Shown piece by piece: positions 1 through 58,007 of a DNA stretch of 58,007 nt. The notes beneath the pieces were generated by a model. It ran no database searches. It was not told the DNA's origin and saw only the letters and a list, made by a program, of their open reading frames with translations. Origin of the DNA: Kordiimonadales bacterium (GTDB lineage Bacteria > Pseudomonadota > Alphaproteobacteria > Sphingomonadales > Kordiimonadaceae); the NCBI GenBank assembly GCA_002401685.1, contig NVTU01000016.1:1-58007 (forward strand), read 5' to 3'. Every line of letters starts with the position of its first letter. Within the stretch, counting starts at the first letter, position 1. A program made the translations under genes and the position numbers.

Positions 1-1153
1 CTGGCCGGGTCAGATTAAACTCTTCAATAATTTCGTCCGTGTGCTGGCCCAGTTTCGGTGGCACATGCCGTACGGTCATAGGGGCGTCGCTTAGATGCAC
101 CGGCGATCCCACTAAGGTAAGCTCCCCAAGCAGTGGATGCTCAATATCCACTAACATGTCGTTGATCGCTGTTTGTGGGTCCGCGAGAGCTTCACCAAGC
201 GACCGTACAGGGGCACACAGCAGGTCCTCGGCCTCAAGCCGGTCCAGCCAATAGGCTGTGGAATTGGCGGCGAAAACTTCCTTAAACAAATTTTGCAGAT
301 AAGGCTTATTTTCCCGCTGAGAGGCAAGGTCTGGGTAGAGAGGAGAAATATCCTCTATCTCAAGGGCACGACAAATATCCTGTAGGGGATTGATCTTGAA
401 CGCTCCGACCACCACAAGGGCACTGTCTGTTGTTTCGAACACGCCTGTGAGCGGCATCGCTGCCCAGTTTAAGACTTCTTTGTGCTTGCTCCACTGTGCT
501 GCTTCCTGCATCTGCATCGCAATCATACTGTCGTACAGTGACACACTTACTTTTTGGCCCACGCCCGTTTTGTGGCGTGCTAGCAAAGCAGCCATCACCC
601 CTTGCGCTAAATGCATTCCTGCCGAGTAATCACAAAGCGTCGTTGGATAAATCGAGCGCGGAATTGATGGATCAGATGTTTTTTCCATCACGCCGCTCAT
701 CGCCTGCGCCAGCACATCTTGTCCGCCTTTATGGGAATAAGGACCTTTTTCACCAAACCCTGTGCCTGAAGCACAGATGATCTTTGGATTTATCTTCCTG
801 AGCTGCTCATAACCAAATCCCAAGCGGTCCATGACACCAGCCCGAAAGTTATCAACGACAACATCACAGGCTCGTACCAGATCATAAACCATCTGTTTCC
901 CGGCTTCGGATTTGGTATTAATTTCAATCGACCGCTTGTTCCGGTTAAGCGAGCAATAAACAGCATTATTCATGGCCACTTCGGAGGTTTCACCGAAAAA
1001 GTTCCGGGATAAATCACCGGTCCCTGGTCGCTCCACTTTGATTATGTCCGCGCCAAAGTCACCCAGCACCTGCGTGGCACACGGACCAAGCATGACTTGG
1101 GTAAAATCAAGAATGCGGATACCGCTGAGCGGCAAATTTTCTGTGTCAGACAT
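1..1153 (-). CDS. Class III (CaiB/BaiF family) CoA transferase, 3' end cut by window
   Basis: The reading frame runs from ATG at 1153 off the left edge with no stop, giving about 384 residues, close to the usual 380-410 of the family. It opens with SGIRILDFTQVMLGP, followed by GADIIKVERPGTGD and NRNKRSIEI, which are typical of the family N-terminus. The Asp in LCDYSAGMH matches the position of the catalytic Asp that forms the glutamyl/aspartyl-CoA intermediate in formyl-CoA transferase. The family moves CoA between carboxylic acids. It starts 3 bp after the stop of the FAD oxidoreductase gene and is probably last in that operon. The substrate cannot be named from sequence. Confidence 0.88.
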   Translation of the reverse strand, partial: MSDTENLPLSGIRILDFTQVMLGPCATQVLGDFGADIIKVERPGTGDLSRNFFGETSEVAMNNAVYCSLNRNKRSIEINTKSEAGKQMVYDLVRACDVVVDNFRAGVMDRLGFGYEQLRKINPKIICASGTGFGEKGPYSHKGGQDVLAQAMSGVMEKTSDPSIPRSIYPTTLCDYSAGMHLAQGVMAALLARHKTGVGQKVSVSLYDSMIAMQMQEAAQWSKHKEVLNWAAMPLTGVFETTDSALVVVGAFKINPLQDICRALEIEDISPLYPDLASQRENKPYLQNLFKEVFAANSTAYWLDRLEAEDLLCAPVRSLGEALADPQTAINDMLVDIEHPLLGELTLVGSPVHLSDAPMTVRHVPPKLGQHTDEIIEEFNLTRP

Positions 1154-1156
1154 CGG

Positions 1157-2518
1157 TTATCCTTCCATTTCTTCAACAAGTGCATTGGATGACGGAACAT
1201 CACCAGGGTCAGCCCCTTGGTGGCGCATGCCCTTTTGAATAAGTGTTGCGTCGACATCGCGCAGCGCTGATCCAGCGTTAAGGGCAAGTGAAACAGCAAT
1301 GCCCGCCGCCTCGCCTTGCGCCATGCAAGGCGGAATTTCGCGTGACATTTTCTGCCCTGCGCTATCAACCGAATAATGGCGTCCCGCAACTATCAGGTTG
1401 TCGATGGATTTCGGCAGCAGGGCCCGGTACGGCGTGTAATAGTCGCGCCCACGGCATACGCTGTCGCTAAAGTGGCGTCTGCTTTTGACATCGTCTTTAG
1501 TGACCACATATTCACCCTGCAGCAGGCGTGTTTGGCGTATCCCCAATTGTTCTGCTGCACCCAGCATTTTGGCATTTTCAAACCCGGGGAGATTCTCCCG
1601 CGCGAAAGCAAGCATGTTCATCATGCGCTCGCGGCCTTCATATTCCGCAGCCACCATGCCTTCCGGCGACAATCCGTCATAGCCTGTCATATGCGGGCAA
1701 TTACACCATACAACGCCGGGTAACGGCGTTTTCAGCCACCACATGCCCCATGAGCCACCAATGACACGGCGCGCTTCCCGGTCCAGTTTTTTGTAAGCTT
1801 CAGGCTCGGCATACTGAAATGCCTCGGCCTTATCTGTGTCCACATCCATCAACCGGAAAACGGTGGTAACGATATACTGCCCATTAATGAACGAAGCCCC
1901 TGCAGACGACGCCAAGTCTAAATCACCGGTCGCATCAATGACCATATCTGCCATAATTGCCTGACGCCCGAGTTTTGTCTGGCAAATCACGCCTTTTACC
2001 AATGGGCCGTCCATGATTGCTTCAGAAAACCAGCTGTGAAGCCGCAAGTTCACACCAGCTTCGCGCACCAAATCAAGGCTCACGCGCTTCCACGCGTCTG
2101 GATCAAAAGCAACCGCGTGCAAAATTGATTGCGGCATGCCAGTTTCATGGAAATTAATGCATCCCCAACGAGACCATTTTTGCCACATTTCCCAGCTTTT
2201 TACGCAGTCCTCTGGCGGCGGATACACGGCACCGTCCTGCTGTGCCATGCGGTCAACAAATTCACTAACAATGCCTGTGGTGACAATCTCGTCACCCTGA
2301 TTAACCATATCATCCAGCACTAGCACCATGCCGCCTGAGGCCATGCCGCCAAGGTGATGATACCGTTCAATAAGCGTGACCGAACAGCCGTTGCGGGCTG
2401 CTGAAATGGCTGCACATAGGCCTGCGGGCCCGCCCCCAACCACAACAACGTCGGTTTTTGCGACGACCGGCACTTGCTCGCTTCGGCTTAGTACAAAGTC
2501 TTTTATTTGTTCAGCCAT
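1157..2518 (-). CDS. FAD-dependent oxidoreductase (FAD_oxidored type)
   Basis: A 453-residue flavoprotein with an N-terminal Rossmann dinucleotide motif (VVVVGGGPAGLCAA, about residue 25) followed by the acidic end of strand 2 (LIER) and HHLGGMASGG. A C-terminal FAD-contact segment, DNLIVAGRHYSVDSAG, precedes PPCMAQGEAAGIA. This pattern fits the FAD_oxidored family, whose members oxidise small organic substrates and are seldom characterised. There is no signal peptide, so it should be cytoplasmic. An AAGGAG ribosome site lies about 8 nt before the ATG. It sits between an ABC importer and a CoA transferase, which suggests it acts on the imported compound. The actual reaction is unknown. Confidence 0.85.
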   Translation of the reverse strand: MAEQIKDFVLSRSEQVPVVAKTDVVVVGGGPAGLCAAISAARNGCSVTLIERYHHLGGMASGGMVLVLDDMVNQGDEIVTTGIVSEFVDRMAQQDGAVYPPPEDCVKSWEMWQKWSRWGCINFHETGMPQSILHAVAFDPDAWKRVSLDLVREAGVNLRLHSWFSEAIMDGPLVKGVICQTKLGRQAIMADMVIDATGDLDLASSAGASFINGQYIVTTVFRLMDVDTDKAEAFQYAEPEAYKKLDREARRVIGGSWGMWWLKTPLPGVVWCNCPHMTGYDGLSPEGMVAAEYEGRERMMNMLAFARENLPGFENAKMLGAAEQLGIRQTRLLQGEYVVTKDDVKSRRHFSDSVCRGRDYYTPYRALLPKSIDNLIVAGRHYSVDSAGQKMSREIPPCMAQGEAAGIAVSLALNAGSALRDVDATLIQKGMRHQGADPGDVPSSNALVEEMEG

Positions 2519-2584
2519 GAGATAGTCTCCTTGGGAGGTCTTCAGCGGAAGGCCGTCCTCAAAAAATTATAGGTTTTCACTCGC

Positions 2585-3391
2585 TTACCAGCGAATCATC
2601 AGCCGCTCGGTTATGGAAACGGCGGCGAAAATGCAGACAGATAACCCTGATGACATGAGCACCGTGGCGTAGAGCAATGAAGCCCGGAAATTAAAGGTTG
2701 AATCAAGGATCAACGAACCCAAACCCACGTCTGCACCAACCCATTCACCAATAATTGCGCCAATAACACAGGTCGTGGCTGCAATCTTAAGGGCCGAGAA
2801 TAAAAACGGTAGGGATGCAGGTAACCGAAACTCCCAAAACACTTCAGATTTAGAAGCGGACAGTATCCGCGCCAGTTCCAGTGCTTGGGGACTGATGGAC
2901 TGCAAGCCCCGCACCATGTTTACCAGCGTAGGGAAAAAACAGATTAGTCCGGCAATGATCACTTTTGCCGATAAGCCTGAGCCAAAAATCAAAACCAGTA
3001 TCGGGGCAATTGCCAAAATTGGTATGGTATTGATAAACACAGCAAGGGGGAAAAACGCTTTTTCAACCATCTTGTTATGAACAAACGCAATCGCAACAAG
3101 GACCGCGGCTAGATTGCCGACGATGAAACCAAGAATACTCTCTTGAAATGTTGGCCAGAAATTCGTCAGTAACAGGGGGAATTTATCTACCAGCGTAGTT
3201 GCCACATCGCTCGGTGCGGGTGCGATGTAAGGGGGCACTTCGAAAAAACGAACCCCAAATTCCCACAGCACCAAAAGTACAAGCAACGTGCCTAGCGGCA
3301 AGGCTATTGCCTCCAACCTTCCGCGCTGCTCAGCCTTTTTTTCCAACAGAAGGGCCTGCTTATCTATTTCAAAAGAGGAGGAAGCATTCAT
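2585..3391 (-). CDS. ABC importer permease, SsuC/TauC type
   Basis: A 268-residue integral membrane protein with about six hydrophobic helices. The cytoplasmic loop ALELARILSASKSEVFWEFR, with the family EAA-type sequence before LPASLPFLFSALK, is where the ATPase docks. It resembles permeases of the taurine/sulfonate/nitrate/thiamine-precursor importer group. Its start overlaps the stop of the ATPase gene by 4 bp (ATGA), showing translational coupling. Substrate is set by the binding protein, not by this subunit. Confidence 0.9.
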   Translation of the reverse strand: MNASSSFEIDKQALLLEKKAEQRGRLEAIALPLGTLLVLLVLWEFGVRFFEVPPYIAPAPSDVATTLVDKFPLLLTNFWPTFQESILGFIVGNLAAVLVAIAFVHNKMVEKAFFPLAVFINTIPILAIAPILVLIFGSGLSAKVIIAGLICFFPTLVNMVRGLQSISPQALELARILSASKSEVFWEFRLPASLPFLFSALKIAATTCVIGAIIGEWVGADVGLGSLILDSTFNFRASLLYATVLMSSGLSVCIFAAVSITERLMIRW

Positions 3392-4218
3392 GAGCAGGTC
3401 TCCAGCAATGAGCGAAGGTAAGCGGTATGCCGGATAAATTCGGGCTTATCGCGCAGGGTAATTTCTCGGGGGTACGGGAAATCAATATCAATGACCTCCT
3501 TCAACCTGCCGGGGTTGGCCTGAAACATCACTACCTTTTGGCCAAGAAACACAGCTTCCTGTATCGAGTGCGTCACAAATACGATTGTTACGCCGGTCTC
3601 TTGCCAAATTTTCAGGAGTTGTAAATTCAGATGGTCCCGTGTCATTTCGTCAAGCGCACCAAACGGCTCATCCATCAATAATAGTTTTGGTTTGCATACA
3701 AGCGCCCGCGCAATAGCGACCCGCTGTTTCATGCCGCCGGAAAGCTCATGGGGCATGGCATTTTCGCGCCCTTTTAGGCCTACGAGTTCTAACAGTTCTT
3801 CAGGGCTTTTCTCGCTAACGGGGATATCTACGCCGGTACTTTCTCCAATTTCCAGTGGCAATTCCACGTTTTCAAGCACGGTCCGCCACGGCAACAACGT
3901 TGCATCTTGGAATACGAACGCTAATTCCCGGCCAAGGCGGGCGGCTTCTGTAGACTTGCCTAGTATTCTCACGTCACCTGAGGCAGCCGGTACTAAATCA
4001 GAGACCAGGCGCAGGAAGGTAGACTTCCCGCAGCCGGATGGTCCTAAAATAGTATAGAAGGCGCCTTCTTCAATCTCTAGCGACAAGTTGTTGATCGCGG
4101 TGAAGGCGCCAAACTTTACACTGGCATTTTCAACCGATACCGCGCATGGCTGATGACTGGACGCCGCGTCGCCTACGTTGCTGACTTTCGGGCCTTCAAC
4201 TGCTACAGTGTTCGTCAT
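3388..4218 (-). CDS. ABC importer ATPase, SsuB/TauB type
   Basis: A 276-residue nucleotide-binding subunit with a Walker A GPSGCGKST (about residue 59), a Q-loop in VFQDATLLPW, the signature LSGGMKQR, Walker B LLLMDEPFGALD and a switch His in VTHSIQEA. These are the full set of catalytic elements. The spacing and the phrase DEPFGALDEMTRD are typical of the nitrate/sulfonate/taurine group. It overlaps both neighbours by 4 bp, so the three importer genes are translated as a unit. Confidence 0.93.
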   Translation of the reverse strand: MTNTVAVEGPKVSNVGDAASSHQPCAVSVENASVKFGAFTAINNLSLEIEEGAFYTILGPSGCGKSTFLRLVSDLVPAASGDVRILGKSTEAARLGRELAFVFQDATLLPWRTVLENVELPLEIGESTGVDIPVSEKSPEELLELVGLKGRENAMPHELSGGMKQRVAIARALVCKPKLLLMDEPFGALDEMTRDHLNLQLLKIWQETGVTIVFVTHSIQEAVFLGQKVVMFQANPGRLKEVIDIDFPYPREITLRDKPEFIRHTAYLRSLLETCS

Positions 4219-5267
4219 GCCTTTTTCCCATATTTTGGCCGGTCGGCGGCCGTGGCTTCAAGAATAGAAAGCGTCATCAAGTCCTCAAGCTTTGGCGGGT
4301 CACCTTCAAACTGATCAAGCTTGTCGTAGGCATCAATTTGTGCCCGCCAAACCGCTGGTGCCATTGTTCCCCAGCCGTTCTGCGCAGTATTTTCATTGAA
4401 GGAAAAATCAGAAATGAGTTTAACGGCATGCAACTCGGTCTGCTTGTCTAGGTTTGGATAGCGGCTAACGAGTATCTCAACGGCTTTCTCCGGATTTTCG
4501 TATACCCAGCCCCAGCCTTTGGCGATCACACGGATGGTTGCCTCTATCTTATCCCTATGGCGCAGCAGCATCTTATCCGTCACATAATAGGGGTTTGCAT
4601 AGAGTTGAAACCCTGCATCCCAAAGGCTCATTTCAACGCGTTCGTCACCGAGAATAGAGAGCGCGTTCATATTACTATTCCAGCCGGTAACAACATCAAC
4701 TTGCCCGGTCATTAAGGCTGCCGTATCACCGCCCATGACAGTGACGTTCACATCTTCTTCCGCGATGTTGTGCTGAGCTAAAAGCGCCCGCAGTAAAATG
4801 CGTGCAGTGCCCTGCGTTGCGACGGTTTTCCCAATCAGATCCTTTGGACTGTAAACAGGGTTTCCTTTGAGGGAAAAATACGTAAACGGATGCCGCTGAA
4901 ACCCGACGGCAATACATTTGATGGGTAAGCCAGCAGCACGGGCAAGGATCAGAGACGGGCTAGAGGAAACAGAACCGAGATTAGCTTGCGCAGAAACCAC
5001 TGAACCAACACCGTCAATATTCGGCCCTCCGGGTACAATTTTTAGACTGAGACCGGCTTCTGCGAAGTATCCGAGTTCGTCAGCTACCAATTCGCCGATA
5101 ACGCCGTTAGAGGACAGCCAGCCCAACTGGAGCGTAATAGGGAAGATGCCATCCGAGAGGGTGTCATCTTCACCCAACATAGTGCCAATAACCACAGCGC
5201 CTGTAGCAACGCCTAATCCCTGCAAAAACCTGCGTCGGGCAACTTTTCTCTTCCCGCTATACGACAC
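4215..5267 (-). CDS. ABC importer substrate-binding protein (NMT1/THI5-like), Tat signal
   Basis: A periplasmic binding protein of about 350 residues. GTG at 5267 is preferred as start because GGAGG lies 7 nt before it (5275-5279); a longer frame from GTG at 5318 has no such site. The N-terminus MSYSGKRKVARRRFLQGLGV carries a twin-arginine export motif and a hydrophobic stretch, so it is probably exported folded. The mature part contains LQLGWLSSNGVIGELVADE and YFAEAGLSLKIVPGGPN, the usual opening of NMT1/THI5-like binders of thiamine precursors, sulfonates or nitrile-type compounds. The ligand is unknown. It is first in the minus-strand operon and divergent from a LysR gene. Confidence 0.87.
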   Translation of the reverse strand: MSYSGKRKVARRRFLQGLGVATGAVVIGTMLGEDDTLSDGIFPITLQLGWLSSNGVIGELVADELGYFAEAGLSLKIVPGGPNIDGVGSVVSAQANLGSVSSSPSLILARAAGLPIKCIAVGFQRHPFTYFSLKGNPVYSPKDLIGKTVATQGTARILLRALLAQHNIAEEDVNVTVMGGDTAALMTGQVDVVTGWNSNMNALSILGDERVEMSLWDAGFQLYANPYYVTDKMLLRHRDKIEATIRVIAKGWGWVYENPEKAVEILVSRYPNLDKQTELHAVKLISDFSFNENTAQNGWGTMAPAVWRAQIDAYDKLDQFEGDPPKLEDLMTLSILEATAADRPKYGKKA

Positions 5268-5403
5268 TTTTCCCCCTCCACTATTTGATACCCAGCGCTG
5301 ATAATCTGCCCTAGGCACATCACCGTTTGAAGTGTTTCTCCGAAGTGTTGCATTGACATTAACGCTAGCATAGGCGAGGCATGAAGGGCTAATTTTGATT
5401 AAC

Positions 5404-5426
5404 GGTGGTGCGTTTTTTGCACCACC
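5404..5426. promoter_or_regulatory. Perfect inverted repeat upstream of the LysR gene
   Basis: GGTGGTGC at 5404-5411 and GCACCACC at 5419-5426 are perfect complements separated by GTTTTTT. The element lies in the divergent promoter region between the importer operon and the LysR gene, 20 bp before the LysR ATG. It could be an operator or a hairpin in the LysR mRNA leader. LysR operators usually have a T-N11-A core, which this does not show clearly. Confidence 0.5.
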
Positions 5427-5445
5427 TATACTGTTAGGTTTCAGT

Positions 5446-6351
5446 ATGCATACAGTTTTCTTGCAATATCTTGATGAGGTAGCCCGTCAAGGCTCCATCA
5501 GAAAAGCTGCGCGTGTCCTGAATGTCACGTCTACATCTGTGAACCGTAAAATCATCAACGTGGAAAAACAGCTTGGCACGCGTCTTTTTGAACGGTCGCC
5601 AGAAGGGGTGGAACTAACGGCCGTGGGTAAAGTAGTATTAGAACATTGCCGTAAAACTCTGTATGATTTTAACAATGTCAAAACCATTATTGATGACCTA
5701 AGGGACCTGCGCTCAGGACACCTTAGGATACAGACCATAGACTCTGTGACCTTTGGGGTGCTGCCGAAAATACTCAAAATTTTTGGCGATAAATACCCAG
5801 GTATCAGCCTCTCTGTCACGGCCGCCACACCAGATGCAGTTTCAGCGTCAGTCATCGGCGGTGAGACAGATATAGGCATTAATTTCACCAATGACCTGCA
5901 TCCCGGTATTCGCGTCATCTCTGAAAAAGCAGCACCCTTTGGCATCATTATACCAACCGGGCACCCCCTTGCAGAGCGAGCCAGTGTAACTGTGGAGGAA
6001 ATAAAGCCCTACCAGTTGGTTCGCACGATTGATGCGCGCGGGCGAAACTCGATCCTCGACCATAACATCGAAGATACCACCATGCATCTTTCAACCCATA
6101 TCTTCACCAATGCCCTGACGGTTGCCAAACAGGCAATTCTCGCCAATCAGGTAATCGGCATTTATACAAAAATTGGCTTTTTGGACGAGATTGAAAGCGG
6201 ACAATTGAAATTTGTACCGCTCGCGGTGAAGGCTCTTAGCGCATATAAAGTGGGGCTCATTATTCCTGCCACAGCCAGCATTGACCCCGTGAAACGGCTA
6301 TTCCTGAACGTGGTAGAGCAGGTGTTCAAAACGTTGAATTTAAATAATTGA
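5446..6351 (+). CDS. LysR-family transcriptional regulator
   Basis: About 301 residues. The N-terminal winged helix-turn-helix reads FLQYLDEVARQGSIRKAARV followed by LNVTSTSVNRKI and LGTRLFERSPEGVELTAVG, with the substrate-binding-like effector domain following. ATG at 5446 gives the normal LysR N-terminus (MHTVFLQYL); a frame open from 5395 adds 17 residues that do not look like the family. It is divergent from the importer/oxidoreductase/CoA transferase operon, the usual layout for a LysR regulator and its target. The inducer is unknown. Confidence 0.9.
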   Translation: MHTVFLQYLDEVARQGSIRKAARVLNVTSTSVNRKIINVEKQLGTRLFERSPEGVELTAVGKVVLEHCRKTLYDFNNVKTIIDDLRDLRSGHLRIQTIDSVTFGVLPKILKIFGDKYPGISLSVTAATPDAVSASVIGGETDIGINFTNDLHPGIRVISEKAAPFGIIIPTGHPLAERASVTVEEIKPYQLVRTIDARGRNSILDHNIEDTTMHLSTHIFTNALTVAKQAILANQVIGIYTKIGFLDEIESGQLKFVPLAVKALSAYKVGLIIPATASIDPVKRLFLNVVEQVFKTLNLNN

Positions 6352-6654
6352 ATAGGCGTTAACCAACCGACCCTAAAACGTCAAAAAACACCCACCGCAC
6401 GCTTTGCCTGAAATATGTAGACGCCACCAGCACCTGAATTCATCTGGATAACTAAAGGTTTTTTGCTCACTTACTTTATGCGATCATGATGCCCGCTTAC
6501 CTTGGCCCCTTACCTTTGTATGCGGGAATAACTTTCTTGAATCAAACTGACCGAGCTCTTTCCGCAAAACGTAAACTCATCAACACGTGACCCAAAACCC
6601 TGTGGTGACCAAGGCCAGCGTTCTGCACCAGCGAACCAAACCCATAACGAGTTT
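6352..6654. other. Intergenic stretch without recognisable gene
   Basis: About 300 bp between the LysR gene and a convergent small secreted-protein gene. Short frames on both strands show no family pattern or ribosome site. CTTACCTT occurs twice near 6500, but no clear terminator hairpin was seen. Confidence 0.4.
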
Positions 6655-7065
6655 TTACTTGCTACATATGCGGTCAAGCACAGTGGTCACGCTGGCTTGT
6701 CTTTCTTCTAAGGTATCTCTACTTTCCAGATAGCTTTGGATTATTTCGTCTAGGCCACGCCAGCCTTCATATCCGCAACTAAGCCTGATTGAGGCATGGC
6801 GCATACCTTTGGAGGCCGAGGCGAGGTTTTCCCAAGCTTTACGGAGCAGGTCATCCGCCAAATCAATTTGTTCGCAGTAATGCTTCGGCCGGGTTACGCC
6901 GTATTCGCCGGACAAAACGCCTAAGTCATCCGCTTTCCGTATGTGCTTGTTCGCCTGTCTCACGAGCTTAACATATTTCCTAGCATCAGATTCGGCACTG
7001 GAAATTGTGTCCCTGCAGGCATCAAACGCCAAAGCTGCGGTTGAGGGCGCTAATAGAAAAAACAT
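6655..7065 (-). CDS. Small secreted protein of unknown function, possible 5' nonsense codon
   Basis: A 136-residue frame from ATG at 7065. The first 14 residues (MFFLLAPSTAALAF) are a very short signal-peptide remnant. The mature part is rich in charged helix formers and has four Cys (near DACRD, HYCEQ, LSCGYEG, DRICSK), which could form two disulfides in the periplasm. Reading the same frame upstream gives AKLFLSVL, which would complete a normal signal peptide, but an in-frame TAA at 7092-7090 directly follows an ATG at 7095-7093 that has a good AAGGA site. So either translation starts at the weak internal ATG or the gene is broken. Family not recognised. Confidence 0.5.
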   Translation of the reverse strand: MFFLLAPSTAALAFDACRDTISSAESDARKYVKLVRQANKHIRKADDLGVLSGEYGVTRPKHYCEQIDLADDLLRKAWENLASASKGMRHASIRLSCGYEGWRGLDEIIQSYLESRDTLEERQASVTTVLDRICSK

Positions 7066-7092
7066 AAGAACAGAAAGAAAAAGTTTAGCTTA

Positions 7093-7108
7093 CATGAAAG
7101 ATATCCTT
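7093..7108 (-). promoter_or_regulatory. Ribosome site with ATG immediately followed by TAA
   Basis: Read on the minus strand, AAGGA is followed after about 8 nt by ATG (7095-7093) and at once by TAA (7092-7090). The codons after TAA encode a hydrophobic run in frame with the downstream secreted protein. The site marks either a nonsense mutation in codon 2 or a start-stop element. Confidence 0.5.
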
Positions 7109-7544
7109 AAAGTCAGTTAGAAATTCTTCTTAAACAAATATTGATCCAGTTTCTATTCATGTTTGAAATACCTGGATGTTTAGCAGTGCTTAAGGCCCAT
7201 CATTTCACACGTCCGCTTATTTGCCACACAAAAGGGCGCAGCTTTAATATGACAAAGGCGACGTCGCCCTTTGATGTTGCTATGGCCGCATGTGTCCCCT
7301 CGGTGACATCCAACAGGGTCCGCATACAATTTTACAATAGCAGGAACCCTTGCTCCAAATCATGACAAGCGGCCTTTGGCGAACGAGGTTCGAAACCCCT
7401 ATGGTCATATTTTGGGCGCCAAACCGATACTGGCACCAGAAGTCAACTTGCCGCACGCGATTGAAAGCGCCGCATCCGCCACATGCCGTGCCGCGTGTTG
7501 TGAACGCAGTGCAGGCGATGGTGTTTGGCGGATACGGCTCTGCT
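7109..7544. other. Intergenic stretch without supported gene
   Basis: About 430 bp between the ribosome site of the small secreted gene and the 3' end of the FtsX-like gene. The plus-strand frames at 7141-7365 and 7376-7648 have no recognisable domain, and the latter runs antisense into the transporter gene. No tRNA fold or terminator was identified. Confidence 0.4.
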
Positions 7545-10022
7545 TCAGTCTGCCAATAGATCTGTTACAGAGGCAGAGAGGCTACGGCGGCTATACGTCA
7601 GGCCGATACTGCAAACAACTGCACACATCACGAGGACGGACCCAATGAGCCACGCAGGATCTGGCGAATAGGCCAAGGAGAACTGTGATTGGTATATTAG
7701 AAGACCTGCCAGCCAAGTTCCAGCCGCAGCCCCGGAACCAGCGATCAAGGCAGTGATCAACCAGTCGTAGAAGCTGAGTTTCATACAGTCCCTTTTACCT
7801 AGTCCCATGCTCATCAACAGGCCATTTTTTTGACGGTCGTCGGCCTCGAAACCCTTGATCGACGCCGCGATCACGACGCCAGCCATCAAAAGGACCATCG
7901 CGGCAAAGCCAACGGTAAGCTTAGTGACCATTGCGAGCGTCGCATCAAAGCGCGCGGTTAATTCCTTAAGGGGCACCATAGAAAGATCCGGGAATTGCTG
8001 CCAGAGAGTGTCGAGAGTCCCCCACGCCGCATCAGGCAATTCCATGCTGCCGATATAGCGCACAGATGGGGCAACTTCTGTGACCATCAAAGGCGGCACT
8101 TGGAACCAAAAAGTGATCGATCCACGACCGGGTCTGAAGGCGTGACTTACGGTCAGTTTAAAATCATGCAGCTTGCCGTCAATTTGAAACGTGAGGGTAT
8201 CGCCGAGCGCCAAGCCAAGGTCAGTAAGGACCTCCGGTTCTGCAGAGATACGGTGCCAGTCAGCCTCGCCTGGCTGCCACCAGTTGCCGTCAACAACCCG
8301 GTTATTGTCAGGAACCGCCTCTGACCAGCTCAATCTGATCGGGGATTTCACGTTTGAAAGCGTGTCGCTGGGTTTGGTGACAAAGTCATCCAGTTTGGCA
8401 CCGTTGATCTTCACCAATTGCGCATTGGTGAATGGACGCAGTGCCCGGATCACACTGCCGGTACTGCTGGCCCAGGTTTCGATTGCTTTCATGTGTTTTG
8501 GCTGCGCTGCCGAGATCAGCAGATTGCCGTCGTTAGAACGCACGTAGCCGTCCATTGAAGTACGGATATCCTGCATCAGCATCAAAGTGAATAAAAGCAG
8601 CAAACCGCACAAGCCCAGGCCCAATATTTGGGTCGATTTACTGAAAATCCGCTGCTTCATCATGAAAAAGCTAAACGGCAACAGCCCCGGACGGCGACGG
8701 GCCCAAAGCTCGCCGAAGGTCAAAACCAACCATGTGAGCAGAAGCATCAATAGCAGCGCTCCGCCCATTGCCGCCAACGTCATACCAGTGAGCAAGGCAT
8801 TGTCCGAATAAAAACTGGCAAGCATTGCTAGGCTGGAAAATCCCCAAACGGTGCGCAGGAACGTTGCTCTAGGTGTGTCTTGTGCCCGGATCAGCGAGGC
8901 GACAGACGAGCTCTTGAGCTGCCAAAGCGCTGGTGCCTGAAAGGCAAGCAGCAAAGCAAGTGTTAAAAGGGTTGTCTTCACTAACGCTGCGGTGTGCCAA
9001 CCCCAGCTTATGCCAGGGAACTGATCGGCGAGCTGGCCGATGAGAAAGCCCTCAGCGACGTAGGCGAGCGCGGTACCAATGCAAAGCGAGGCGATAAAAC
9101 CAAGACCCCACTGGAACAAGCTTATCTTGAGGCCTGTGCTCAGGCGTGTTCCAAAGCTCAAATAAAGCGCAAGGCGGTGTTTTTGGCGCACCAAGTGGCG
9201 GCGGTTTGCCATGTCAACGGCGACAGCGGCCATGAAAAACAGGATCACTGACGCTAAACCGAGGAAGTTCTCAGTCCGCTGCCAGAATAGCGCGAGCGGG
9301 TGCGAGCCGCCGTCTTTCTTGGTGATTTCCGCTGCGGGCAACGTCTCTGCAACCCACGCCTCAATCGCGCTGCGTTCTGAAGCGTTTGCCTCTAGCAAAT
9401 AGCGATAGCGATTGTTGGTGCCATCCAGGTTAGCCCCTTTAAGCGATGCCGAATGTACCATCGCGCGCATGGCGACCGAATGGCCTTCCATCAGACGGTC
9501 AGGTTCGTGAAACACTATCGCGGTGACGGCCAACTGGGTATCGCCGAGTGTCATCACGTCGCCGACGGCCGCCTTGAGCTTGGTGCTGAGGCGCGGACCG
9601 ATCCAGATCTCGCCGAGGCCAGGGCCACGCGTGCGCGAGACATGCTCGGCTGAACGGGACGCGCCAGTCTTCAGCTCACCCTGCAAAGGATATATATCAT
9701 CGATCAGCTTGAGTTGTGCACGCTGCCAGGCGCCTTTGTGTGCAAGCGTCAGGGTCATCAGCTGTGTGGTGGACCTGCGCGCGGCAAGCGTTGTGAGCAT
9801 ATCTACTTCATCCGAAGCAAGCGCATCATAGCTTGTCACTGCCATGTCAGCGCCGAGCATGCTGTCTAAATTATCGCTTAGATACCGCTGCACCGATGCG
9901 CTTGTTAGCGACAGCGTCAGCAGGAAAAAAATTAGGAGCGTCTGTGTCAAAATTAGAAGCCGACCATCGCTGCCTTTTATGTCAGCTCTCGCATTGTCAA
10001 GGGCAACCGATACGCTGCTCAT
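7545..10022 (-). CDS. FtsX-like ABC transporter permease, YbbP type
   Basis: An 825-residue membrane protein, close to the roughly 800 residues of YbbP. Hydrophobic segments near 25-45, 250-275, 300-330, 350-370, 395-440, 470-490, 700-725, 755-780 and 790-815 fit the ten-helix YbbP layout with two large periplasmic domains. The first periplasmic domain has DDIYPLQGELKTG and GPGLGEIWIGPRLSTKL, which is characteristic of this group. Such transporters work as mechanotransmission or extrusion pumps rather than importers. Its start overlaps the stop of the ATPase gene by 4 bp. E. coli ybbAP is paired with the periplasmic esterase TesA; here a secreted hydrolase gene lies about 2.8 kb away under the same predicted operator. 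Confidence 0.88.
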   Translation of the reverse strand: MSSVSVALDNARADIKGSDGRLLILTQTLLIFFLLTLSLTSASVQRYLSDNLDSMLGADMAVTSYDALASDEVDMLTTLAARRSTTQLMTLTLAHKGAWQRAQLKLIDDIYPLQGELKTGASRSAEHVSRTRGPGLGEIWIGPRLSTKLKAAVGDVMTLGDTQLAVTAIVFHEPDRLMEGHSVAMRAMVHSASLKGANLDGTNNRYRYLLEANASERSAIEAWVAETLPAAEITKKDGGSHPLALFWQRTENFLGLASVILFFMAAVAVDMANRRHLVRQKHRLALYLSFGTRLSTGLKISLFQWGLGFIASLCIGTALAYVAEGFLIGQLADQFPGISWGWHTAALVKTTLLTLALLLAFQAPALWQLKSSSVASLIRAQDTPRATFLRTVWGFSSLAMLASFYSDNALLTGMTLAAMGGALLLMLLLTWLVLTFGELWARRRPGLLPFSFFMMKQRIFSKSTQILGLGLCGLLLLFTLMLMQDIRTSMDGYVRSNDGNLLISAAQPKHMKAIETWASSTGSVIRALRPFTNAQLVKINGAKLDDFVTKPSDTLSNVKSPIRLSWSEAVPDNNRVVDGNWWQPGEADWHRISAEPEVLTDLGLALGDTLTFQIDGKLHDFKLTVSHAFRPGRGSITFWFQVPPLMVTEVAPSVRYIGSMELPDAAWGTLDTLWQQFPDLSMVPLKELTARFDATLAMVTKLTVGFAAMVLLMAGVVIAASIKGFEADDRQKNGLLMSMGLGKRDCMKLSFYDWLITALIAGSGAAAGTWLAGLLIYQSQFSLAYSPDPAWLIGSVLVMCAVVCSIGLTYSRRSLSASVTDLLAD

Positions 10023-10678
10023 GATGTCCGCTCCAGTTTACCGTGCGCCAAATGGTGGCTTGTGTCTGCCCGGTTGGCGAGCTCGCGGTTATGGGTAACC
10101 AGCACCAGCGCGCCGCCGCCTTCGGCAGCAAAATCAAACATCAAGTCAGCAACCTTGCCGGACGTTATTTCGTCGAGGTTCCCGGTTGGCTCATCAGCAA
10201 AAACAAAGGCGGGGTTGGTGACAAACGCGCGAGCGACCGCAATGCGTTGCTGCTCGCCGCCGCTCAATTGATTGGGCTTATGGTTTGCGCGGTCACTGAG
10301 CCCGACGCGCTCCAACCATGTGCGGGCGATATCAAAAGCGTCTTTATTGCCTTTGAGGCGCAGCGGCAGAGCCAGGTTACCAAGCGCGTCCAGCTCGTTC
10401 ATGAGATGAAAATGCTGAAAAATAAAGCCCGAGTGCGCGCGCATGTCAGTAGCTGATGCAGTTTTGCCGTCCACCCTGATATGGATATCGCCAGCTTTGG
10501 GTGTTTCGAGGCCAGCGGCCAGCGTCAAGAGACTAGATTTACCCGCGCCAGACGCTCCGGTGATAGCAAGTGTAGTGCCTGCTTTGATGGTAAGCGATAA
10601 ATCTTCGAACAGATTGATGCGCTCATCGCTGGTATCAAAAAAGTGGCTGATTTTCCTCAGCTCGATCTGGTTTTGCAT
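10019..10678 (-). CDS. ABC transporter ATPase, LolD/MacB/YbbA type
   Basis: A 219-residue ATPase with Walker A GASGAGKSS (about residues 41-49), Q-loop IFQHFHLM, signature LSGGEQQRIAVARA, Walker B FVFADEPTGNLD and switch His VTHNRELA. The size and the DEPTGNLD phrase are typical for ATPases that pair with FtsX-fold permeases. A strong AGGAGG ribosome site precedes the ATG. It starts the operon with the YbbP-like permease and is divergent from the two-component genes. A predicted response-regulator operator (10704-10737) lies directly upstream. Confidence 0.93.
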   Translation of the reverse strand: MQNQIELRKISHFFDTSDERINLFEDLSLTIKAGTTLAITGASGAGKSSLLTLAAGLETPKAGDIHIRVDGKTASATDMRAHSGFIFQHFHLMNELDALGNLALPLRLKGNKDAFDIARTWLERVGLSDRANHKPNQLSGGEQQRIAVARAFVTNPAFVFADEPTGNLDEITSGKVADLMFDFAAEGGGALVLVTHNRELANRADTSHHLAHGKLERTS

Positions 10679-10703
10679 AATGACCTCCTATCGGTTTATC
10701 CGG

Positions 10704-10737
10704 ACCTTAGAGAGGGTAATGTCAAATGAGTGTGAAA
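10704..10737 (-). promoter_or_regulatory. PhoB-like direct-repeat operator and -10 for the ABC transporter operon
   Basis: On the minus strand TTTCACA (10737-10731) and TTTGACA (10726-10720) repeat with an 11-bp period. Exactly 10 nt further is TAAGGT (10709-10704), a weak -10 candidate. The predicted start of transcription gives a leader of about 20 nt carrying the AGGAGG site. It matches three other sites nearby in repeat sequence, period and spacing. Confidence 0.6.
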
Positions 10738-10777
10738 CGCTGAATATTGGCGGGTTCATGTGTTGGTGAAACCACCG

Positions 10778-10811
10778 ATTGACACTTGTTTGACATTGCG
10801 ATGAATATGGT
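10778..10811 (+). promoter_or_regulatory. PhoB-like direct-repeat operator and -10 for the two-component operon
   Basis: ATTGACA (10778-10784) and TTTGACA (10789-10795) repeat with an 11-bp period, and TATGGT (10806-10811) follows after exactly 10 nt. The layout matches the sites at 10704-10737, 12792-12825 and 13734-13767, which suggests that the response regulator activates its own operon. Confidence 0.65.
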
Positions 10812-10856
10812 GTGTCTGCGCAGATATACTGAGCCAACACTGTAAAGGGCATAGCG

Positions 10857-11531
10857 ATGCGGGTTCTAATAATTGAAGATAATCTCGATATTCAGGCGAA
10901 TATCGCGGACTATCTGGAAAACGATTTCACCCTCGACTTTGCATACAGCGGCACCCAAGGGCTTGAGCTTGCATTGTCCGGCGAATATGACGTGATCGTT
11001 CTGGATCTGATGTTGCCGGGCAAAGACGGCATCGAAGTATGCCGCGAATACCGCGAGAAAGCGCCTGTGCAAGCGCCGATCCTGATGCTGACAGCCCGCG
11101 ATACCATCGACGATAAAGAGGTGGGCTTCACGGTGGGTGCGGACGATTATATGATAAAGCCGTTTTCACTGCGTGAGTTGAAAATGCGGATTGAAGCGTT
11201 GGCGCGGCGCCCCAAAGCAAAATTAAAGCACATATTGTCTTATGCAGGCGTGAGCCTTCAGCCCGGCGCCACTGTTTTCAGTGTCGGTGATACCACTTAC
11301 TTGCTGCACGAAAAGGAGGCTCGTATTCTCGGGCTTCTAGCCGACGCGGCCCCCGAGATTGTAACCGCTCAGACGATTTCCTACGCCCTCTGGGGAGACG
11401 AACCACCAGAATCGGGTGCGCTCAGGACGCATATCTATAATCTGAGGAAAGCACTGGGTAGCGCAAGCAAAGGCAATTTGCTTCATACGGTTAGAGGGCG
11501 CGGTTATATGTTGCGGGAGATAGCCAAATGA
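10857..11531 (+). CDS. OmpR/PhoB-family response regulator
   Basis: A 224-residue two-domain regulator. The receiver has the acidic pair ED (residues 7-8), phospho-acceptor Asp50 in VIVLDLMLPGKDG, Thr in MLTARD and Lys in MIKPFSLRE. The C-terminal winged helix of the OmpR type ends in RTHIYNLRKALG and HTVRGRGYMLRE. It overlaps the kinase gene by 4 bp (ATGA). An 11-bp direct repeat upstream of this and three neighbouring units, with a PhoB-like distance to the -10, fits tandem dimer binding by this family. The signal is unknown; the neighbours suggest envelope stress. Confidence 0.95.
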   Translation: MRVLIIEDNLDIQANIADYLENDFTLDFAYSGTQGLELALSGEYDVIVLDLMLPGKDGIEVCREYREKAPVQAPILMLTARDTIDDKEVGFTVGADDYMIKPFSLRELKMRIEALARRPKAKLKHILSYAGVSLQPGATVFSVGDTTYLLHEKEARILGLLADAAPEIVTAQTISYALWGDEPPESGALRTHIYNLRKALGSASKGNLLHTVRGRGYMLREIAK

Positions 11532-12766
11532 AAACAAAACTGAATCCAAAGTTGAAGCGTGTTCGCAGCCTTATTCTGCGCAATTTTATCGGCTCAGCAC
11601 TTATAACATTTATCATGTTTGCGCTCTTGAGCGCGATGTTCGGTTTTGAACTGGAAGATGAGATCTTTGATCATCAGGTGCGCGTGAAAGCCGATCAGCT
11701 AACGGCTGCTTTCCCGGCGATTGCCGACAGCGGAATAGTAGGCGGCGTTGAGATGCAATATTTCATCGGCATGGATGCGATGCCAGAATGGATGCAAGAG
11801 CGTATCGACCCGGAATGGCCAGTAGGCCGCTATGAAATTTTTGCTGAAGAGTTTGGCCATTTTCACGTGGCAGTGCGCCAAGTGGGCGACGGGAAGCTCT
11901 ATTTGCTTTTCAATGCGCGGCCCTATATCCGTTCCACGCCGCAAATCATAGCCTACCTTAAAATTGTCTCAGGTATTGCGGCGCTGGCGCTAATGATTTC
12001 ACTGTTTTTCATATACCGGATGACAAAACGCGTGACCGCGCCGATCGAAAAAATGGCAGAGGTTTTGGCAACTGGCGACGCGGCGGAGGTGGCCGGTGAC
12101 CTGGACGATGGTGCTCTGGTTGAACTGCGCGCACTTGTTCATGCCATCAATTCGCGCGATCAGCGCATTCAGTCGCTGCTTGACCGAGAACGGCAATTCA
12201 ACCGCGACGCAAGCCACGAGCTCAGAACGCCACTGTCTGTCGCAATGGGCGCGGCAGAGGTGCTCGAGAGTGCGGGAGCTGAGGGGGCAGCTTTTGGCCG
12301 GCTTAAAACCGCGCTCGCCGATATGCAGCATCTTACCGAAGGTATCTTGTGGTTAAGCCGTGATCCCAGTAGTGCCCATAAGTGCAAGCCCGCCGCTGTC
12401 GGTACTGAAGCGATCAGCGCATACAAACATTTGCTACAGAACCGCAGCGTACGTGTCGAGCTGATTGAGGAAGCGCAAGGTGTGGTTATGCCTGTGCCAA
12501 CGGCTGTCGCCCAAGTGATGATCGGCAATATCATTAGAAACGCTTTCAGCTATACCGAAGAGGGCGCCGTGACGATCGAGATTTCGCCCGGCGCGCTGCG
12601 TGTAACCGATACCGGGGTTGGTTTTGGCAATGCCGATCAAAGCACGACGGGCTTTGGCATCGGGCTTTCGCTGGTTGAGCGCCTGTGTCAGCATTTTGGC
12701 CTTACGCTTGACGTCGGTGCAGGACCCGAGAGGGGCACCGTAGCGGTTATTTCCTGGGAACAATAA
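11528..12766 (+). CDS. Membrane sensor histidine kinase
   Basis: A 412-residue kinase with two transmembrane helices (about 17-40 and 144-164) bounding a periplasmic domain of about 100 residues. A HAMP-like linker follows (TKRVTAPIEKMAEVLATG), then the dimerisation box with phospho-acceptor His230 in RDASHELRTPL. The ATPase domain has the N box in GNIIRNAFSYTEEG, the G1 box VTDTGVGFG and the G2 box TTGFGIGLSLVERL. All catalytic motifs are present. It is coupled to the response regulator by overlapping start and stop codons. Confidence 0.95.
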   Translation: MKTKLNPKLKRVRSLILRNFIGSALITFIMFALLSAMFGFELEDEIFDHQVRVKADQLTAAFPAIADSGIVGGVEMQYFIGMDAMPEWMQERIDPEWPVGRYEIFAEEFGHFHVAVRQVGDGKLYLLFNARPYIRSTPQIIAYLKIVSGIAALALMISLFFIYRMTKRVTAPIEKMAEVLATGDAAEVAGDLDDGALVELRALVHAINSRDQRIQSLLDRERQFNRDASHELRTPLSVAMGAAEVLESAGAEGAAFGRLKTALADMQHLTEGILWLSRDPSSAHKCKPAAVGTEAISAYKHLLQNRSVRVELIEEAQGVVMPVPTAVAQVMIGNIIRNAFSYTEEGAVTIEISPGALRVTDTGVGFGNADQSTTGFGIGLSLVERLCQHFGLTLDVGAGPERGTVAVISWEQ

Positions 12767-12791
12767 TCGGCCGCGCGGTATTTGGCGCCAG

Positions 12792-12825
12792 TTTGACACT
12801 GGTTTGACAGAGCCCGCGCTAAAAC
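12792..12825 (+). promoter_or_regulatory. PhoB-like direct-repeat operator and -10 for the hydrolase gene
   Basis: Two exact copies of TTTGACA (12792-12798, 12803-12809) with an 11-bp period, then TAAAAC (12820-12825) after exactly 10 nt. The predicted leader is about 20 nt and includes the GGAG ribosome site of the hydrolase gene. The second TTGACA is too close to the -10 to serve as an ordinary -35 box, which supports activator binding. Confidence 0.68.
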
Positions 12826-12850
12826 GTCTCCAGAAAATGGAGAAGCCCCA

Positions 12851-13633
12851 ATGAAACAAATCACAATCAGTTTATGCCTAACCCTTGCCTTTCTTTTTGC
12901 ACCGGTTAGTGCAAACGCAGATACTCAAATGCAGACCCTTGTGCTGGATGCACACGACGGCGAGCGTATTTCCGGATTTCTGTACCAAGGTGAGAAAACC
13001 GCGAAAGACGCGCCGATCGCCCTATTGATGCATGGCCTCACCGGCTCCAACCTGCACTGGATCGCTGACGGCTTTCCGTCCTACGGCGGCAAGTTGAGCG
13101 CTATGCTGATTGACAAGGGCTACCGCGTGGTGGCCATTGATGCCCGTGCGCACGGGGTCCGCAAAAATGATATTTCACCTATCGAGCGAGTGATGGCTGC
13201 CCGGAGCGGCAAACCAACGGCCTACCGTGCCATGATTGAAAATACAATCCGCGATTATGATGTTTTGATCAAAAAACTGCAGCGCAATTTCCCAGATGCC
13301 AAGCGCATCGTCGCGGTGGGTTACAGCATGGGCGCGCAGATGGCAATTTTGCTCGCGGCTGAAAATGACGCCGTGACCCAGCTGATCACCATGGTGCCAC
13401 CGTTTGTCGGCAACGTACCTGAGGTGTCGCCAATCCAGCACGCTGAGGGCGTTGAAGTGCCGTGGCTGCTGTTGACCGCGAACAAGGACCGGTTTTCAAC
13501 CGTAGAGCAAAACAGCATGCTTGCCGCGAAAGCTGCCGGGCCTTTGCAGCATAAAAGCTATGATAGTGGCCATGTATTGCCAGCAGAGTATCTTGCGGTA
13601 ATAGAGCTTTGGACAAGTGAGCTGGACCAGTAA
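12851..13633 (+). CDS. Secreted alpha/beta hydrolase (lysophospholipase/thioesterase-like)
   Basis: A 260-residue protein with a Sec signal peptide (MKQITISLCLTLAFLFAPVS, cleavage near ANA-D), so it acts in the periplasm. The alpha/beta fold is shown by the oxyanion region LLMHGLTGSN, the nucleophile elbow VGYSMGAQM with Ser159, Asp213 in LLTANKDRFS and His241 in YDSGHVLP, forming a complete triad. The substrate is not certain; an ester of a lipid or peptidoglycan component is possible. It lies directly after the two-component operon and has its own copy of the shared operator. Together with the YbbAP-like transporter it recalls E. coli YbbAP with TesA, although TesA has a different fold. Confidence 0.88.
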   Translation: MKQITISLCLTLAFLFAPVSANADTQMQTLVLDAHDGERISGFLYQGEKTAKDAPIALLMHGLTGSNLHWIADGFPSYGGKLSAMLIDKGYRVVAIDARAHGVRKNDISPIERVMAARSGKPTAYRAMIENTIRDYDVLIKKLQRNFPDAKRIVAVGYSMGAQMAILLAAENDAVTQLITMVPPFVGNVPEVSPIQHAEGVEVPWLLLTANKDRFSTVEQNSMLAAKAAGPLQHKSYDSGHVLPAEYLAVIELWTSELDQ

Positions 13634-13644
13634 TTTTACTTCTA

Positions 13645-13679
13645 AGCAGGGGCCAGTCGCTATAAAACTGACCCTTGCT
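13645..13679 (+). terminator. Imperfect hairpin after the hydrolase gene
   Basis: Thirteen-base arms at 13645-13657 and 13667-13679 pair except for one C-A mismatch and one G-T wobble, leaving a 9-nt loop. It lies 12 bp after the stop codon. There is no T run, so it may be a weak or Rho-assisted terminator. Confidence 0.45.
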
Positions 13680-13733
13680 GTGCCGCATCATTAAGCCAGA
13701 AAAGTGTCAGGGTTTGAAAGAAGTCTCCAACAC

Positions 13734-13767
13734 TTTGACGTTCGTTTGACACACTGATTGTTATATT
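13734..13767 (+). promoter_or_regulatory. PhoB-like direct-repeat operator and -10 for the CPBP protease gene
   Basis: TTTGACG (13734-13740) and TTTGACA (13745-13751) repeat with an 11-bp period, and TATATT (13762-13767), a good -10, follows after exactly 10 nt. This is the fourth copy of the arrangement in 3 kb. Confidence 0.66.
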
Positions 13768-13827
13768 AAACCCCTGATAAAAGACGCTCACAAGAGCGCA
13801 TTACTCACGCGGCAGAGGAGCCACATT

Positions 13828-14547
13828 ATGCACGAAGAAACAGCAAGCTCGGCCCCAGCCAGTGCCAGCGGATCACGCTTCTCTTTTGCTGCGATCATTG
13901 ACCTGATCGCCGTGTTGGCAACACTTGTTATTGTCAAACAAACCGTATTGCCGTTTAGTTATCTCTATGCCGGGCCTGCGTCGACTTTCAGTGCAATGGC
14001 GCTAGGCACCTATCTGTTGCGCCGCCGCGGATTGAGCTGGGCCGACCTCGGGCTACGCTGGCCAAAGAGTTGGCTGAAAACAGTTGGCCTCGCTGTTCTA
14101 ACCTTCTTTGCTTTTGCGATCAGCATGGAGCTGACTGAAACCGTCGCGGACATGTTTTTCGAAAATGTTGGTGCCAGTGGCCGCTTCGATCATGTTGAGG
14201 GCAACTGGAGCGCCTATCTGATCATCATGGTGCTTACCTGGACCCATGCCTCCTTTTTCGAAGAACTCTTGTTTCGCGCCTTTTTTATTAACCGAGCCAG
14301 CAGCTTTCTGGGCGGGGGTTTGCGTGCTGACCTTATCGCTGTGGTGCTCTCCGCGATATTTTTTGGCTATAGGCACTTTTATTATCAGGGCATGAACGGT
14401 GCGCTGAAAACCGGCGCGGCGGGACTGGTCTTGGGGCTTTTATATCTGTGGTTCGGGCGCAAGAATATCATGCCGCTGGTCCTGTCACACGGTGTCATGA
14501 ACTCCCTCGGCATGACCATGCGCTTCCTTGGTATGCGCGGTGACTAA
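13828..14547 (+). CDS. CPBP family glutamic-type intramembrane protease
   Basis: A 239-residue membrane protein with several hydrophobic helices. The three CPBP/Abi motifs are present: EExxxR in FFEELLFRAFF, FxxxH in FFGYRHFYYQG, and HxxxN in LSHGVMNSLG. Members include Rce1 CAAX proteases and bacteriocin-immunity proteins; they cut or bind substrates in the membrane. It carries the shared direct-repeat operator, so it probably belongs to the local two-component regulon. A second CPBP gene follows in convergent orientation. Confidence 0.9.
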   Translation: MHEETASSAPASASGSRFSFAAIIDLIAVLATLVIVKQTVLPFSYLYAGPASTFSAMALGTYLLRRRGLSWADLGLRWPKSWLKTVGLAVLTFFAFAISMELTETVADMFFENVGASGRFDHVEGNWSAYLIIMVLTWTHASFFEELLFRAFFINRASSFLGGGLRADLIAVVLSAIFFGYRHFYYQGMNGALKTGAAGLVLGLLYLWFGRKNIMPLVLSHGVMNSLGMTMRFLGMRGD

Positions 14548-14601
14548 ACCAGATACAGTCGCATCTCTTCCAAAAAACGATGCTTGAACACAAAGCCGCC
14601 A

Positions 14602-14631
14602 GTGCTGCACCCCATAAACGGAGTGCAGCAC
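14602..14631. terminator. Perfect 9-bp hairpin between convergent CPBP genes
   Basis: GTGCTGCAC (14602-14610) and GTGCAGCAC (14623-14631) are perfect complements with a 12-nt loop, placed between two convergent genes. No T tract follows on either strand. A bidirectional transcription stop is the simplest reading. Confidence 0.5.
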
Positions 14632-14720
14632 CGAAAGTTGGGGCAGCATTTGGCGCGGTGGAGGCAAGGAGAGGGCTGGGCGAAGCTCGCGTTTACCCCC
14701 TGCCTAATACGGTGACAGGT

Positions 14721-15419
14721 TTAGTTCATTTTACCGTCAGTGAGATAATAGGCCGTAAGACCGATACTGTTGATGATGCCGTGGGCCACGATGATCGGGA
14801 AAAGTCTGCGTTTGCCGTACAGATAGACTGTGGCAAAAATCACCGCAATGACGGCGGTTCCAATCACGCCGTGAATGCCTTGATAAATATGCAGGGAGCC
14901 AAAAATAGCGGCATGGATTACCACCGCGATGATCCAGCCCTTTTTGCTCTGACCAAAAAGGCCGGATAGATAATTGAGTAGAAAGCCCCGCATCAGCAGC
15001 TCTTCGCCCACCGCTGCGCCGAGCCAGATTACCACAACCAGATAAGCCAGAAACTTCAGAGGTTCGCCGAGAAGGAACTTAAAGCGGTCCGCCGCGTCAG
15101 CGGGCACTTCGACAGCGAGCAGCTGCGCCAGCAAGGGCATAATCAACGCCATGAAAAGCAGCACTGCGAAGACCGTCGCGAAAGCAATACCAATAGATTT
15201 CAGCCAGCTCTTCCACCCTGTCGGCAGCGTCAGGCCGAGGCTTTTCCATGAGATGCCGTGCCGGCGCATAAACAGGGTTGCTACACCGATCCCTGCCCAC
15301 ATCGCGATTGAACCCGCACCGATCAGCTCCAGCCGGTCAGCAATGTCTTTTATGCCGAGCATCACGGCGAGCACGATGGCTATCTCGGTAAGTGTCCTGG
15401 ATTTGGAAAGAGTCTTCAT
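14721..15419 (-). CDS. CPBP family glutamic-type intramembrane protease, second copy
   Basis: About 232 residues from ATG at 15419, chosen because AGGAA lies about 8 nt upstream; a longer start at 15461 lacks a clear ribosome site. Motifs are EExxxR in VGEELLMRGFL, FxxxH in IFGSLHIYQG and HxxxN in VAHGIINSIG, with flanking membrane helices. It is a distant paralogue of the protease at 13828-14547. Its upstream region does not carry the direct repeat found at the other genes of the module, so it may be controlled differently. Confidence 0.88.
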   Translation of the reverse strand: MKTLSKSRTLTEIAIVLAVMLGIKDIADRLELIGAGSIAMWAGIGVATLFMRRHGISWKSLGLTLPTGWKSWLKSIGIAFATVFAVLLFMALIMPLLAQLLAVEVPADAADRFKFLLGEPLKFLAYLVVVIWLGAAVGEELLMRGFLLNYLSGLFGQSKKGWIIAVVIHAAIFGSLHIYQGIHGVIGTAVIAVIFATVYLYGKRRLFPIIVAHGIINSIGLTAYYLTDGKMN

Positions 15420-15575
15420 AGGTAGGTTCCTGCTGCTGTTTCTTATTTTTAATGCATTCATTTTTTAGCGAGGCGCAAACGCGTTGTGCACGGTGTTTAA
15501 ATAAGGATTGCAAAGGAATACTCAAATGATAGATTGTCATATATATATTAGTATAATTAATAAAAAGAAGGCTGT

Positions 15576-16508
15576 ATGGCTCTGCACCCCGCTACCCTTT
15601 CTTGTCTTCAGGTATTTTTTTCCGTGGTCGAAACGGGCAGTTTCAGCGGTGCCGCTGAAACACGGAACATCACGCAAAGTGCTGTTAGTCACAGGATCAA
15701 GCAGCTCGAGGCTCTGCTTGGTGTAACCCTTATCAAGCGGACCACAAGAAAAAGCAGCATCACCGCTGCGGGGGATAGGCTGTACCGGGGGACTTATAAA
15801 GAATTATTGGAAATTGAACGGGTAATTGACGGCATAAAACCCTCGTATGATACACACCTTAATCTAACCACTATAAGTTCACTTGCCACCAATTGGTTGC
15901 TGCCAAACCTTTCAGTCTACAATGAAGAGTTCCCGGGCCAGCCCCTGTCAGTCATTGCAGATGACACTGTTCTGGATTTGAAATTTGAAGGCATCGATGC
16001 CGCCATTCGCTTGACCTCAAAGGCTGATCCGCTTCTGCATATGACCCCTATTTGCGATGAATGGGTTTTCCCTGTGGCCAGCCCTTCTTTGGTGCAAGAG
16101 GCGGATATTATTGACCATCCTGCAACGCTTCTGGATTATCCGCTTCTTATCGATACCGTCGCGCAGAAAGGGAATGATGAAAGTTCCTGGGAGGGCTGGT
16201 TGGCCACCCAGAATTTAGCGCTACCACCCAACATTAAAGGTCAAAAATTCAATAGAGCCGACATCGCCTTGCAAGCGGTTGCTGCGGGCCAGGGCATTAG
16301 CATCGCCAGAACCAGTTTGGTTGAGCTGACGATGGTCGAAATGGGCTTACTTAAACAAGTGGGGCGGGCAGTAAAAATGAACCATGCCTACTATTTTGTG
16401 TGTCTACCCGAAGACGCAGAACGGCCGGCAATTGTCAATTTGCGAGACTGGGTGACACGGGAAATGGAAAAAAGCTTTAGAAGGGTTGCTGCTCTGCTAG
16501 TGACCTAA
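15576..16508 (+). CDS. LysR-family regulator, GcvA-like
   Basis: 310 residues with an N-terminal helix-turn-helix (LQVFFSVVETGSFSGAAETR, then NITQSAVSHRIKQLE and LGVTLIKRTTRKSSITAAG) and a substrate-binding-like domain beginning LNLTTISSLATNWLLPNL, which is typical of the GcvA subgroup. AGAAGG precedes the ATG in a very AT-rich promoter region. It is divergent from the second CPBP gene and convergent with the VOC gene. Target unknown. Confidence 0.88.
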   Translation: MALHPATLSCLQVFFSVVETGSFSGAAETRNITQSAVSHRIKQLEALLGVTLIKRTTRKSSITAAGDRLYRGTYKELLEIERVIDGIKPSYDTHLNLTTISSLATNWLLPNLSVYNEEFPGQPLSVIADDTVLDLKFEGIDAAIRLTSKADPLLHMTPICDEWVFPVASPSLVQEADIIDHPATLLDYPLLIDTVAQKGNDESSWEGWLATQNLALPPNIKGQKFNRADIALQAVAAGQGISIARTSLVELTMVEMGLLKQVGRAVKMNHAYYFVCLPEDAERPAIVNLRDWVTREMEKSFRRVAALLVT

Positions 16509-16548
16509 CAGCCTATTGGGGAACAGCGTATTCCTTCCTTAAAGAAAA

Positions 16549-16578
16549 CTGGCCCCACCTGTTGAAGGGTGGAGCCAG
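16549..16578. terminator. Hairpin between the LysR and VOC genes
   Basis: Arms at 16549-16559 and 16568-16578 (CTGGC... and ...GCCAG) pair over 11 positions with one mismatch. It lies in the gap between two convergent genes and probably ends both transcripts, although the T tract is poor. Confidence 0.55.
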
Positions 16579-16638
16579 TAGAATGCCGAGGCCGTTATAA
16601 GCTATAAGCATTTGGTAGAGTGAGCCAATAGGCTTTGT

Positions 16639-17019
16639 CTACTTCATCATGTGCAGGGCACATACTTTGTTGCCAGACGGGTCACGGAGATATGCCAGGT
16701 ACATTTTTATAGCGCCGCCTTCGCGTACGCCTGGCGGATCTTCAATTGCTGTGCCGCCGTTATCCAGCCCTGCAGCGTGCCATGCATCGATCACGTCAGC
16801 GTTGCTTGCAGAAAAACCAATGGTGCTGCCATTGCCGCAGGAAGCTGGTGAGCCGTCAATGGGTTTGCTAAGCGAAAAGACGCCAGTTTTTTCATAATAA
16901 AAACAGCGGCCTTTATCATCCATCACGCCTGGCTTGTGGCCAAGCGTCTCTAAAATCGCATCATAAAATTTCTTTGATGCGGCAACATCATCTGCGCCAA
17001 GCATAATATGGCTGAACAT
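16639..17019 (-). CDS. VOC superfamily protein (glyoxalase/bleomycin-resistance-like)
   Basis: A 126-residue protein of two beta-alpha-beta-beta-beta units: MFSHIMLGADDVAASKKFYD at the start, then GSTIGFSASNADVIDAWH and YLAYLRDPSGNKVCALH. His in SHIMLG and the last His of CALH lie where metal ligands usually sit. Related proteins include lactoylglutathione-lyase-like enzymes and small-molecule-binding proteins; this subgroup is uncharacterised. It is monocistronic and convergent with the LysR gene. Confidence 0.85.
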   Translation of the reverse strand: MFSHIMLGADDVAASKKFYDAILETLGHKPGVMDDKGRCFYYEKTGVFSLSKPIDGSPASCGNGSTIGFSASNADVIDAWHAAGLDNGGTAIEDPPGVREGGAIKMYLAYLRDPSGNKVCALHMMK

Positions 17020-17323
17020 ACCCGTATTCCTCTTGTTGATTGTTTGTTCTCTATAGTTTCATTAGGTAATACTGAACATCAGGGAGTCAATATTTTCTCG
17101 GCATTTTTGACAGATAATTAGGGACAGCATCTTCTTTGCAGAGAGTGTCGCTATCCAATTTCTTTTATGGCCTTAGAAAAGTACATGTTCCGAAGCCGGG
17201 ATTAGCGATCTTGTATAGGTGCATCTCTGTAAACTGGTTTTGCAACACATAGGCCGGCTGACCAATTCCTTAGTTAAGGCAAAGTTTAAAGGAATTAGTC
17301 ACTATGGTAGGAGGGTGGTCAAG
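17020..17323. other. Intergenic leader region with one hairpin
   Basis: About 300 bp upstream of a possible small peptide gene. It holds the AATTCCTT/AAGGAATT hairpin at 17264-17296 and a TTGACA-like box near 17109. No larger coding frame or RNA gene was recognised. Confidence 0.4.
17264..17296 (+). promoter_or_regulatory. Inverted repeat in the leader of a small open frame
   Basis: AATTCCTT (17264-17271) pairs with AAGGAATT (17289-17296) across a 17-nt loop. It ends 12 bp before an AGGAGG ribosome site and could be an operator or a leader structure. Confidence 0.35.
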
Positions 17324-17404
17324 TTGCGAAAGTGCCTTAAAGGTGCGGTGAAGGGCTTGGCTATGTTTTTTTGGTCTGGCATTGTTGGCAAGCCGTCCAT
17401 ATAA
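17324..17404 (+). CDS. Possible 26-residue cationic hydrophobic peptide
   Basis: A TTG start at 17324 lies 9 nt after a perfect AGGAGG (17309-17314). The peptide begins MRKCLKGAVKGLAMFFWSG and ends IVGKPSI. It has a net charge near +5 and one short hydrophobic stretch, like small membrane or toxin-type peptides. The same frame is open from 17219, but that part lacks a ribosome site. There is no homology evidence, so this is a candidate only. Confidence 0.28.
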   Translation: MRKCLKGAVKGLAMFFWSGIVGKPSI

Positions 17405-17470
17405 GGGCGACGGTATAGGCCGCCGGTGAGGTAGGCAATAGTGCTGGAACAGCGCAGAAAAGGGTACACC

Positions 17471-17773
17471 ATGGATTATGAAGAAGCTGACAAATTGATC
17501 GCTGCCCTTGATGTAAAGGATTGCCAGGCTAGCGCACAGCTAGGGGAGACAAGTTGCGTTAAAGTATTGCCTGAAAGCGAGCATGACGCTGATCACCCCG
17601 CTGCTGATTTTATGGGATTGAAAAACCATAGTGAAAGCTTGTGCACTGCATTTTTGCGTTGGCATTCAAAACCGGCTGGTGTCCCTGTGAAAATTAAGGT
17701 GCCAGCTGAAACCACATTGTATGTGGCTAAAAAAGGCAATCATCCTTTTTTGATTAAAGAGCGCGTTAGCTAA
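17471..17773 (+). CDS. Hypothetical protein, 100 residues
   Basis: ATG at 17471 with an AAGGG site 8 nt upstream. The soluble protein starts MDYEEADKLIAALDVKDCQ and contains a tract rich in Asp and His (ESEHDADHPAADF). Three Cys are spread along it (DCQ, SCV, LCT). No signal peptide or membrane helix is present, and no family was recognised. It lies 82 bp before the NsrR-like gene on the same strand. Confidence 0.55.
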   Translation: MDYEEADKLIAALDVKDCQASAQLGETSCVKVLPESEHDADHPAADFMGLKNHSESLCTAFLRWHSKPAGVPVKIKVPAETTLYVAKKGNHPFLIKERVS

Positions 17774-17801
17774 CACCTGGGTCCGCTCGCATGGCAGTTT
17801 G

Positions 17802-17830
17802 CAATATTCTAAATACATATTATGTTTAGA
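17802..17830. promoter_or_regulatory. Candidate autoregulatory operator of the NsrR-like gene
   Basis: TCTAAA (17808-17813) and TTTAGA (17825-17830) form a 6-bp inverted repeat with an 11-bp centre. The AT-rich part at 17802-17820 matches 15 of 19 positions of the dyad that I recall for Bacillus subtilis NsrR. It ends 26 bp before the regulator's ATG. Rrf2 proteins commonly repress their own gene. Confidence 0.45.
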
Positions 17831-17855
17831 GTGTAGACAGCCGGGGAAACCAGAT

Positions 17856-18311
17856 ATGCGCCTGACATTGCAGACCGACTATTCGCTCAGGGTGTTGATG
17901 CTGCTCGGCGTTACAGGTGACCGCCTGGTAACGATCAAAGAAATTTCTGAAACGTACGATATCTCGAAGAACCATTTGATGAAAGTGGTGCACCATTTGT
18001 CTGTCTTGGGATACTTGGATACCGTGCGCGGTAAGAACGGCGGTATGCGGCTTGGACGAGAGCCGTCTGAGGTCGGTATTGGTGCGCTCGTCCGCCAGAC
18101 AGAGCCTGACATGGCATTGGTGCAATGTTTCCCTGGCGGGACTAAGGGCGGGTGCAGGCTGGAAACTGGGTGTCAGCTAAACGGTGTGCTGGGGGAAGCC
18201 TTGGCCGCTTTTCTAGCGGTGTTAGATAAATATACACTGGCGGATCTCCTAGCCCAACCTGCGCTGCTTTCAGGCCTGCTCGGTGTATCTGTCGCCGGTC
18301 ATGCGGCCTAG
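17856..18311 (+). CDS. nsrR: Rrf2-family Fe-S regulator, NsrR-like
   Basis: 151 residues from ATG at 17856, which gives the standard start MRLTLQTDYSLRVLMLLGV; an upstream ATG at 17799 adds non-conserved residues. The winged helix contains IKEISETYDISKNHLMKVV and a wing GKNGGMRLG. Three Cys (91, 100, 106) lie where NsrR holds its nitric-oxide-sensitive Fe-S cluster, although the first spacing (8 residues) is longer than in E. coli (4). The C-terminal LAVLDKYTLADLL is very NsrR-like. It is expected to repress NO-detoxification genes; two truncated haemoglobin genes occur in the window. Confidence 0.82.
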   Translation: MRLTLQTDYSLRVLMLLGVTGDRLVTIKEISETYDISKNHLMKVVHHLSVLGYLDTVRGKNGGMRLGREPSEVGIGALVRQTEPDMALVQCFPGGTKGGCRLETGCQLNGVLGEALAAFLAVLDKYTLADLLAQPALLSGLLGVSVAGHAA

Positions 18312-18482
18312 CGCTTAGCCTTTTCTTTAGCGGTGAAAACGCCGATGGCGCAATCAAGGCTAACACCCTTAGACCCCTATTGAATAAAAATTTGTCTTGA
18401 TCGCCGGCATCTTTATAGTCGTTTTCTACAGCTATGCGGACAGGGTGGCTGCTGTTGAGGCAGAGCGCTAGCAGGATAAAAA

Positions 18483-19673
18483 TTGAATATACTCTTCGTA
18501 CATGATGCTTTCCCGGGTCAGTTTGCAAACCTCTACCGCCATCTGATGGCGGAGGGGAAACACACGGTTATGGTGGCCAGCCGCAGGGGCTCCGTCACGA
18601 AATTGGCGTGTCGGCAATTTGTCTATGACGTCTTCAGTGAGGATCAGTCGAAAAACTGGAATTTGGGGTCTGATAGCCATGCCTACGAACTCGGCCTTGG
18701 CCTCGTAAAGCAAGTAGCAGGCATGGCGGGGACTGAGCAAGAACCAGATGTGATTTTATCGCATGCCTCAACGGGCGCCTCGTTTTACCTGAAGGATATT
18801 TTCCCGAAGGCACGCTTTGTCAGTTTCTGTGAATGGTATTACCAGCAGCCAAAGTTGAAACTTGGCGGCGAAATAAAGCTGAACCATTTTATCAACAGCG
18901 CGCACTCAACGTCGATGCAAAATCTGGCGATCCAGCGCGAATTTGAATTGGCTGATGCAGCGTATGCACCAACCTTGTTTCAGAAACGGCAATTCCCACG
19001 GCCCTATCATGACCATATCAGCCAAATTCATGACGGTATTGATACCGATGTCTATTGCCCGGATGAGCACGCTGTATTCGAATTTGGTGGACGAACATAC
19101 TCAGCCGCAGACGAAATTATCACGTATGCAGCGCGCGGGATGGAACATCTGCGCGGCTTCCCTCAATTTATGCAATCTATCGCCAAGCTGCAAAAGGAAC
19201 GACCCAAAACGCAGGTTGTCATCGCAGCAGCGGACCGTATCTGTTATGGCAATAAAAAGGACCCAGGGCTCAAACAGTGGGCTCTTGATACCGTAGACTT
19301 TGACCCAGACCGTACGCATTTTGTAGGCCTATTGCCCGAGCAAGAGTTTGTGAAAATGCTGCAAATCTCTAGCCTGCATGTCTACCTAACCGCGCCTTTT
19401 GTGCTGTCGTGGTCTATGCTTAATGCCATGAGTGTTGGCGTGCCTGTGCTCGCATCCGCGACAGAACCCGTTGAGGAAGTGATCCGGGATGGCGAGAATG
19501 GGTATTTGGTCCCGTTTGATAACGTCGGTGCCATATCAGCGCGGATGGCTGCACTGCTGGCGGCAAAAGACGGCGCCTCTCAAGTGGCGATGGCGGGCAG
19601 AGAAACAATTCTCTCGGAATATCAGCAGCAGAATTGTCTGAAGCAACAGTTGGCTCTGCTCACTTTGTCATAG
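18483..19673 (+). CDS. Glycosyltransferase, GT4/GT-B type
   Basis: A 396-residue protein starting at TTG 18483, with an AGGAT site about 7 nt upstream. The N-terminal Rossmann half begins NILFVHDAFPGQFANLYRHL. The C-terminal half has the retaining GT4 features HFVGLLPEQEFVKML, VYLTAPFVLSWSMLNAMSVG and PVLASATEPVEEVIRDGENG, where the Glu contacts the nucleotide sugar. The enzyme should be cytoplasmic and transfer a sugar to a polysaccharide or lipid acceptor. No polysaccharide cluster adjoins it, so the acceptor is unknown. Confidence 0.88.
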   Translation: MNILFVHDAFPGQFANLYRHLMAEGKHTVMVASRRGSVTKLACRQFVYDVFSEDQSKNWNLGSDSHAYELGLGLVKQVAGMAGTEQEPDVILSHASTGASFYLKDIFPKARFVSFCEWYYQQPKLKLGGEIKLNHFINSAHSTSMQNLAIQREFELADAAYAPTLFQKRQFPRPYHDHISQIHDGIDTDVYCPDEHAVFEFGGRTYSAADEIITYAARGMEHLRGFPQFMQSIAKLQKERPKTQVVIAAADRICYGNKKDPGLKQWALDTVDFDPDRTHFVGLLPEQEFVKMLQISSLHVYLTAPFVLSWSMLNAMSVGVPVLASATEPVEEVIRDGENGYLVPFDNVGAISARMAALLAAKDGASQVAMAGRETILSEYQQQNCLKQQLALLTLS

Positions 19674-19708
19674 GGTAGCTGATTAGTCAGCTGGGTATAG
19701 TGCTGCCG

Positions 19709-20080
19709 CTATGCTTCAACGATATCGTCCTTAAGGCTCATGACAAACGCTGATACATCGTCGCGTTCCTGTTGCGCCATGTCGAGCGCGTCAAACGTAT
19801 CGCCCGCATGCCCCAAAAATGCGGTCCAGTCGCTTTCACTGATTTGCATGCCCTTGTGTGTCAACAGCATATCGCGCCCTGTGTAGAGCATTGGCCCGCC
19901 TGAGTTAGCACACAGAAAATCAACAAGTAGCTGTTTCTCACGCGCTGTGCGGTCATCTCCAGTGTGTTGCCAAAAGCGTCCTAGCGCGTCATCAGCCTGA
20001 AGCCGGGCCAAAAAATTATCCGCAAACCCTGAGATGCCGTCGTAGCCGCCAAGCCGTTCATAAAGTGATTTCGAGCTCAT
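19709..20080 (-). CDS. glbN: Group I truncated haemoglobin
   Basis: A 123-residue 2-on-2 globin: SLYERLGGYDGISGFADNFL opens helices A-B, FWQHTG follows, and the proximal His75 lies in YTGRDMLLTHKGMQI after the GG motif (NSGGPMLYTG), as in GlbN proteins. These haem proteins bind O2 and NO and can act as NO dioxygenases. An AAGG site precedes the ATG. It is convergent with the glycosyltransferase and about 1.4 kb from the NsrR-like gene; no NsrR-like operator was seen upstream. Confidence 0.88.
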   Translation of the reverse strand: MSSKSLYERLGGYDGISGFADNFLARLQADDALGRFWQHTGDDRTAREKQLLVDFLCANSGGPMLYTGRDMLLTHKGMQISESDWTAFLGHAGDTFDALDMAQQERDDVSAFVMSLKDDIVEA

Positions 20081-20453
20081 ATTAAAACCTTTTGAAAGAT
20101 GAAATGTGTGCTCCGAACAGGCGGCCTGTATAGCAGTGAACTAGCTAAGAATCCATTGAAAGGTGAAACGCAGGAAGGCCGCACCCAATGGTATGGTCTT
20201 TCATGTTGCTTATGGTCAGGGCTTTAGACGTGGGAGACTAGCTTAAGGCCAGCGGCGCGGCCTTGGTAACCGAAGTGAAATGCGCTGTCATAAGCTCGCA
20301 TGGAGGATACTTTGGCATTGGCGTTGACCGCGAAATCTGACCTGCTTTAAAGCTCGAGCGGATTGCCCAGGTTTTACGCGTGAAGGCGCATCTCCGGGTT
20401 ACATCACGGCGCAGGCAAGCACGCGAAATATGTGCGTAGTATAGCGGGATTTC
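20081..20453. other. Intergenic stretch with a small GC-rich hairpin
   Basis: About 370 bp containing no supported gene. AAGGCC (20245-20250) and GGCCTT (20259-20264) form a 6-bp hairpin with an 8-nt loop. The remainder has no clear RNA or coding pattern. Confidence 0.4.
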
Positions 20454-20678
20454 CTAGTCGCGGCGGTGGGCGATATCTTCCATCATGCGGCGGGTATTGC
20501 GGTCACGCACTACGAAAATGGCGTGTGCTGCTAAGACCAGCCAAATGAGCGTGCCTGCGCCAAAGATAGCCAAAAACCACGCTAAAGCCCAGAAGCAGCC
20601 GCTGAGGACCGCTTGAAAGGGTTTGCCGCATAGAAGCAGCGCGAGAGGCGGGACTAGGATTGCGAACAGGTAGAGCAT
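20454..20678 (-). CDS. Small Pmp3/YqaE-like membrane protein
   Basis: 74 residues: a first hydrophobic helix with the paired prolines (LYLFAILVPPLALLL), the conserved GKPFQAVLSG loop, and a second helix ending IWLVLAAHAIFVV, then a charged tail. This is the two-helix pattern of Pmp3/YqaE proteins, which are linked to membrane potential and salt stress. The tail of about 15 residues is longer than in the shortest members. Confidence 0.7.
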   Translation of the reverse strand: MLYLFAILVPPLALLLCGKPFQAVLSGCFWALAWFLAIFGAGTLIWLVLAAHAIFVVRDRNTRRMMEDIAHRRD

Positions 20679-20745
20679 ATAACGCGACCAATCTGTGGCT
20701 ATAGGAACTGTTTATACGCAGCCAGGTTTAAGGCCGCAGAGATCA

Positions 20746-20958
20746 TTAATCAGGAAGGTCTTCTTCCAAGACGCAGATGCTAAGCGAGAAGGATACTTCG
20801 CCTTCATCTTCATCGCGGTAAACCACGCCGAGAAATTCGCCGTCCACCATCAGTTCAACGCTATCTTTGGCCTGGGGGCGCTGTACTAGCTTAATGCCGT
20901 CATGGTCAAATTTTCCCTGCAGGTATTGTTGCAGGCGTACAACATCTGTTTGTTTCAC
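20746..20958 (-). CDS. DUF3126 family protein
   Basis: 70 residues, acidic, with QQYLQGKFDHDGIKLVQRP, then DSVELMVDGEFLGVVYRDEDEGEVSFSL. This matches a short, conserved alphaproteobacterial protein family of unknown role. An AAGGAG site lies upstream of the ATG. It is soluble with no signal peptide. Confidence 0.8.
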   Translation of the reverse strand: MKQTDVVRLQQYLQGKFDHDGIKLVQRPQAKDSVELMVDGEFLGVVYRDEDEGEVSFSLSICVLEEDLPD

Positions 20959-21136
20959 TGTGTAGCTCCTTGGTGACAGTCGAAACTGCTGTTTAGCGTG
21001 AAATAAAGAAAACTACCAGCCCTTTACAAGCAAACATTCGAGCAAATTTTTTGGCGCTTATGGATTGTAAACTATTTTGCTGTTATTATAGCCAATTCTG
21101 GGGGCGCACAGGCCCACTTTGCGTGATAGGTTGTTT

Positions 21137-21550
21137 ATGGATGACGGCGGCAAAAGCGACGTTGCATACTCTGAAGAAGACGAGCTAGCAGATCAGTTTT
21201 TGGACTGGACCAAAGAAGCGCTTGTAGAAATGCGGCAATTGGTTGACGCGCTCGAGTCTACTATCACACGTGATATGGCCAGCATAAAAGAGCTCTATGA
21301 TCTTTCCCATAACATTAAAGGGCTGGGAGCCAGTTTCGATTTTGAATTGATGACATCCATCGGAGCATCTCTGTGTGGATATTTCAAAAAACTGGAGGGT
21401 AAGGAGCCCGTTAGCAAGCGCGCCCTCGAAGCTCATGTTCGAGCCTTTGAGGTTGTGCTGAGCCACAAGATAACGGGCAACGGCGGTGACCAAGGTAATG
21501 CCTTAAAGCTGCGTTTACAGGCGATTATCCATGAAGAGTCTGCCGTCTAG
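21137..21550 (+). CDS. Hpt-domain phosphotransfer protein
   Basis: About 137 residues from ATG at 21137; TTG codons at 21119 and 21131 are alternatives. The Hpt signature His lies in LSHNIKGLGASFDF within a helical bundle, the motif that receives a phosphoryl group from hybrid kinases. No kinase or receiver is attached, so it works as a separate phosphorelay carrier. It precedes mmcB on the same strand but mmcB has its own promoter. Confidence 0.82.
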   Translation: MDDGGKSDVAYSEEDELADQFLDWTKEALVEMRQLVDALESTITRDMASIKELYDLSHNIKGLGASFDFELMTSIGASLCGYFKKLEGKEPVSKRALEAHVRAFEVVLSHKITGNGGDQGNALKLRLQAIIHEESAV

Positions 21551-21552
21551 TT

Positions 21553-21567
21553 GTTCACTTTTTGTTC
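21553..21567 (+). promoter_or_regulatory. Alphaproteobacterial SOS (LexA) box upstream of mmcB
   Basis: GTTC (21553-21556), seven bases, GTTC (21564-21567) is the direct-repeat LexA site of Alphaproteobacteria. It overlaps a candidate -35 (TTGTTC, 21562-21567), with TATATA at 21587-21592 as -10, so LexA binding would block the promoter. mmcB is a known SOS gene in Caulobacter, which fits. Confidence 0.8.
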
Positions 21568-21631
21568 TTTATCTTGATTGTTTCCCTATATAGTGCAACC
21601 ACTCTTTGCTGTTTATTTAGCGGGGTTGAGC

Positions 21632-22063
21632 ATGACATCAACAACAATGATTACGAGCGGAGCCGAAAGGTTGTTGGTAGAGCTTGGCTATGCGCCGCTG
21701 AGGGAAGTTACGCTTACAAATGGCCGTCGTGTTGATCTGGTTGGGCTAAACGATAAAGGTGACATTGTTGTTGTTGAAGTGAAGTCTGGGCTCGCCGATT
21801 TCCGCAGCGATGATAAATGGCAGGACTATCTAATTTATTGCAATAGCTTCTATTTTGCCGTGGATCAGGATTTTCCACTTGAGCTTTTAGATGAAGAAAC
21901 CAGTTTGCCGAAAGTGACGGGCATTATAATTGCTGATAAATATGGCGGTGATATTATCCGTCCCCCTTTTGACAGGAAAGTAAACGCTGCGCGTGCGCGA
22001 AAATTGGTGCAAAAAATGGCTCGGGTCGGGGCGTTAAGATTGACAGAACAGGCGCTAAAGTGA
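21632..22063 (+). CDS. mmcB: MmcB-family DNA repair protein
   Basis: 143 residues from ATG at 21632 (MTSTTMITSGAERLLVELG), preferred over an upstream ATG at 21578 that would lie in the promoter. The PD-(D/E)xK nuclease-like core is visible: Asp in RRVDLVGL and ExK in VVVEVKSGLADFRSD. In Caulobacter this SOS-induced protein supports survival after mitomycin C. The GTTC-N7-GTTC box upstream agrees with LexA control. Confidence 0.88.
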   Translation: MTSTTMITSGAERLLVELGYAPLREVTLTNGRRVDLVGLNDKGDIVVVEVKSGLADFRSDDKWQDYLIYCNSFYFAVDQDFPLELLDEETSLPKVTGIIIADKYGGDIIRPPFDRKVNAARARKLVQKMARVGALRLTEQALK

Positions 22064-22218
22064 GGTAGATCTTCAATGAGGAGCCGCTACGAGCAAAGGC
22101 TCTTTCCGCGTACAGGGGGCCTCTGAGTAGTTACGATGTTTGAGATTGTACTCGGGGCGGCAACAATGGGCCACTTTGTACATCATAGTTGCTGACAAGT
22201 GAGCCTTAGCTAAAATGA

Positions 22219-24273
22219 CTATTCGTCGGCTGGCTTATCCATATAATGTGCCCAGCGATCTCGGCCGCCCTTGTTTTCCAGAATATTTTGCAAGGCTGCA
22301 ACTGTGCGGCGCTCAAATATTTTGCCAGCGTCTGACTGCAATATATCGGCAGACTTATCAAAGCCCAAGCCTTCTCGGTGCGCACGCGCGGATACCATGC
22401 CGACAAAGGCGTTGGCTACGGCCAAAATGCGGGCACCCTGCTCGATGGCGTCGCCTTTAAGGCCTTCTGGTGTTCCGCTCCCGTCCCAACGTTCATGCAT
22501 TTGTGTCAGTGTCTCTCTAACAGGGCCTTTAAAATTCAAGCCTGAAATGAGCTGGGTGCCTTTATGCATGCTATCGCGCACCATCGAAAGTTCGTCGCTT
22601 GTGAGCGGAGATTGTTTGGTAAGGGTATCAATAGGCACGAAAATCTTGCCGAGGTTCACGAGTTGACCCGCAACTCTTACGCTGTTGATCAGGCTTTCCT
22701 CCAATTCGAGTTCGCCAGCGAGCGTTGCCGCCACATCTGCAACGCGGGCGCTGTGATGCTTGCTCCACGGATCACGAGCATCAATAATTTCTGTAAGGGC
22801 GCTGACTAGTTGCTTGAATAGGGACTCGGATTGCTCCTGCGCGGCGACCAGTTCTGAGATGTCCTGCATAACGAGGAGCGACTGAGCAGAGTTGTTGCCG
22901 CCAGCATTGAGCGGTATGGTCTCTATCTGATAGGTGCGTTCTTCATCACCTTTGCCGAGATTGACACGGTCTAACCCCGGGGTGCCTTTTGCGGCTTCTT
23001 TAACGCGCGTACGAAGCAGGTCTGCGAACTCACCAGAAAAGGCATTGTCTAAGCGGCGATTCATGAGTTCAGCACAGCCAATGCCAGTAATTGCAGCAAG
23101 TTTTTGGTTGACGAATCGCGCTGTCATATCTTCATCAAGCGCCGCGATAGCTGTACGCTGGCCATCACACACTGATTGTACGAACCTGTAGAGGGCCTCC
23201 TTTTGCTCTGAAAGGGTAGCCTTTTCCTGGTAGGAAACTTCCAGTTTTCGAGAAACGCCGTGCCGCCACACCAGGACCAGCGCCGCAAGGACTGCTATGC
23301 CTGCAAACGACAGCATCAAAACGAGATTGTTCCGGCGATCATTGATGGCAGTTAAGGCTTCATTTGTTGTAATCGTGCGAACAAGTATCCAAGGCACTGG
23401 CGCAGAAAGTTCTTTGCCTGTCACGAGAACGTCTGTCCCGGCATAATTGGTATGCTGGCCAAATCCATTGGGATTATTGAGCGCGAAAGTAGCGGCATCA
23501 TCGCGGCGGGCTACACCAATGCGGCCCCCTTCTGCCAGTGGTGTTACTGCGGTAATGACGCCGTCGGTACCCGGTATAATGATATAAGTTTCCGCTGTTT
23601 TACTATCGTCGCCCGGCTGGTTGAGCGTGGCTAAAAAATCACTGTCCAACGGGCGCGCTCCAATTACCCATGTCTCAGAAGATTTGTCGCCGCTGATATC
23701 TGCACCGCTGATCCTGGCACCAAAAAGTACAAGCGGGGTTTTGTCGCCAAGCTGAGGACCCAAAGCGATAAAACTACTCGCGTTCGGTAAATGCCAATCT
23801 TGTGCGCCTAGTAACGGCATGCCGCTCGACATTACCATGGCCAGCCCGTCACCTTGGACTACGGCAAGCCCCGCGCGTTGGGGGCGCTTGACGTTTGCCG
23901 CGACGGTATCAATTGCGGTTTTTTCGTGGAAGCCTGAGCGTTCAGCCTCTGCTGAAAGCAGGCTGAAAATATAACCACGTTGCGCTTCACTTGTGGCCGG
24001 GTCATCACTAAGGGCAACTTCCGTGGCATAAAGCTGGATAGACGCGTCTGCAGCAAGGGTTTCCACAACCAGTAGGTGGCGGTTGAGCCATTTAGAGACA
24101 TCCGCTGCTCGGCTATCAGCGATCAGGTTTAACCGGGACTGCCAATTCGCCATATCTTGATCAGCTTGAACGCCAGCGAAGCGCATAATTAACCACATGC
24201 CAACAACAAGAATGACAAGAATAGCTACCCCAACGCGTATAATAGGACCGCTGGTGTTGGTTTCGCTTGGCAT
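22219..24273 (-). CDS. Membrane sensor with PAS and degenerate HD-GYP domain
   Basis: 684 residues: a transmembrane helix near 13-33, a periplasmic sensor of about 270 residues, a second helix near 310-330, a PAS domain near 355-460 and an HD-GYP-like domain from about 492. HD-GYP enzymes hydrolyse c-di-GMP through His and Asp metal ligands. Here the first His is kept (HHSARV), but the central HD is replaced by Val539-Asn540 (AGQLVNLGKI), GYP is GTP in DGSGTPEG, HH is MH, and the late Asp motif reads VANAFVG. The phosphodiesterase is therefore probably inactive and may serve as a c-di-GMP or signal receptor. Confidence 0.88.
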   Translation of the reverse strand: MPSETNTSGPIIRVGVAILVILVVGMWLIMRFAGVQADQDMANWQSRLNLIADSRAADVSKWLNRHLLVVETLAADASIQLYATEVALSDDPATSEAQRGYIFSLLSAEAERSGFHEKTAIDTVAANVKRPQRAGLAVVQGDGLAMVMSSGMPLLGAQDWHLPNASSFIALGPQLGDKTPLVLFGARISGADISGDKSSETWVIGARPLDSDFLATLNQPGDDSKTAETYIIIPGTDGVITAVTPLAEGGRIGVARRDDAATFALNNPNGFGQHTNYAGTDVLVTGKELSAPVPWILVRTITTNEALTAINDRRNNLVLMLSFAGIAVLAALVLVWRHGVSRKLEVSYQEKATLSEQKEALYRFVQSVCDGQRTAIAALDEDMTARFVNQKLAAITGIGCAELMNRRLDNAFSGEFADLLRTRVKEAAKGTPGLDRVNLGKGDEERTYQIETIPLNAGGNNSAQSLLVMQDISELVAAQEQSESLFKQLVSALTEIIDARDPWSKHHSARVADVAATLAGELELEESLINSVRVAGQLVNLGKIFVPIDTLTKQSPLTSDELSMVRDSMHKGTQLISGLNFKGPVRETLTQMHERWDGSGTPEGLKGDAIEQGARILAVANAFVGMVSARAHREGLGFDKSADILQSDAGKIFERRTVAALQNILENKGGRDRWAHYMDKPADE

Positions 24274-24436
24274 TTTTGCTTCCTCTAATTACCGGCAGAT
24301 ATGTGATACTATCGTGTTTGGCTTGCCGTTTTCTTCTATTCAGTACTTTCACTGAACAGCAATAACTTCTATATCATATGACAAGTATGGTGGTACATAA
24401 AACGCTTTGGCTCAAATTAATTCGTTCTGAGGATTC

Positions 24437-25198
24437 ATGTTTCCTAATAGTAGCTTACAATTCACTGCCCTTGTTAGCTTGCTTACTGTAAGTGTCAGTG
24501 CGCACGCTGAAATTGCGACGTCAACGACCCAGCAAATCGTAGCGGATGAGGGTGTCGAAACAGTTAAAGCGGCGGTGAAGCCAATAAAACTTTTGGGTAG
24601 CGGTGAAATCCGATCAAGAAGCACTAAGTCTTTTGCCAAATGGGCAGAGATGTGGCGACGCCATAACCTTCCGCGCAGTGAAAGTGCACCAGTAGAAAAG
24701 TCTCTCATTGCTCAACCGCGTAGTTGCCGGGGGATTAATGCTGCAAAGTGTGGTCTCGATGCCTGGAATAAGTTTATTGATAGTCAGCAAGGCTTACCTC
24801 TTATCGATATGCTTCGATCGGTGAATCTATACATGAATAGATCGCGCTATATCGTGGACCCCGTTAACTGGGGTATCCCCGATTATTGGGAAACGCCTGC
24901 AGAATTTTTTCTCCGGAACGGGGATTGCGAAGACTATGCTATCAGCAAATATGTGACTTTGAAGCGGCTCGGTGTTGATCCAGCAACGATGCGTTTGGTG
25001 ATTTTGCAAGATGAGAATCTGAGGGCGGCTCATGCCGTGCTGGCAGTATATGTTGACGGCGAATATATGATTTTGGATAATCAGGTAAATATGGTGATTT
25101 CGGATACTAAAATTAGGCATTATCGCCCGGTATATTCGATTAACGAAACTGGGTGGTGGCTGCACCATAGGCGTCGTTTTACCAAGCCTCGAAATTGA
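24437..25198 (+). CDS. LapG-like periplasmic transglutaminase-fold cysteine protease (BTLCP)
   Basis: 253 residues with a Sec signal peptide (cleavage near SAHA-E). The catalytic triad of bacterial transglutaminase-like cysteine proteases is complete: Cys164 in NGDCEDYA, His199 in AAHAVLAVY and Asp214 in ILDNQ. LapG cuts large surface adhesins when c-di-GMP is low, under control of the membrane receptor LapD. No LapD-like membrane protein or giant adhesin gene is visible nearby; an EAL-like soluble protein follows at once, and a degenerate HD-GYP sensor is divergent. Confidence 0.88.
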   Translation: MFPNSSLQFTALVSLLTVSVSAHAEIATSTTQQIVADEGVETVKAAVKPIKLLGSGEIRSRSTKSFAKWAEMWRRHNLPRSESAPVEKSLIAQPRSCRGINAAKCGLDAWNKFIDSQQGLPLIDMLRSVNLYMNRSRYIVDPVNWGIPDYWETPAEFFLRNGDCEDYAISKYVTLKRLGVDPATMRLVILQDENLRAAHAVLAVYVDGEYMILDNQVNMVISDTKIRHYRPVYSINETGWWLHHRRRFTKPRN

Positions 25199-25320
25199 CG
25201 AGGGCGGTTTGCATGTGGTTTGAAAATTGTGGTTATACTGTTCCTTAATCAAGGCCGGGTAATCTTTAGGGTGAATATGTGCTTCTTGGCACAAGGATCG
25301 TTGTCGACGGACTTAGCATT

Positions 25321-26655
25321 ATGCCGAAAAAAATAAAAGCAGTGGATGATATGATTGATTATGTGCGCCAACTGCGGCGGCATACAGCCGGTAGGCGCTC
25401 AATCCACGTCCGACTTTCCAGGCTTGAAAAACACTTTCAAGATCAGCATTACCGCCGGTTTGTGGCGTCTGCTTTGCGGCCATTGATTACCAACTGTGGG
25501 GCGACAATGTTTGCCCTGCCAAACTACGATATTGTTTTGATCGTGAAAGATGCGGCAGTTGATACAATTGACACGTTGATCAATCATGCCCGAAGGAAAT
25601 TCCGCGACTCCGCTTTGATGGTGGGCCTAGATCCGGTGCAAGGAATTAGCGATACTTTTGTGGAATGGTTCGATTTAGAAGAGAATTACCAGGGGTTTCT
25701 TGCGCATGTTCTAGATCTTGGTGCAATTTTAACCGGAGAAAAGGCAGCCGACACTACGGTTTTTTCTGGGGCACCTAAATTGAAAGAAGTTGCGGCTGAT
25801 TATTCTCAGGATGGTGGTTCGTCAGCGGCGGCGGCGCCAGCTAAAACGAAGCACTCGCCAGCTGCTGCGAACGAAAATATTCCGGTTCATACCCCCGTCG
25901 TTGTTCCAATGCCGCTAATTGCAGACCGTATATTTGGTCCAGAATTACTAGTTGCCCTTACCAAGGCTTTGCAAACTGTTGATATTGCGGGGATGGTCCG
26001 GAAACAGGTCGTCATGGCGATACTCAGCAATGGTCCATCACAACCGATTATGGTGCACCGGTTCATGCCACGTGCTATTGTTTTTGAGGCGTTGTTTAAA
26101 GCCAGTATTTCTGAAAGTAATAAGTGGCTTGAGGGATATCTGTCCGATTATCTGGCCAACAAAATCCTGTTTGCTGTGCCCAATATGGAAAATGATACCT
26201 CTATTGCTTCCAGTTTACGCGTTACGGCGGACAGCGTTTGTAGCTCGGGCTTTGATATATTTGACAAGGCCTTGGGGAATAGAGCGCGGTCCTCGATTAT
26301 ACTGGAATTTAGCGCGCTTGATACCATGGTTAATCTTGACCAATACCTCGCCGCATATGACAAGATAAGTTCGCTGGGATACCGGGTCATGATGTCAGAT
26401 TTGGACCCACGTTCCCTGATTTGGCTGCACCCAGAGAATTTCAAGTCTAACTTTCTGAAGTTACAGTTGCCGCGCGGGGGGGCTGACGCCTGGCTTACGC
26501 CTGAGTGGGAAAAAACACTGCAAGAACAAGTGCAACACTTTGGCCTTGCTCGCGTAATTTTGGACGGCTGCGATCAGGTGGAGCATATCGAAATCGGCCA
26601 ACGCCTAGGCATCACCCTTTTTCAGGGCGAGGCTGTGTCACCCTATACAACTTAA
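25321..26655 (+). CDS. Soluble protein with a degenerate EAL-like domain
   Basis: About 444 residues from ATG at 25321; a GTG at 25279 would add 14. There is no signal peptide or membrane helix. The N-terminal 150 residues are unrecognised, and an Ala/Pro-rich linker lies near 170-200. The C-terminal 230 residues read like an EAL fold at low similarity: IILEFSALDTMVNLDQYL, a Lys in NFLKLQL, RVILDGCDQVEH and the terminal LGITLFQGEAV, where EAL proteins have GxxxxQGY. The EAL, DDFG and AEGVE catalytic motifs are absent (MSDLDP replaces DDFG). A c-di-GMP sensing or scaffold role is inferred. Confidence 0.6.
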   Translation: MPKKIKAVDDMIDYVRQLRRHTAGRRSIHVRLSRLEKHFQDQHYRRFVASALRPLITNCGATMFALPNYDIVLIVKDAAVDTIDTLINHARRKFRDSALMVGLDPVQGISDTFVEWFDLEENYQGFLAHVLDLGAILTGEKAADTTVFSGAPKLKEVAADYSQDGGSSAAAAPAKTKHSPAAANENIPVHTPVVVPMPLIADRIFGPELLVALTKALQTVDIAGMVRKQVVMAILSNGPSQPIMVHRFMPRAIVFEALFKASISESNKWLEGYLSDYLANKILFAVPNMENDTSIASSLRVTADSVCSSGFDIFDKALGNRARSSIILEFSALDTMVNLDQYLAAYDKISSLGYRVMMSDLDPRSLIWLHPENFKSNFLKLQLPRGGADAWLTPEWEKTLQEQVQHFGLARVILDGCDQVEHIEIGQRLGITLFQGEAVSPYTT

Positions 26656-26677
26656 TCAAACGGATAATTCCAGAGGC

Positions 26678-27226
26678 CTATTGCGGCGATCTTTTTGCTA
26701 AAATGCGTTGCAAGGTGCGTCGGTGCATGTTCAACCGGCGTGCCGTTTCTGATACATTTCTGTCGCAGAGCTCAAATACCCGTTGAATATGTTCCCACTT
26801 AACTCTGTCGGCAGACATAGGGTTCTCAGGTGGTGGCGGGGTCGCGCCTTCCAAAGTCAGCAGTGTATTGGCGATTTCGTCGGGGTCAGCTGGCTTGGCC
26901 AGAAAATCAACAGCGCCAGCTTTTACCGCCGCAACGGCACTGGCGATGTTGCCGTAACCGGTTAGAATAACAATGCGCATATCTGGGCGGAGTTGACGTA
27001 GAATGGGCACAAGTTCAAGCCCGTTTCCATCCGCTAGTTTCATATCCAACACGGCATATTGCGGCATGTTATCCGCAGCCATGGCGGCGCCTTCCTCAAT
27101 ACCTTCTGCGGCAAAAACGGTGAAGCCTTTACGCGTCATACTCAGGTTTAGGCGGTTGCGAAAAGCAGTATCATCTTCCACGATTAAAAGGCGACGTTCG
27201 TCTTGTGTTGTTGCAACATCGGTCAT
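26678..27226 (-). CDS. regA: RegA/PrrA/ActR-type redox response regulator
   Basis: 182 residues: receiver with acidic EDD, phospho-acceptor Asp61 in YAVLDMKLADGNGLELV, Thr in ILTGYG and Lys in FLAKPAD, a proline hinge (TPPPPENP) and a C-terminal Fis-type helix-turn-helix (NVSETARRLNMHRRTLQRIL). Length and hinge match RegA, the global regulator of respiration, photosynthesis and nitrogen or carbon fixation in Alphaproteobacteria. It overlaps regB by 4 bp, so the pair is coupled. Confidence 0.93.
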   Translation of the reverse strand: MTDVATTQDERRLLIVEDDTAFRNRLNLSMTRKGFTVFAAEGIEEGAAMAADNMPQYAVLDMKLADGNGLELVPILRQLRPDMRIVILTGYGNIASAVAAVKAGAVDFLAKPADPDEIANTLLTLEGATPPPPENPMSADRVKWEHIQRVFELCDRNVSETARRLNMHRRTLQRILAKRSPQ

Positions 27227-28566
27227 GATCTTTGTTCCTTTGTCGGGGTATCAACCAAGTTATCCAAAAGTGTTTTGCGGGGCCATACCATGGTGACTGT
27301 GGCTCCGCATTGTGCGCCGTTTGCGAAGCCCAGCCGGGCACCGGTTCTTTCGAGCAAAGTTTTGGAAATAAACAGCCCGAGACCAAGCCCACCATCTTCA
27401 CCAGGGGTTGGTTGGCGGGTCGTGACGTAGGGCTCGCCCAGCTTTTTTATCACGGCTGGGTCAAACCCTGGGCCGTCATCAGAAATAGATATGCTTAAGG
27501 TGTCCTCCTGCCACTGAACGTTTACATCAACATACGATAGAGAAAACCCAACGGCGTTTTCAATGATGTTGCGGAAGGCGTGCATCAGTTCGGGGGATCG
27601 GCGAATGTCGTGGCTGTTTTCGCCGTCCGTTGTGTAACGAACCTGCGTGCCGCGCTGTTCATGAGGGCTGCCCGCTTCGCGCAAAATCGCCTCCACCTGC
27701 ATGCTGGTGAAATGGTTGCTGTTGCCGGGTTGGCGTTGCTCCCTCAAGTCGGAAAGGATCGCACGGCAGCGGCTGGTTTGCTCGACAATCAATTCGAGAT
27801 CAATCCGTGTCTCGTCGTCGCCTTCCCACGTATCGAGCAGTTCTTTAGACGCTAATAGAATAGTCCCCAGGGGGGTGCCTAGTTCGTGCGCAGCCGCCGC
27901 GGCCAAAGTACCAAGAGCTGCCAATCTTTGTTCGTGTGCCAAGGCAGCTTGAGTGGCAACCAAAGCGCGGGAACGTTCGCGTCCTTCGCGGCCAAGCCGG
28001 GCCATGTAAAGCGTCAGGAAAACTAGCGTAAAACAGAGGCTGATCCATATACCAACTTTGATCAAGGTATTGAGCTCAGGCGGCGGGCCATCCCAGGGTA
28101 GCGGAAAAGGCGTGAAAGCCAATGTTGTAACAAGCGATACTGATGCAAAAATTAATAATTTCGTACTGCTTCGCCCAAGGATAGAAGCAGAAACACTTGC
28201 GGGTGCCAACATCAGCACGGCGAATGGGTTGGCCAGTCCACCCGTTAAAAATAGCATCGCTGCCAAATGAGTTAGGTCAAACGTCAGGTGCGCTGCTGAT
28301 TGGGTTTCACTAAGCTGGGTATTGCTGTCGGCCCGTAGTGTGAACCAAAGATTCGGCAGCACTAGAGCCAAAAGCGTTGGCAAGGTAAGATTTAGTTGAA
28401 CATCGAAGCCAAGTAGAAAATGGACGCCGAGAAGAGCTAAAAGTTGCCCAGATATGCCGAGCCAGCGTATGATGACCAGCGTGCCTAGCCGAACACCAAA
28501 TCCCTTCCGTAGAAGCGGATCAATGGGCAGTATATCTTGCGGTTTGTCAGTCATACCTATTGTCAT
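27223..28566 (-). CDS. regB: RegB/PrrB/ActS-type redox sensor kinase
   Basis: 447 residues with about six transmembrane helices in the first 190. The quinone-sensing heptad GGLANPF is at 109-115. The histidine box ALGTLAAAAAHELGTPLG carries His227, and Cys267 in TSRCRAIL matches the redox-active Cys of Rhodobacter RegB. The ATPase domain has ISDDGPGFD and GGLGLGLFISKTLL. The kinase should report the redox state of the quinone pool to RegA. A second ATG 12 nt downstream is a possible start. Confidence 0.94.
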   Translation of the reverse strand: MTIGMTDKPQDILPIDPLLRKGFGVRLGTLVIIRWLGISGQLLALLGVHFLLGFDVQLNLTLPTLLALVLPNLWFTLRADSNTQLSETQSAAHLTFDLTHLAAMLFLTGGLANPFAVLMLAPASVSASILGRSSTKLLIFASVSLVTTLAFTPFPLPWDGPPPELNTLIKVGIWISLCFTLVFLTLYMARLGREGRERSRALVATQAALAHEQRLAALGTLAAAAAHELGTPLGTILLASKELLDTWEGDDETRIDLELIVEQTSRCRAILSDLREQRQPGNSNHFTSMQVEAILREAGSPHEQRGTQVRYTTDGENSHDIRRSPELMHAFRNIIENAVGFSLSYVDVNVQWQEDTLSISISDDGPGFDPAVIKKLGEPYVTTRQPTPGEDGGLGLGLFISKTLLERTGARLGFANGAQCGATVTMVWPRKTLLDNLVDTPTKEQRS

Positions 28567-28898
28567 ACCTTAATCAAATACATGATCCGACTTTTTGGTA
28601 TATAGAAAATAGTATCTATGGCAACTACACCAATTCACACCGGCGCTTCAGCGTGCTTTGACGTCATTCGTCATCAACTCCGACAAAATTGCCGGACCTA
28701 ATGACAATATTTGGCATCCGTCTATATTCTATTCCCGTCGTTTCATGTCTTAGACTTAAGCCTTACCGCGTGACGTCTAAAGAGTAGAAATGCAAGGCGA
28801 GGCTATATGCCGCACCTGCTTCCCATTCGTTTACTGGCTGTTGCTCAGATATTAGGTGGCCACTGAGTAATGCTCAGGGTCGGAATGAAACGACACAT
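28567..28898. other. Intergenic stretch upstream of regB
   Basis: About 330 bp between divergent-from-nothing minus-strand genes: it must hold the regB promoter and the 3' end of the ankyrin gene. TGACG (28659-28663) and CGTCA (28669-28673) form a small inverted repeat. No coding frame with family features was found. Confidence 0.4.
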
Positions 28899-29465
28899 CT
28901 AGTACGTCGCGCCAGCATCCTGAAGCATTTTGACAAACCGACGGCTGCGGGAAAGTTTGGCATATTCAAGTGCCGTTTTGCCGGTCAAGTCTTGAACGTT
29001 TGGGTCAGCCCCTGCAGCCAAAAGGATTTTGACAGCTCTTAACTTTCGGTTTTTCACTGCTTTGAGCAGTGGTGTCTCTTGGCTGATGTCCGCCCTGTTT
29101 GGGTCAGCACCGTGCGCGAGCAACAGTTTGATCATTATCGTGTCGCCAACGATTGAGCGCTGCATCAAGGCCGTCACGCCGCGCCGACGGTGGGCGTAAT
29201 TCGCGTTGGCGCCGTTTTCCAGCAATAATTTGACGATTTGCAAATCACCTTTGGTGGCTGCGATCAGAATTGCTGGCTCGCCAGTTGACTGTTTGCGTGT
29301 GTCTGGTGATACGCCGGTCTGCAAAAGAGATATTAATTTTTCGATATCTTGCGTCTCAACAGCGCGGACAAGGTCATACTGTGGGCCGGCTTTTGCCTCT
29401 TCAGACACTATACCCAGCATGATAATAATCAGGACTGCGACAAAAGGACTAGTAAACAGTTTCAT
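28899..29465 (-). CDS. Exported ankyrin-repeat protein
   Basis: 188 residues from ATG at 29465, which has a GGAG site and gives a Sec signal peptide (MKLFTSPFVAVLIIIMLG, cleavage near KAG). An upstream in-frame ATG at 29534 would bury this signal. About four ankyrin repeats follow, visible as TGEPAILIAATKGDLQIVKL, ENGANANYAHRRRGVTALM, AHGADPNRADISQETPLL and AAGADPNVQDLTGKTALEYA. Periplasmic ankyrin proteins bind partner proteins, sometimes catalases; the partner here is unknown. Confidence 0.9.
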   Translation of the reverse strand: MKLFTSPFVAVLIIIMLGIVSEEAKAGPQYDLVRAVETQDIEKLISLLQTGVSPDTRKQSTGEPAILIAATKGDLQIVKLLLENGANANYAHRRRGVTALMQRSIVGDTIMIKLLLAHGADPNRADISQETPLLKAVKNRKLRAVKILLAAGADPNVQDLTGKTALEYAKLSRSRRFVKMLQDAGATY

Positions 29466-29624
29466 GATAACTCCGCTATAAAGACTAAAAGGCCTATATA
29501 AGTGACCACACTGAATGATCAAGGCCCGTGACATCGCAGGTGCATATTTCTATAAGTGCGGCTTGATCACAAGTTCAAACTAACGAATGTCGCCCGATAT
29601 GCGATCAATTTTTGGAGATGTTGC

Positions 29625-30230
29625 ATGAAAATAGTCAGACTTGTCGCTTGGGTGGCAGTACTTTTGTTCGCTGGATGGTATGGATACCAATATATTTTGA
29701 TCGAAAAACCGGCGGTATCCGGCGCTCAGGGGGAATTGCCCGGCGGTGCCTATACACTGACGGCTCACACCGGGAAAAAGGTTTCCGATACTGATTTCCG
29801 GGGCAAATATACTTTGGTTTACTTTGGCTATAGCTATTGCCCGGATGTGTGCCGGATTGAGCTCCATAAATTGACGACAGCGCTCGAGCTGATGGAAAAA
29901 TCCGGATATGACACCAGTATTATCCAACCTGTCTTTATCTCAATTGATCCTGAGCGGGATACGGTCTCAGAACTCGCTGATTATGTGCTCGATTATCACC
30001 CAAGCCTGATTGCCCTTACAGGAACAGTGCAGGAGATCGATGCTGTTGGAAAACAGTACCGCATTTATTACAAAAAACGCGTACAAGAAGGCGTGGATGG
30101 CTACTTGATGGACCACCAATCTTACGTTTTTGTGATGGATCAGGACGGAATTTTTGAACGGTTGTTCACTGGTGCCGATACACCGCAAGATATTATGGAC
30201 GCTTTTTTGCCAGTGTTGAAAAAGCTGTAG
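29625..30230 (+). CDS. SCO1/SenC copper chaperone
   Basis: 201 residues from ATG at 29625, which has a GGAG site. One N-terminal membrane anchor (about 7-25) precedes a thioredoxin-like domain with copper ligands Cys72 and Cys76 in YFGYSYCPDVCRIEL and His164 in DHQSYVFVM. The Pro usually after the second Cys is Arg. SCO proteins load the CuA centre of cytochrome oxidase. In Rhodobacter senC lies between regB and regA; here it is 1 kb from regB, which fits a shared respiratory role. Confidence 0.92.
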   Translation: MKIVRLVAWVAVLLFAGWYGYQYILIEKPAVSGAQGELPGGAYTLTAHTGKKVSDTDFRGKYTLVYFGYSYCPDVCRIELHKLTTALELMEKSGYDTSIIQPVFISIDPERDTVSELADYVLDYHPSLIALTGTVQEIDAVGKQYRIYYKKRVQEGVDGYLMDHQSYVFVMDQDGIFERLFTGADTPQDIMDAFLPVLKKL

Positions 30231-30264
30231 CTTTAGTGTCGAGCGATAGGGAATATTTAAGCAT

Positions 30265-30696
30265 ATGACGCCGTTTTGGAAAGAAAAATCCTTAGCAGAA
30301 ATGAACCAGTCTGAATGGGAATCACTTTGTGATGGGTGCGGGAAATGCTGCTTGCATAAGCTCGAGGACGAAGATACTGGTGAAATACACCATACCGATG
30401 TCGCATGCCGCTTTCTGGACCCGGAAACAGTACGGTGCGGTAAATATATGACGCGGCAGCGCTATGTGGGGAACTGTGTGGTGATGACCGCAGATTTGCT
30501 GGAACAGTTGCCTTGGATGCCAAGCACCTGCGCTTACCGTCTGCTTTATGAAGGCAAGCCACTGTTTAAATGGCATCCGCTTGTAAGTGGAAATGCGGAA
30601 AGCGTGCACCAGGCGGGGCAATCCGTAAAAGGACGCGCGGTGGATGAGCGCGAGGCCGGTGATTTTGAAGATCATTTGGCAGATTGGCCAGCCTAA
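30265..30696 (+). CDS. UPF0260/YcgN cysteine-cluster protein
   Basis: 143 residues with CDGCGKCCLHKLED near residue 23, then TDVACRFLD, VRCGKYMTRQ and STCAYRLLYEGKPL, the spaced cysteines of the YcgN family. The Cys set probably binds a metal or Fe-S centre. Function unknown. It starts 34 bp after the SCO gene, so the two may be cotranscribed. Confidence 0.9.
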   Translation: MTPFWKEKSLAEMNQSEWESLCDGCGKCCLHKLEDEDTGEIHHTDVACRFLDPETVRCGKYMTRQRYVGNCVVMTADLLEQLPWMPSTCAYRLLYEGKPLFKWHPLVSGNAESVHQAGQSVKGRAVDEREAGDFEDHLADWPA

Positions 30697-30751
30697 GGCT
30701 ATGCTGATTCGGTGATTAAGTATTAGCTGATTGAATTAAAGAGGGCCTCTT

Positions 30752-31453
30752 TTGGGAAGTGAGTTTCGTGTAAATCTGGACGGTGACGAGGTTCCTGTTT
30801 TCGTTCGTAGAAATGCGCGCGCAAAACGGCTTACTTTGCGCATTGATCGGTCAACCGGCGACATTAAACTTACATTGCCACTTTTTGTCCGCTCCTCTGC
30901 TGCGGAACGTTTTTTGGCAAGTCATACTGACTGGATTAAACGCGAGCGCGCCGCAGTTGAACCACTGGTGGTCGTGACCGACGGGTCCTATCTTCCCTAT
31001 CTGGGCATCCAACACAAGGTGCAGTTTTCTGGAATCAGCCCTCGGCATGTCCAGGTGGTGGACGGGGTTATTCTGGTGGGCGGGCCAGCCGATGTTGCGG
31101 GAAAGCGCCTTGAGAATTGGCTGAAGGCTGAAGCAAAAAGGCTCCTCTCCGAGCGTGCTGAATTTCACGCTGATAAACTAGGCGTTTCGCATGGCCGTAT
31201 AAGTATTGGTGATATGAAAAGCCGCTGGGGTAGCTGCTCTTCGACCGGGGGCCTGCGCTTCAGTTGGCGGCTGCTTTTGGCGCCTTTTGACGTGTTGGAT
31301 TATGTCGCGGCCCATGAGGTGGCCCATTTACGGGAAATGAACCATTCTGAGCGTTTTTGGGCCGCGGTGTCGGAAACAATCCCAGACTATAAAGTGCGCA
31401 GAAAATGGCTGAAGACTGAGGGCAATAAATTGTTTAATATTTGTTTTAGCTAG
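30752..31453 (+). CDS. YgjP/SprT-like zinc metallopeptidase
   Basis: 233 residues from TTG at 30752 with a GAGGG site upstream. The zinc motif HExxH occurs in YVAAHEVAHLREMNHSERFW, with the downstream His as third ligand candidate. MKSRWGSCSSTGGLRFSWRL just before is characteristic of the YgjP-like group. It is soluble. The substrate is unknown; relatives are often found near DNA-restriction or repair genes, but not here. Confidence 0.9.
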   Translation: MGSEFRVNLDGDEVPVFVRRNARAKRLTLRIDRSTGDIKLTLPLFVRSSAAERFLASHTDWIKRERAAVEPLVVVTDGSYLPYLGIQHKVQFSGISPRHVQVVDGVILVGGPADVAGKRLENWLKAEAKRLLSERAEFHADKLGVSHGRISIGDMKSRWGSCSSTGGLRFSWRLLLAPFDVLDYVAAHEVAHLREMNHSERFWAAVSETIPDYKVRRKWLKTEGNKLFNICFS

Positions 31454-31454
31454 G

Positions 31455-31841
31455 CTATGCAGTTGGGTGGTAGGATTTTTCTTCCAAAACCTCTGAGCCT
31501 AATAGAAGGCTGATGTCCCGTTTCAAGCGCGCACGTTCGTCATTCAGTTCATATACGGACCGGGCTAAGGCGATAAAAGTGCCCTCAAACTTCTTCTGAG
31601 CCTCTTGCTCGCGAATATCGTCTTCCACGTTCCAGAGCTGCTGATTTATGTGTTTTAGCTCGCTCGCCAGCGTTTCAAACTCTTCAGTCTGAGTGACATG
31701 CTGATTTTTCACCCCGTTTAATAGCTTAAGTTCATGCTGCACATTTTCGAGTTTAGAAGGCTCCGTAATCATGACGGCTTTAATCTCTAGAATGGTAATT
31801 TTATCAATCAGTTCGCCGACTGAAACGGGTATCATAATCAT
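31455..31841 (-). CDS. DUF6165 family protein
   Basis: 128 residues, strongly helical: IPVSVGELIDKITILEIKA opens it and a charged coiled-coil-like tail follows (ELNDERARLKRDISLLLG). An internal Met at residue 3 is another possible start. It lies 1 bp from the convergent peptidase stop and downstream of the TPR giant on the same strand, so it may belong to that glycosyltransferase locus. Function unknown. Confidence 0.72.
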   Translation of the reverse strand: MIMIPVSVGELIDKITILEIKAVMITEPSKLENVQHELKLLNGVKNQHVTQTEEFETLASELKHINQQLWNVEDDIREQEAQKKFEGTFIALARSVYELNDERARLKRDISLLLGSEVLEEKSYHPTA

Positions 31842-31914
31842 GGTGCGGTTCTCATCCGTTGGGTCATAGTGGTTTAAAGCCTCAATAGACAGTTAGGTCA
31901 TAATAAGCCAGTTT

Positions 31915-34900
31915 TTAGCGAAGTTGATATACGATCGTTTGAATGATATCCCCGCCCTTGCTCGCCTCGCATAACGTTTTCTCATTCAATATTGGTAGAT
32001 CAAAAGGCTGTTCTGTAAGGACGATACCGCTATTGATCCCGTCCCTTGCGCTGGAGCCCGTTGGTTTGTCGCGGTTAGGCGGAAAGTCCAGTTTGGACGG
32101 GATATGCTCAGTGAGTACCAGAAAACGGTATGCGGCTGGTAGCTTTTTGACCAACTGCAAAACGTCGTCATTGTTGAGATGCTGCAATACTTGCCGGATG
32201 AAGACAATGTCCCCGGTGGGGAGCGGATCACTAACAAGGTCGAGTGTGCGGAAATCCACCTCTAAGTCTTTATACTTGGATTTATTATAGTCGATCAAAG
32301 CCGGAACAATATCGCAGGCGGTATAGCTACCGCATTTGGCGCGGATTTTTGATCCAACATTAAAGTCGCCGCACCCCAGGTCCACCACGTTCGGCTTTTC
32401 TGCAAACGAACTTAAAAAGTCGTTCAAGGCCGCGACGTAAGGGCCTATGATTTCCGCGTTATGCGATCCCCAGCCTGAAACATATTTCATGTCAGGGTTG
32501 GTGGCCCTGCCCCATGCACTAGTCTCATATATTTTCGAAAAGATCTGCTGACGCGAGAGACCGGCATATTGCCTTTCAAGATCAGGTCGTTCTGAAATGG
32601 GGTGCCGGATTACTTTTACGGTTTTGCGGGGTGCGTCTCGCGTTTCTATCACCGCTTTCTCCAGAGAGACAGCCTTTGCCAACATATGATCGGCCTCATT
32701 CGTTTGCCCAAGCTTCCTGAGAGACAGGCTTAGGTTCCGAAAGGCCTGAGCGTAGCTCGGCAGTAATTCTGTTGCTCTTCGGAAGTTACTGACTGCTGCC
32801 TCAGGATCGTTCAACCCTCCATGAATAACACCCAAAAGGTTTTGTAGGATCGGCGCGTTTGGGTATGCGGCAGCTAATGTTTCACCACGCTGTTTTGCCG
32901 CTTCCAAATTGCCAGCATTAAACAGGCCGACAACAATATTCATTTTTCCCTGGAAAGGCTTAAAGATTGGTTCTGTTAGAGGCGGTGCAGGTTTTGTTAG
33001 ACGTTTGGGGCAGCTTTCGTCTCTCAATGGTGTTGAGGACGACAGATATTTCAGTTCATTGGCCGCACGTTGAAACGGTGTCTCCCAATCGCCTTTGGTG
33101 GTCTGCCGGAATAATTTCACGTTTGCATACCAGGGGCTGTCTTCACGGTCTAAAAGCCACCGCCAATCGGCATTCTTGCCGATCATAACCCATGTGGGAA
33201 CTCCTAATGCGCCAGCAAGGTGCGCAATGCTGGTGCAGGACGTGATAACCAGATCCAGGTTCATCATCACCGCCGCGGCATCCATCAAATCGCTGTCGCC
33301 TTCTATGAGTTCTTCCACGTCAAATAGTGTGTTGTTTTCTCTAAAAGCCGGAATTTGTTCTACACCGCGTTCGCCTTTTTGCAGGCTAATCAGGCTGACG
33401 TTTGGAAGAGCGCCAAAGACAGAAAATTCTTGGAGTGGCATGGAACGCCACTTATCTTTGCTGTAGCTGACGCTGCCTTGCCACGACACACCGACCCGGT
33501 ATCCGCTCATCGCCTTGAGCCGTTCTTCCCATGCTAGAACCCGATCCTTGTCAGCAAATATATAGGGTGTTGTGTGTGCCGAAGATTGGTCTAAGGCGTC
33601 TTCCAAAATGAACGGCAAGCTCATGATAGGACAATGACAGTCAGCAAACGGAAGAGCGGAGTCGGAAGCGAAAATCTCGTCAATAAATGGGATAGATTTA
33701 AACAGTGGTATAAGCGCTGCTTTAGTCTCTAATATTACATGGGCCCCCAAGGCCTTCAAATGCCGTGGGTATCGTACAAATTGGATCAAATCACCAAGGC
33801 CCTGTTCGGCCATGATTATAATCGTTTTCCCTTCAAGGCTTTCGCCTATCCATCGTGGACTTTTGTGCGGTGCGTAGCGAGCGATGACCGATCCTGCTTC
33901 AACTTGAAATCGCCGTTCATACAAGGGCCAGCCTTTTTTGAAGTCGCCTTTTAGTAAATGTACGTTGGCAGCATTAAAGTGCACTTCCGCAAAGTCGGGT
34001 TTAAGTTTGATCGCTTTATTGTGGCTTTCCAGCGCTTCATCCAGCCGCCCGACATCCGAATAGGCATTGCCTATATTATTAAGCACATCCGCGTCATCAG
34101 GGTTAATCGCGAGCGCAGACAGATAGTTTGATATGGCGGCGCTGTAATCGCCTTTGTCTTTGTACGCAATGCCCAGAACATTATAGGTTTCAGGCTTTTC
34201 TGTAATTTTCAAAGATTGTTGGTAGCAGGCTATAGCGGCATCGACCTGGCCGAGCTTTTTAAGAACGTTGCCTTTGTTATGTAGGGCATGGGGAAACAAC
34301 GGGTTCAGGGACAATGCAGTGTCAAAAGAAGCGATCGCATCTTCCAGCTGTTTCAACTCCTCGTAATTGATGCCGAGTAAGTTGTGGGCTTCCCAATGGT
34401 CGGGTTTGATTTTTAGTGCGGACAAATAGCTTTCTGTTGCGGCCTTGAATTGGCGCAATTCTTTTTGTGCAGCGCCTAAATTACAAAGCGCCTCAAAGGA
34501 CGAAGGGTTACCCTTTAAGATGCGTTTGTAATAAGAAATGGCGGTTTTGGGATCGCCATCTTCTTTCAATATTATGCCCAGATTTAGGAGCGCATTTGTA
34601 TGGTCAGGTTTCAGCTTAAGTGTCTGATTATAACTTTCCTTTGCATCTTTCAAGTTGTCTAACGCAAAGTAAGCACACCCAAGATTAAAGTGTGCGCTGG
34701 CATGGTTTGGATCCAGTTCTGTGGCTCTTGAATAGTGTTTTACAGCGTCTGCATCCTGACCCATTTTATTGTAGCAATTACCAAGATCAAAGTGGGCATC
34801 AAAATAGTCACTGTTTATTTCGAGAGCCTCGAGAAAACAGCTTTTTGCTTGATCGTATTGCTCGAGCCTTAATAAGGCCAATCCTGTTAAAGTATGAGCC

Positions 34901-35295
34901 TTCGCATATTTTGGTGCTAACGCCAGTGCAAGCTCGCCACTTTTGTGGGCGGCAGAGAAATTACCAAGGGCTAGCTGAACGTCGCCGCAAAATTTGTAAA
35001 GGAATGGCTCCTTTGGATAAGATTTTAACGCCGCTTTGGCCTTTTTCAGCGCTTCGCGATTTAGACCATTGGCGGTTAGTTTTAAAAGCGTATCGATGGT
35101 TTTCTGAGGTAAAGTGCTTTCTGGCGTGGGGTCAGTCTGCCGCAGTTTTTGAATAGCTCTCTGAGCTTTTTTGTAAGGCCTCGCCTGCGTAGGGATAAGC
35201 GAATATAGCCGGATTGCTTCCTCTTTTTTCCCTAGTTTTGCACAGGAGTTCGCGCGTGCGATGACTTGATTTGCTGTTAGAACCTGTTTGCTCAT
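31915..35295 (-). CDS. TPR - glycosyltransferase-like - TPR - methyltransferase fusion protein
   Basis: 1126 residues. Roughly 1-460 hold about twelve TPR units (for example YFDAHFDLGNCYNKMGQDAD, NHASAHFNLGCAYFALDNLK). About 470-740 form a GT-B-like domain with IIMAEQGLGDLIQFVRYP and TSCTSIAHLAGALGVPTWVM, which is also seen in TPR-linked O-GlcNAc-transferase-like and GT9-like proteins. About 770-880 hold more TPRs, and the last 200 residues are a SAM methyltransferase (VVDLGCGDFNVG, then FIRQVLQHLNNDDV). It could glycosylate and methylate a protein or glycan target. The first 740 residues resemble the next gene, from which it seems to have duplicated. Confidence 0.85.
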   Translation of the reverse strand: MSKQVLTANQVIARANSCAKLGKKEEAIRLYSLIPTQARPYKKAQRAIQKLRQTDPTPESTLPQKTIDTLLKLTANGLNREALKKAKAALKSYPKEPFLYKFCGDVQLALGNFSAAHKSGELALALAPKYAKAHTLTGLALLRLEQYDQAKSCFLEALEINSDYFDAHFDLGNCYNKMGQDADAVKHYSRATELDPNHASAHFNLGCAYFALDNLKDAKESYNQTLKLKPDHTNALLNLGIILKEDGDPKTAISYYKRILKGNPSSFEALCNLGAAQKELRQFKAATESYLSALKIKPDHWEAHNLLGINYEELKQLEDAIASFDTALSLNPLFPHALHNKGNVLKKLGQVDAAIACYQQSLKITEKPETYNVLGIAYKDKGDYSAAISNYLSALAINPDDADVLNNIGNAYSDVGRLDEALESHNKAIKLKPDFAEVHFNAANVHLLKGDFKKGWPLYERRFQVEAGSVIARYAPHKSPRWIGESLEGKTIIIMAEQGLGDLIQFVRYPRHLKALGAHVILETKAALIPLFKSIPFIDEIFASDSALPFADCHCPIMSLPFILEDALDQSSAHTTPYIFADKDRVLAWEERLKAMSGYRVGVSWQGSVSYSKDKWRSMPLQEFSVFGALPNVSLISLQKGERGVEQIPAFRENNTLFDVEELIEGDSDLMDAAAVMMNLDLVITSCTSIAHLAGALGVPTWVMIGKNADWRWLLDREDSPWYANVKLFRQTTKGDWETPFQRAANELKYLSSSTPLRDESCPKRLTKPAPPLTEPIFKPFQGKMNIVVGLFNAGNLEAAKQRGETLAAAYPNAPILQNLLGVIHGGLNDPEAAVSNFRRATELLPSYAQAFRNLSLSLRKLGQTNEADHMLAKAVSLEKAVIETRDAPRKTVKVIRHPISERPDLERQYAGLSRQQIFSKIYETSAWGRATNPDMKYVSGWGSHNAEIIGPYVAALNDFLSSFAEKPNVVDLGCGDFNVGSKIRAKCGSYTACDIVPALIDYNKSKYKDLEVDFRTLDLVSDPLPTGDIVFIRQVLQHLNNDDVLQLVKKLPAAYRFLVLTEHIPSKLDFPPNRDKPTGSSARDGINSGIVLTEQPFDLPILNEKTLCEASKGGDIIQTIVYQLR

Positions 35296-35439
35296 GAATA
35301 AATATCAACCCAAATAACGTGGCTACCTCATACAGAGGGCAGACCTAATCGAATTCTTTTCTTTTGGCCCAGCTATTTCTTGGACCATATAATTAGTACC
35401 GGCGAAAATTTTGATGCCACGATTCGTGGGGTCGGTCAA
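35293..35439 (-). repeat. Duplicated upstream region, copy A
   Basis: The roughly 147 bp before the 1126-residue gene match, with scattered changes, the DNA before the 678-residue paralogue (37593-37740). Shared blocks include ATGAATAAATATCAA, TTTTGGCC and TTTGATGCCACG. The promoter was therefore copied with the gene. Confidence 0.8.
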
Positions 35440-35558
35440 TCTTCATCGCTTGCTTCGGCAGGTTCTTGTTCAAAATTTGCGGTGAGTAATCTGTTCTTTG
35501 CATAGCTGCTGGGCAGAGCGCCGGTTTTAGTCGGCGCATTGGCGGTATCTCATTGATC

Positions 35559-37595
35559 CTAAAAAGTAGATTTTTTTGTCGGCAGTGCGCTCTGTTCATT
35601 AGCCTTTATGTCGCCGGCAGACTTTTTGACGAGCTTTTTCAACTCGTCAGCCGCTTTTGCGAATACGGGACCCCAGTTACCGCATTTTTGTTGGCGGAAT
35701 AGGCGGACGCTCGGATACCAAGGGCTATCATCGCGGTCAAGAAACCAGCGCCAATCTGCTTTTTCACTCAGCATCACCCATGTTTGCACGCCCAGGGCAC
35801 CAGCCAAATGTGCGATGCTAGTGCAAGAAGTAATAACCAGATCAAGGTTCATTATCACTGCGGCTGCATCCATTAGGTCGCTTTTTCCATTTGTTACGTC
35901 TTCAACATCGTATAGCTCACATTTTTCTTGAAACGCAGGAATTTGGCTGATCCCGGGCTCGCCTTTCTGCAGGCTTATTAGATTGACATTATGAACCCTA
36001 CTAAACACCGTAAATTCTTCGAGTGCCATCGAACGCAATTTGTCTTTTTTATAAGTAACTTTGCCTTGCCAGGAGACACCAACGCGGAACCCTTTGATTC
36101 CTTCCAGCCGCTCTCCCCAACTGAAGATGCGTTGGTCTGTCGCTGAAATGTAAGGTGAGGCATGGACTAGTGTTTGGTCGAGCATATCTCCCAGTACACC
36201 AGGCAAACTATTGACGGGGCAGTGAAAGTCCGCTGCAGGGAGTGTTGAGCTGGAGGCCACAAACTGGGCAATATGCCGTAGGCTTTTAAATAGCGGCACA
36301 AGCACGGCGCTGCATTCTAATAAAACCGTTGCTTCCATTGCATGTAAATTTCGAGCGTATCTGACAAATTGTATCTGGTCGCCTAAGCCTTGTTCGGCCG
36401 TAAGCATAATCGTTTTGCCAGCAAGGTCCTGACCGGTCCAGCGCGGGCTCTTGTGGGGTGTCTCATAGGCCGCGTTTGGGCCTTTTTGGGCGTGGAAGCG
36501 ATGCTCGTAGAGACGCCAGCCTTCCTTAAGGTCACCCTTCAATAAATGTATCAGGGCAGCGTTATATAGCGCGTGAGGGAAATTAGGCTTTAGTTCCGCT
36601 GCAGCACCGAAGCAGGCGAGGGCGTCTTCTAGTTGCCCCATCACTTCGTAGGTTATGCCTAAAAGGTTATGAGTTTCAGCATGGTTAGGGTTAATATTCA
36701 GTGCCGACAGGTAACTTGACACCGCGGTATCCAGCTGATTGAGGGACCGGTGGGCGGTCCCAAGGTTACAATAAGCTTCAAATGAATTGGGGTTTATTTT
36801 CAAGACTTGATTGTAGCAAGAGATAGCTGAAGCTGGATCGTTTTTTTCTTTGTATACTAGGCCGATATGTAGTCGAGCGTTCACATGGTCGGGGTTAATT
36901 TGCAGCGCTGTAGTGTAACATGCCTCTGCTTGATCAAGCTGGTCCAGGGCCAAATGAGCGTTGCCCAAATTATAATGTAAATTTGCGGTGCCGGCGTTAA
37001 TTTCTATGGCGCGTTGGTAGTGGCTAATTGCCTTTTCATACCTATGTAATTCTTTGTAGCAATTTCCGAGACGGAAATGCGCACCAAAACATGCTTCATC
37101 AACATCGAGAGCGTTCGAGAAGCATGATATGGCTTGATTAAGGTGGCCGAGCCTTAACAGCGCCAGGCCACGTACCATATAGGCTTTCACGAAGTTTGGC
37201 TGGTGGGAAAGTGCGCGTTTGGCGCTTTCTGCTGCGGCTCCGAAATCTTTTAGGGCGAGCTGCACATCAGCACGAAACGTATACAAGTACGCATCATTTG
37301 GGCGTGAACTCAACTCGATATTGACTTGTCTTATCGCTTCTTGGTTATGCCCACTGCAGGCAAGGCTGAGCAACGTGTCTTTGGTTTCTTGAGGAAGAGG
37401 CTGCGACAATGCGAGGGGGCGAATAGGCGCAGCTAGTGTTTCTAGTTCTTCTTTAGCTTTCTGTGCTTTTTGATAGTATTGAGAATGCGCTGGTACAAGC
37501 GAATATAAACGGATGGCTTCCTGTATGTCGCCTTCTGCCGCACAGGATATAGCGCGTGCTATGGCTTGGTTTGCTGATGGGACATGTCCGTTCAT
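35559..37595 (-). CDS. TPR - glycosyltransferase-like protein
   Basis: 678 residues with about ten TPR units in the first 380 (for example HLNQAISCFSNALDVDEACF, YEKAISHYQRAIEINAGTA) and a GT-B-like C-terminal domain with LTAEQGLGDQIQFVRYAR, SWQGKVTYKKDKLRSMAL and TSCTSIAHLAGALGVQTWVM. It is a paralogue of the next gene downstream, which has in addition a second TPR block and a methyltransferase. The domain is inferred to move a sugar to protein or glycan targets held by the TPRs; no acceptor is known. Confidence 0.85.
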   Translation of the reverse strand: MNGHVPSANQAIARAISCAAEGDIQEAIRLYSLVPAHSQYYQKAQKAKEELETLAAPIRPLALSQPLPQETKDTLLSLACSGHNQEAIRQVNIELSSRPNDAYLYTFRADVQLALKDFGAAAESAKRALSHQPNFVKAYMVRGLALLRLGHLNQAISCFSNALDVDEACFGAHFRLGNCYKELHRYEKAISHYQRAIEINAGTANLHYNLGNAHLALDQLDQAEACYTTALQINPDHVNARLHIGLVYKEKNDPASAISCYNQVLKINPNSFEAYCNLGTAHRSLNQLDTAVSSYLSALNINPNHAETHNLLGITYEVMGQLEDALACFGAAAELKPNFPHALYNAALIHLLKGDLKEGWRLYEHRFHAQKGPNAAYETPHKSPRWTGQDLAGKTIMLTAEQGLGDQIQFVRYARNLHAMEATVLLECSAVLVPLFKSLRHIAQFVASSSTLPAADFHCPVNSLPGVLGDMLDQTLVHASPYISATDQRIFSWGERLEGIKGFRVGVSWQGKVTYKKDKLRSMALEEFTVFSRVHNVNLISLQKGEPGISQIPAFQEKCELYDVEDVTNGKSDLMDAAAVIMNLDLVITSCTSIAHLAGALGVQTWVMLSEKADWRWFLDRDDSPWYPSVRLFRQQKCGNWGPVFAKAADELKKLVKKSAGDIKANEQSALPTKKSTF

Positions 37596-37740
37596 GAATA
37601 AATATCAATCCAAATAGTTTGACTAGCTCACACAGACGGCAGGCCTATTCGAGTTTGCGTTTTTTGGCCAAATCTTTACTTGGTCCATACAAAAAAAATA
37701 GCAGCAAAAATTTGATGCCACGTTTCCACTGTTTGGTCAA
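37593..37740 (-). repeat. Duplicated upstream region, copy B
   Basis: This is the counterpart of 35293-35439, offset by 2300 bp. The conserved 15-base block at the start codon and the TTTGATGCCACG block near the far end keep nearly the same spacing. Confidence 0.8.
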
Positions 37741-37824
37741 ATGTTGGGAGTGTTCATGCCGGCAATAAATGGCTGACAGTACCCCTGCCTGCGGGTTCCT
37801 TGCGCCACAAAGCGGGGAAGGGGT

Positions 37825-38211
37825 CTAGGGTTTGAAAAATAGACCCTGACGCAAGCTATCGGCGATGCGGTGGGACTTTTCGACAGCACTATTTGCAAGG
37901 TCTGTGGGCAACATGCGGTTGGCACTGGTTTCAAAAATTCCGAGCCAAACATCGAAATGATCCGCCGCTAAATCAGGGATCTGCTTATGTACAAGAAACG
38001 GATTTCCTTTATACGCGCGTACGCTGAAAAGCACGGTTACCCAAAAGTCAGTCAGGGTCTCGATATGGCTATCCCAGTGCGCACCAATTTTATTGTTGAA
38101 AACCGGCCCAAGGTCCGTGTGCTTCCGAATGTCAGAGTAAAAATCTGTAACAAACGCATGGATCATTGGCCGGTGTTCTGCGGCATTTTTTAGAGGGGCT
38201 TCTATATTCAT
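37825..38211 (-). CDS. Group III truncated haemoglobin
   Basis: 128 residues: IHAFVTDFYSDIRKHTDLGP, FNNKIGAHWDSHIETLTDFW and the proximal His75 in GNPFLVHKQIP, followed by HFDVWLGIF with the conserved Trp. This is the group III (trHbP) pattern; members bind NO and O2 tightly and have been linked to nitrosative or microaerobic stress. No Shine-Dalgarno site precedes ATG 38211, and a candidate TATATT -10 ends about 8 nt upstream, so a leaderless transcript is possible. An NsrR-box-like dyad overlaps the start. Confidence 0.88.
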   Translation of the reverse strand: MNIEAPLKNAAEHRPMIHAFVTDFYSDIRKHTDLGPVFNNKIGAHWDSHIETLTDFWVTVLFSVRAYKGNPFLVHKQIPDLAADHFDVWLGIFETSANRMLPTDLANSAVEKSHRIADSLRQGLFFKP

Positions 38212-38228
38212 GTATTTTAAATATATAT
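38210..38228. promoter_or_regulatory. NsrR-box-like AT-rich dyad over the haemoglobin start
   Basis: The 19 bp match every position of the dyad I recall for Bacillus subtilis NsrR (ATRTATYTTAAATATATAT). They overlap the haemoglobin start codon and the likely -10. Repression by the NsrR-like protein encoded at 17856-18311 is inferred. The AT-rich nature means chance cannot be excluded. Confidence 0.5.
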
Positions 38229-38282
38229 TCAGCTGTCAAGTTTCAAGCTATTTTTAGGTCGCTGCGTCATTTAGTCACTAAA

Positions 38283-40343
38283 TTAGCTGCCGCCGAAAAG
38301 GCGTTTGAAAAAGCCTTTCTTTTTCTTCTTCTCTGGGCGCAGGCCGCCTTTGGCAGGCTCGGCTGCCGCGCTGTATATGCCCGCGTCGGCTAGAAGCGGC
38401 CTTACTGGTTGGCCGATGTGGGCCTCTAACATGAAGTCTGCCCAGATACGTGCGGGCATACCGCCGCCTGTAACCGCTTTCATCGGTGTGCCGTCATCAT
38501 TGCCGACCCATACGGCCGTTGTCATATCGCTGGTGAAACCCGCGAACACAGCGTCGCGGCTATCTTGCGAAGTGCCGGATTTGCCGGCGGCAGGTCTGTC
38601 AATCGCTGCCCTGCGGCCAGAGCCATACCGTACCACAGCTGACAGCATGCTAGTGATTTTGCCGACAACAGGATAGGAAAGCACAGGCACCGGCGGGCTA
38701 ACAGGGCGCCGGTATATGACTTCGCCGCTCAGGGTGGTTACTTCGATGATTCCATATGCGTTTGCCAAGTGGCCGCCGTTTGCGACCGCTGCGTAAGCGC
38801 TGGCCAAATCGATCAGCTTTACCTCTTCAGTGCCAAGCGGCAGGCTCGCCAGCGGCTCAACGCGTGTGCTGATACCAATACGCTTTGCCATTTCTGCTAC
38901 GCTTTCCCGGCCCGCTTCCTCGGCTATCTGAACAGCCACGGTATTGATCGAACGAGCGAAGGCTTCTTGTGCCGTCATTTCGCCGCGGAATTTGCCATTA
39001 TAGTTTTTCGGGGACCAGCCTTCGATGGTGATTTTTTCGTCAATATAGAGGTCCTCTATCTTCAGGCCTTTTTCTAGCGCGGCCAGATATGAGAACAATT
39101 TGAAGGCCGAGCCCGGCTGGCGCTCCGCCTGCACGGCGCGGTTATACTGGGTACGGGCATAATCGCTGCCACCAATCATTGCGCGTACAGCGCCGTCATG
39201 GTCGATTGCAATCAAAGCGGCTTGGCTGGCGCCGCGCTCCACGCCTTCTCCTGATAGCCCGCGTTCCACCGCAAGGGCCGCTGCGCGCTGAATGGAGGGG
39301 TCCAGCGTAGAATGAATGACAATGGACTTGCCTTTGGCGCTCGGTAGCAGTCGCCGTACTTTGCTTTCAAGCCAGTCGGTGAAATAGCGCACGTCTCGCC
39401 CTGCGGCAGCACGGCGCAACCTAGGAGGCTGTGTTTTGATTTTGGCAGCTGCTGCCGCGGTTAATGAGCCGCTATCCACCATCGTTCCAAGTACAAGTTG
39501 CGCGCGCTCCCATGCACCGTCCGGGTTTACATGCGGCGCATAGCGGGACGGGGCTTTAACCAACCCGGCCAACATGGCCGCTTCTGCAATAGAAAGAGTG
39601 CGACCTGTATGGTCAAAATATTTGCGGGATGCTGCATCGATGCCGTAGGTGCCACCGCCAAAATATACCCGGTTCAAATAGAGCGTAAGGATTTGTTTCT
39701 TGGTGAATTTCTGTTCCAGCCAGAAAGCCAGCAACAGTTCCTGCACCTTTCGCTTTAGGGTGCGTTGGTTGGTCAGGAACAGGTTTTTCGCAAGCTGCTG
39801 TGTAAGGGTACTGCCGCCCGCGCGTACACCGCCTGCTTTAATGTTGGCTACTACGGCGCGGAAAAAACCAACAGCATCAAAACCGGGATGGCTGAAAAAG
39901 TGCCTGTCCTCAACGGCAAGGAATGCCCGGATCAAAGCGTCTGGTGTTTCGTCATAAGGAATCCAGTCACCGTAAGTGGGACCGTTCCGCACAAGAGTTG
40001 CGCCGTTTGCAGCTTTCACAATCACCGCCGTTTCGCCAGCTCCTGGCTGCGGTAGATCATCAAGGTCTGGCAGATCAAGCGACAGATAGGCTATCACGAT
40101 AAAGCCGAGGATAAGCCCCCACACGCCGACGGCTGCGCTATAATAGAAGACCTTGCCTATGCGAGATCTCTTGACCGTGCCACTGGCAGCCTTTTTGTTT
40201 GCAGAGGTGTTCTTCGTCGCAGTTTGTTTTTTGGCCGCCGCCTTCCGTTTGGATGGGGTAGTTTTTTTGGCAACTGCTTTCTTTGCGGCAGGTTTTTTGG
40301 CAGGCGATTTTCGCTTTATGGGTGGTGGTTGCTTGCTTGCCAT
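38283..40343 (-). CDS. mrcA: Bifunctional penicillin-binding protein 1A
   Basis: 686 residues. An unusual Lys/Ala/Pro-rich cytoplasmic tail (about 1-60, many AKK repeats) precedes one membrane anchor (about 66-90). The GT51 glycosyltransferase has AVEDRHFFSHPGFD, GGSTLTQQLAKN and RKVQELLLAFWLE. The transpeptidase has SxxK in GSAFKLF, SxN in RSINTVAV and KSGT in AAGKSGTSQDS. It polymerises and cross-links peptidoglycan. It is shorter than E. coli PBP1A and ends in a Lys-rich tail. Confidence 0.92.
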   Translation of the reverse strand: MASKQPPPIKRKSPAKKPAAKKAVAKKTTPSKRKAAAKKQTATKNTSANKKAASGTVKRSRIGKVFYYSAAVGVWGLILGFIVIAYLSLDLPDLDDLPQPGAGETAVIVKAANGATLVRNGPTYGDWIPYDETPDALIRAFLAVEDRHFFSHPGFDAVGFFRAVVANIKAGGVRAGGSTLTQQLAKNLFLTNQRTLKRKVQELLLAFWLEQKFTKKQILTLYLNRVYFGGGTYGIDAASRKYFDHTGRTLSIAEAAMLAGLVKAPSRYAPHVNPDGAWERAQLVLGTMVDSGSLTAAAAAKIKTQPPRLRRAAAGRDVRYFTDWLESKVRRLLPSAKGKSIVIHSTLDPSIQRAAALAVERGLSGEGVERGASQAALIAIDHDGAVRAMIGGSDYARTQYNRAVQAERQPGSAFKLFSYLAALEKGLKIEDLYIDEKITIEGWSPKNYNGKFRGEMTAQEAFARSINTVAVQIAEEAGRESVAEMAKRIGISTRVEPLASLPLGTEEVKLIDLASAYAAVANGGHLANAYGIIEVTTLSGEVIYRRPVSPPVPVLSYPVVGKITSMLSAVVRYGSGRRAAIDRPAAGKSGTSQDSRDAVFAGFTSDMTTAVWVGNDDGTPMKAVTGGGMPARIWADFMLEAHIGQPVRPLLADAGIYSAAAEPAKGGLRPEKKKKKGFFKRLFGGS

Positions 40344-40460
40344 GCTTTTGGTTGATCCTTAACGCGGGTACAGATGGATGCGCTCTCCATAGCATGCCCG
40401 GCAATTGGGGCAAAGTTAGGATCTTGCTTTACTTCGTTGTCGCGCTAGAAATAATTATTG

Positions 40461-40474
40461 ACCGAACGTTTGGT
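40461..40474. promoter_or_regulatory. Candidate operator of the TetR regulator
   Basis: ACCGAACGTTTGGT is a palindrome with one mismatched pair, centred on AACGTT and set in AT-rich DNA 37 bp before the regulator start. LmrA/YxaF-type TetR proteins bind related GACC...GGTC palindromes, so self-repression is likely. Confidence 0.5.
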
Positions 40475-40510
40475 AATTATATAAAGTAAGATTATTGGCA
40501 GGAGGCAGGT

Positions 40511-41080
40511 GTGGCGCGCATTGCAAAGCTTACAAAACCGGAACTCGCAGAAAAACTGATGGCAGTATTTGAAAATAGCGGCTTTGAGGGTGCTAGTTTG
40601 AAAACGCTTGCCGAGGCTGCAGGGCAATCGAAGGCTAGCCTTTATCACCATTTCCCGGGCGGAAAAGCAGAGATGGCTGAAACCGTTCTGGCCCGCGCAG
40701 GGATGCGCCTGCAAAAACATATCCTTAGTCCTTTAGCGGAGCGTGGTGCCGGACAAGACCGGCTGCTCAATAGTCTGGAAGGTGTTGCTGTTTATTATGG
40801 TGGTACCGTACCGGTTTGTCTGATGAACAGTTTACTGCTTGGAGAGGGTCGAGCCCTATTTGGCCGGGGCATTGGGCAGGCGGTTGCAATATGGAAAAAG
40901 GGGCTGGAAGTAGCGTTGGTTTCTGCAGGCGAAAGCCACCGCGAAGCGACCGCGTGGGCGGCGTACGCTGTGGAACGTATTCAGGGCGCTCTCGTTATGT
41001 GCCGGGTTCAGCAATCACGAGACCCGTTGGAAGCTTGCCTTTCGGAACTTGCCTCGGATATCGCGGCGCTTGGTGTCTGA
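40511..41080 (+). CDS. TetR-family regulator, LmrA/YxaF-like
   Basis: 189 residues starting at GTG 40511, preceded by AGGAGG. The helix-turn-helix is LKTLAEAAGQSKASLYHHFP followed by GGKAEMAETVL, the wording typical of the LmrA/YxaF group that controls drug or flavonoid efflux genes. The ligand-binding half has VPVCLMNSLLLGEG. No transporter gene is adjacent; it is divergent from PBP1A. A palindrome upstream may be its operator. Confidence 0.88.
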   Translation: MARIAKLTKPELAEKLMAVFENSGFEGASLKTLAEAAGQSKASLYHHFPGGKAEMAETVLARAGMRLQKHILSPLAERGAGQDRLLNSLEGVAVYYGGTVPVCLMNSLLLGEGRALFGRGIGQAVAIWKKGLEVALVSAGESHREATAWAAYAVERIQGALVMCRVQQSRDPLEACLSELASDIAALGV

Positions 41081-41283
41081 AATTTGGAGATTAGCTTGAA
41101 TGTATTATAAAACACAGAAATTAATGAAGGACGCTTTGGGCGTCTGGATGCTGACCCGCAGTAGCAAGTCGTTGAGATTTTAGCCGCAGGCGGCGGTGTA
41201 TAAAAATACCTGGAAAACCCGATTATCCTTGACCTTTTTGCCCGCACGCACCAAGTGTGCTACAAATCAAGAAGGATTTAGTC

Positions 41284-41844
41284 ATGTTTATCGAAACCGA
41301 AGCCACACCGAACCCGGATACTCTTAAATTTCTGCCTGGCAGAGAGGTGCTTGAGGTCGGTACAGCAAACTTCAATAACCCGGACGGTACAGCAGCATCA
41401 CCGCTTGCAACTGCCATGTTTGCGATCGTCGGCGTGACCGGTGTTTTTCTTGGTAGTAACTTCATTACGATCACCAAAGCGCATGAAGACGACTGGGCTA
41501 ATCTTAAGCCAAATGTGCTGGCAGGGTTGATGCAGTTTTTCGCCTCTGGCGCGCCTGTGTTGGTGCAAGGTCAAGAAACCTCAGAATTGGCGGTCGACGA
41601 AAACGAAGAAGACGCAGAGATTATCGAGCAAATTAAAACCCTTCTTGACGAAAAAATCCGTCCGGCTGTTGCGGGTGATGGCGGCGATATTGTTTATCAC
41701 GGCTTCAAAGACGGCGTTGTCTATCTGCAGATGCAGGGCGCTTGTTCAGGCTGCCCCAGCGCTAGCATTACGCTGAAAAGCGGTATCGAAAACCTGCTGA
41801 AATACTATGTACCAGAAGTGGTTGACGTGCGGGCTGTGGAGTAG
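41284..41844 (+). CDS. Nfu-type Fe-S cluster scaffold
   Basis: 186 residues from ATG at 41284 with an AAGGA site. The N-terminal Nfu domain is FIETEATPNPDTLKFLPGRE, and the C-terminal NifU domain is IRPAVAGDGGDIVYHGFKDG with the cluster-holding Cys154 and Cys157 in GACSGCPSAS. It transfers Fe-S clusters to apoproteins. This N-plus-C form is standard in Alphaproteobacteria and mitochondria. A frame open 27 nt upstream lacks a better ribosome site. Confidence 0.94.
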   Translation: MFIETEATPNPDTLKFLPGREVLEVGTANFNNPDGTAASPLATAMFAIVGVTGVFLGSNFITITKAHEDDWANLKPNVLAGLMQFFASGAPVLVQGQETSELAVDENEEDAEIIEQIKTLLDEKIRPAVAGDGGDIVYHGFKDGVVYLQMQGACSGCPSASITLKSGIENLLKYYVPEVVDVRAVE

Positions 41845-42046
41845 GTGCAGAGATTGCATCCTTGAAGCCTTGAAACGATTTTTTTGGTTCCTCAGGCAGC
41901 ATCGAGAGACTTTGCCCAAATGGCCATTCTACGGCAAATAAGGAATGCTAGGGAAGCCAAGCTTTGGCTGTCTTGTCGCCGGCGTTCATTCAGAAAGTCG
42001 GTTCGCCCAAGGCAACACAGTCTGGAGCGGTGAAGGGAATTCGCAT

Positions 42047-43105
42047 TTAATCCAGGGCCCTACCAGGGATCAGATAATATTGGCCGAACCAGTACCAGCG
42101 GCCTTTGCCTGCGGGCATGGTGCAGTTGATGCGGCCGCGGCCTTTTGGGAAGGGCTTATCGAAGCGTACTTCTATACGGTGCGGGCTCGCGAAGATGATG
42201 TCTGCGGCTCTACCCAAGTGGTTCGGGTAACAGGCAAGCACCTTCAAGCCGCGCACATTGCTATCGACGGTGAAGCCGAGTATCGGCGGGTTGGACTTTT
42301 CAGCCAGCACCGGGTTGGTTGGGATCAGGTCGCTTACGGGCAGGGCGAGGGTTTTGCTGACTAACGTGAAGCGTTCCATGTTGCCGTAGCGCTCATTCAC
42401 GGGGAAACGTGGCAAGGTGAAACGGTTTAACCACGGCGCTACCGGGCCTGAATATTGGGAAAAGGCTATCTCAAACCCCTCGGCTTTAATCATTTCGACC
42501 AGTTCGGGTGAATATTCGCCGTAAGGGTAGGCGAATAAAGAGGGCACAGCGCCAAGCTCTTCTTTGAAGCGCGCACTCGCCTTTTTTATGTCTGCGAGTG
42601 AGGCTTCAAGGCCTGCTGCGACCATATGCAGGTGTGAGGCACTGTGGTGGCCAATCTCAACACCTTCCGCTTCTAGGGTGCGGATATCATCCCACGACAT
42701 ATAGTTGGATGACCCTGCGTCTACTGGGTCGGTTGATACAAACACAGTAATTGGGATGCCAGCTGCTTTAAATTTTGGCCAACCAACAGTCGCGACCGAT
42801 TTATAAGCATCGTCTATCGTGATTACGATCGTGCGCTCGGGGAAAGCTGTATGATTTTTCAGGCGTTTAGTGGCCTCGCTAAGTGCCATGAAATGGTACC
42901 CGCCTGCTTTCAGCAGGGCGATTTGTGCATCCAGCTGTTCGAGCCGAATGTTGGTGCTTGGGTACTTATCCTCACCGAACCGATGATATAGTAAAATCAC
43001 AGCTCCGTCATCGGCGCACGCTGCCGCTGTCAGACCTGTAAATTCTGACAAGAACAAACCCATGACAAGGAGCGGAGCAACCAGCTTTTTAAAAATACTA
43101 GACAT
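42047..43105 (-). CDS. Secreted polysaccharide deacetylase
   Basis: 352 residues from ATG at 43105, which has a GAGG site 6 nt upstream; the longer start at 43180 is less likely. A signal peptide (about 1-30) precedes a NodB-type domain: VILLYHRFG, the metal motif TIVITIDDAY, HSASHLHM with HxxxH, and FAYPYGEYSPE. The C-terminal 110 residues after the deacetylase domain are an extra region of unknown role. It should remove N-acetyl groups from a periplasmic or surface glycan. Confidence 0.9.
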   Translation of the reverse strand: MSSIFKKLVAPLLVMGLFLSEFTGLTAAACADDGAVILLYHRFGEDKYPSTNIRLEQLDAQIALLKAGGYHFMALSEATKRLKNHTAFPERTIVITIDDAYKSVATVGWPKFKAAGIPITVFVSTDPVDAGSSNYMSWDDIRTLEAEGVEIGHHSASHLHMVAAGLEASLADIKKASARFKEELGAVPSLFAYPYGEYSPELVEMIKAEGFEIAFSQYSGPVAPWLNRFTLPRFPVNERYGNMERFTLVSKTLALPVSDLIPTNPVLAEKSNPPILGFTVDSNVRGLKVLACYPNHLGRAADIIFASPHRIEVRFDKPFPKGRGRINCTMPAGKGRWYWFGQYYLIPGRALD

Positions 43106-43242
43106 AAACAACCTCACTGACTGCACATAGTCTTGCCTTGTTTCGCGCAAACTGGCAAGACGGGGTTTAAATGGGCTCAAAAGTTTGGTTACTGTTTTGT
43201 GCTATTCTTAGCCTCTTATTTTAGACGACCATAGAAGGACGA

Positions 43243-43836
43243 ATGATGGCTAAAAGCCTTGATGATGCAGCACTGGACCAATTGTTTCGCACAGCGCGCA
43301 CTATAAATGTCTGGCAGGATCGCCCAGTGGAGGACGCACAAATCAGAGCGCTCTACGACCTTCTAAAAATGGCTCCCACAAGCGCCAACTGCAGCCCCGC
43401 GCGGTTCCACTTTGTTAAAAGCCCGGACGCGAAAAAACGGCTATCTGCTCTGGCGATGGAAGGTAACGATACCAAGATCATGCAGGCGCCTGTGACAGTG
43501 ATCATTGCAAATGACAGTAATTTTGCAGAGCGGCTGCCTGAATTGTTTCCGCATAGCCCGGACGCGAAAACCTGGTTTGCAGATCCAGGCGTTGCTGCCA
43601 TTACCGCTATGCGTAACGGTACATTACAAGGGGCTTACTTGATGTTGGCGGCCCGCAGTTTAGGACTTGATTGCGGACCAATGTCTGGTTTTGATAATGA
43701 CGCAGTAGATAACGAGTTTTTCAAAGGGACACCGATCAAGTCGAACTTTATCTGTTCGATCGGATACGGCTCAAGTGAAGGCATATTTGACCGGAGCCCT
43801 CGGCTCAGCTTTGAAGACGCCGCTAAAATACTCTGA
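43243..43836 (+). CDS. RutE/HadB-like nitroreductase family protein
   Basis: 197 residues starting at ATG 43243 or the next ATG at 43246, after [27 protein letters not shown] and [19 protein letters not shown] are the RutE-type FMN-binding start, and [20 protein letters not shown] is the conserved C-terminal stretch. RutE reduces malonic semialdehyde in pyrimidine breakdown; the other rut genes are absent, so its substrate here may differ. Confidence 0.88.
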
Positions 43837-43911
43837 TTGTTTGGGGCGCTGTTCGGCTTTACGGTTGCGTCGCCCCGTTTGGTAGAAAACTGCTAACGTT
43901 GGAAAATACTG

Positions 43912-44601
43912 TTGACCCTTCTTGCTATAGATACATCTGAAATTAACTGCAGTGCAGCGTTGCTGTTGGCAGATGGTGGGAGTTTTCAGTGTAGCGAGGC
44001 CATTGGCCGCGGCCACGCTGAACGCCTGTTGCCGATGATTGAGGAACTGCTTGCTGAAGCCGGAATAACATATGGTGATATTAAGCGCATCGCGGTAACA
44101 ACGGGACCCGGTACTTTTACAGGGCTGCGTATAGGGCTTTCAGTAGCGAGGGGTTTGGCGTTATCACTCGCCGTCCCGTGCGTAGGTGTTTCAGGTCTGG
44201 TAATCCTTGCCGCTCAGGCGCCGGTCTCTTTATCCGGGGTGGTGCATGCCTTGATAAAGGGCCGTGGCGGGCAAGTTTATTATCAGCCGTTTTCAAAACT
44301 AGCTGAAGATCAAGCCCCAACTATACTTGAAGAAGCAGCCAATATAGATGCCGCAGAAGTGCTGCCGAAAATAAAATCACGCGCTGGCATTACCATTGGA
44401 TCAGGTGTCCCGACGGTCCTTGAAATAGAACAGGGTGTTGATGCGTATGCTCAAGAAGACGTGGGTCACGCGATTGATATTTTGGTGCTCGCAAAGTTAG
44501 CGGGTGAATTGGACCCTGCCGGTTATTTACCTGAGCCAACATATTTGCGCCCTGCGGATGCCGTACGAGCGGCACCTATCATCAAAATTCATCAGGAATA
44601 G
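43912..44601 (+). CDS. tsaB: tRNA threonylcarbamoyladenosine biosynthesis protein TsaB
   Basis: 229 residues from TTG at 43912. It has the ASKHA-fold opening LLAIDTSEINCSAALL and the hallmark TTGPGTFTGLRIGLSVARGL. TsaB stabilises TsaD in making the t6A37 modification of tRNAs reading ANN codons. The rimI-like gene starts 2 bp after its stop, which is the usual pairing. Confidence 0.94.
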   Translation: MTLLAIDTSEINCSAALLLADGGSFQCSEAIGRGHAERLLPMIEELLAEAGITYGDIKRIAVTTGPGTFTGLRIGLSVARGLALSLAVPCVGVSGLVILAAQAPVSLSGVVHALIKGRGGQVYYQPFSKLAEDQAPTILEEAANIDAAEVLPKIKSRAGITIGSGVPTVLEIEQGVDAYAQEDVGHAIDILVLAKLAGELDPAGYLPEPTYLRPADAVRAAPIIKIHQE

Positions 44602-44603
44602 GA

Positions 44604-45092
44604 ATGATGGTTTGTCCTCCAATTGACTTTCAACCGTTGAAAGTTGATGAAAAAAACCATAAAGCATTGGAATTGCTGGCCTCTCTCCATGCGCGTGCGT
44701 TCGAGGGCCGGGACGAAAAGCCCTGGCTTGCAAAAGATTTTGAGAAATTTCTTAAATCACCAGGCTTTCAAGGCTTTGTTTATCATAGCGCCAAGCAGCC
44801 CGTGGCCTTCGCCTTAATGCGAATTGTTTGCGACGAGGCAGAATTGATTACTGTTGGCGTTGATCCTGTCTTCCAGAGGAAAGGGCACGCTAAAAGAATG
44901 TTGGCCCATTTGGTTGGACAACTTAAACGACAGTCTGCGGTGAAGTTTTTTCTCGAAGTTCGAGAAGATAACCATAGTGCAATGACACTATATGAAGCTT
45001 TTGGTTTTAAAAAGGTTGGTAAAAGGCGCGCCTATTACCAGACTTTGCGAGGCATTAAATACGACGCGTATTTGTTTGCTTTAAACCTTTAG
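44604..45092 (+). CDS. rimI: RimI-like GNAT N-acetyltransferase
   Basis: 162 residues, GNAT fold with the acetyl-CoA loop VGVDPVFQRKGHAKRMLAHL and the following VREDNHSAMTLYEAFGFKKVGKR that is typical of RimI. RimI acetylates the N-terminus of ribosomal protein S18 in E. coli. It follows tsaB directly. ATG codons at 44604 and 44607 are both usable. Confidence 0.88.
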   Translation: MMVCPPIDFQPLKVDEKNHKALELLASLHARAFEGRDEKPWLAKDFEKFLKSPGFQGFVYHSAKQPVAFALMRIVCDEAELITVGVDPVFQRKGHAKRMLAHLVGQLKRQSAVKFFLEVREDNHSAMTLYEAFGFKKVGKRRAYYQTLRGIKYDAYLFALNL

Positions 45093-45133
45093 CAAGTAAA
45101 CTGAATAAAATAGATTGTATTTTAGAGGTTTAT

Positions 45134-45439
45134 CTACTTCTTTACTTGAATTCTAATGTGTTTTAACTGTAGCGTTGCACTGTCAAGGCGGCGGGCAGTA
45201 TGCTGGGTTGCTGGGTTGGTTTTTTTGTATCGCGTGTCGGTTGTTTCTGACAGTATCTTGTGCCCTAGGGTAAGGATGGAGCGAGCAAGAGGTTCATTCG
45301 CAGCTGTATCCTCATATAGAATACTGATAATTTCGCCGTCAAAGCATGTGTCTAGGTGTAATCTGGCTTTGACAAATGCCATGGGACAGCTGGTGCCAAT
45401 AAGGTTGAGATCGGGTCGCTGTAATGGATCAGTGATCAT
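45134..45439 (-). CDS. TusA-like sulfurtransferase-fold protein
   Basis: About 101 residues from ATG at 45439; the frame is open further upstream but the extra residues are unlike the family. LNLIGTSCPMAFVKARLHLD carries the TusA cysteine, and FDGEIISILYED plus ILTLGHKIL complete the fold. TusA normally has CPxP; here CPMA lacks the second Pro. It may relay sulfur or take part in another persulfide step. It is divergent from the MucR gene; no strong ribosome site was seen. Confidence 0.72.
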   Translation of the reverse strand: MITDPLQRPDLNLIGTSCPMAFVKARLHLDTCFDGEIISILYEDTAANEPLARSILTLGHKILSETTDTRYKKTNPATQHTARRLDSATLQLKHIRIQVKK

Positions 45440-45551
45440 AGGGTTCAGCTCAGAGTTTGGGGGGAATGGGCTTGCAAAAGGTGCAACACGGCTCGCTTTA
45501 TTTAAAGGCAGCCGAAAAGGCACATTTATAGTGTAAAGTAAGTAATGTGTT

Positions 45552-45962
45552 ATGGATATTAAACAACCTGTAAATAAAGAGCTACTGGAGTTCACTGCAG
45601 ACATCGTATCGTCTCATGTTGCGCATAACTCAGTTGAGGCGGCAGAATTGCCGAAATTGATTGAAAATGTTTATCGGACCCTTTTAGGGCTAGATGGCAA
45701 AACGACGCAAGCCAGTGATAAGCCTAAACCCGCCGTACCGATTAAGAAGTCGATTACACCTGATTTTTTGATCTGTTTGGAAGATGGCAAAAAGCTCAAG
45801 ATGCTGAAACGGCATCTGAAGTCACAGTATGGTCTGTCACCCGATGAATATCGGAAGCGATGGGGCTTGGGCGCTGATTACCCCATGGTTGCGCCTAATT
45901 ATGCGAACCAGCGGCGGATTTTGGCTAAGCAAATCGGGCTTGGCCGCAATCGTCGGAAATAA
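45552..45962 (+). CDS. MucR/Ros-family transcriptional regulator
   Basis: 136 residues. The C-terminal half KSITPDFLICLEDGKKLKML with KRHLKSQYGLSPDEYRKRWG and DYPMVAPNYA is the MucR zinc-finger-like domain. The first Cys is kept and the second Cys position is Asp (CLED), as in many MucR proteins. The N-terminal helical part mediates higher-order assembly in relatives, which act as H-NS-like silencers of surface polysaccharide, motility and virulence genes. Confidence 0.93.
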   Translation: MDIKQPVNKELLEFTADIVSSHVAHNSVEAAELPKLIENVYRTLLGLDGKTTQASDKPKPAVPIKKSITPDFLICLEDGKKLKMLKRHLKSQYGLSPDEYRKRWGLGADYPMVAPNYANQRRILAKQIGLGRNRRK

Positions 45963-46190
45963 CCCTAAGAGTGGCGATCCGGCACAGAAGACCTACGCTA
46001 TATTTGTGGATAGTGAGGCAGGGCGCAGCCTTTAGCTAGATTGACACGGTCTTCATACAGGCACAAACAAGAGCCTCGTTTGATGTCATGATAATGGCGT
46101 GATAGCATCTTGCCCTAAGCGATCAGCTATGGCATCTTCAGGGTTCAAATTAATATCCCTTTACCTGTTTGTTCCGGAGCTCGTCATATC

Positions 46191-46616
46191 ATGACCGAAA
46201 AACCCTCTTCGATTGAAGACCTTTGTTTGCAAAAAGGTATGCGCATGACGGACCAGCGCCGGGTGATTGCTGCCGTTCTAACTTCAGCGGTAGACCATCC
46301 TGATGTTGAGGAAGTTTACAAGCGGTCTACTGCGGTTGATAGCGGCATTAGCATTGCAACGGTTTACCGGACTGTTCGGCTTTTCGAAGAGGCCGGCATT
46401 CTCGAACGCCATGATTTTCGCGATGGGCGCTCCCGCTATGAGCCAGTAAGTGAAGAGCATCACGATCACCTTATCAATATTGAAACGGGTGAGGTGCTTG
46501 AATTTCACAATGATGAGATTGAAGAGCTTCAAAAGCAAATCGCAGAAAAAATGGGGTTTGAGCTTGCTGATCACAGAATGGAGCTATACGGCACTCCACT
46601 AAAGAAAAGTAAGTAG
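46191..46616 (+). CDS. fur: Fur-family metal-responsive regulator
   Basis: 141 residues: winged helix GMRMTDQRRVIAAVLTSA and SIATVYRTVRLFEEAGILER, then the metal-site region EEHHDHLINIETGEVLEFH. The structural CxxC pair of E. coli Fur is missing (NIET replaces it), as in many alphaproteobacterial Fur/Mur proteins. It should repress iron or manganese genes when metal is plentiful. Which metal cannot be told from sequence. Confidence 0.9.
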   Translation: MTEKPSSIEDLCLQKGMRMTDQRRVIAAVLTSAVDHPDVEEVYKRSTAVDSGISIATVYRTVRLFEEAGILERHDFRDGRSRYEPVSEEHHDHLINIETGEVLEFHNDEIEELQKQIAEKMGFELADHRMELYGTPLKKSK

Positions 46617-46646
46617 GCTCTTTATCTAAGTAAGTGTGGCTCCGTA

Positions 46647-47567
46647 ATGGCAGGCGAAACAATTGAGTATGGCGGATTCCGGTCAAACCTGACATCAGCA
46701 GGTTGGACTAAACTTGGAATTTTCCGTTGCGGCCTGATGCTTTTGCTCTCGATCCCGATATTGGTATTCCAGGCCATTATGATCCGAATGCCGGGATCTT
46801 TTTGGTGGTTTGGAGCCGGGCTGTGGCACCGCACAATGTGCCGTATTCTTGGCATTGAAGTGCGGATTATTGGTGAAGTTGCAACCGGGGGGCCGATTTT
46901 GTTTGCTGCCAATCACACCGGCTGGCTCGATATCATTGTGCTCGGCGGTAGGCTTAAAAACGCCAGTTTCGTAGCTAAATCCGAGATGGCCAGCTGGGGT
47001 TTTGTTGCTACCATGTGCCGGATGCATAAGACAGTTTTTATCAATCGATCACGGCGGACGGATAGTAAGCGTCAAGCTGAGCGGCTATCATCAAGGGTGC
47101 AGAGCGGCGACAGTCTTATTCTTTTTCCAGAAGGGACGTCTACGCACGGTGTGCATGTTTCTCCGTTTAAGTCGTCACTTTTTTCGGTTGCAGAGCGGGC
47201 GGATGAAGCGTCGGATCATAGTTTGCGGATCCAGCCCGTTACTGTCGCATATTCTGAGATCAACGGGATGCCTGTTCTTCGCAGTCAAAAGCCGCTTATC
47301 GCCTGGCTCGGCGATGTAGAACTGTTCGATCATTTACGCCAATTTATGGCTCTTTCCAGCACGGTGGTTACACTGGAATTTCATGAGCCGTTATCGCTGG
47401 CTGAAGTGGGCACACGGAAAGAGCTTGCCAAACGTTGCGAAGAGATCGTCTGCAGCGGATTAGAGCGCGCGCACCGGCTGGAAATGCGTATGGGACCGCA
47501 GCGCGTTGCGTTGCTCCCGCCGCCTGCTGAAACGCCTGTACAGCCCGCCCTTCCAGACCTGACATAA
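46647..47567 (+). CDS. plsC: 1-acyl-sn-glycerol-3-phosphate acyltransferase
   Basis: 306 residues with one hydrophobic segment near 25-45, the catalytic HxxxxD in FAANHTGWLDIIVLGG, and the substrate motif FPEGTSTHG. PlsC adds the second fatty acid to lysophosphatidic acid at the inner membrane. It lies 30 bp after fur, which is the usual alphaproteobacterial neighbour order before miaB. Confidence 0.92.
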   Translation: MAGETIEYGGFRSNLTSAGWTKLGIFRCGLMLLLSIPILVFQAIMIRMPGSFWWFGAGLWHRTMCRILGIEVRIIGEVATGGPILFAANHTGWLDIIVLGGRLKNASFVAKSEMASWGFVATMCRMHKTVFINRSRRTDSKRQAERLSSRVQSGDSLILFPEGTSTHGVHVSPFKSSLFSVAERADEASDHSLRIQPVTVAYSEINGMPVLRSQKPLIAWLGDVELFDHLRQFMALSSTVVTLEFHEPLSLAEVGTRKELAKRCEEIVCSGLERAHRLEMRMGPQRVALLPPPAETPVQPALPDLT

Positions 47568-47574
47568 GCCTTCC

Positions 47575-47602
47575 TTGACTCCTAGAAACCCAGTGCTAGT
47601 CT
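47575..47602 (+). promoter_or_regulatory. Candidate promoter of miaB
   Basis: TTGACT (47575-47580) and TAGTCT (47597-47602) are separated by 16 bp in the gap between plsC and miaB. This fits the sigma70 pattern of Alphaproteobacteria, where the -10 is less strict. Confidence 0.45.
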
Positions 47603-47680
47603 CCGGCACCTTTTTGAGCAGATTTTTTTTGCTTAAAAAAGAGTATAGCAGACGACGCGCCTTAGGGGCAGGAGATCACA

Positions 47681-49084
47681 TTGAGCAAAAAAGTATTCGT
47701 AAAAACATATGGTTGTCAGATGAATGTTTATGACAGCAACCGTATGGTCAATGTTTTGAAGCCGCATGGCTACGAAGTTGCAGAGTCGCCGGAAGAGGCA
47801 GACTTGGTTATTCTTAATACCTGCCACATCCGAGAAAAGGCAGCAGAGAAGGTCTATTCCGAAATAGGTCGCTTGAAAAAGCTCAAGATCAACAAAGCCA
47901 AAAACGGCCAGGATATGTATATCGCGGTCGCGGGCTGTGTCGCGCAGGCTGAAGGCGCTGAAATGATGCAGCGCGCGCCAGCAGTTGACCTTGTTCTAGG
48001 CCCGCAAACATATCACCGCCTGCCGGCGATGTTGAATTCAGCCGCAGAGCAGCGCGCAGGTGGCCGCACGAGCAGCCGCGTGCTTGATACGGAATTTCCG
48101 ATCGATACCAAATTTGATCATCTGCCAAAAGAGTCTGATTTTGACAGCCCTGCTCAGTTCTTAACAATTCAGGAAGGCTGCGATAAATTTTGCGCCTTCT
48201 GTGTGGTGCCCTATACCCGCGGTGCTGAGTATAGCCGGTCCGTCGAAGCTGTGGTTGAAGAAGCTACCCATATGGCGGCCAAAGGCGTAGTTGAAATCAC
48301 CCTGCTTGGCCAGAATGTAAACGCGTACCACGGTGACGGTGGTGATGGTGAAACCCGTAATCTGGGTGAACTTATTGGGGCTGTAGCTGATATCGAAGGC
48401 ATAGAGCGTATTCGCTATACGACCTCGCATCCGCGCGACATGGATGACGAGCTGATCAGTGCTCACAAGGATATTGATGCTTGCATGCCTTATTTGCACC
48501 TGCCGGTGCAATCGGGCTCAGACACAATTCTTGCTGCAATGAACCGCAAACATACGCGGGAAGAATATTTTACGATCATTGATAAACTACGCGCGGCTCG
48601 CCCTGATTTGGCCTTGTCGTCTGATTTCATTGTGGGCTTCCCGGGCGAAACGGACGCCGATTTTGAAGACACCATGGATTTGGTGCGCCGTGTGAAATAT
48701 TCGCAGGCTTACAGCTTCAAGTATAGCCCGCGCCCTGGGACACCTGCTGCTGCAGCAGAGACCCAAGTGCCTGAGGATGTTAAATCTGAGCGACTAGCGA
48801 GATTGCAAACGCTTTTAGAGCAGCACCAGGCCGAATTTAACGAAGCTTCGATTGGTCTGGAGATGGATATCCTTCTAGAACGCGAAGGCAAAATGAAAGG
48901 CCAGCTTATCGGCCGCAGTCCTTACTTGCAGGCCGTGGTTGTCGACTTTTCCGACAGCGATAATGCGCTGGACGGTGAAGCTGATCCATCATACACTGAC
49001 TTCATGGGGAAATTGGTCCGAGTGAAGATCGTGGCGTCCGGTCAACGGAGCCTCACTGGGGAGCTCATGAAAACCCTACATTAA
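47681..49084 (+). CDS. miaB: tRNA-2-methylthio-N6-dimethylallyladenosine synthase MiaB
   Basis: 467 residues from TTG at 47681 with AGGAG 7 nt upstream. The N-terminal UPF0004 domain has its three cluster Cys in [15 protein letters not shown] and AGCVAQ. The radical SAM domain has CxxxCxxC in [17 protein letters not shown], and the C-terminal TRAM domain is complete. It methylthiolates i6A37 of tRNA using two Fe-S clusters. Confidence 0.97.
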
Positions 49085-49157
49085 TTGCTAATCACACTTT
49101 TTGGGGTGAATACTTGATTACCCCATAACAGGAAATCAGGGGCCGACAACCGAGTTT

Positions 49158-50183
49158 ATGCACGCGAAAAACAAGTCAACAAATACTGAAGAGCACGGCT
49201 TTGACAGTAGAAAAGGCGAAAGCCACCGTGTGGTGGTTGAATTTCAAGACAATAAACTGGCGGCTATGGTTTTCGGTCAACATGACCAAAATCTTGCGCG
49301 TATCGAGCAACGACTGCATGTTTCTCTGATCAATAGGGGAAACCGTATTGCCATTGAAGGCGCTGCAGGCCCATCCGCGCAAGCTAAATCGATCTTGGCT
49401 GAACTGTATGAGATGGCTGAAAAAGGCCGCGAACTTTCCGTTGGCGATGTAGACGGAGTGGTCCGCATGCTTGTTGATTTAAAAACCGCCGATGACGGGG
49501 CTACGGGCACTCGGGCGGCTGGAAATTTGAAAATAGTAACGCGTACCAAAGTGGTGTTGCCGCGTTCTTCTGGCCAGGCAGACTATATCGAAAAGCTTCA
49601 GAAAAATGAAATGGTGTTCGGCGTTGGCCCTGCTGGCACAGGCAAAACCTATCTCGCGGTTGCCATGGCGGTATCGTGCATGATCTCAGGTGAAGTAGAC
49701 CGGATCATTTTATCGCGCCCCGCTGTCGAGGCTGGCGAAAAGCTCGGCTTTCTACCGGGCGATCTGAAAGAAAAGGTGGACCCTTATCTGCGCCCGCTAT
49801 ACGACGCGCTCTATGATATGATGCCTGCAGAGCAAGTAGAAAAATTTATGATCACTGGCCAAATTGAGGTAGCACCGCTTGCCTACATGCGAGGCCGGAC
49901 ACTGTCGAACGCCTTCGTTATTCTCGATGAAGCGCAAAACACAACATCCATGCAGATGAAGATGTTCCTGACGCGCTTTGGTGAGAATAGCCGTATGGTT
50001 ATCTGCGGTGACCCAAGCCAAGTTGATTTGCCGCGGGGTATTCGCTCAGGCCTTCGGCATGCCTTGGACGTGCTCCGGAGTGTGGAAAGCATTGCCACAA
50101 CACGTTTCAATCAAACTGATGTGGTCCGTCACCCGCTGGTCGCTCGTATTGTCGAAGCTTACGGCGAAGAAGACGGGCGCTAA
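49158..50183 (+). CDS. PhoH-like ATPase (YbeZ)
   Basis: 341 residues: an N-terminal KH-like part followed by the PhoH domain with Walker A GVGPAGTGKTYLAVAMAV, Walker B AFVILDEAQNTT and SRMVICGDPSQVDLPRG. The protein is an RNA-linked ATPase that works with YbeY in rRNA maturation. ybeY starts 9 bp after its stop, supporting a shared function. Confidence 0.95.
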   Translation: MHAKNKSTNTEEHGFDSRKGESHRVVVEFQDNKLAAMVFGQHDQNLARIEQRLHVSLINRGNRIAIEGAAGPSAQAKSILAELYEMAEKGRELSVGDVDGVVRMLVDLKTADDGATGTRAAGNLKIVTRTKVVLPRSSGQADYIEKLQKNEMVFGVGPAGTGKTYLAVAMAVSCMISGEVDRIILSRPAVEAGEKLGFLPGDLKEKVDPYLRPLYDALYDMMPAEQVEKFMITGQIEVAPLAYMRGRTLSNAFVILDEAQNTTSMQMKMFLTRFGENSRMVICGDPSQVDLPRGIRSGLRHALDVLRSVESIATTRFNQTDVVRHPLVARIVEAYGEEDGR

Positions 50184-50192
50184 GAATATACA

Positions 50193-50762
50193 ATGTCCGA
50201 AGCCGCATCTTTACATCCTAGCAAATTTTCCTTGATTAGCGTCCCTGATGCGCTGGATCTTGAAATTGAGTTTTCCGGCCCTGAAGGTGTCGGCTGTTTG
50301 CAAGCCACGCAGCAAGAGATCATTGAAGCCTCCGTGGTGAGCGCGCTTGGTGCAGGCATTAGTGGTCCGCTACCGCCTGCTGAAATTTTTGTCCAGCTCG
50401 TGGATGACGACAAGAGCCATGGACTAAATCAAGAATACAGAGGTAAAGAAAAACCAACAAATGTGTTGTCCTTCCCTGGCGTTGAGCCCGATGATTTGCC
50501 AGATATGTTGAAGCAAGCTGCGCAAGGCGGGCCTCCAGTTTTGCTGGGCGATCTGGTGATAGCTTCTTCTGTCGTGGCCGCAGAGGCAGAAGAGCAAAAT
50601 AAGTCATTCGGTGACCATTTAGCGCATTTGACCGTACACGGGGTTTTACATTTGCTCGGTTATGACCATATGGAAGAAGATGCTGCGAATGAAATGGAAG
50701 AATTGGAACGCTCAATATTAAGTACGCTAGGAATATCAGACCCCTACGAGGCAGAAAGCTAG
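50193..50762 (+). CDS. ybeY: Endoribonuclease/rRNA maturation factor YbeY
   Basis: 189 residues. The zinc-binding HxxxHxxxxxH motif is in [18 protein letters not shown], and the substrate-facing region is [18 protein letters not shown]. It takes part in 16S rRNA 3'-end processing and ribosome quality control. It is flanked by phoH and tlyC with gaps of 9 and 1 bp, so the set is an operon. Confidence 0.96.
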
Positions 50763-50763
50763 A

Positions 50764-51663
50764 ATGGTAGATCAACACAAAGAAGTTGATGCTGGGTTTT
50801 GGCAACGCGTGAAAGAGTTTTTTGCGGGCAAGCAAGCCGAGGTCTCACTCCGGGAAAGCTTGGAGGAAGCGCTCGAAGAGCACGAAGAAGATACGCGTAG
50901 GCCAGCCCTCGGCGCTGATGAGCGCGAGATGCTCTTTAACGTGCTTGAATACGGTATACTTCGCGTTCACGATGTTATGGTACCGAGAGCGGATATAGTG
51001 GCCGTGCCACAAGACTCTAGCTTCGCCGAGATGATTAAAATTTTCGCTGGAGCGGCCCATTCCCGAATGCCGGTTTACCGCGAAAACCTGGATGACGTTC
51101 AAGGCATGGTCCATGTGAAAGATGCGCTAAAGGTGGTTGCAGAGGGTATCGATACTTCTGACTTCACTATTAAAAGTATCCAGCGGTCCGTACTGCATGT
51201 ACCGCCCTCCATGAAAGTCGTTGAACTTTTGAACCGAATGAGACGGGGCCGTACGCATATGGCTGTGGTGATCGACGAATACGGTGGCACGGACGGCTTG
51301 GTGACAGTTGAAGACATCGTAGAGGAAGTCATCGGAGAAATTGAAGACGAACACGACGAAGTTGAAGCGCCAGACCTCGTGAGGTTGGCCGGCGGAGGAT
51401 TTGATGCTGATGCTAGGCTTGAGATTGAGGAACTGGAGGATGCCTTGGGTGTCAGTCTGCTTTCTAATGAGCCGCCAGATACAGTTGATACACTTGGTGG
51501 GTTGGTTTTTGCTTTAGCGGGTTGCGTCCCTGAAATTGGCGAGGTAGTCCTGCATGATAGTGGATATGCTTTTGAAGTTGTGGATGCAGATCCGCGACGT
51601 ATCCAAAAAGTGAGAATACATTTACCCTTAAGAGAGCAATCGAGCAACCATGCCCCAAAATGA
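50764..51663 (+). CDS. CorC/TlyC-like CBS-domain protein
   Basis: 299 residues without membrane helices: two CBS domains (MVPRADIVAVPQDSSFAEMI through HVKDALKVV, and SMKVVELLNRMRRGRTHMAVV through EDIVEEVIGEI) followed by the CorC/HlyC-associated domain (DADARLEIEELEDALGVSL). Relatives are magnesium-efflux accessory proteins or have been called haemolysins. Its last 14 bp overlap lnt. Confidence 0.93.
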   Translation: MVDQHKEVDAGFWQRVKEFFAGKQAEVSLRESLEEALEEHEEDTRRPALGADEREMLFNVLEYGILRVHDVMVPRADIVAVPQDSSFAEMIKIFAGAAHSRMPVYRENLDDVQGMVHVKDALKVVAEGIDTSDFTIKSIQRSVLHVPPSMKVVELLNRMRRGRTHMAVVIDEYGGTDGLVTVEDIVEEVIGEIEDEHDEVEAPDLVRLAGGGFDADARLEIEELEDALGVSLLSNEPPDTVDTLGGLVFALAGCVPEIGEVVLHDSGYAFEVVDADPRRIQKVRIHLPLREQSSNHAPK

Positions 51664-53263
51664 CCAGAACGGTTTCCTGCATAACGGTTTGCTCGGTGTT
51701 TTAGCGTGGCTGGAGGCCAAAGGCCGTTTTGGTATCCCGGCGTTTTGTTTTCTGGTTGGTGGCCTGCTGTCTTTTGCCGTGTCGCCGTATAATTTTTTTC
51801 CGGTCATCTTTATTTCAATTCCACTGTCGCTGGCGTTGGTTTCAACGGCCCGAAGCTCATCAGCAGCGTTTGGGCGCGGTTGGTGGGTTGGTTTTGGATT
51901 CTTTGTGCTCAGCCTGTCGTGGATTGGGCATTCTTTCACGCAGCAGGATCAGGTTCCAGCCTTTTTGGCACCGTTTGCAATGGCCGCTCTCAGCGGGACA
52001 TTAGCGCTGTATGTTGCTGCTAGCTTCTGGGTAACGCGGTGCCTTAAGGTAACGGGCATTGCGCGTGTGTTTGTTTTCGCCGCTGCATGGACACTGTTTG
52101 AAGTATCGCGTGGTACGTGGTTTTTTGACGGGTTCCCCTGGAACCTTGTTGGCTCGCTGTGGGCTGAATGGAACTATATGGCGCAAGGCGCTTACTGGTT
52201 CAGTGTGTACGGGCTATCGTTCCTCACCGTTTTAGGTGCCGGAAGTTTAGCGCTTTTTTTCGAGTCTAAAATCGGGAGACAGCAGCTTATTAGCGGGCTG
52301 GTTTGTTTTTTGATATTTCCGGCGCTTTGGGTGGCTGGGTATCAGCGGGTTGCCGATGTTGAAACGGCTTTTCATCTGAATGTCAGCATGCGCCTTGTGC
52401 AAGGCAACATAAAGCAGATCGAAAAATGGAGGCCGCACCTGATTGATGATCATTTCAATAATCACATGCAATTGTCGCGCGGCTCTAGTAGCAAGGCGAA
52501 GAATATCAAATTGCTCATCTGGCCTGAAGATGCTGTTGAGCAGGTGACTTTTGACCGCGAAGGGTCAATCCCGCGCTGGCGCATATCAAGACTGCTTGAA
52601 TACGGAAATTACGCTATTATCGGGGCGTCGCGATTCGAGCAGAAAGACCGTCGCCGGAAATATTACAACAGTATGTTTGCGCTGAACTCAAAGGGCGATA
52701 TTTACGCGCGTTACGACAAAAACCATTTGGTACCGTTCGGGGAATATACTCCCGCGACAAGTCTGCTCGAAGCAATTGGCTTGCGGCAGCTCGTGGGACT
52801 AGGGTCTTTTTACGAAGGCACAAAAAGAAAGCCGATTCGGTTGCCTGGAGTCCCTGCCTTTATTCCGCTAATCTGCTACGAAAGTATTTTCCCGGGCGAG
52901 GTTTTTGCACCTGGTGAGCGGCCTCAGTGGATTCTTAATATCAGCAATGATGCCTGGTTTGGATTAACAAGCGGGCCGTACCAACATTTGGCGCTTGCCC
53001 GACTGCGCGCAGTAGAGGAAGGCTTGCCTTTGGTGCGTTCAACAAGTTCAGGCATCAGTACTGTGATTGATGGCTATGGCCGCACAATGACTTCTCTTGG
53101 GGTCAATAGACGCGGGACAGTGGAAAGCCCTCTTCCGAGGGCGCTGGGAAAACCACTTGTTGCAACAAGCACACGTATCTTGGCTGTGTTATTCTTGTCC
53201 GCGGGCATTTTACTCTTTTTCCTAATTCAGTGTGTCCGGCAACTAAGGGCACGTAAAGTTTGA
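51650..53263 (+). CDS. lnt: Apolipoprotein N-acyltransferase
   Basis: 537 residues: about eight membrane segments in the first 220 and near the C-terminus, and a nitrilase-like periplasmic domain. The catalytic triad is visible as Glu in LIWPEDAVEQ, Lys in YDKNHLVPFGEY and Cys in PLICYESIFPG. It adds the third acyl chain to outer-membrane lipoproteins. The start ATG overlaps the tlyC end. Confidence 0.95.
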   Translation: MPQNDQNGFLHNGLLGVLAWLEAKGRFGIPAFCFLVGGLLSFAVSPYNFFPVIFISIPLSLALVSTARSSSAAFGRGWWVGFGFFVLSLSWIGHSFTQQDQVPAFLAPFAMAALSGTLALYVAASFWVTRCLKVTGIARVFVFAAAWTLFEVSRGTWFFDGFPWNLVGSLWAEWNYMAQGAYWFSVYGLSFLTVLGAGSLALFFESKIGRQQLISGLVCFLIFPALWVAGYQRVADVETAFHLNVSMRLVQGNIKQIEKWRPHLIDDHFNNHMQLSRGSSSKAKNIKLLIWPEDAVEQVTFDREGSIPRWRISRLLEYGNYAIIGASRFEQKDRRRKYYNSMFALNSKGDIYARYDKNHLVPFGEYTPATSLLEAIGLRQLVGLGSFYEGTKRKPIRLPGVPAFIPLICYESIFPGEVFAPGERPQWILNISNDAWFGLTSGPYQHLALARLRAVEEGLPLVRSTSSGISTVIDGYGRTMTSLGVNRRGTVESPLPRALGKPLVATSTRILAVLFLSAGILLFFLIQCVRQLRARKV

Positions 53264-53342
53264 AGTCTTTGATGGGCCAAATGCCTGGGCTGGTACAGCA
53301 GAGGGCTTGAGCTCTTCGCTATTCTAAGATATAGGGTCGCGC

Positions 53343-54065
53343 ATGACCGATCATGATCACAAAAAACGAGATGACTGCCCGCCAGAACAACGGTTTTTTG
53401 GCAGGCGTAAGGGAAAGACACTTTCCCCCCGCCAATATAGCCTTGTAGATAGAATGATGCCCGAGATTGGCGTTGTGCTGCCGGGTGGAAGCGGAGCGCC
53501 TTTCGTCCCAAGCGATATGTATAGCACGCCAAAAACTAAAATCTGGCTCGAGATCGGTTTTGGCAAGGGCGAGCATATTGCGTGGCAAGCCAAAGCAAAC
53601 CCAGAGATAGGATTGATCGGGTGTGAACCTTATCTCAACGGTGTGGTCGGACTTTTGCAGCACATCGATGAAGGTGAAATTGACAATATACGAGTGTATG
53701 GCGACGATGCTCGGCATGTTATTCGTGCGTTGCCGGATGCGTCTGTCGAGCGGGTGTTCTTGTTACACCCAGATCCTTGGCCGAAGAAAAAGCACGCCAA
53801 GCGGCGGTTTGTTAATCCAGCAAACCTTGATGATATTGCCCGCATTCTTAAAGACGGTGGGGAATTTAGGGTGGGTACGGACCATCCGCTTTACCGCGAA
53901 TGGACATCTATCCAAATGACTGCACGTAGTGATTTCTTGTGGTTGGCTGAAGGCCCGCAGGACTGGCTCGTTCGGCCAGACGATTGGCCCGAGACTCGCT
54001 ATGAGGCAAAAGCACTGGAAGGGAAGGCTACATACTTCCGTTTTGCCCGTGTTGCTCGCTCCTAA
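53343..54065 (+). CDS. trmB: tRNA (guanine-N7-)-methyltransferase
   Basis: 240 residues: SAM-binding LEIGFGKGEHIAWQ, VYGDDARHVI and the family signature LLHPDPWPKKKHAKRRFVN. It methylates G46 in the tRNA variable loop. In many Alphaproteobacteria metK lies between lnt and trmB; here they are 79 bp apart with no gene between. Confidence 0.95.
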   Translation: MTDHDHKKRDDCPPEQRFFGRRKGKTLSPRQYSLVDRMMPEIGVVLPGGSGAPFVPSDMYSTPKTKIWLEIGFGKGEHIAWQAKANPEIGLIGCEPYLNGVVGLLQHIDEGEIDNIRVYGDDARHVIRALPDASVERVFLLHPDPWPKKKHAKRRFVNPANLDDIARILKDGGEFRVGTDHPLYREWTSIQMTARSDFLWLAEGPQDWLVRPDDWPETRYEAKALEGKATYFRFARVARS

Positions 54066-54164
54066 CTATCTCAAAAAACAGCTGTTTCGGCAGGGACTGC
54101 AAGTGGCAGCTTAGGCCAAGCTCTGCCTTGTTTTCCGGCGATTTAAAAACTTGTGTTTTAGGCC

Positions 54165-54193
54165 TTGCCCCGCCCCGGTCTTGACTGTATATA
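54165..54193 (+). promoter_or_regulatory. Candidate promoter of the rimP-nusA-infB operon
   Basis: TTGCCC (54165-54170) and TATATA (54188-54193) are 17 bp apart, about 150 bp before rimP. A second hexamer TTGACT at 54181 overlaps and is less well placed. Confidence 0.5.
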
Positions 54194-54231
54194 GAGGCCA
54201 CTTCTCCTAGAGTATTAGCACTTATTCAGGA

Positions 54232-54247
54232 GTGGGCCTCGGCCCAC
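54232..54247 (+). ncRNA. GC-rich hairpin in the rimP mRNA leader
   Basis: GTGGGCC (54232-54238) and GGCCCAC (54241-54247) pair perfectly around TC. The hairpin lies between the promoter and rimP. It may belong to the structured leaders known before rimP-nusA operons, but the rest of a consensus was not checked; no T run follows, so it is not an ordinary terminator. Confidence 0.5.
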
Positions 54248-54338
54248 AGCCGCGATAACTCACATCTAGAGTTTGGCTTCCAGTGTAAGATTGCGCCTAA
54301 CTGGCATACAAAAAGAGAAGCGTGAAAGGACGAAACCA

Positions 54339-54851
54339 TTGAGTGATGACGTAGGGCATATTACAGCGATTGTTGAAGCAACTGTAGAGTCGCTTGGCTT
54401 TGAGCTTGTGCGCGTTACGTACGGTGGCGGCCGTAAACCGACCTTGCAGATTATGGCTGAGCGCCCAGACGGTACCATGTCGCTTGAGGACTGCGCGACA
54501 TTGTCGCGCGAGGTGTCGTTGTTGCTTGATGTGGAAGACCCGCTTGTTGAGCAGTATCTGCTGGAAGTGAGTTCACCTGGTATCGATCGGCCATTGACGC
54601 GCCCGAAGGATTTCGAGCGTTGGGTTGGTTTTGAAGTTAAGGCCGAGATGAATACAACAATCGACAGCCGTAGGCGCTTTCGCGGCAAGCTGATGTCTTT
54701 TGACGGCGAAACAATTGTTTTGAAAACAGAAGACGGTGAGCAGGCGCTTATCTACTCGGACCTTTCCAAGGCAAAATTGATTTTGACAGACGAATTACTT
54801 GAGGCGGTCCAGAAGAAGGATGCGGCTCAAACAACGGAAGACCCAAGTTAA
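54339..54851 (+). CDS. rimP: Ribosome maturation factor RimP
   Basis: 170 residues from TTG at 54339, with AAGGA about 9 nt upstream. This start matches the family N-terminus; the frame open from 54273 adds 22 basic residues. Core features are VEATVESLGFELVRVTYGG, LEDCATLSREVSLLLDVEDP and YLLEVSSPGIDRPLTRPKDF. It aids 30S subunit assembly. It opens the rimP-nusA-ylxR-infB operon. Confidence 0.95.
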   Translation: MSDDVGHITAIVEATVESLGFELVRVTYGGGRKPTLQIMAERPDGTMSLEDCATLSREVSLLLDVEDPLVEQYLLEVSSPGIDRPLTRPKDFERWVGFEVKAEMNTTIDSRRRFRGKLMSFDGETIVLKTEDGEQALIYSDLSKAKLILTDELLEAVQKKDAAQTTEDPS

Positions 54852-54973
54852 ACAGCGTATGTTGTTGGTGTGGTTCTGACGAAGACGAAAAACGGGACGG
54901 CTATTTTAAAGCCGATGAATTTAGGGTTTGCCCACGATTAGGCATGGCCCGGGACGCAACGGAGTGAAATCAG

Positions 54974-56653
54974 ATGGCATCTGCTATCAGTGCAAATAGG
55001 CTCGAACTGCTGCAAATCGCTGAGCTGGTGGCTCGCGAAAAGTCAATCGATCAGGATATTGTTCTTGAGGCGATGGAAGAGGCAATTCAGAAGGCCGCGC
55101 GTATCAAGTATGGTGCTGAGAACGAAATTCGTGCTCAGATCGATAAAACAAACGGTGATATCCGGTTGTTCCGTGTGCTTGAAGTTGTCGAGGAAGTAGA
55201 AGAGCCTGCGGTTCAGATCTCTGTAGAAGATGCACAAAAAGACAAGCCTGATGCTGTCGTTGGTGATTTTCTTGCCTCCAGTCTACCGCCTATGGAGTTT
55301 GGCCGTATTGCTGCGCAAACTGCTAAGCAGGTTATTGTGCAGAAGGTACGCGATGCCGAGCGAGAGCGGCACTATAACGATTATAAAGACCGAGTCGGCG
55401 AGATTGTTACCGGCCTTGTGAAGCGTGTAGAATATGGCAATGTTATTGTTGATCTTGGCCGCGCTGAAGCCGTGATGCGCCGCGATCAGGTGATCCCGCG
55501 TGAGCATATTCGCCAGAACGAACGCATCCGTGGTTTCATTTATGATGTGCGCCGCGAGAACCGTGGCCCTCAGATTTTCATGTCCCGCACGAAAACGGAT
55601 TTCATGGGTGCGCTTTTTGCGCAGGAAGTTCCTGAAATTTACGACCGTATCATTGAGATCCGGTCGGTAGCGCGTGATCCTGGTAGTCGTGCGAAAATTG
55701 CTGTTTTCTCTAACGAAGGCGCTATCGACCCAGTTGGCGCATGTGTTGGTATGCGTGGTAGTCGTGTGCAAGCCGTTGTTAATGAGCTGCAGGGCGAAAA
55801 AATCGATATTATTCCGTGGTCCCCTGATGTGGCGTCCTTCATTGTAAACGCGCTGCAGCCTGCAGAAGTTACCAAAGTGGTAATGGACGAAGAGCGTAGC
55901 CGTGTTGAAGTTGTGGTGCCTGACGATCAGTTGTCCTTGGCAATTGGTCGCCGCGGTCAGAATGTGCGGCTTGCGAGCCAGCTTACCGGCTGGACGATCG
56001 ACATTATGACCGAAGCCGAAGAAAGCGAACGCCGCCAGGAAGAGTTCCTGTCGCAGAGTAAAGCGTTTGTTGACGGTTTGGATGTTGACGAAACGTTGGC
56101 GCACTTGTTGGTGGCTGAAGGTTTCTCTTCTTTGGAAGAAATTGCCTATGTTGAGCCTGAAGAACTGCTTGCGGTAGAGGGCTTTGAAGAAGAGCTGGTT
56201 GGTGAACTTCAGAAGCGTGCGAATGACCATATGCAGGCTGCTGCAGTTGCCGCTGACGAAAAGCGGAAAGAGATTGGCGTTAAGGACGAGCTTGCAGAAG
56301 TTGAAGGCCTGACGCCACAAATGCTAGTAGCACTCGGCGAAGACGAAGTGAAAACTTTGGAAGATTTCGCTGGCTGTGCCGCTGATGAGCTTACAAGTAA
56401 GGAAGACGGCATATTGCGCGCTTTCCCTCTGACGCAGGACGATGCCAGTGTCATGGTTATGACCGCGCGGGTTGCGCTTGGCTGGTTGACGGCGGAAGAG
56501 GCTTTTGGCGGCGGTGATACTGAAGACGCTGCTGAAAGTGAAGAAGCTGAAGCTGGTGCAGAAGGTGAAGAAACTGTTGCGGAAGCAGTAGAAGAAGCGC
56601 CGGCAGAAGAAGCGCCGGCAGAAGTAGTCGCAGACGAGAGTGCTGCAGAGTAG
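54974..56653 (+). CDS. nusA: Transcription termination/antitermination factor NusA
   Basis: 559 residues: an N-terminal RNA-polymerase-binding domain, an S1 domain (VGEIVTGLVKRVEYGNVIVD), two KH domains (VGACVGMRGSRVQAVVNELQ and LSLAIGRRGQNVRLASQLTG), then two helical repeats and a Glu/Ala-rich acidic tail of about 45 residues. The tail is longer and more acidic than in E. coli but is usual in Alphaproteobacteria. Confidence 0.97.
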   Translation: MASAISANRLELLQIAELVAREKSIDQDIVLEAMEEAIQKAARIKYGAENEIRAQIDKTNGDIRLFRVLEVVEEVEEPAVQISVEDAQKDKPDAVVGDFLASSLPPMEFGRIAAQTAKQVIVQKVRDAERERHYNDYKDRVGEIVTGLVKRVEYGNVIVDLGRAEAVMRRDQVIPREHIRQNERIRGFIYDVRRENRGPQIFMSRTKTDFMGALFAQEVPEIYDRIIEIRSVARDPGSRAKIAVFSNEGAIDPVGACVGMRGSRVQAVVNELQGEKIDIIPWSPDVASFIVNALQPAEVTKVVMDEERSRVEVVVPDDQLSLAIGRRGQNVRLASQLTGWTIDIMTEAEESERRQEEFLSQSKAFVDGLDVDETLAHLLVAEGFSSLEEIAYVEPEELLAVEGFEEELVGELQKRANDHMQAAAVAADEKRKEIGVKDELAEVEGLTPQMLVALGEDEVKTLEDFAGCAADELTSKEDGILRAFPLTQDDASVMVMTARVALGWLTAEEAFGGGDTEDAAESEEAEAGAEGEETVAEAVEEAPAEEAPAEVVADESAAE

Positions 56654-56678
56654 TTGGGCCTGTAGTTAGGGGTACGTT

Positions 56679-57341
56679 ATGGCGGACGGTGAAAAACCAG
56701 AAACTGACGATCCTAAGGTTCAGCACTTTAAGCAGCAAACGCCTGAGCGGCGCTGTGTGTTAACAAAGGCGGCCGAACCGATTGAAAAAATGGTTCGGTT
56801 GGCGCATGCCCCAGACGGAACATTGGTTCCTGATGTGGCTGGTCGGCTTCCTGGGCGCGGTGTCTATGTAACCGCCGAACGGGAAGCGATAGAAGTTGCG
56901 GTAAAGAAAAAACTTTTCTCACGCGGCTTTAAGACCCAAGTAACGATGCCAGAGGGATTGGCAGATGAGGTTGAGCGGCAGATTCTACGTCGCTTGGTCG
57001 AATTGCTCAGTCTGGCGCGTAAGTCAGGGGCGGCAGTTGGTGGCTATGAAAAAGTCAAAGACTGGCTGTCCAAAGAAGAGGCCCAAGTGCTGATACAGGC
57101 CGTAGATGGGTCCGGGCGTGGCAAGTCAAAATTGAGCACGCCACACCTTGGTAGCTATATCGGCTGCCTGACCGCAGATGAACTAGGCATGGCTTTTGGC
57201 CGCGAAACTGTGATACATGCAGCGCTCGCCTCTGGTGGACTCAGCAAACGTGTTGTAGAGGAAGCGCAGCGACTGCGGGGTATGCGTAAAACAGTGGGCG
57301 GCACGGCCGCACAGAAGGATACAAATCTTAATGAGCGATAG
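56679..57341 (+). CDS. YlxR/DUF448 RNA-binding protein with L7Ae-like C-terminus
   Basis: 220 residues. The DUF448 domain is RRCVLTKAAEPIEKMVRLAH with GRLPGRGVYVTAERE; the C-terminal half (LLSLARKSGAAVGGYEKVKD onward) resembles L7Ae/L30e-type RNA binders. This two-domain form is normal in Alphaproteobacteria. The gene lies between nusA and infB and its last 11 bp overlap infB. Confidence 0.92.
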   Translation: MADGEKPETDDPKVQHFKQQTPERRCVLTKAAEPIEKMVRLAHAPDGTLVPDVAGRLPGRGVYVTAEREAIEVAVKKKLFSRGFKTQVTMPEGLADEVERQILRRLVELLSLARKSGAAVGGYEKVKDWLSKEEAQVLIQAVDGSGRGKSKLSTPHLGSYIGCLTADELGMAFGRETVIHAALASGGLSKRVVEEAQRLRGMRKTVGGTAAQKDTNLNER

Positions 57342-58007
57342 TGACGGCAAAAAGACTTTGGGTCTTCGTGGCGGGGCCCGGCCTGGGAACGTGAAACAGA
57401 GTTTCAGCCATGGCCGGACCAAGAGTGTCGTGGTGGAAACCAAGCGCAAGCGCGTAGTGATCCCCAAGCCGGGTGCCGGCCGGGGTGGATCGAGTGCAAT
57501 GCCTGTTGGTGATCCGTCACGTCGGCCCGCTGGTATCACCGATGTAGAGATGGCCCGCCGATTGAAGGCGGTACAGCTTGCCAAGGCGCGTGAAGCGGAA
57601 GATAACGCCAAGCGCGCAGCTGAAGAAAAAGAACGCGAAGAAAGCCGCACGCGTCGCCGTGCGGAAATGGAGCTGAAGGAACGCGAACAGCGTGAAGCTG
57701 AAGAGCGCGCCAAAGCGAAGGTTGAAGAGGCCGAGCGCAAGAAGCGCGAAGCCGAAGTGGCAGCCGAACGTGCTGCGGCTGTTCCTGCTGAGAAAAAACC
57801 TTCTACTGCTGCACCGCGGACAGCGAATTTTGGGCGCCCGGCGCCTGCGGCTACACCGCGCAAATCTGACCGCGAGCGCGATCAGCGCCAGAACCGTGGC
57901 AAAGGTCCAACCGACAGCCGTCGCTCGGGCAAGCTGACTTTGGGTCAAGCCACTGGTGGTGCCGGTAACCGTCACCGTTCCATGGCGTCGATGAAGCGTA
58001 AGCAAGA
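57331..58007 (+). CDS. infB: Translation initiation factor IF-2, N-terminal part (cut by window)
   Basis: About 225 codons of the N-terminal region: LGLRGGARPGNVKQSFSHGR and VVVETKRKRVVIPKPGAG form the usual alphaproteobacterial IF-2 start, followed by a long charged Glu/Arg/Ala helix. The GTPase domain lies beyond the window. ATG at 57331 overlaps the previous gene by 11 bp, so translation is coupled. Confidence 0.95.
   Translation, partial: MSDSDGKKTLGLRGGARPGNVKQSFSHGRTKSVVVETKRKRVVIPKPGAGRGGSSAMPVGDPSRRPAGITDVEMARRLKAVQLAKAREAEDNAKRAAEEKEREESRTRRRAEMELKEREQREAEERAKAKVEEAERKKREAEVAAERAAAVPAEKKPSTAAPRTANFGRPAPAATPRKSDRERDQRQNRGKGPTDSRRSGKLTLGQATGGAGNRHRSMASMKRKQ

Follow-up and report, generated by a model that had tools for sequence, protein, structure and literature searches.

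Four transcription units located on a 58,007-nt stretch of Kordiimonadales bacterium DNA (contig NVTU01000016.1, assembly GCA_002401685.1), hereafter the window, are very likely activated by a single local response regulator via a conserved direct repeat: its own operon, a second YbbAP transporter, an alpha/beta hydrolase and a CPBP protease. As judged from sequence comparisons, they would together form a conserved, autoregulated OmpR/PhoB-type regulon, both the binding of the regulator and the activation being predicted. The interest of such a regulon is that it is small, testable and provided with a defined site for its regulator, and that the association of a YbbAP paralogue with a two-component system, with a hydrolase of another kind and with a membrane protease offers a route to the substrate and the inducing signal. 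The assembly to which the window belongs measures 2.68 Mb, with a completeness of 77%.

The four promoters share a common architecture, a 7+4+7-bp direct repeat and, 10 nt further on, a -10-like hexamer. The predicted regulator sites lie at 10737-10720 on the minus strand for the ybbA-ybbP promoter (TTTCACACTCATTTGACA) and, on the plus strand, at 10778-10795 for the regulator/kinase operon (ATTGACACTTGTTTGACA), which suggests autoregulation, at 12792-12809 for the hydrolase (TTTGACACTGGTTTGACA) and at 13734-13751 for the CPBP protease (TTTGACGTTCGTTTGACA). The corresponding hexamers are TAAGGT (10704..10709, minus strand), TATGGT (10806..10811), TAAAAC (12820..12825) and, as read in the sequence, TATATT (13762..13767), the last three on the plus strand. 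All four positions, the identity of the genes behind them and the gap of 10 nt between the second repeat and the hexamer (exact in 4/4) agree with a preliminary description of this DNA. The TTTGACA heptamers which it also reported were found in the second half-site of all four repeats, whereas the first half-site is variable.

A loose search for the 18-bp pattern in the window alone, allowing 3 mismatches, was rejected as a measure of significance, with 8 occurrences vs. 6.3 expected and 26 of 100 shuffles reaching 8. When the repeat, the 10-nt spacing and the TA were required together, with at most one mismatch, the whole assembly yielded four matches, which are exactly the four window sites, and the reversed-pattern control gave two. 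A site matrix was also built from 37 regulator, ybbA and hydrolase promoter sites of 13 genomes, three of them being the window's own, while the CPBP site of the window was kept out of its construction. The four window sites scored from 29.3 to 36.0 (34.0 for the CPBP site), the highest score after them among the genome's 23 core matches being 11.8. No further member of the regulon emerged from the other 19 core matches, all scoring 11.8 or less, the search covering core matches in the assembled part of the genome. As for the second CPBP gene (14721-15461), no repeat was seen by eye upstream of it.

An orthologue of the regulator was found in 13 of the 29 family genomes (the carriers), to which a search over the whole family added none, and these were compared with 16 non-carriers. 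The preliminary description had staked its proposal on conservation of the repeat before orthologous genes, and the repeat indeed precedes all four gene types in regulator-bearing genomes. The regulator's own site and the ybbA site are each present in 13/13 carriers (14/14 loci), and the hydrolase site at 11/11 loci where the hydrolase follows the kinase, even though the proteins of these loci are only 43-74% identical, one near relative excepted. Concerning the hexamer, TA stands at the 10-nt distance in 33 of these 39 sites (12/14 for ybbA, 10/14 for the regulator and 11/11 for the hydrolase), with CA in the two other ybbA promoters and GA or CA in the four other regulator promoters, i.e. 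in 6/39.

Genome-wide, the carriers possess 52 site matches vs. 15 for the reversed-pattern control; 44 of the 52 stand before the four units, including seven before unlinked CPBP genes as well as those of a displaced hydrolase gene and its truncated duplicate. The motif search proposed earlier for related genomes separates the two groups: matches drop to background where the regulator is absent (22 vs. 26 for the control in the 16 non-carriers). One non-carrier, G022, nevertheless has a perfect site match, which counts against the regulon reading. The CPBP sites were scanned in 17 orthologous copies, paralogues of less than 46% identity being left out: leaving aside G025, whose genome has a sister regulator, the site was present in 8/9 carriers having the gene vs. 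0/6 non-carriers (Fisher P 0.0014, kinship ignored). The genomes share descent, and Fisher values of this kind overstate their independence. The exceptions are the CPBP orthologue of G028 and a second CPBP copy in G005, both without the site.

The hydrolase orthologue occurs in 12/13 carriers vs. 0/46 other genomes, no match being found in G019. A CPBP orthologue is absent from four carriers, G006 (whose assembly is 80% complete), G010, G019 and G027, with a best match of 28% in G027 and no match in the others. The four-unit set is thus not fixed. Nor does the "self-contained" regulon of the preliminary description hold beyond the window, as in seven relatives the site-bearing CPBP gene is either on a different contig or at a distance of over 300 kb. 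Among the matches listed, 76 more distant relatives of the regulator (L028-L103) showed no ybbP, hydrolase or CPBP match in the flanks retrieved (tblastn, E 1e-10).

The regulator (10857..11531, plus strand) combines a receiver with phospho-acceptor Asp and a winged-helix Trans_reg_C domain (PF00072 and PF00486, both above cut-off), which places it in the OmpR/PhoB family; D50, T79 and K101 are invariant among 16 aligned sequences. No paper on this regulator was found in the titles and abstract openings searched. It is followed by a sensor histidine kinase (11528..12766, plus strand; HisKA and HATPase_c) with a GHFH motif invariant in 12 aligned sequences. A structure model of modest confidence (pTM 0.45) points to a periplasmic segment of mixed structure, at about residues 62-137, between two long helices. 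The structural matches of the model did not reveal the signal sensed; the top one was BceAB-S, with a TM of only 0.40-0.47. The locus resembles BceAB-BceRS in that an FtsX-type ABC transporter adjoins an OmpR-type system. However, BceS-type kinases are not known to have an extracytoplasmic sensor domain, whereas this kinase, according to the same modest-confidence model, has a predicted periplasmic segment.

On the minus strand, a YbbA/LolD-type ATPase (10019..10678, profile matches) and a YbbP-type permease (7545..10022) constitute the transporter. The permease carries the Pfam FtsX domain, has YbbP (9ge6) as its sole PDB match and scores 145.2 bits vs. a cut-off of 999 for the YbbP equivalog NF041854. 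It is a cluster-type paralogue: its orthologues in carriers are 52-55% identical, and the same carriers hold a second YbbP at 22-25%. In the window's genome, another YbbAP, with a GDSL protein beside it, is encoded elsewhere. These sequence relationships make the cluster transporter a second YbbAP, for which a role in membrane lipids is likely, and the regulon as a whole probably deals with membrane lipids or similar greasy molecules. The hydrolase (12851..13633, plus strand), assigned by family match and probably secreted from a signal peptide judged by eye, has invariant S159, D213 and H241 (11 aligned), and its fold matches, numerous alpha/beta hydrolases, include esterases as well as monoacylglycerol lipases. 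The CPBP/Rce1-like membrane protease (PF02517) is encoded at 13828..14547, plus strand. In E. coli, YbbAP is a recently described lipid-extraction transporter reported to form with TesA a lipid hydrolase complex (PMC12646458). The likeness lies in the YbbA-like ATPase, the YbbP-like permease and a probably secreted hydrolase nearby; unlike there, the hydrolase of this locus is of alpha/beta and not of TesA-type GDSL fold, and a two-component system is attached. Neither "two-component" nor "promoter" was found as a term in that paper's main text, as far as it was available.

The kinase, with its predicted periplasmic segment, would sense an envelope signal and phosphorylate the regulator, two subunits of which would occupy the two half-sites head to tail, at the place of the -35. 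The bound regulator would then recruit RNA polymerase, as PhoB does, and its control of its own operon would provide positive feedback. The pho box has the sequence TGTCAT, unlike the TTTGACA half-site found here; moreover, the present gene set is not phosphate-related and the regulator is far under the PhoB cut-off (131.2 vs. 296.2 bits for TIGR02154). The arrangement is nevertheless alike: the pho box is made of two direct repeats of 7 bp, each with a stretch of 4 bp after it, and in E. coli, where it is close to the -10, it stands in for the -35 (PMC4971064). By the spacing of the predicted -10, the sites of the window would also replace the -35 at a fixed distance. Similarly, M. tuberculosis PhoP is described as a tandem dimer on TCACAGC 7-bp direct repeats with a strict 4-bp spacer (PMC4832192); the sites predicted here have the same motif length and spacer, with another half-site sequence and another gene set.

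TTTGACA includes the sigma-70 -35 consensus, and the half-sites might accordingly be ordinary -35 elements of constitutive promoters, the repeat being coincidental. The chance of this is negligible, since both half-sites are conserved and the gap to the hexamer is 10 nt instead of 16-18; a strict promoter scan (T required at -10 position 6) found no sigma-70 match with the latter spacing at the four sites. A regulator that binds the sites yet acts chiefly as a repressor, or as an activator of some units and a repressor of others, is also improbable, though less so. In its favour, sites and promoter overlap, and a protein bound there might equally obstruct the polymerase; against it, the 10-nt spacing is constant in the four unit types and no normally spaced -35 was found, which agrees with where the pho box lies in E. 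coli (PMC4971064). The repeat might also be read by another OmpR-family protein of the host: the regulator sequence has 33 matches in the window's genome, its own among them, and G057, from another family, retains the transporter with one variant site (read by eye) and no regulator match above 44%. This is very unlikely, because where the orthologue is absent, site matches are no more than background and the site is missing before CPBP genes, although other regulators remain, and because the letters of the site differ with the sister regulator. Activation by the local regulator is preferred to these readings.

The preliminary description also needs amending for the hydrolase gene, which is not cleanly separate: it follows the kinase gene at a distance of 50-84 nt, at which readthrough is expected, and has a conserved hairpin at its start region. 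In the window, the predicted hairpin (12827..12843, plus strand, computed folds) covers the Shine-Dalgarno GGAG (12839-12842). From the usual distance between -10 and start, the hydrolase transcript is predicted to begin near 12832, inside the hairpin, and in 11/11 hydrolase leaders the predicted start leaves 5 to 10 bases of the 5' arm upstream. A conserved leader hairpin with the predicted start inside it is a new observation. The computed unpaired probability of GGAG is 0.00-0.23 in 13/13 long leaders, and 0.21-0.59 in a second run with other folding windows. Against mononucleotide shuffles, fold z ranges from -1.5 to -7.1 for the hydrolase, -2.3 to 1.0 for the regulator and -3.5 to 1.4 for ybbA, i.e. 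regulator leaders are near shuffles and some ybbA leaders fold too. The MAFFT alignment of the hydrolase leaders left the stem unaligned, and pairs were counted on single folds, which leans towards structure. Fold controls gave no common hairpin in CPBP leaders, and no Rfam match was obtained in 10600-14600 at E 0.1.

On readthrough transcripts from the kinase, access to the ribosome-binding site would be closed off by the hairpin, so that good translation would depend on the hydrolase's own promoter. Whether the gene is doubly locked in this manner, with the start inside the hairpin, the readthrough mRNA silent and only the regulator-promoter mRNA translated, is close to an even call. If so, such a leader would be a simple means of insulating a gene that lies within an operon. 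For gene e of phage T4, longer transcripts are reported to form a structure in which the ribosome-binding site is hidden, whereas those from the gene's own promoter are missing the 5' strand of this structure (PMC3014915). The hydrolase leader shares with it a promoter immediately upstream and a start, here predicted, in the hairpin; by computation, the hairpin likewise hides the Shine-Dalgarno in longer transcripts. The hydrolase, unlike gene e, belongs to a bacterial regulon and its transcript start is predicted; with equal hesitation, a cellular counterpart of the T4 switch may be proposed, within a regulon having a TesA-independent second YbbAP. Most ybbA leaders are likewise computed to open when the long transcript is exchanged for the short one, so this measure is not hydrolase-specific, hence the tentative rating of the double lock. 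Alternatively, the hairpin could be whole in the normal transcript and serve as an RNA thermometer or as the target of a small RNA or a protein rather than as a readthrough guard, which is somewhat less likely. It is conserved and spans the Shine-Dalgarno, the transcript start rests on prediction, ybbA leaders, where readthrough is unexpected, give a similar long/short difference, and the displaced hydrolase copies of G005 keep the hairpin away from the kinase gene; the 5'-arm bases preceding the predicted start in all eleven leaders argue against this alternative.

Finally, the sister regulator is 44-45% identical to the regulator, and TTCACA half-sites stand in front of its operon, of the ybbA that goes with it and, in G025, of a CPBP gene. 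Its aligned recognition helix differs from that of the regulator, and the replacement of G by C in both half-sites makes this sister system a natural experiment in specificity change.

The preliminary description had placed four direct repeats of TTTGACA-type half-sites (7+4+7 bp), each followed 10 nt downstream by a -10-like hexamer, at 10720-10737 (minus strand), 10778-10795, 12792-12809 and 13734-13751, and all four, with their hexamers, were confirmed in the sequence. They precede the YbbAP-type ABC transporter components ybbA (10019-10678) and ybbP (7545-10022), both on the minus strand, the operon of a regulator with receiver and Trans_reg_C domains (10857-11531) and a HisKA/HATPase_c kinase (11528-12766), an alpha/beta hydrolase (12851-13633) and a CPBP protease (PF02517; 13828-14547). 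Unlike the loose 18-bp pattern, which in the window alone gave 8 matches vs. 6.3 expected (not significant), the composite feature of repeat, spacing and -10 is significant: TTGACN5TTTGACA followed by 10 nt and TA, with at most one mismatch, matches the 2.68-Mb assembly at the four window sites and nowhere else, and more sites could be absent from this count since the assembly is 77% complete. A matrix was trained on 37 sites from 13 genomes, three of them from the window, all taken from regulator, ybbA and hydrolase promoters and none from CPBP promoters; with it, the four window sites scored 29.3-36.0 bits, the next best among 23 core matches reaching 11.8. A weaker third half-site, TTTGGCG, precedes the hydrolase site by 11 bp, in phase (12781-12809), and could admit a third subunit.

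Regulator orthologues (67-74% identity) were found in 12 of the 58 relatives searched, every one in the window genome's family; counting the window, 13 of the 29 family genomes are carriers, and the other 16 are referred to as non-carriers. A 91%-identity orthologue is present on the Kordiimonadaceae contig L024. In all 13 loci other than the window, ybbA-ybbP is divergent from regulator-kinase, and the hydrolase follows the kinase in 11 of 13 genomes; in genome G005 it lies on a contig separate from the cluster, and in genome G019 no hydrolase match was found. Neither CPBP gene adjoins the cluster in the relatives' loci fetched (5.9-18 kb each). The repeat is kept before the orthologous genes at 14/14 regulator, 14/14 ybbA and 11/11 hydrolase loci, the last count leaving out L024, whose contig ends before the hydrolase site; the search expression was composed after the sequences had been inspected. 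At the 10-nt spacing downstream, 33 of the 39 sites have TA and the remaining six GA or CA. At the ybbA site, the upstream half-site TTTCAC is kept in all 14 loci; any binding by the regulator at this site would therefore have to accommodate the variant.

The idea that the four units share one site was borne out by a motif search over related genomes. The 13 carriers gave 52 pattern matches vs. 15 for a reversed-pattern control, and the 16 non-carriers 22 vs. 26, counted irrespective of downstream genes; one non-carrier, G022, has a perfect match. As assigned by place and downstream gene, 44 of the 52 carrier matches precede the four units (regulator 13, ybbA 11, hydrolase 12, CPBP 8); G005 contributes two of the hydrolase matches, of which one precedes a truncated duplicate. 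The other eight have no related gene downstream and seven lie inside open frames longer than 100 aa, but some of the 44 do so too, and open-frame position by itself therefore proves little. In seven genomes (G002, G004, G005, G012, G014, G016, G018), the CPBP site is not linked to the cluster, lying either over 300 kb away or on a different contig. For CPBP genes of at least 46% identity, scored with the matrix trained without CPBP sites, upstream scores were 28.8-35.3 in 8 of 9 carrier genomes vs. -5.5 to -15.4 in six non-carrier genomes, the exceptions being the CPBP gene of G028 and the second copy of G005, both without a site; G025, with a sister regulator and a variant site scoring 15.9, was kept out of this comparison. 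Twelve of the 13 carriers have the hydrolase, and none of the 46 remaining genomes does (three matches at ≤31% disregarded); Fisher tests on these co-occurrences ignore shared ancestry. In G005, the hydrolase promoter and leader are found twice (L189 2598, L190 2578), about 14 kb apart, with a full-length hydrolase after one only. In genome G057, from another family, a cluster-type YbbAP (66/55%) carries a single variant site (L275 7373-7406), and no regulator match exceeds 44%; the YbbAP promoter may have been transferred together with its operon.

Concerning more distant regulators, G025 and G023 carry a sister system (44-45% identity, ybbA-ybbP upstream) whose repeats, TTCACATnnnnTTCACAT, have TTCACA half-sites and stand in front of both ybbA and the regulator's operon, the first gene of which is DJ-1/PfpI-type in G025 (gene content from L146 only); the G025 CPBP gene is preceded by TTCACACnnnnTTCACAT. 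These sites, before YbbAP, the regulator operon and one CPBP gene, lie at 4046 and 7238 of L146, 3942 and 7139 of L148 and 1415 of L237. TA is found at the 10-nt spacing at the sister ybbA and CPBP sites, and the two sister operon sites gave no match with TA at that spacing. The aligned recognition helix reads RTHIYNLRKAL in the window and RSHIYQLRTAL in L146; these helix positions presumably contact bases, as in PhoB. In a third regulator group, the half-sites are TTGACA/TTCACA (minus strand; L150 10647, L147 10951, L151 10815), followed at 10 nt by GA in L147 and by TA in the other two; the L147 and L150 repeats precede an operon of lipoprotein-like protein, regulator, kinase and DJ-1/PfpI-like protein (the last by eye). 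That the letters of the site change along with the regulator argues for the local regulator reading it.

Direct repeats are binding targets of OmpR/PhoB regulators. M. tuberculosis PhoP is described as a tandem dimer on 7-bp motifs whose 4-bp spacing is strict (PMC4832192), and the E. coli pho box as lying near the -10 and replacing the -35 (PMC4971064). At none of the four window promoters did the promoter scan detect a -35 at normal spacing. The phosphorylated regulator would activate from the -35 position, including its own operon, which would constitute positive autoregulation. The observation and core interpretation of the preliminary description, a local regulator that probably activates all four units, hold; the site geometry of this regulon is familiar, its gene set unfamiliar. 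An invariant GHFH motif in the predicted periplasmic segment of the kinase (11528-12766; 12 aligned) is a candidate signal-binding feature.

Elsewhere in the window genome (L277 3771-7828, contig 23) lies another YbbAP, canonical-looking and adjoined by a divergent TesA-like GDSL hydrolase, and two YbbP are present in every one of the 13 carriers. The regulated pair is thus a specialised paralogue; the alpha/beta hydrolase likely takes TesA's part beside it. Its N-terminus reads by eye as a Sec-type signal peptide, and Ser159, Asp213 and His241 are invariant (n=11). The 1466 chains matched by its structure model (mean pLDDT 77, from 11 sequences) at E ≤0.001 include esterases and monoacylglycerol lipases, so the substrate cannot be read from the fold.

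The hydrolase gene is possibly under a second lock. Its ATG follows the kinase stop by 50-84 nt in 11/11 loci, and this TGA falls within the first half-site in 8 of 11, so readthrough is expected. Directly after the -10-like hexamer, all 11 distinct leaders have an arm complementary to the Shine-Dalgarno GGAG, of which a predicted start at the seventh base leaves 5 to 10 bases untranscribed (11/11); such a transcript would begin inside the predicted hairpin that hides GGAG. When 13 leaders (two identical) were folded, the probability of GGAG being unpaired was 0.00-0.23 for long leaders, compared with 0.09-0.87 for transcripts from the seventh base after the -10, that of L134 remaining closed (0.09). 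Hydrolase leader energies were 1.5 to 7.1 standard deviations under shuffles, vs. -2.3 to 1.0 for regulator and -3.5 to 1.4 for ybbA leaders. Against the reading of a start inside the hairpin count a rerun with automatic 5-base windows, in which the long/short differences were smaller, and none or reversed in L134, L139 and L144, and the equally large differences of the ybbA leaders in that rerun. In its favour, the outer stem positions carry different base pairs in different species, with four pair types at one and three at each of two more, and yet stay paired when folded; the loop length is variable as well, all of which favours an RNA structure over a DNA operator for this element. For T4 gene e, PMC3014915 describes a ribosome-binding site hidden in longer transcripts and free in late-promoter ones; the hydrolase leader, with a start that is predicted only, would have the same arrangement. 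GCGGG and CCCGC-like segments are present in the CPBP leaders L229, L230 and L247 (G014, G018, G005) and, by eye, could give alternative hairpins near the ribosome-binding site.
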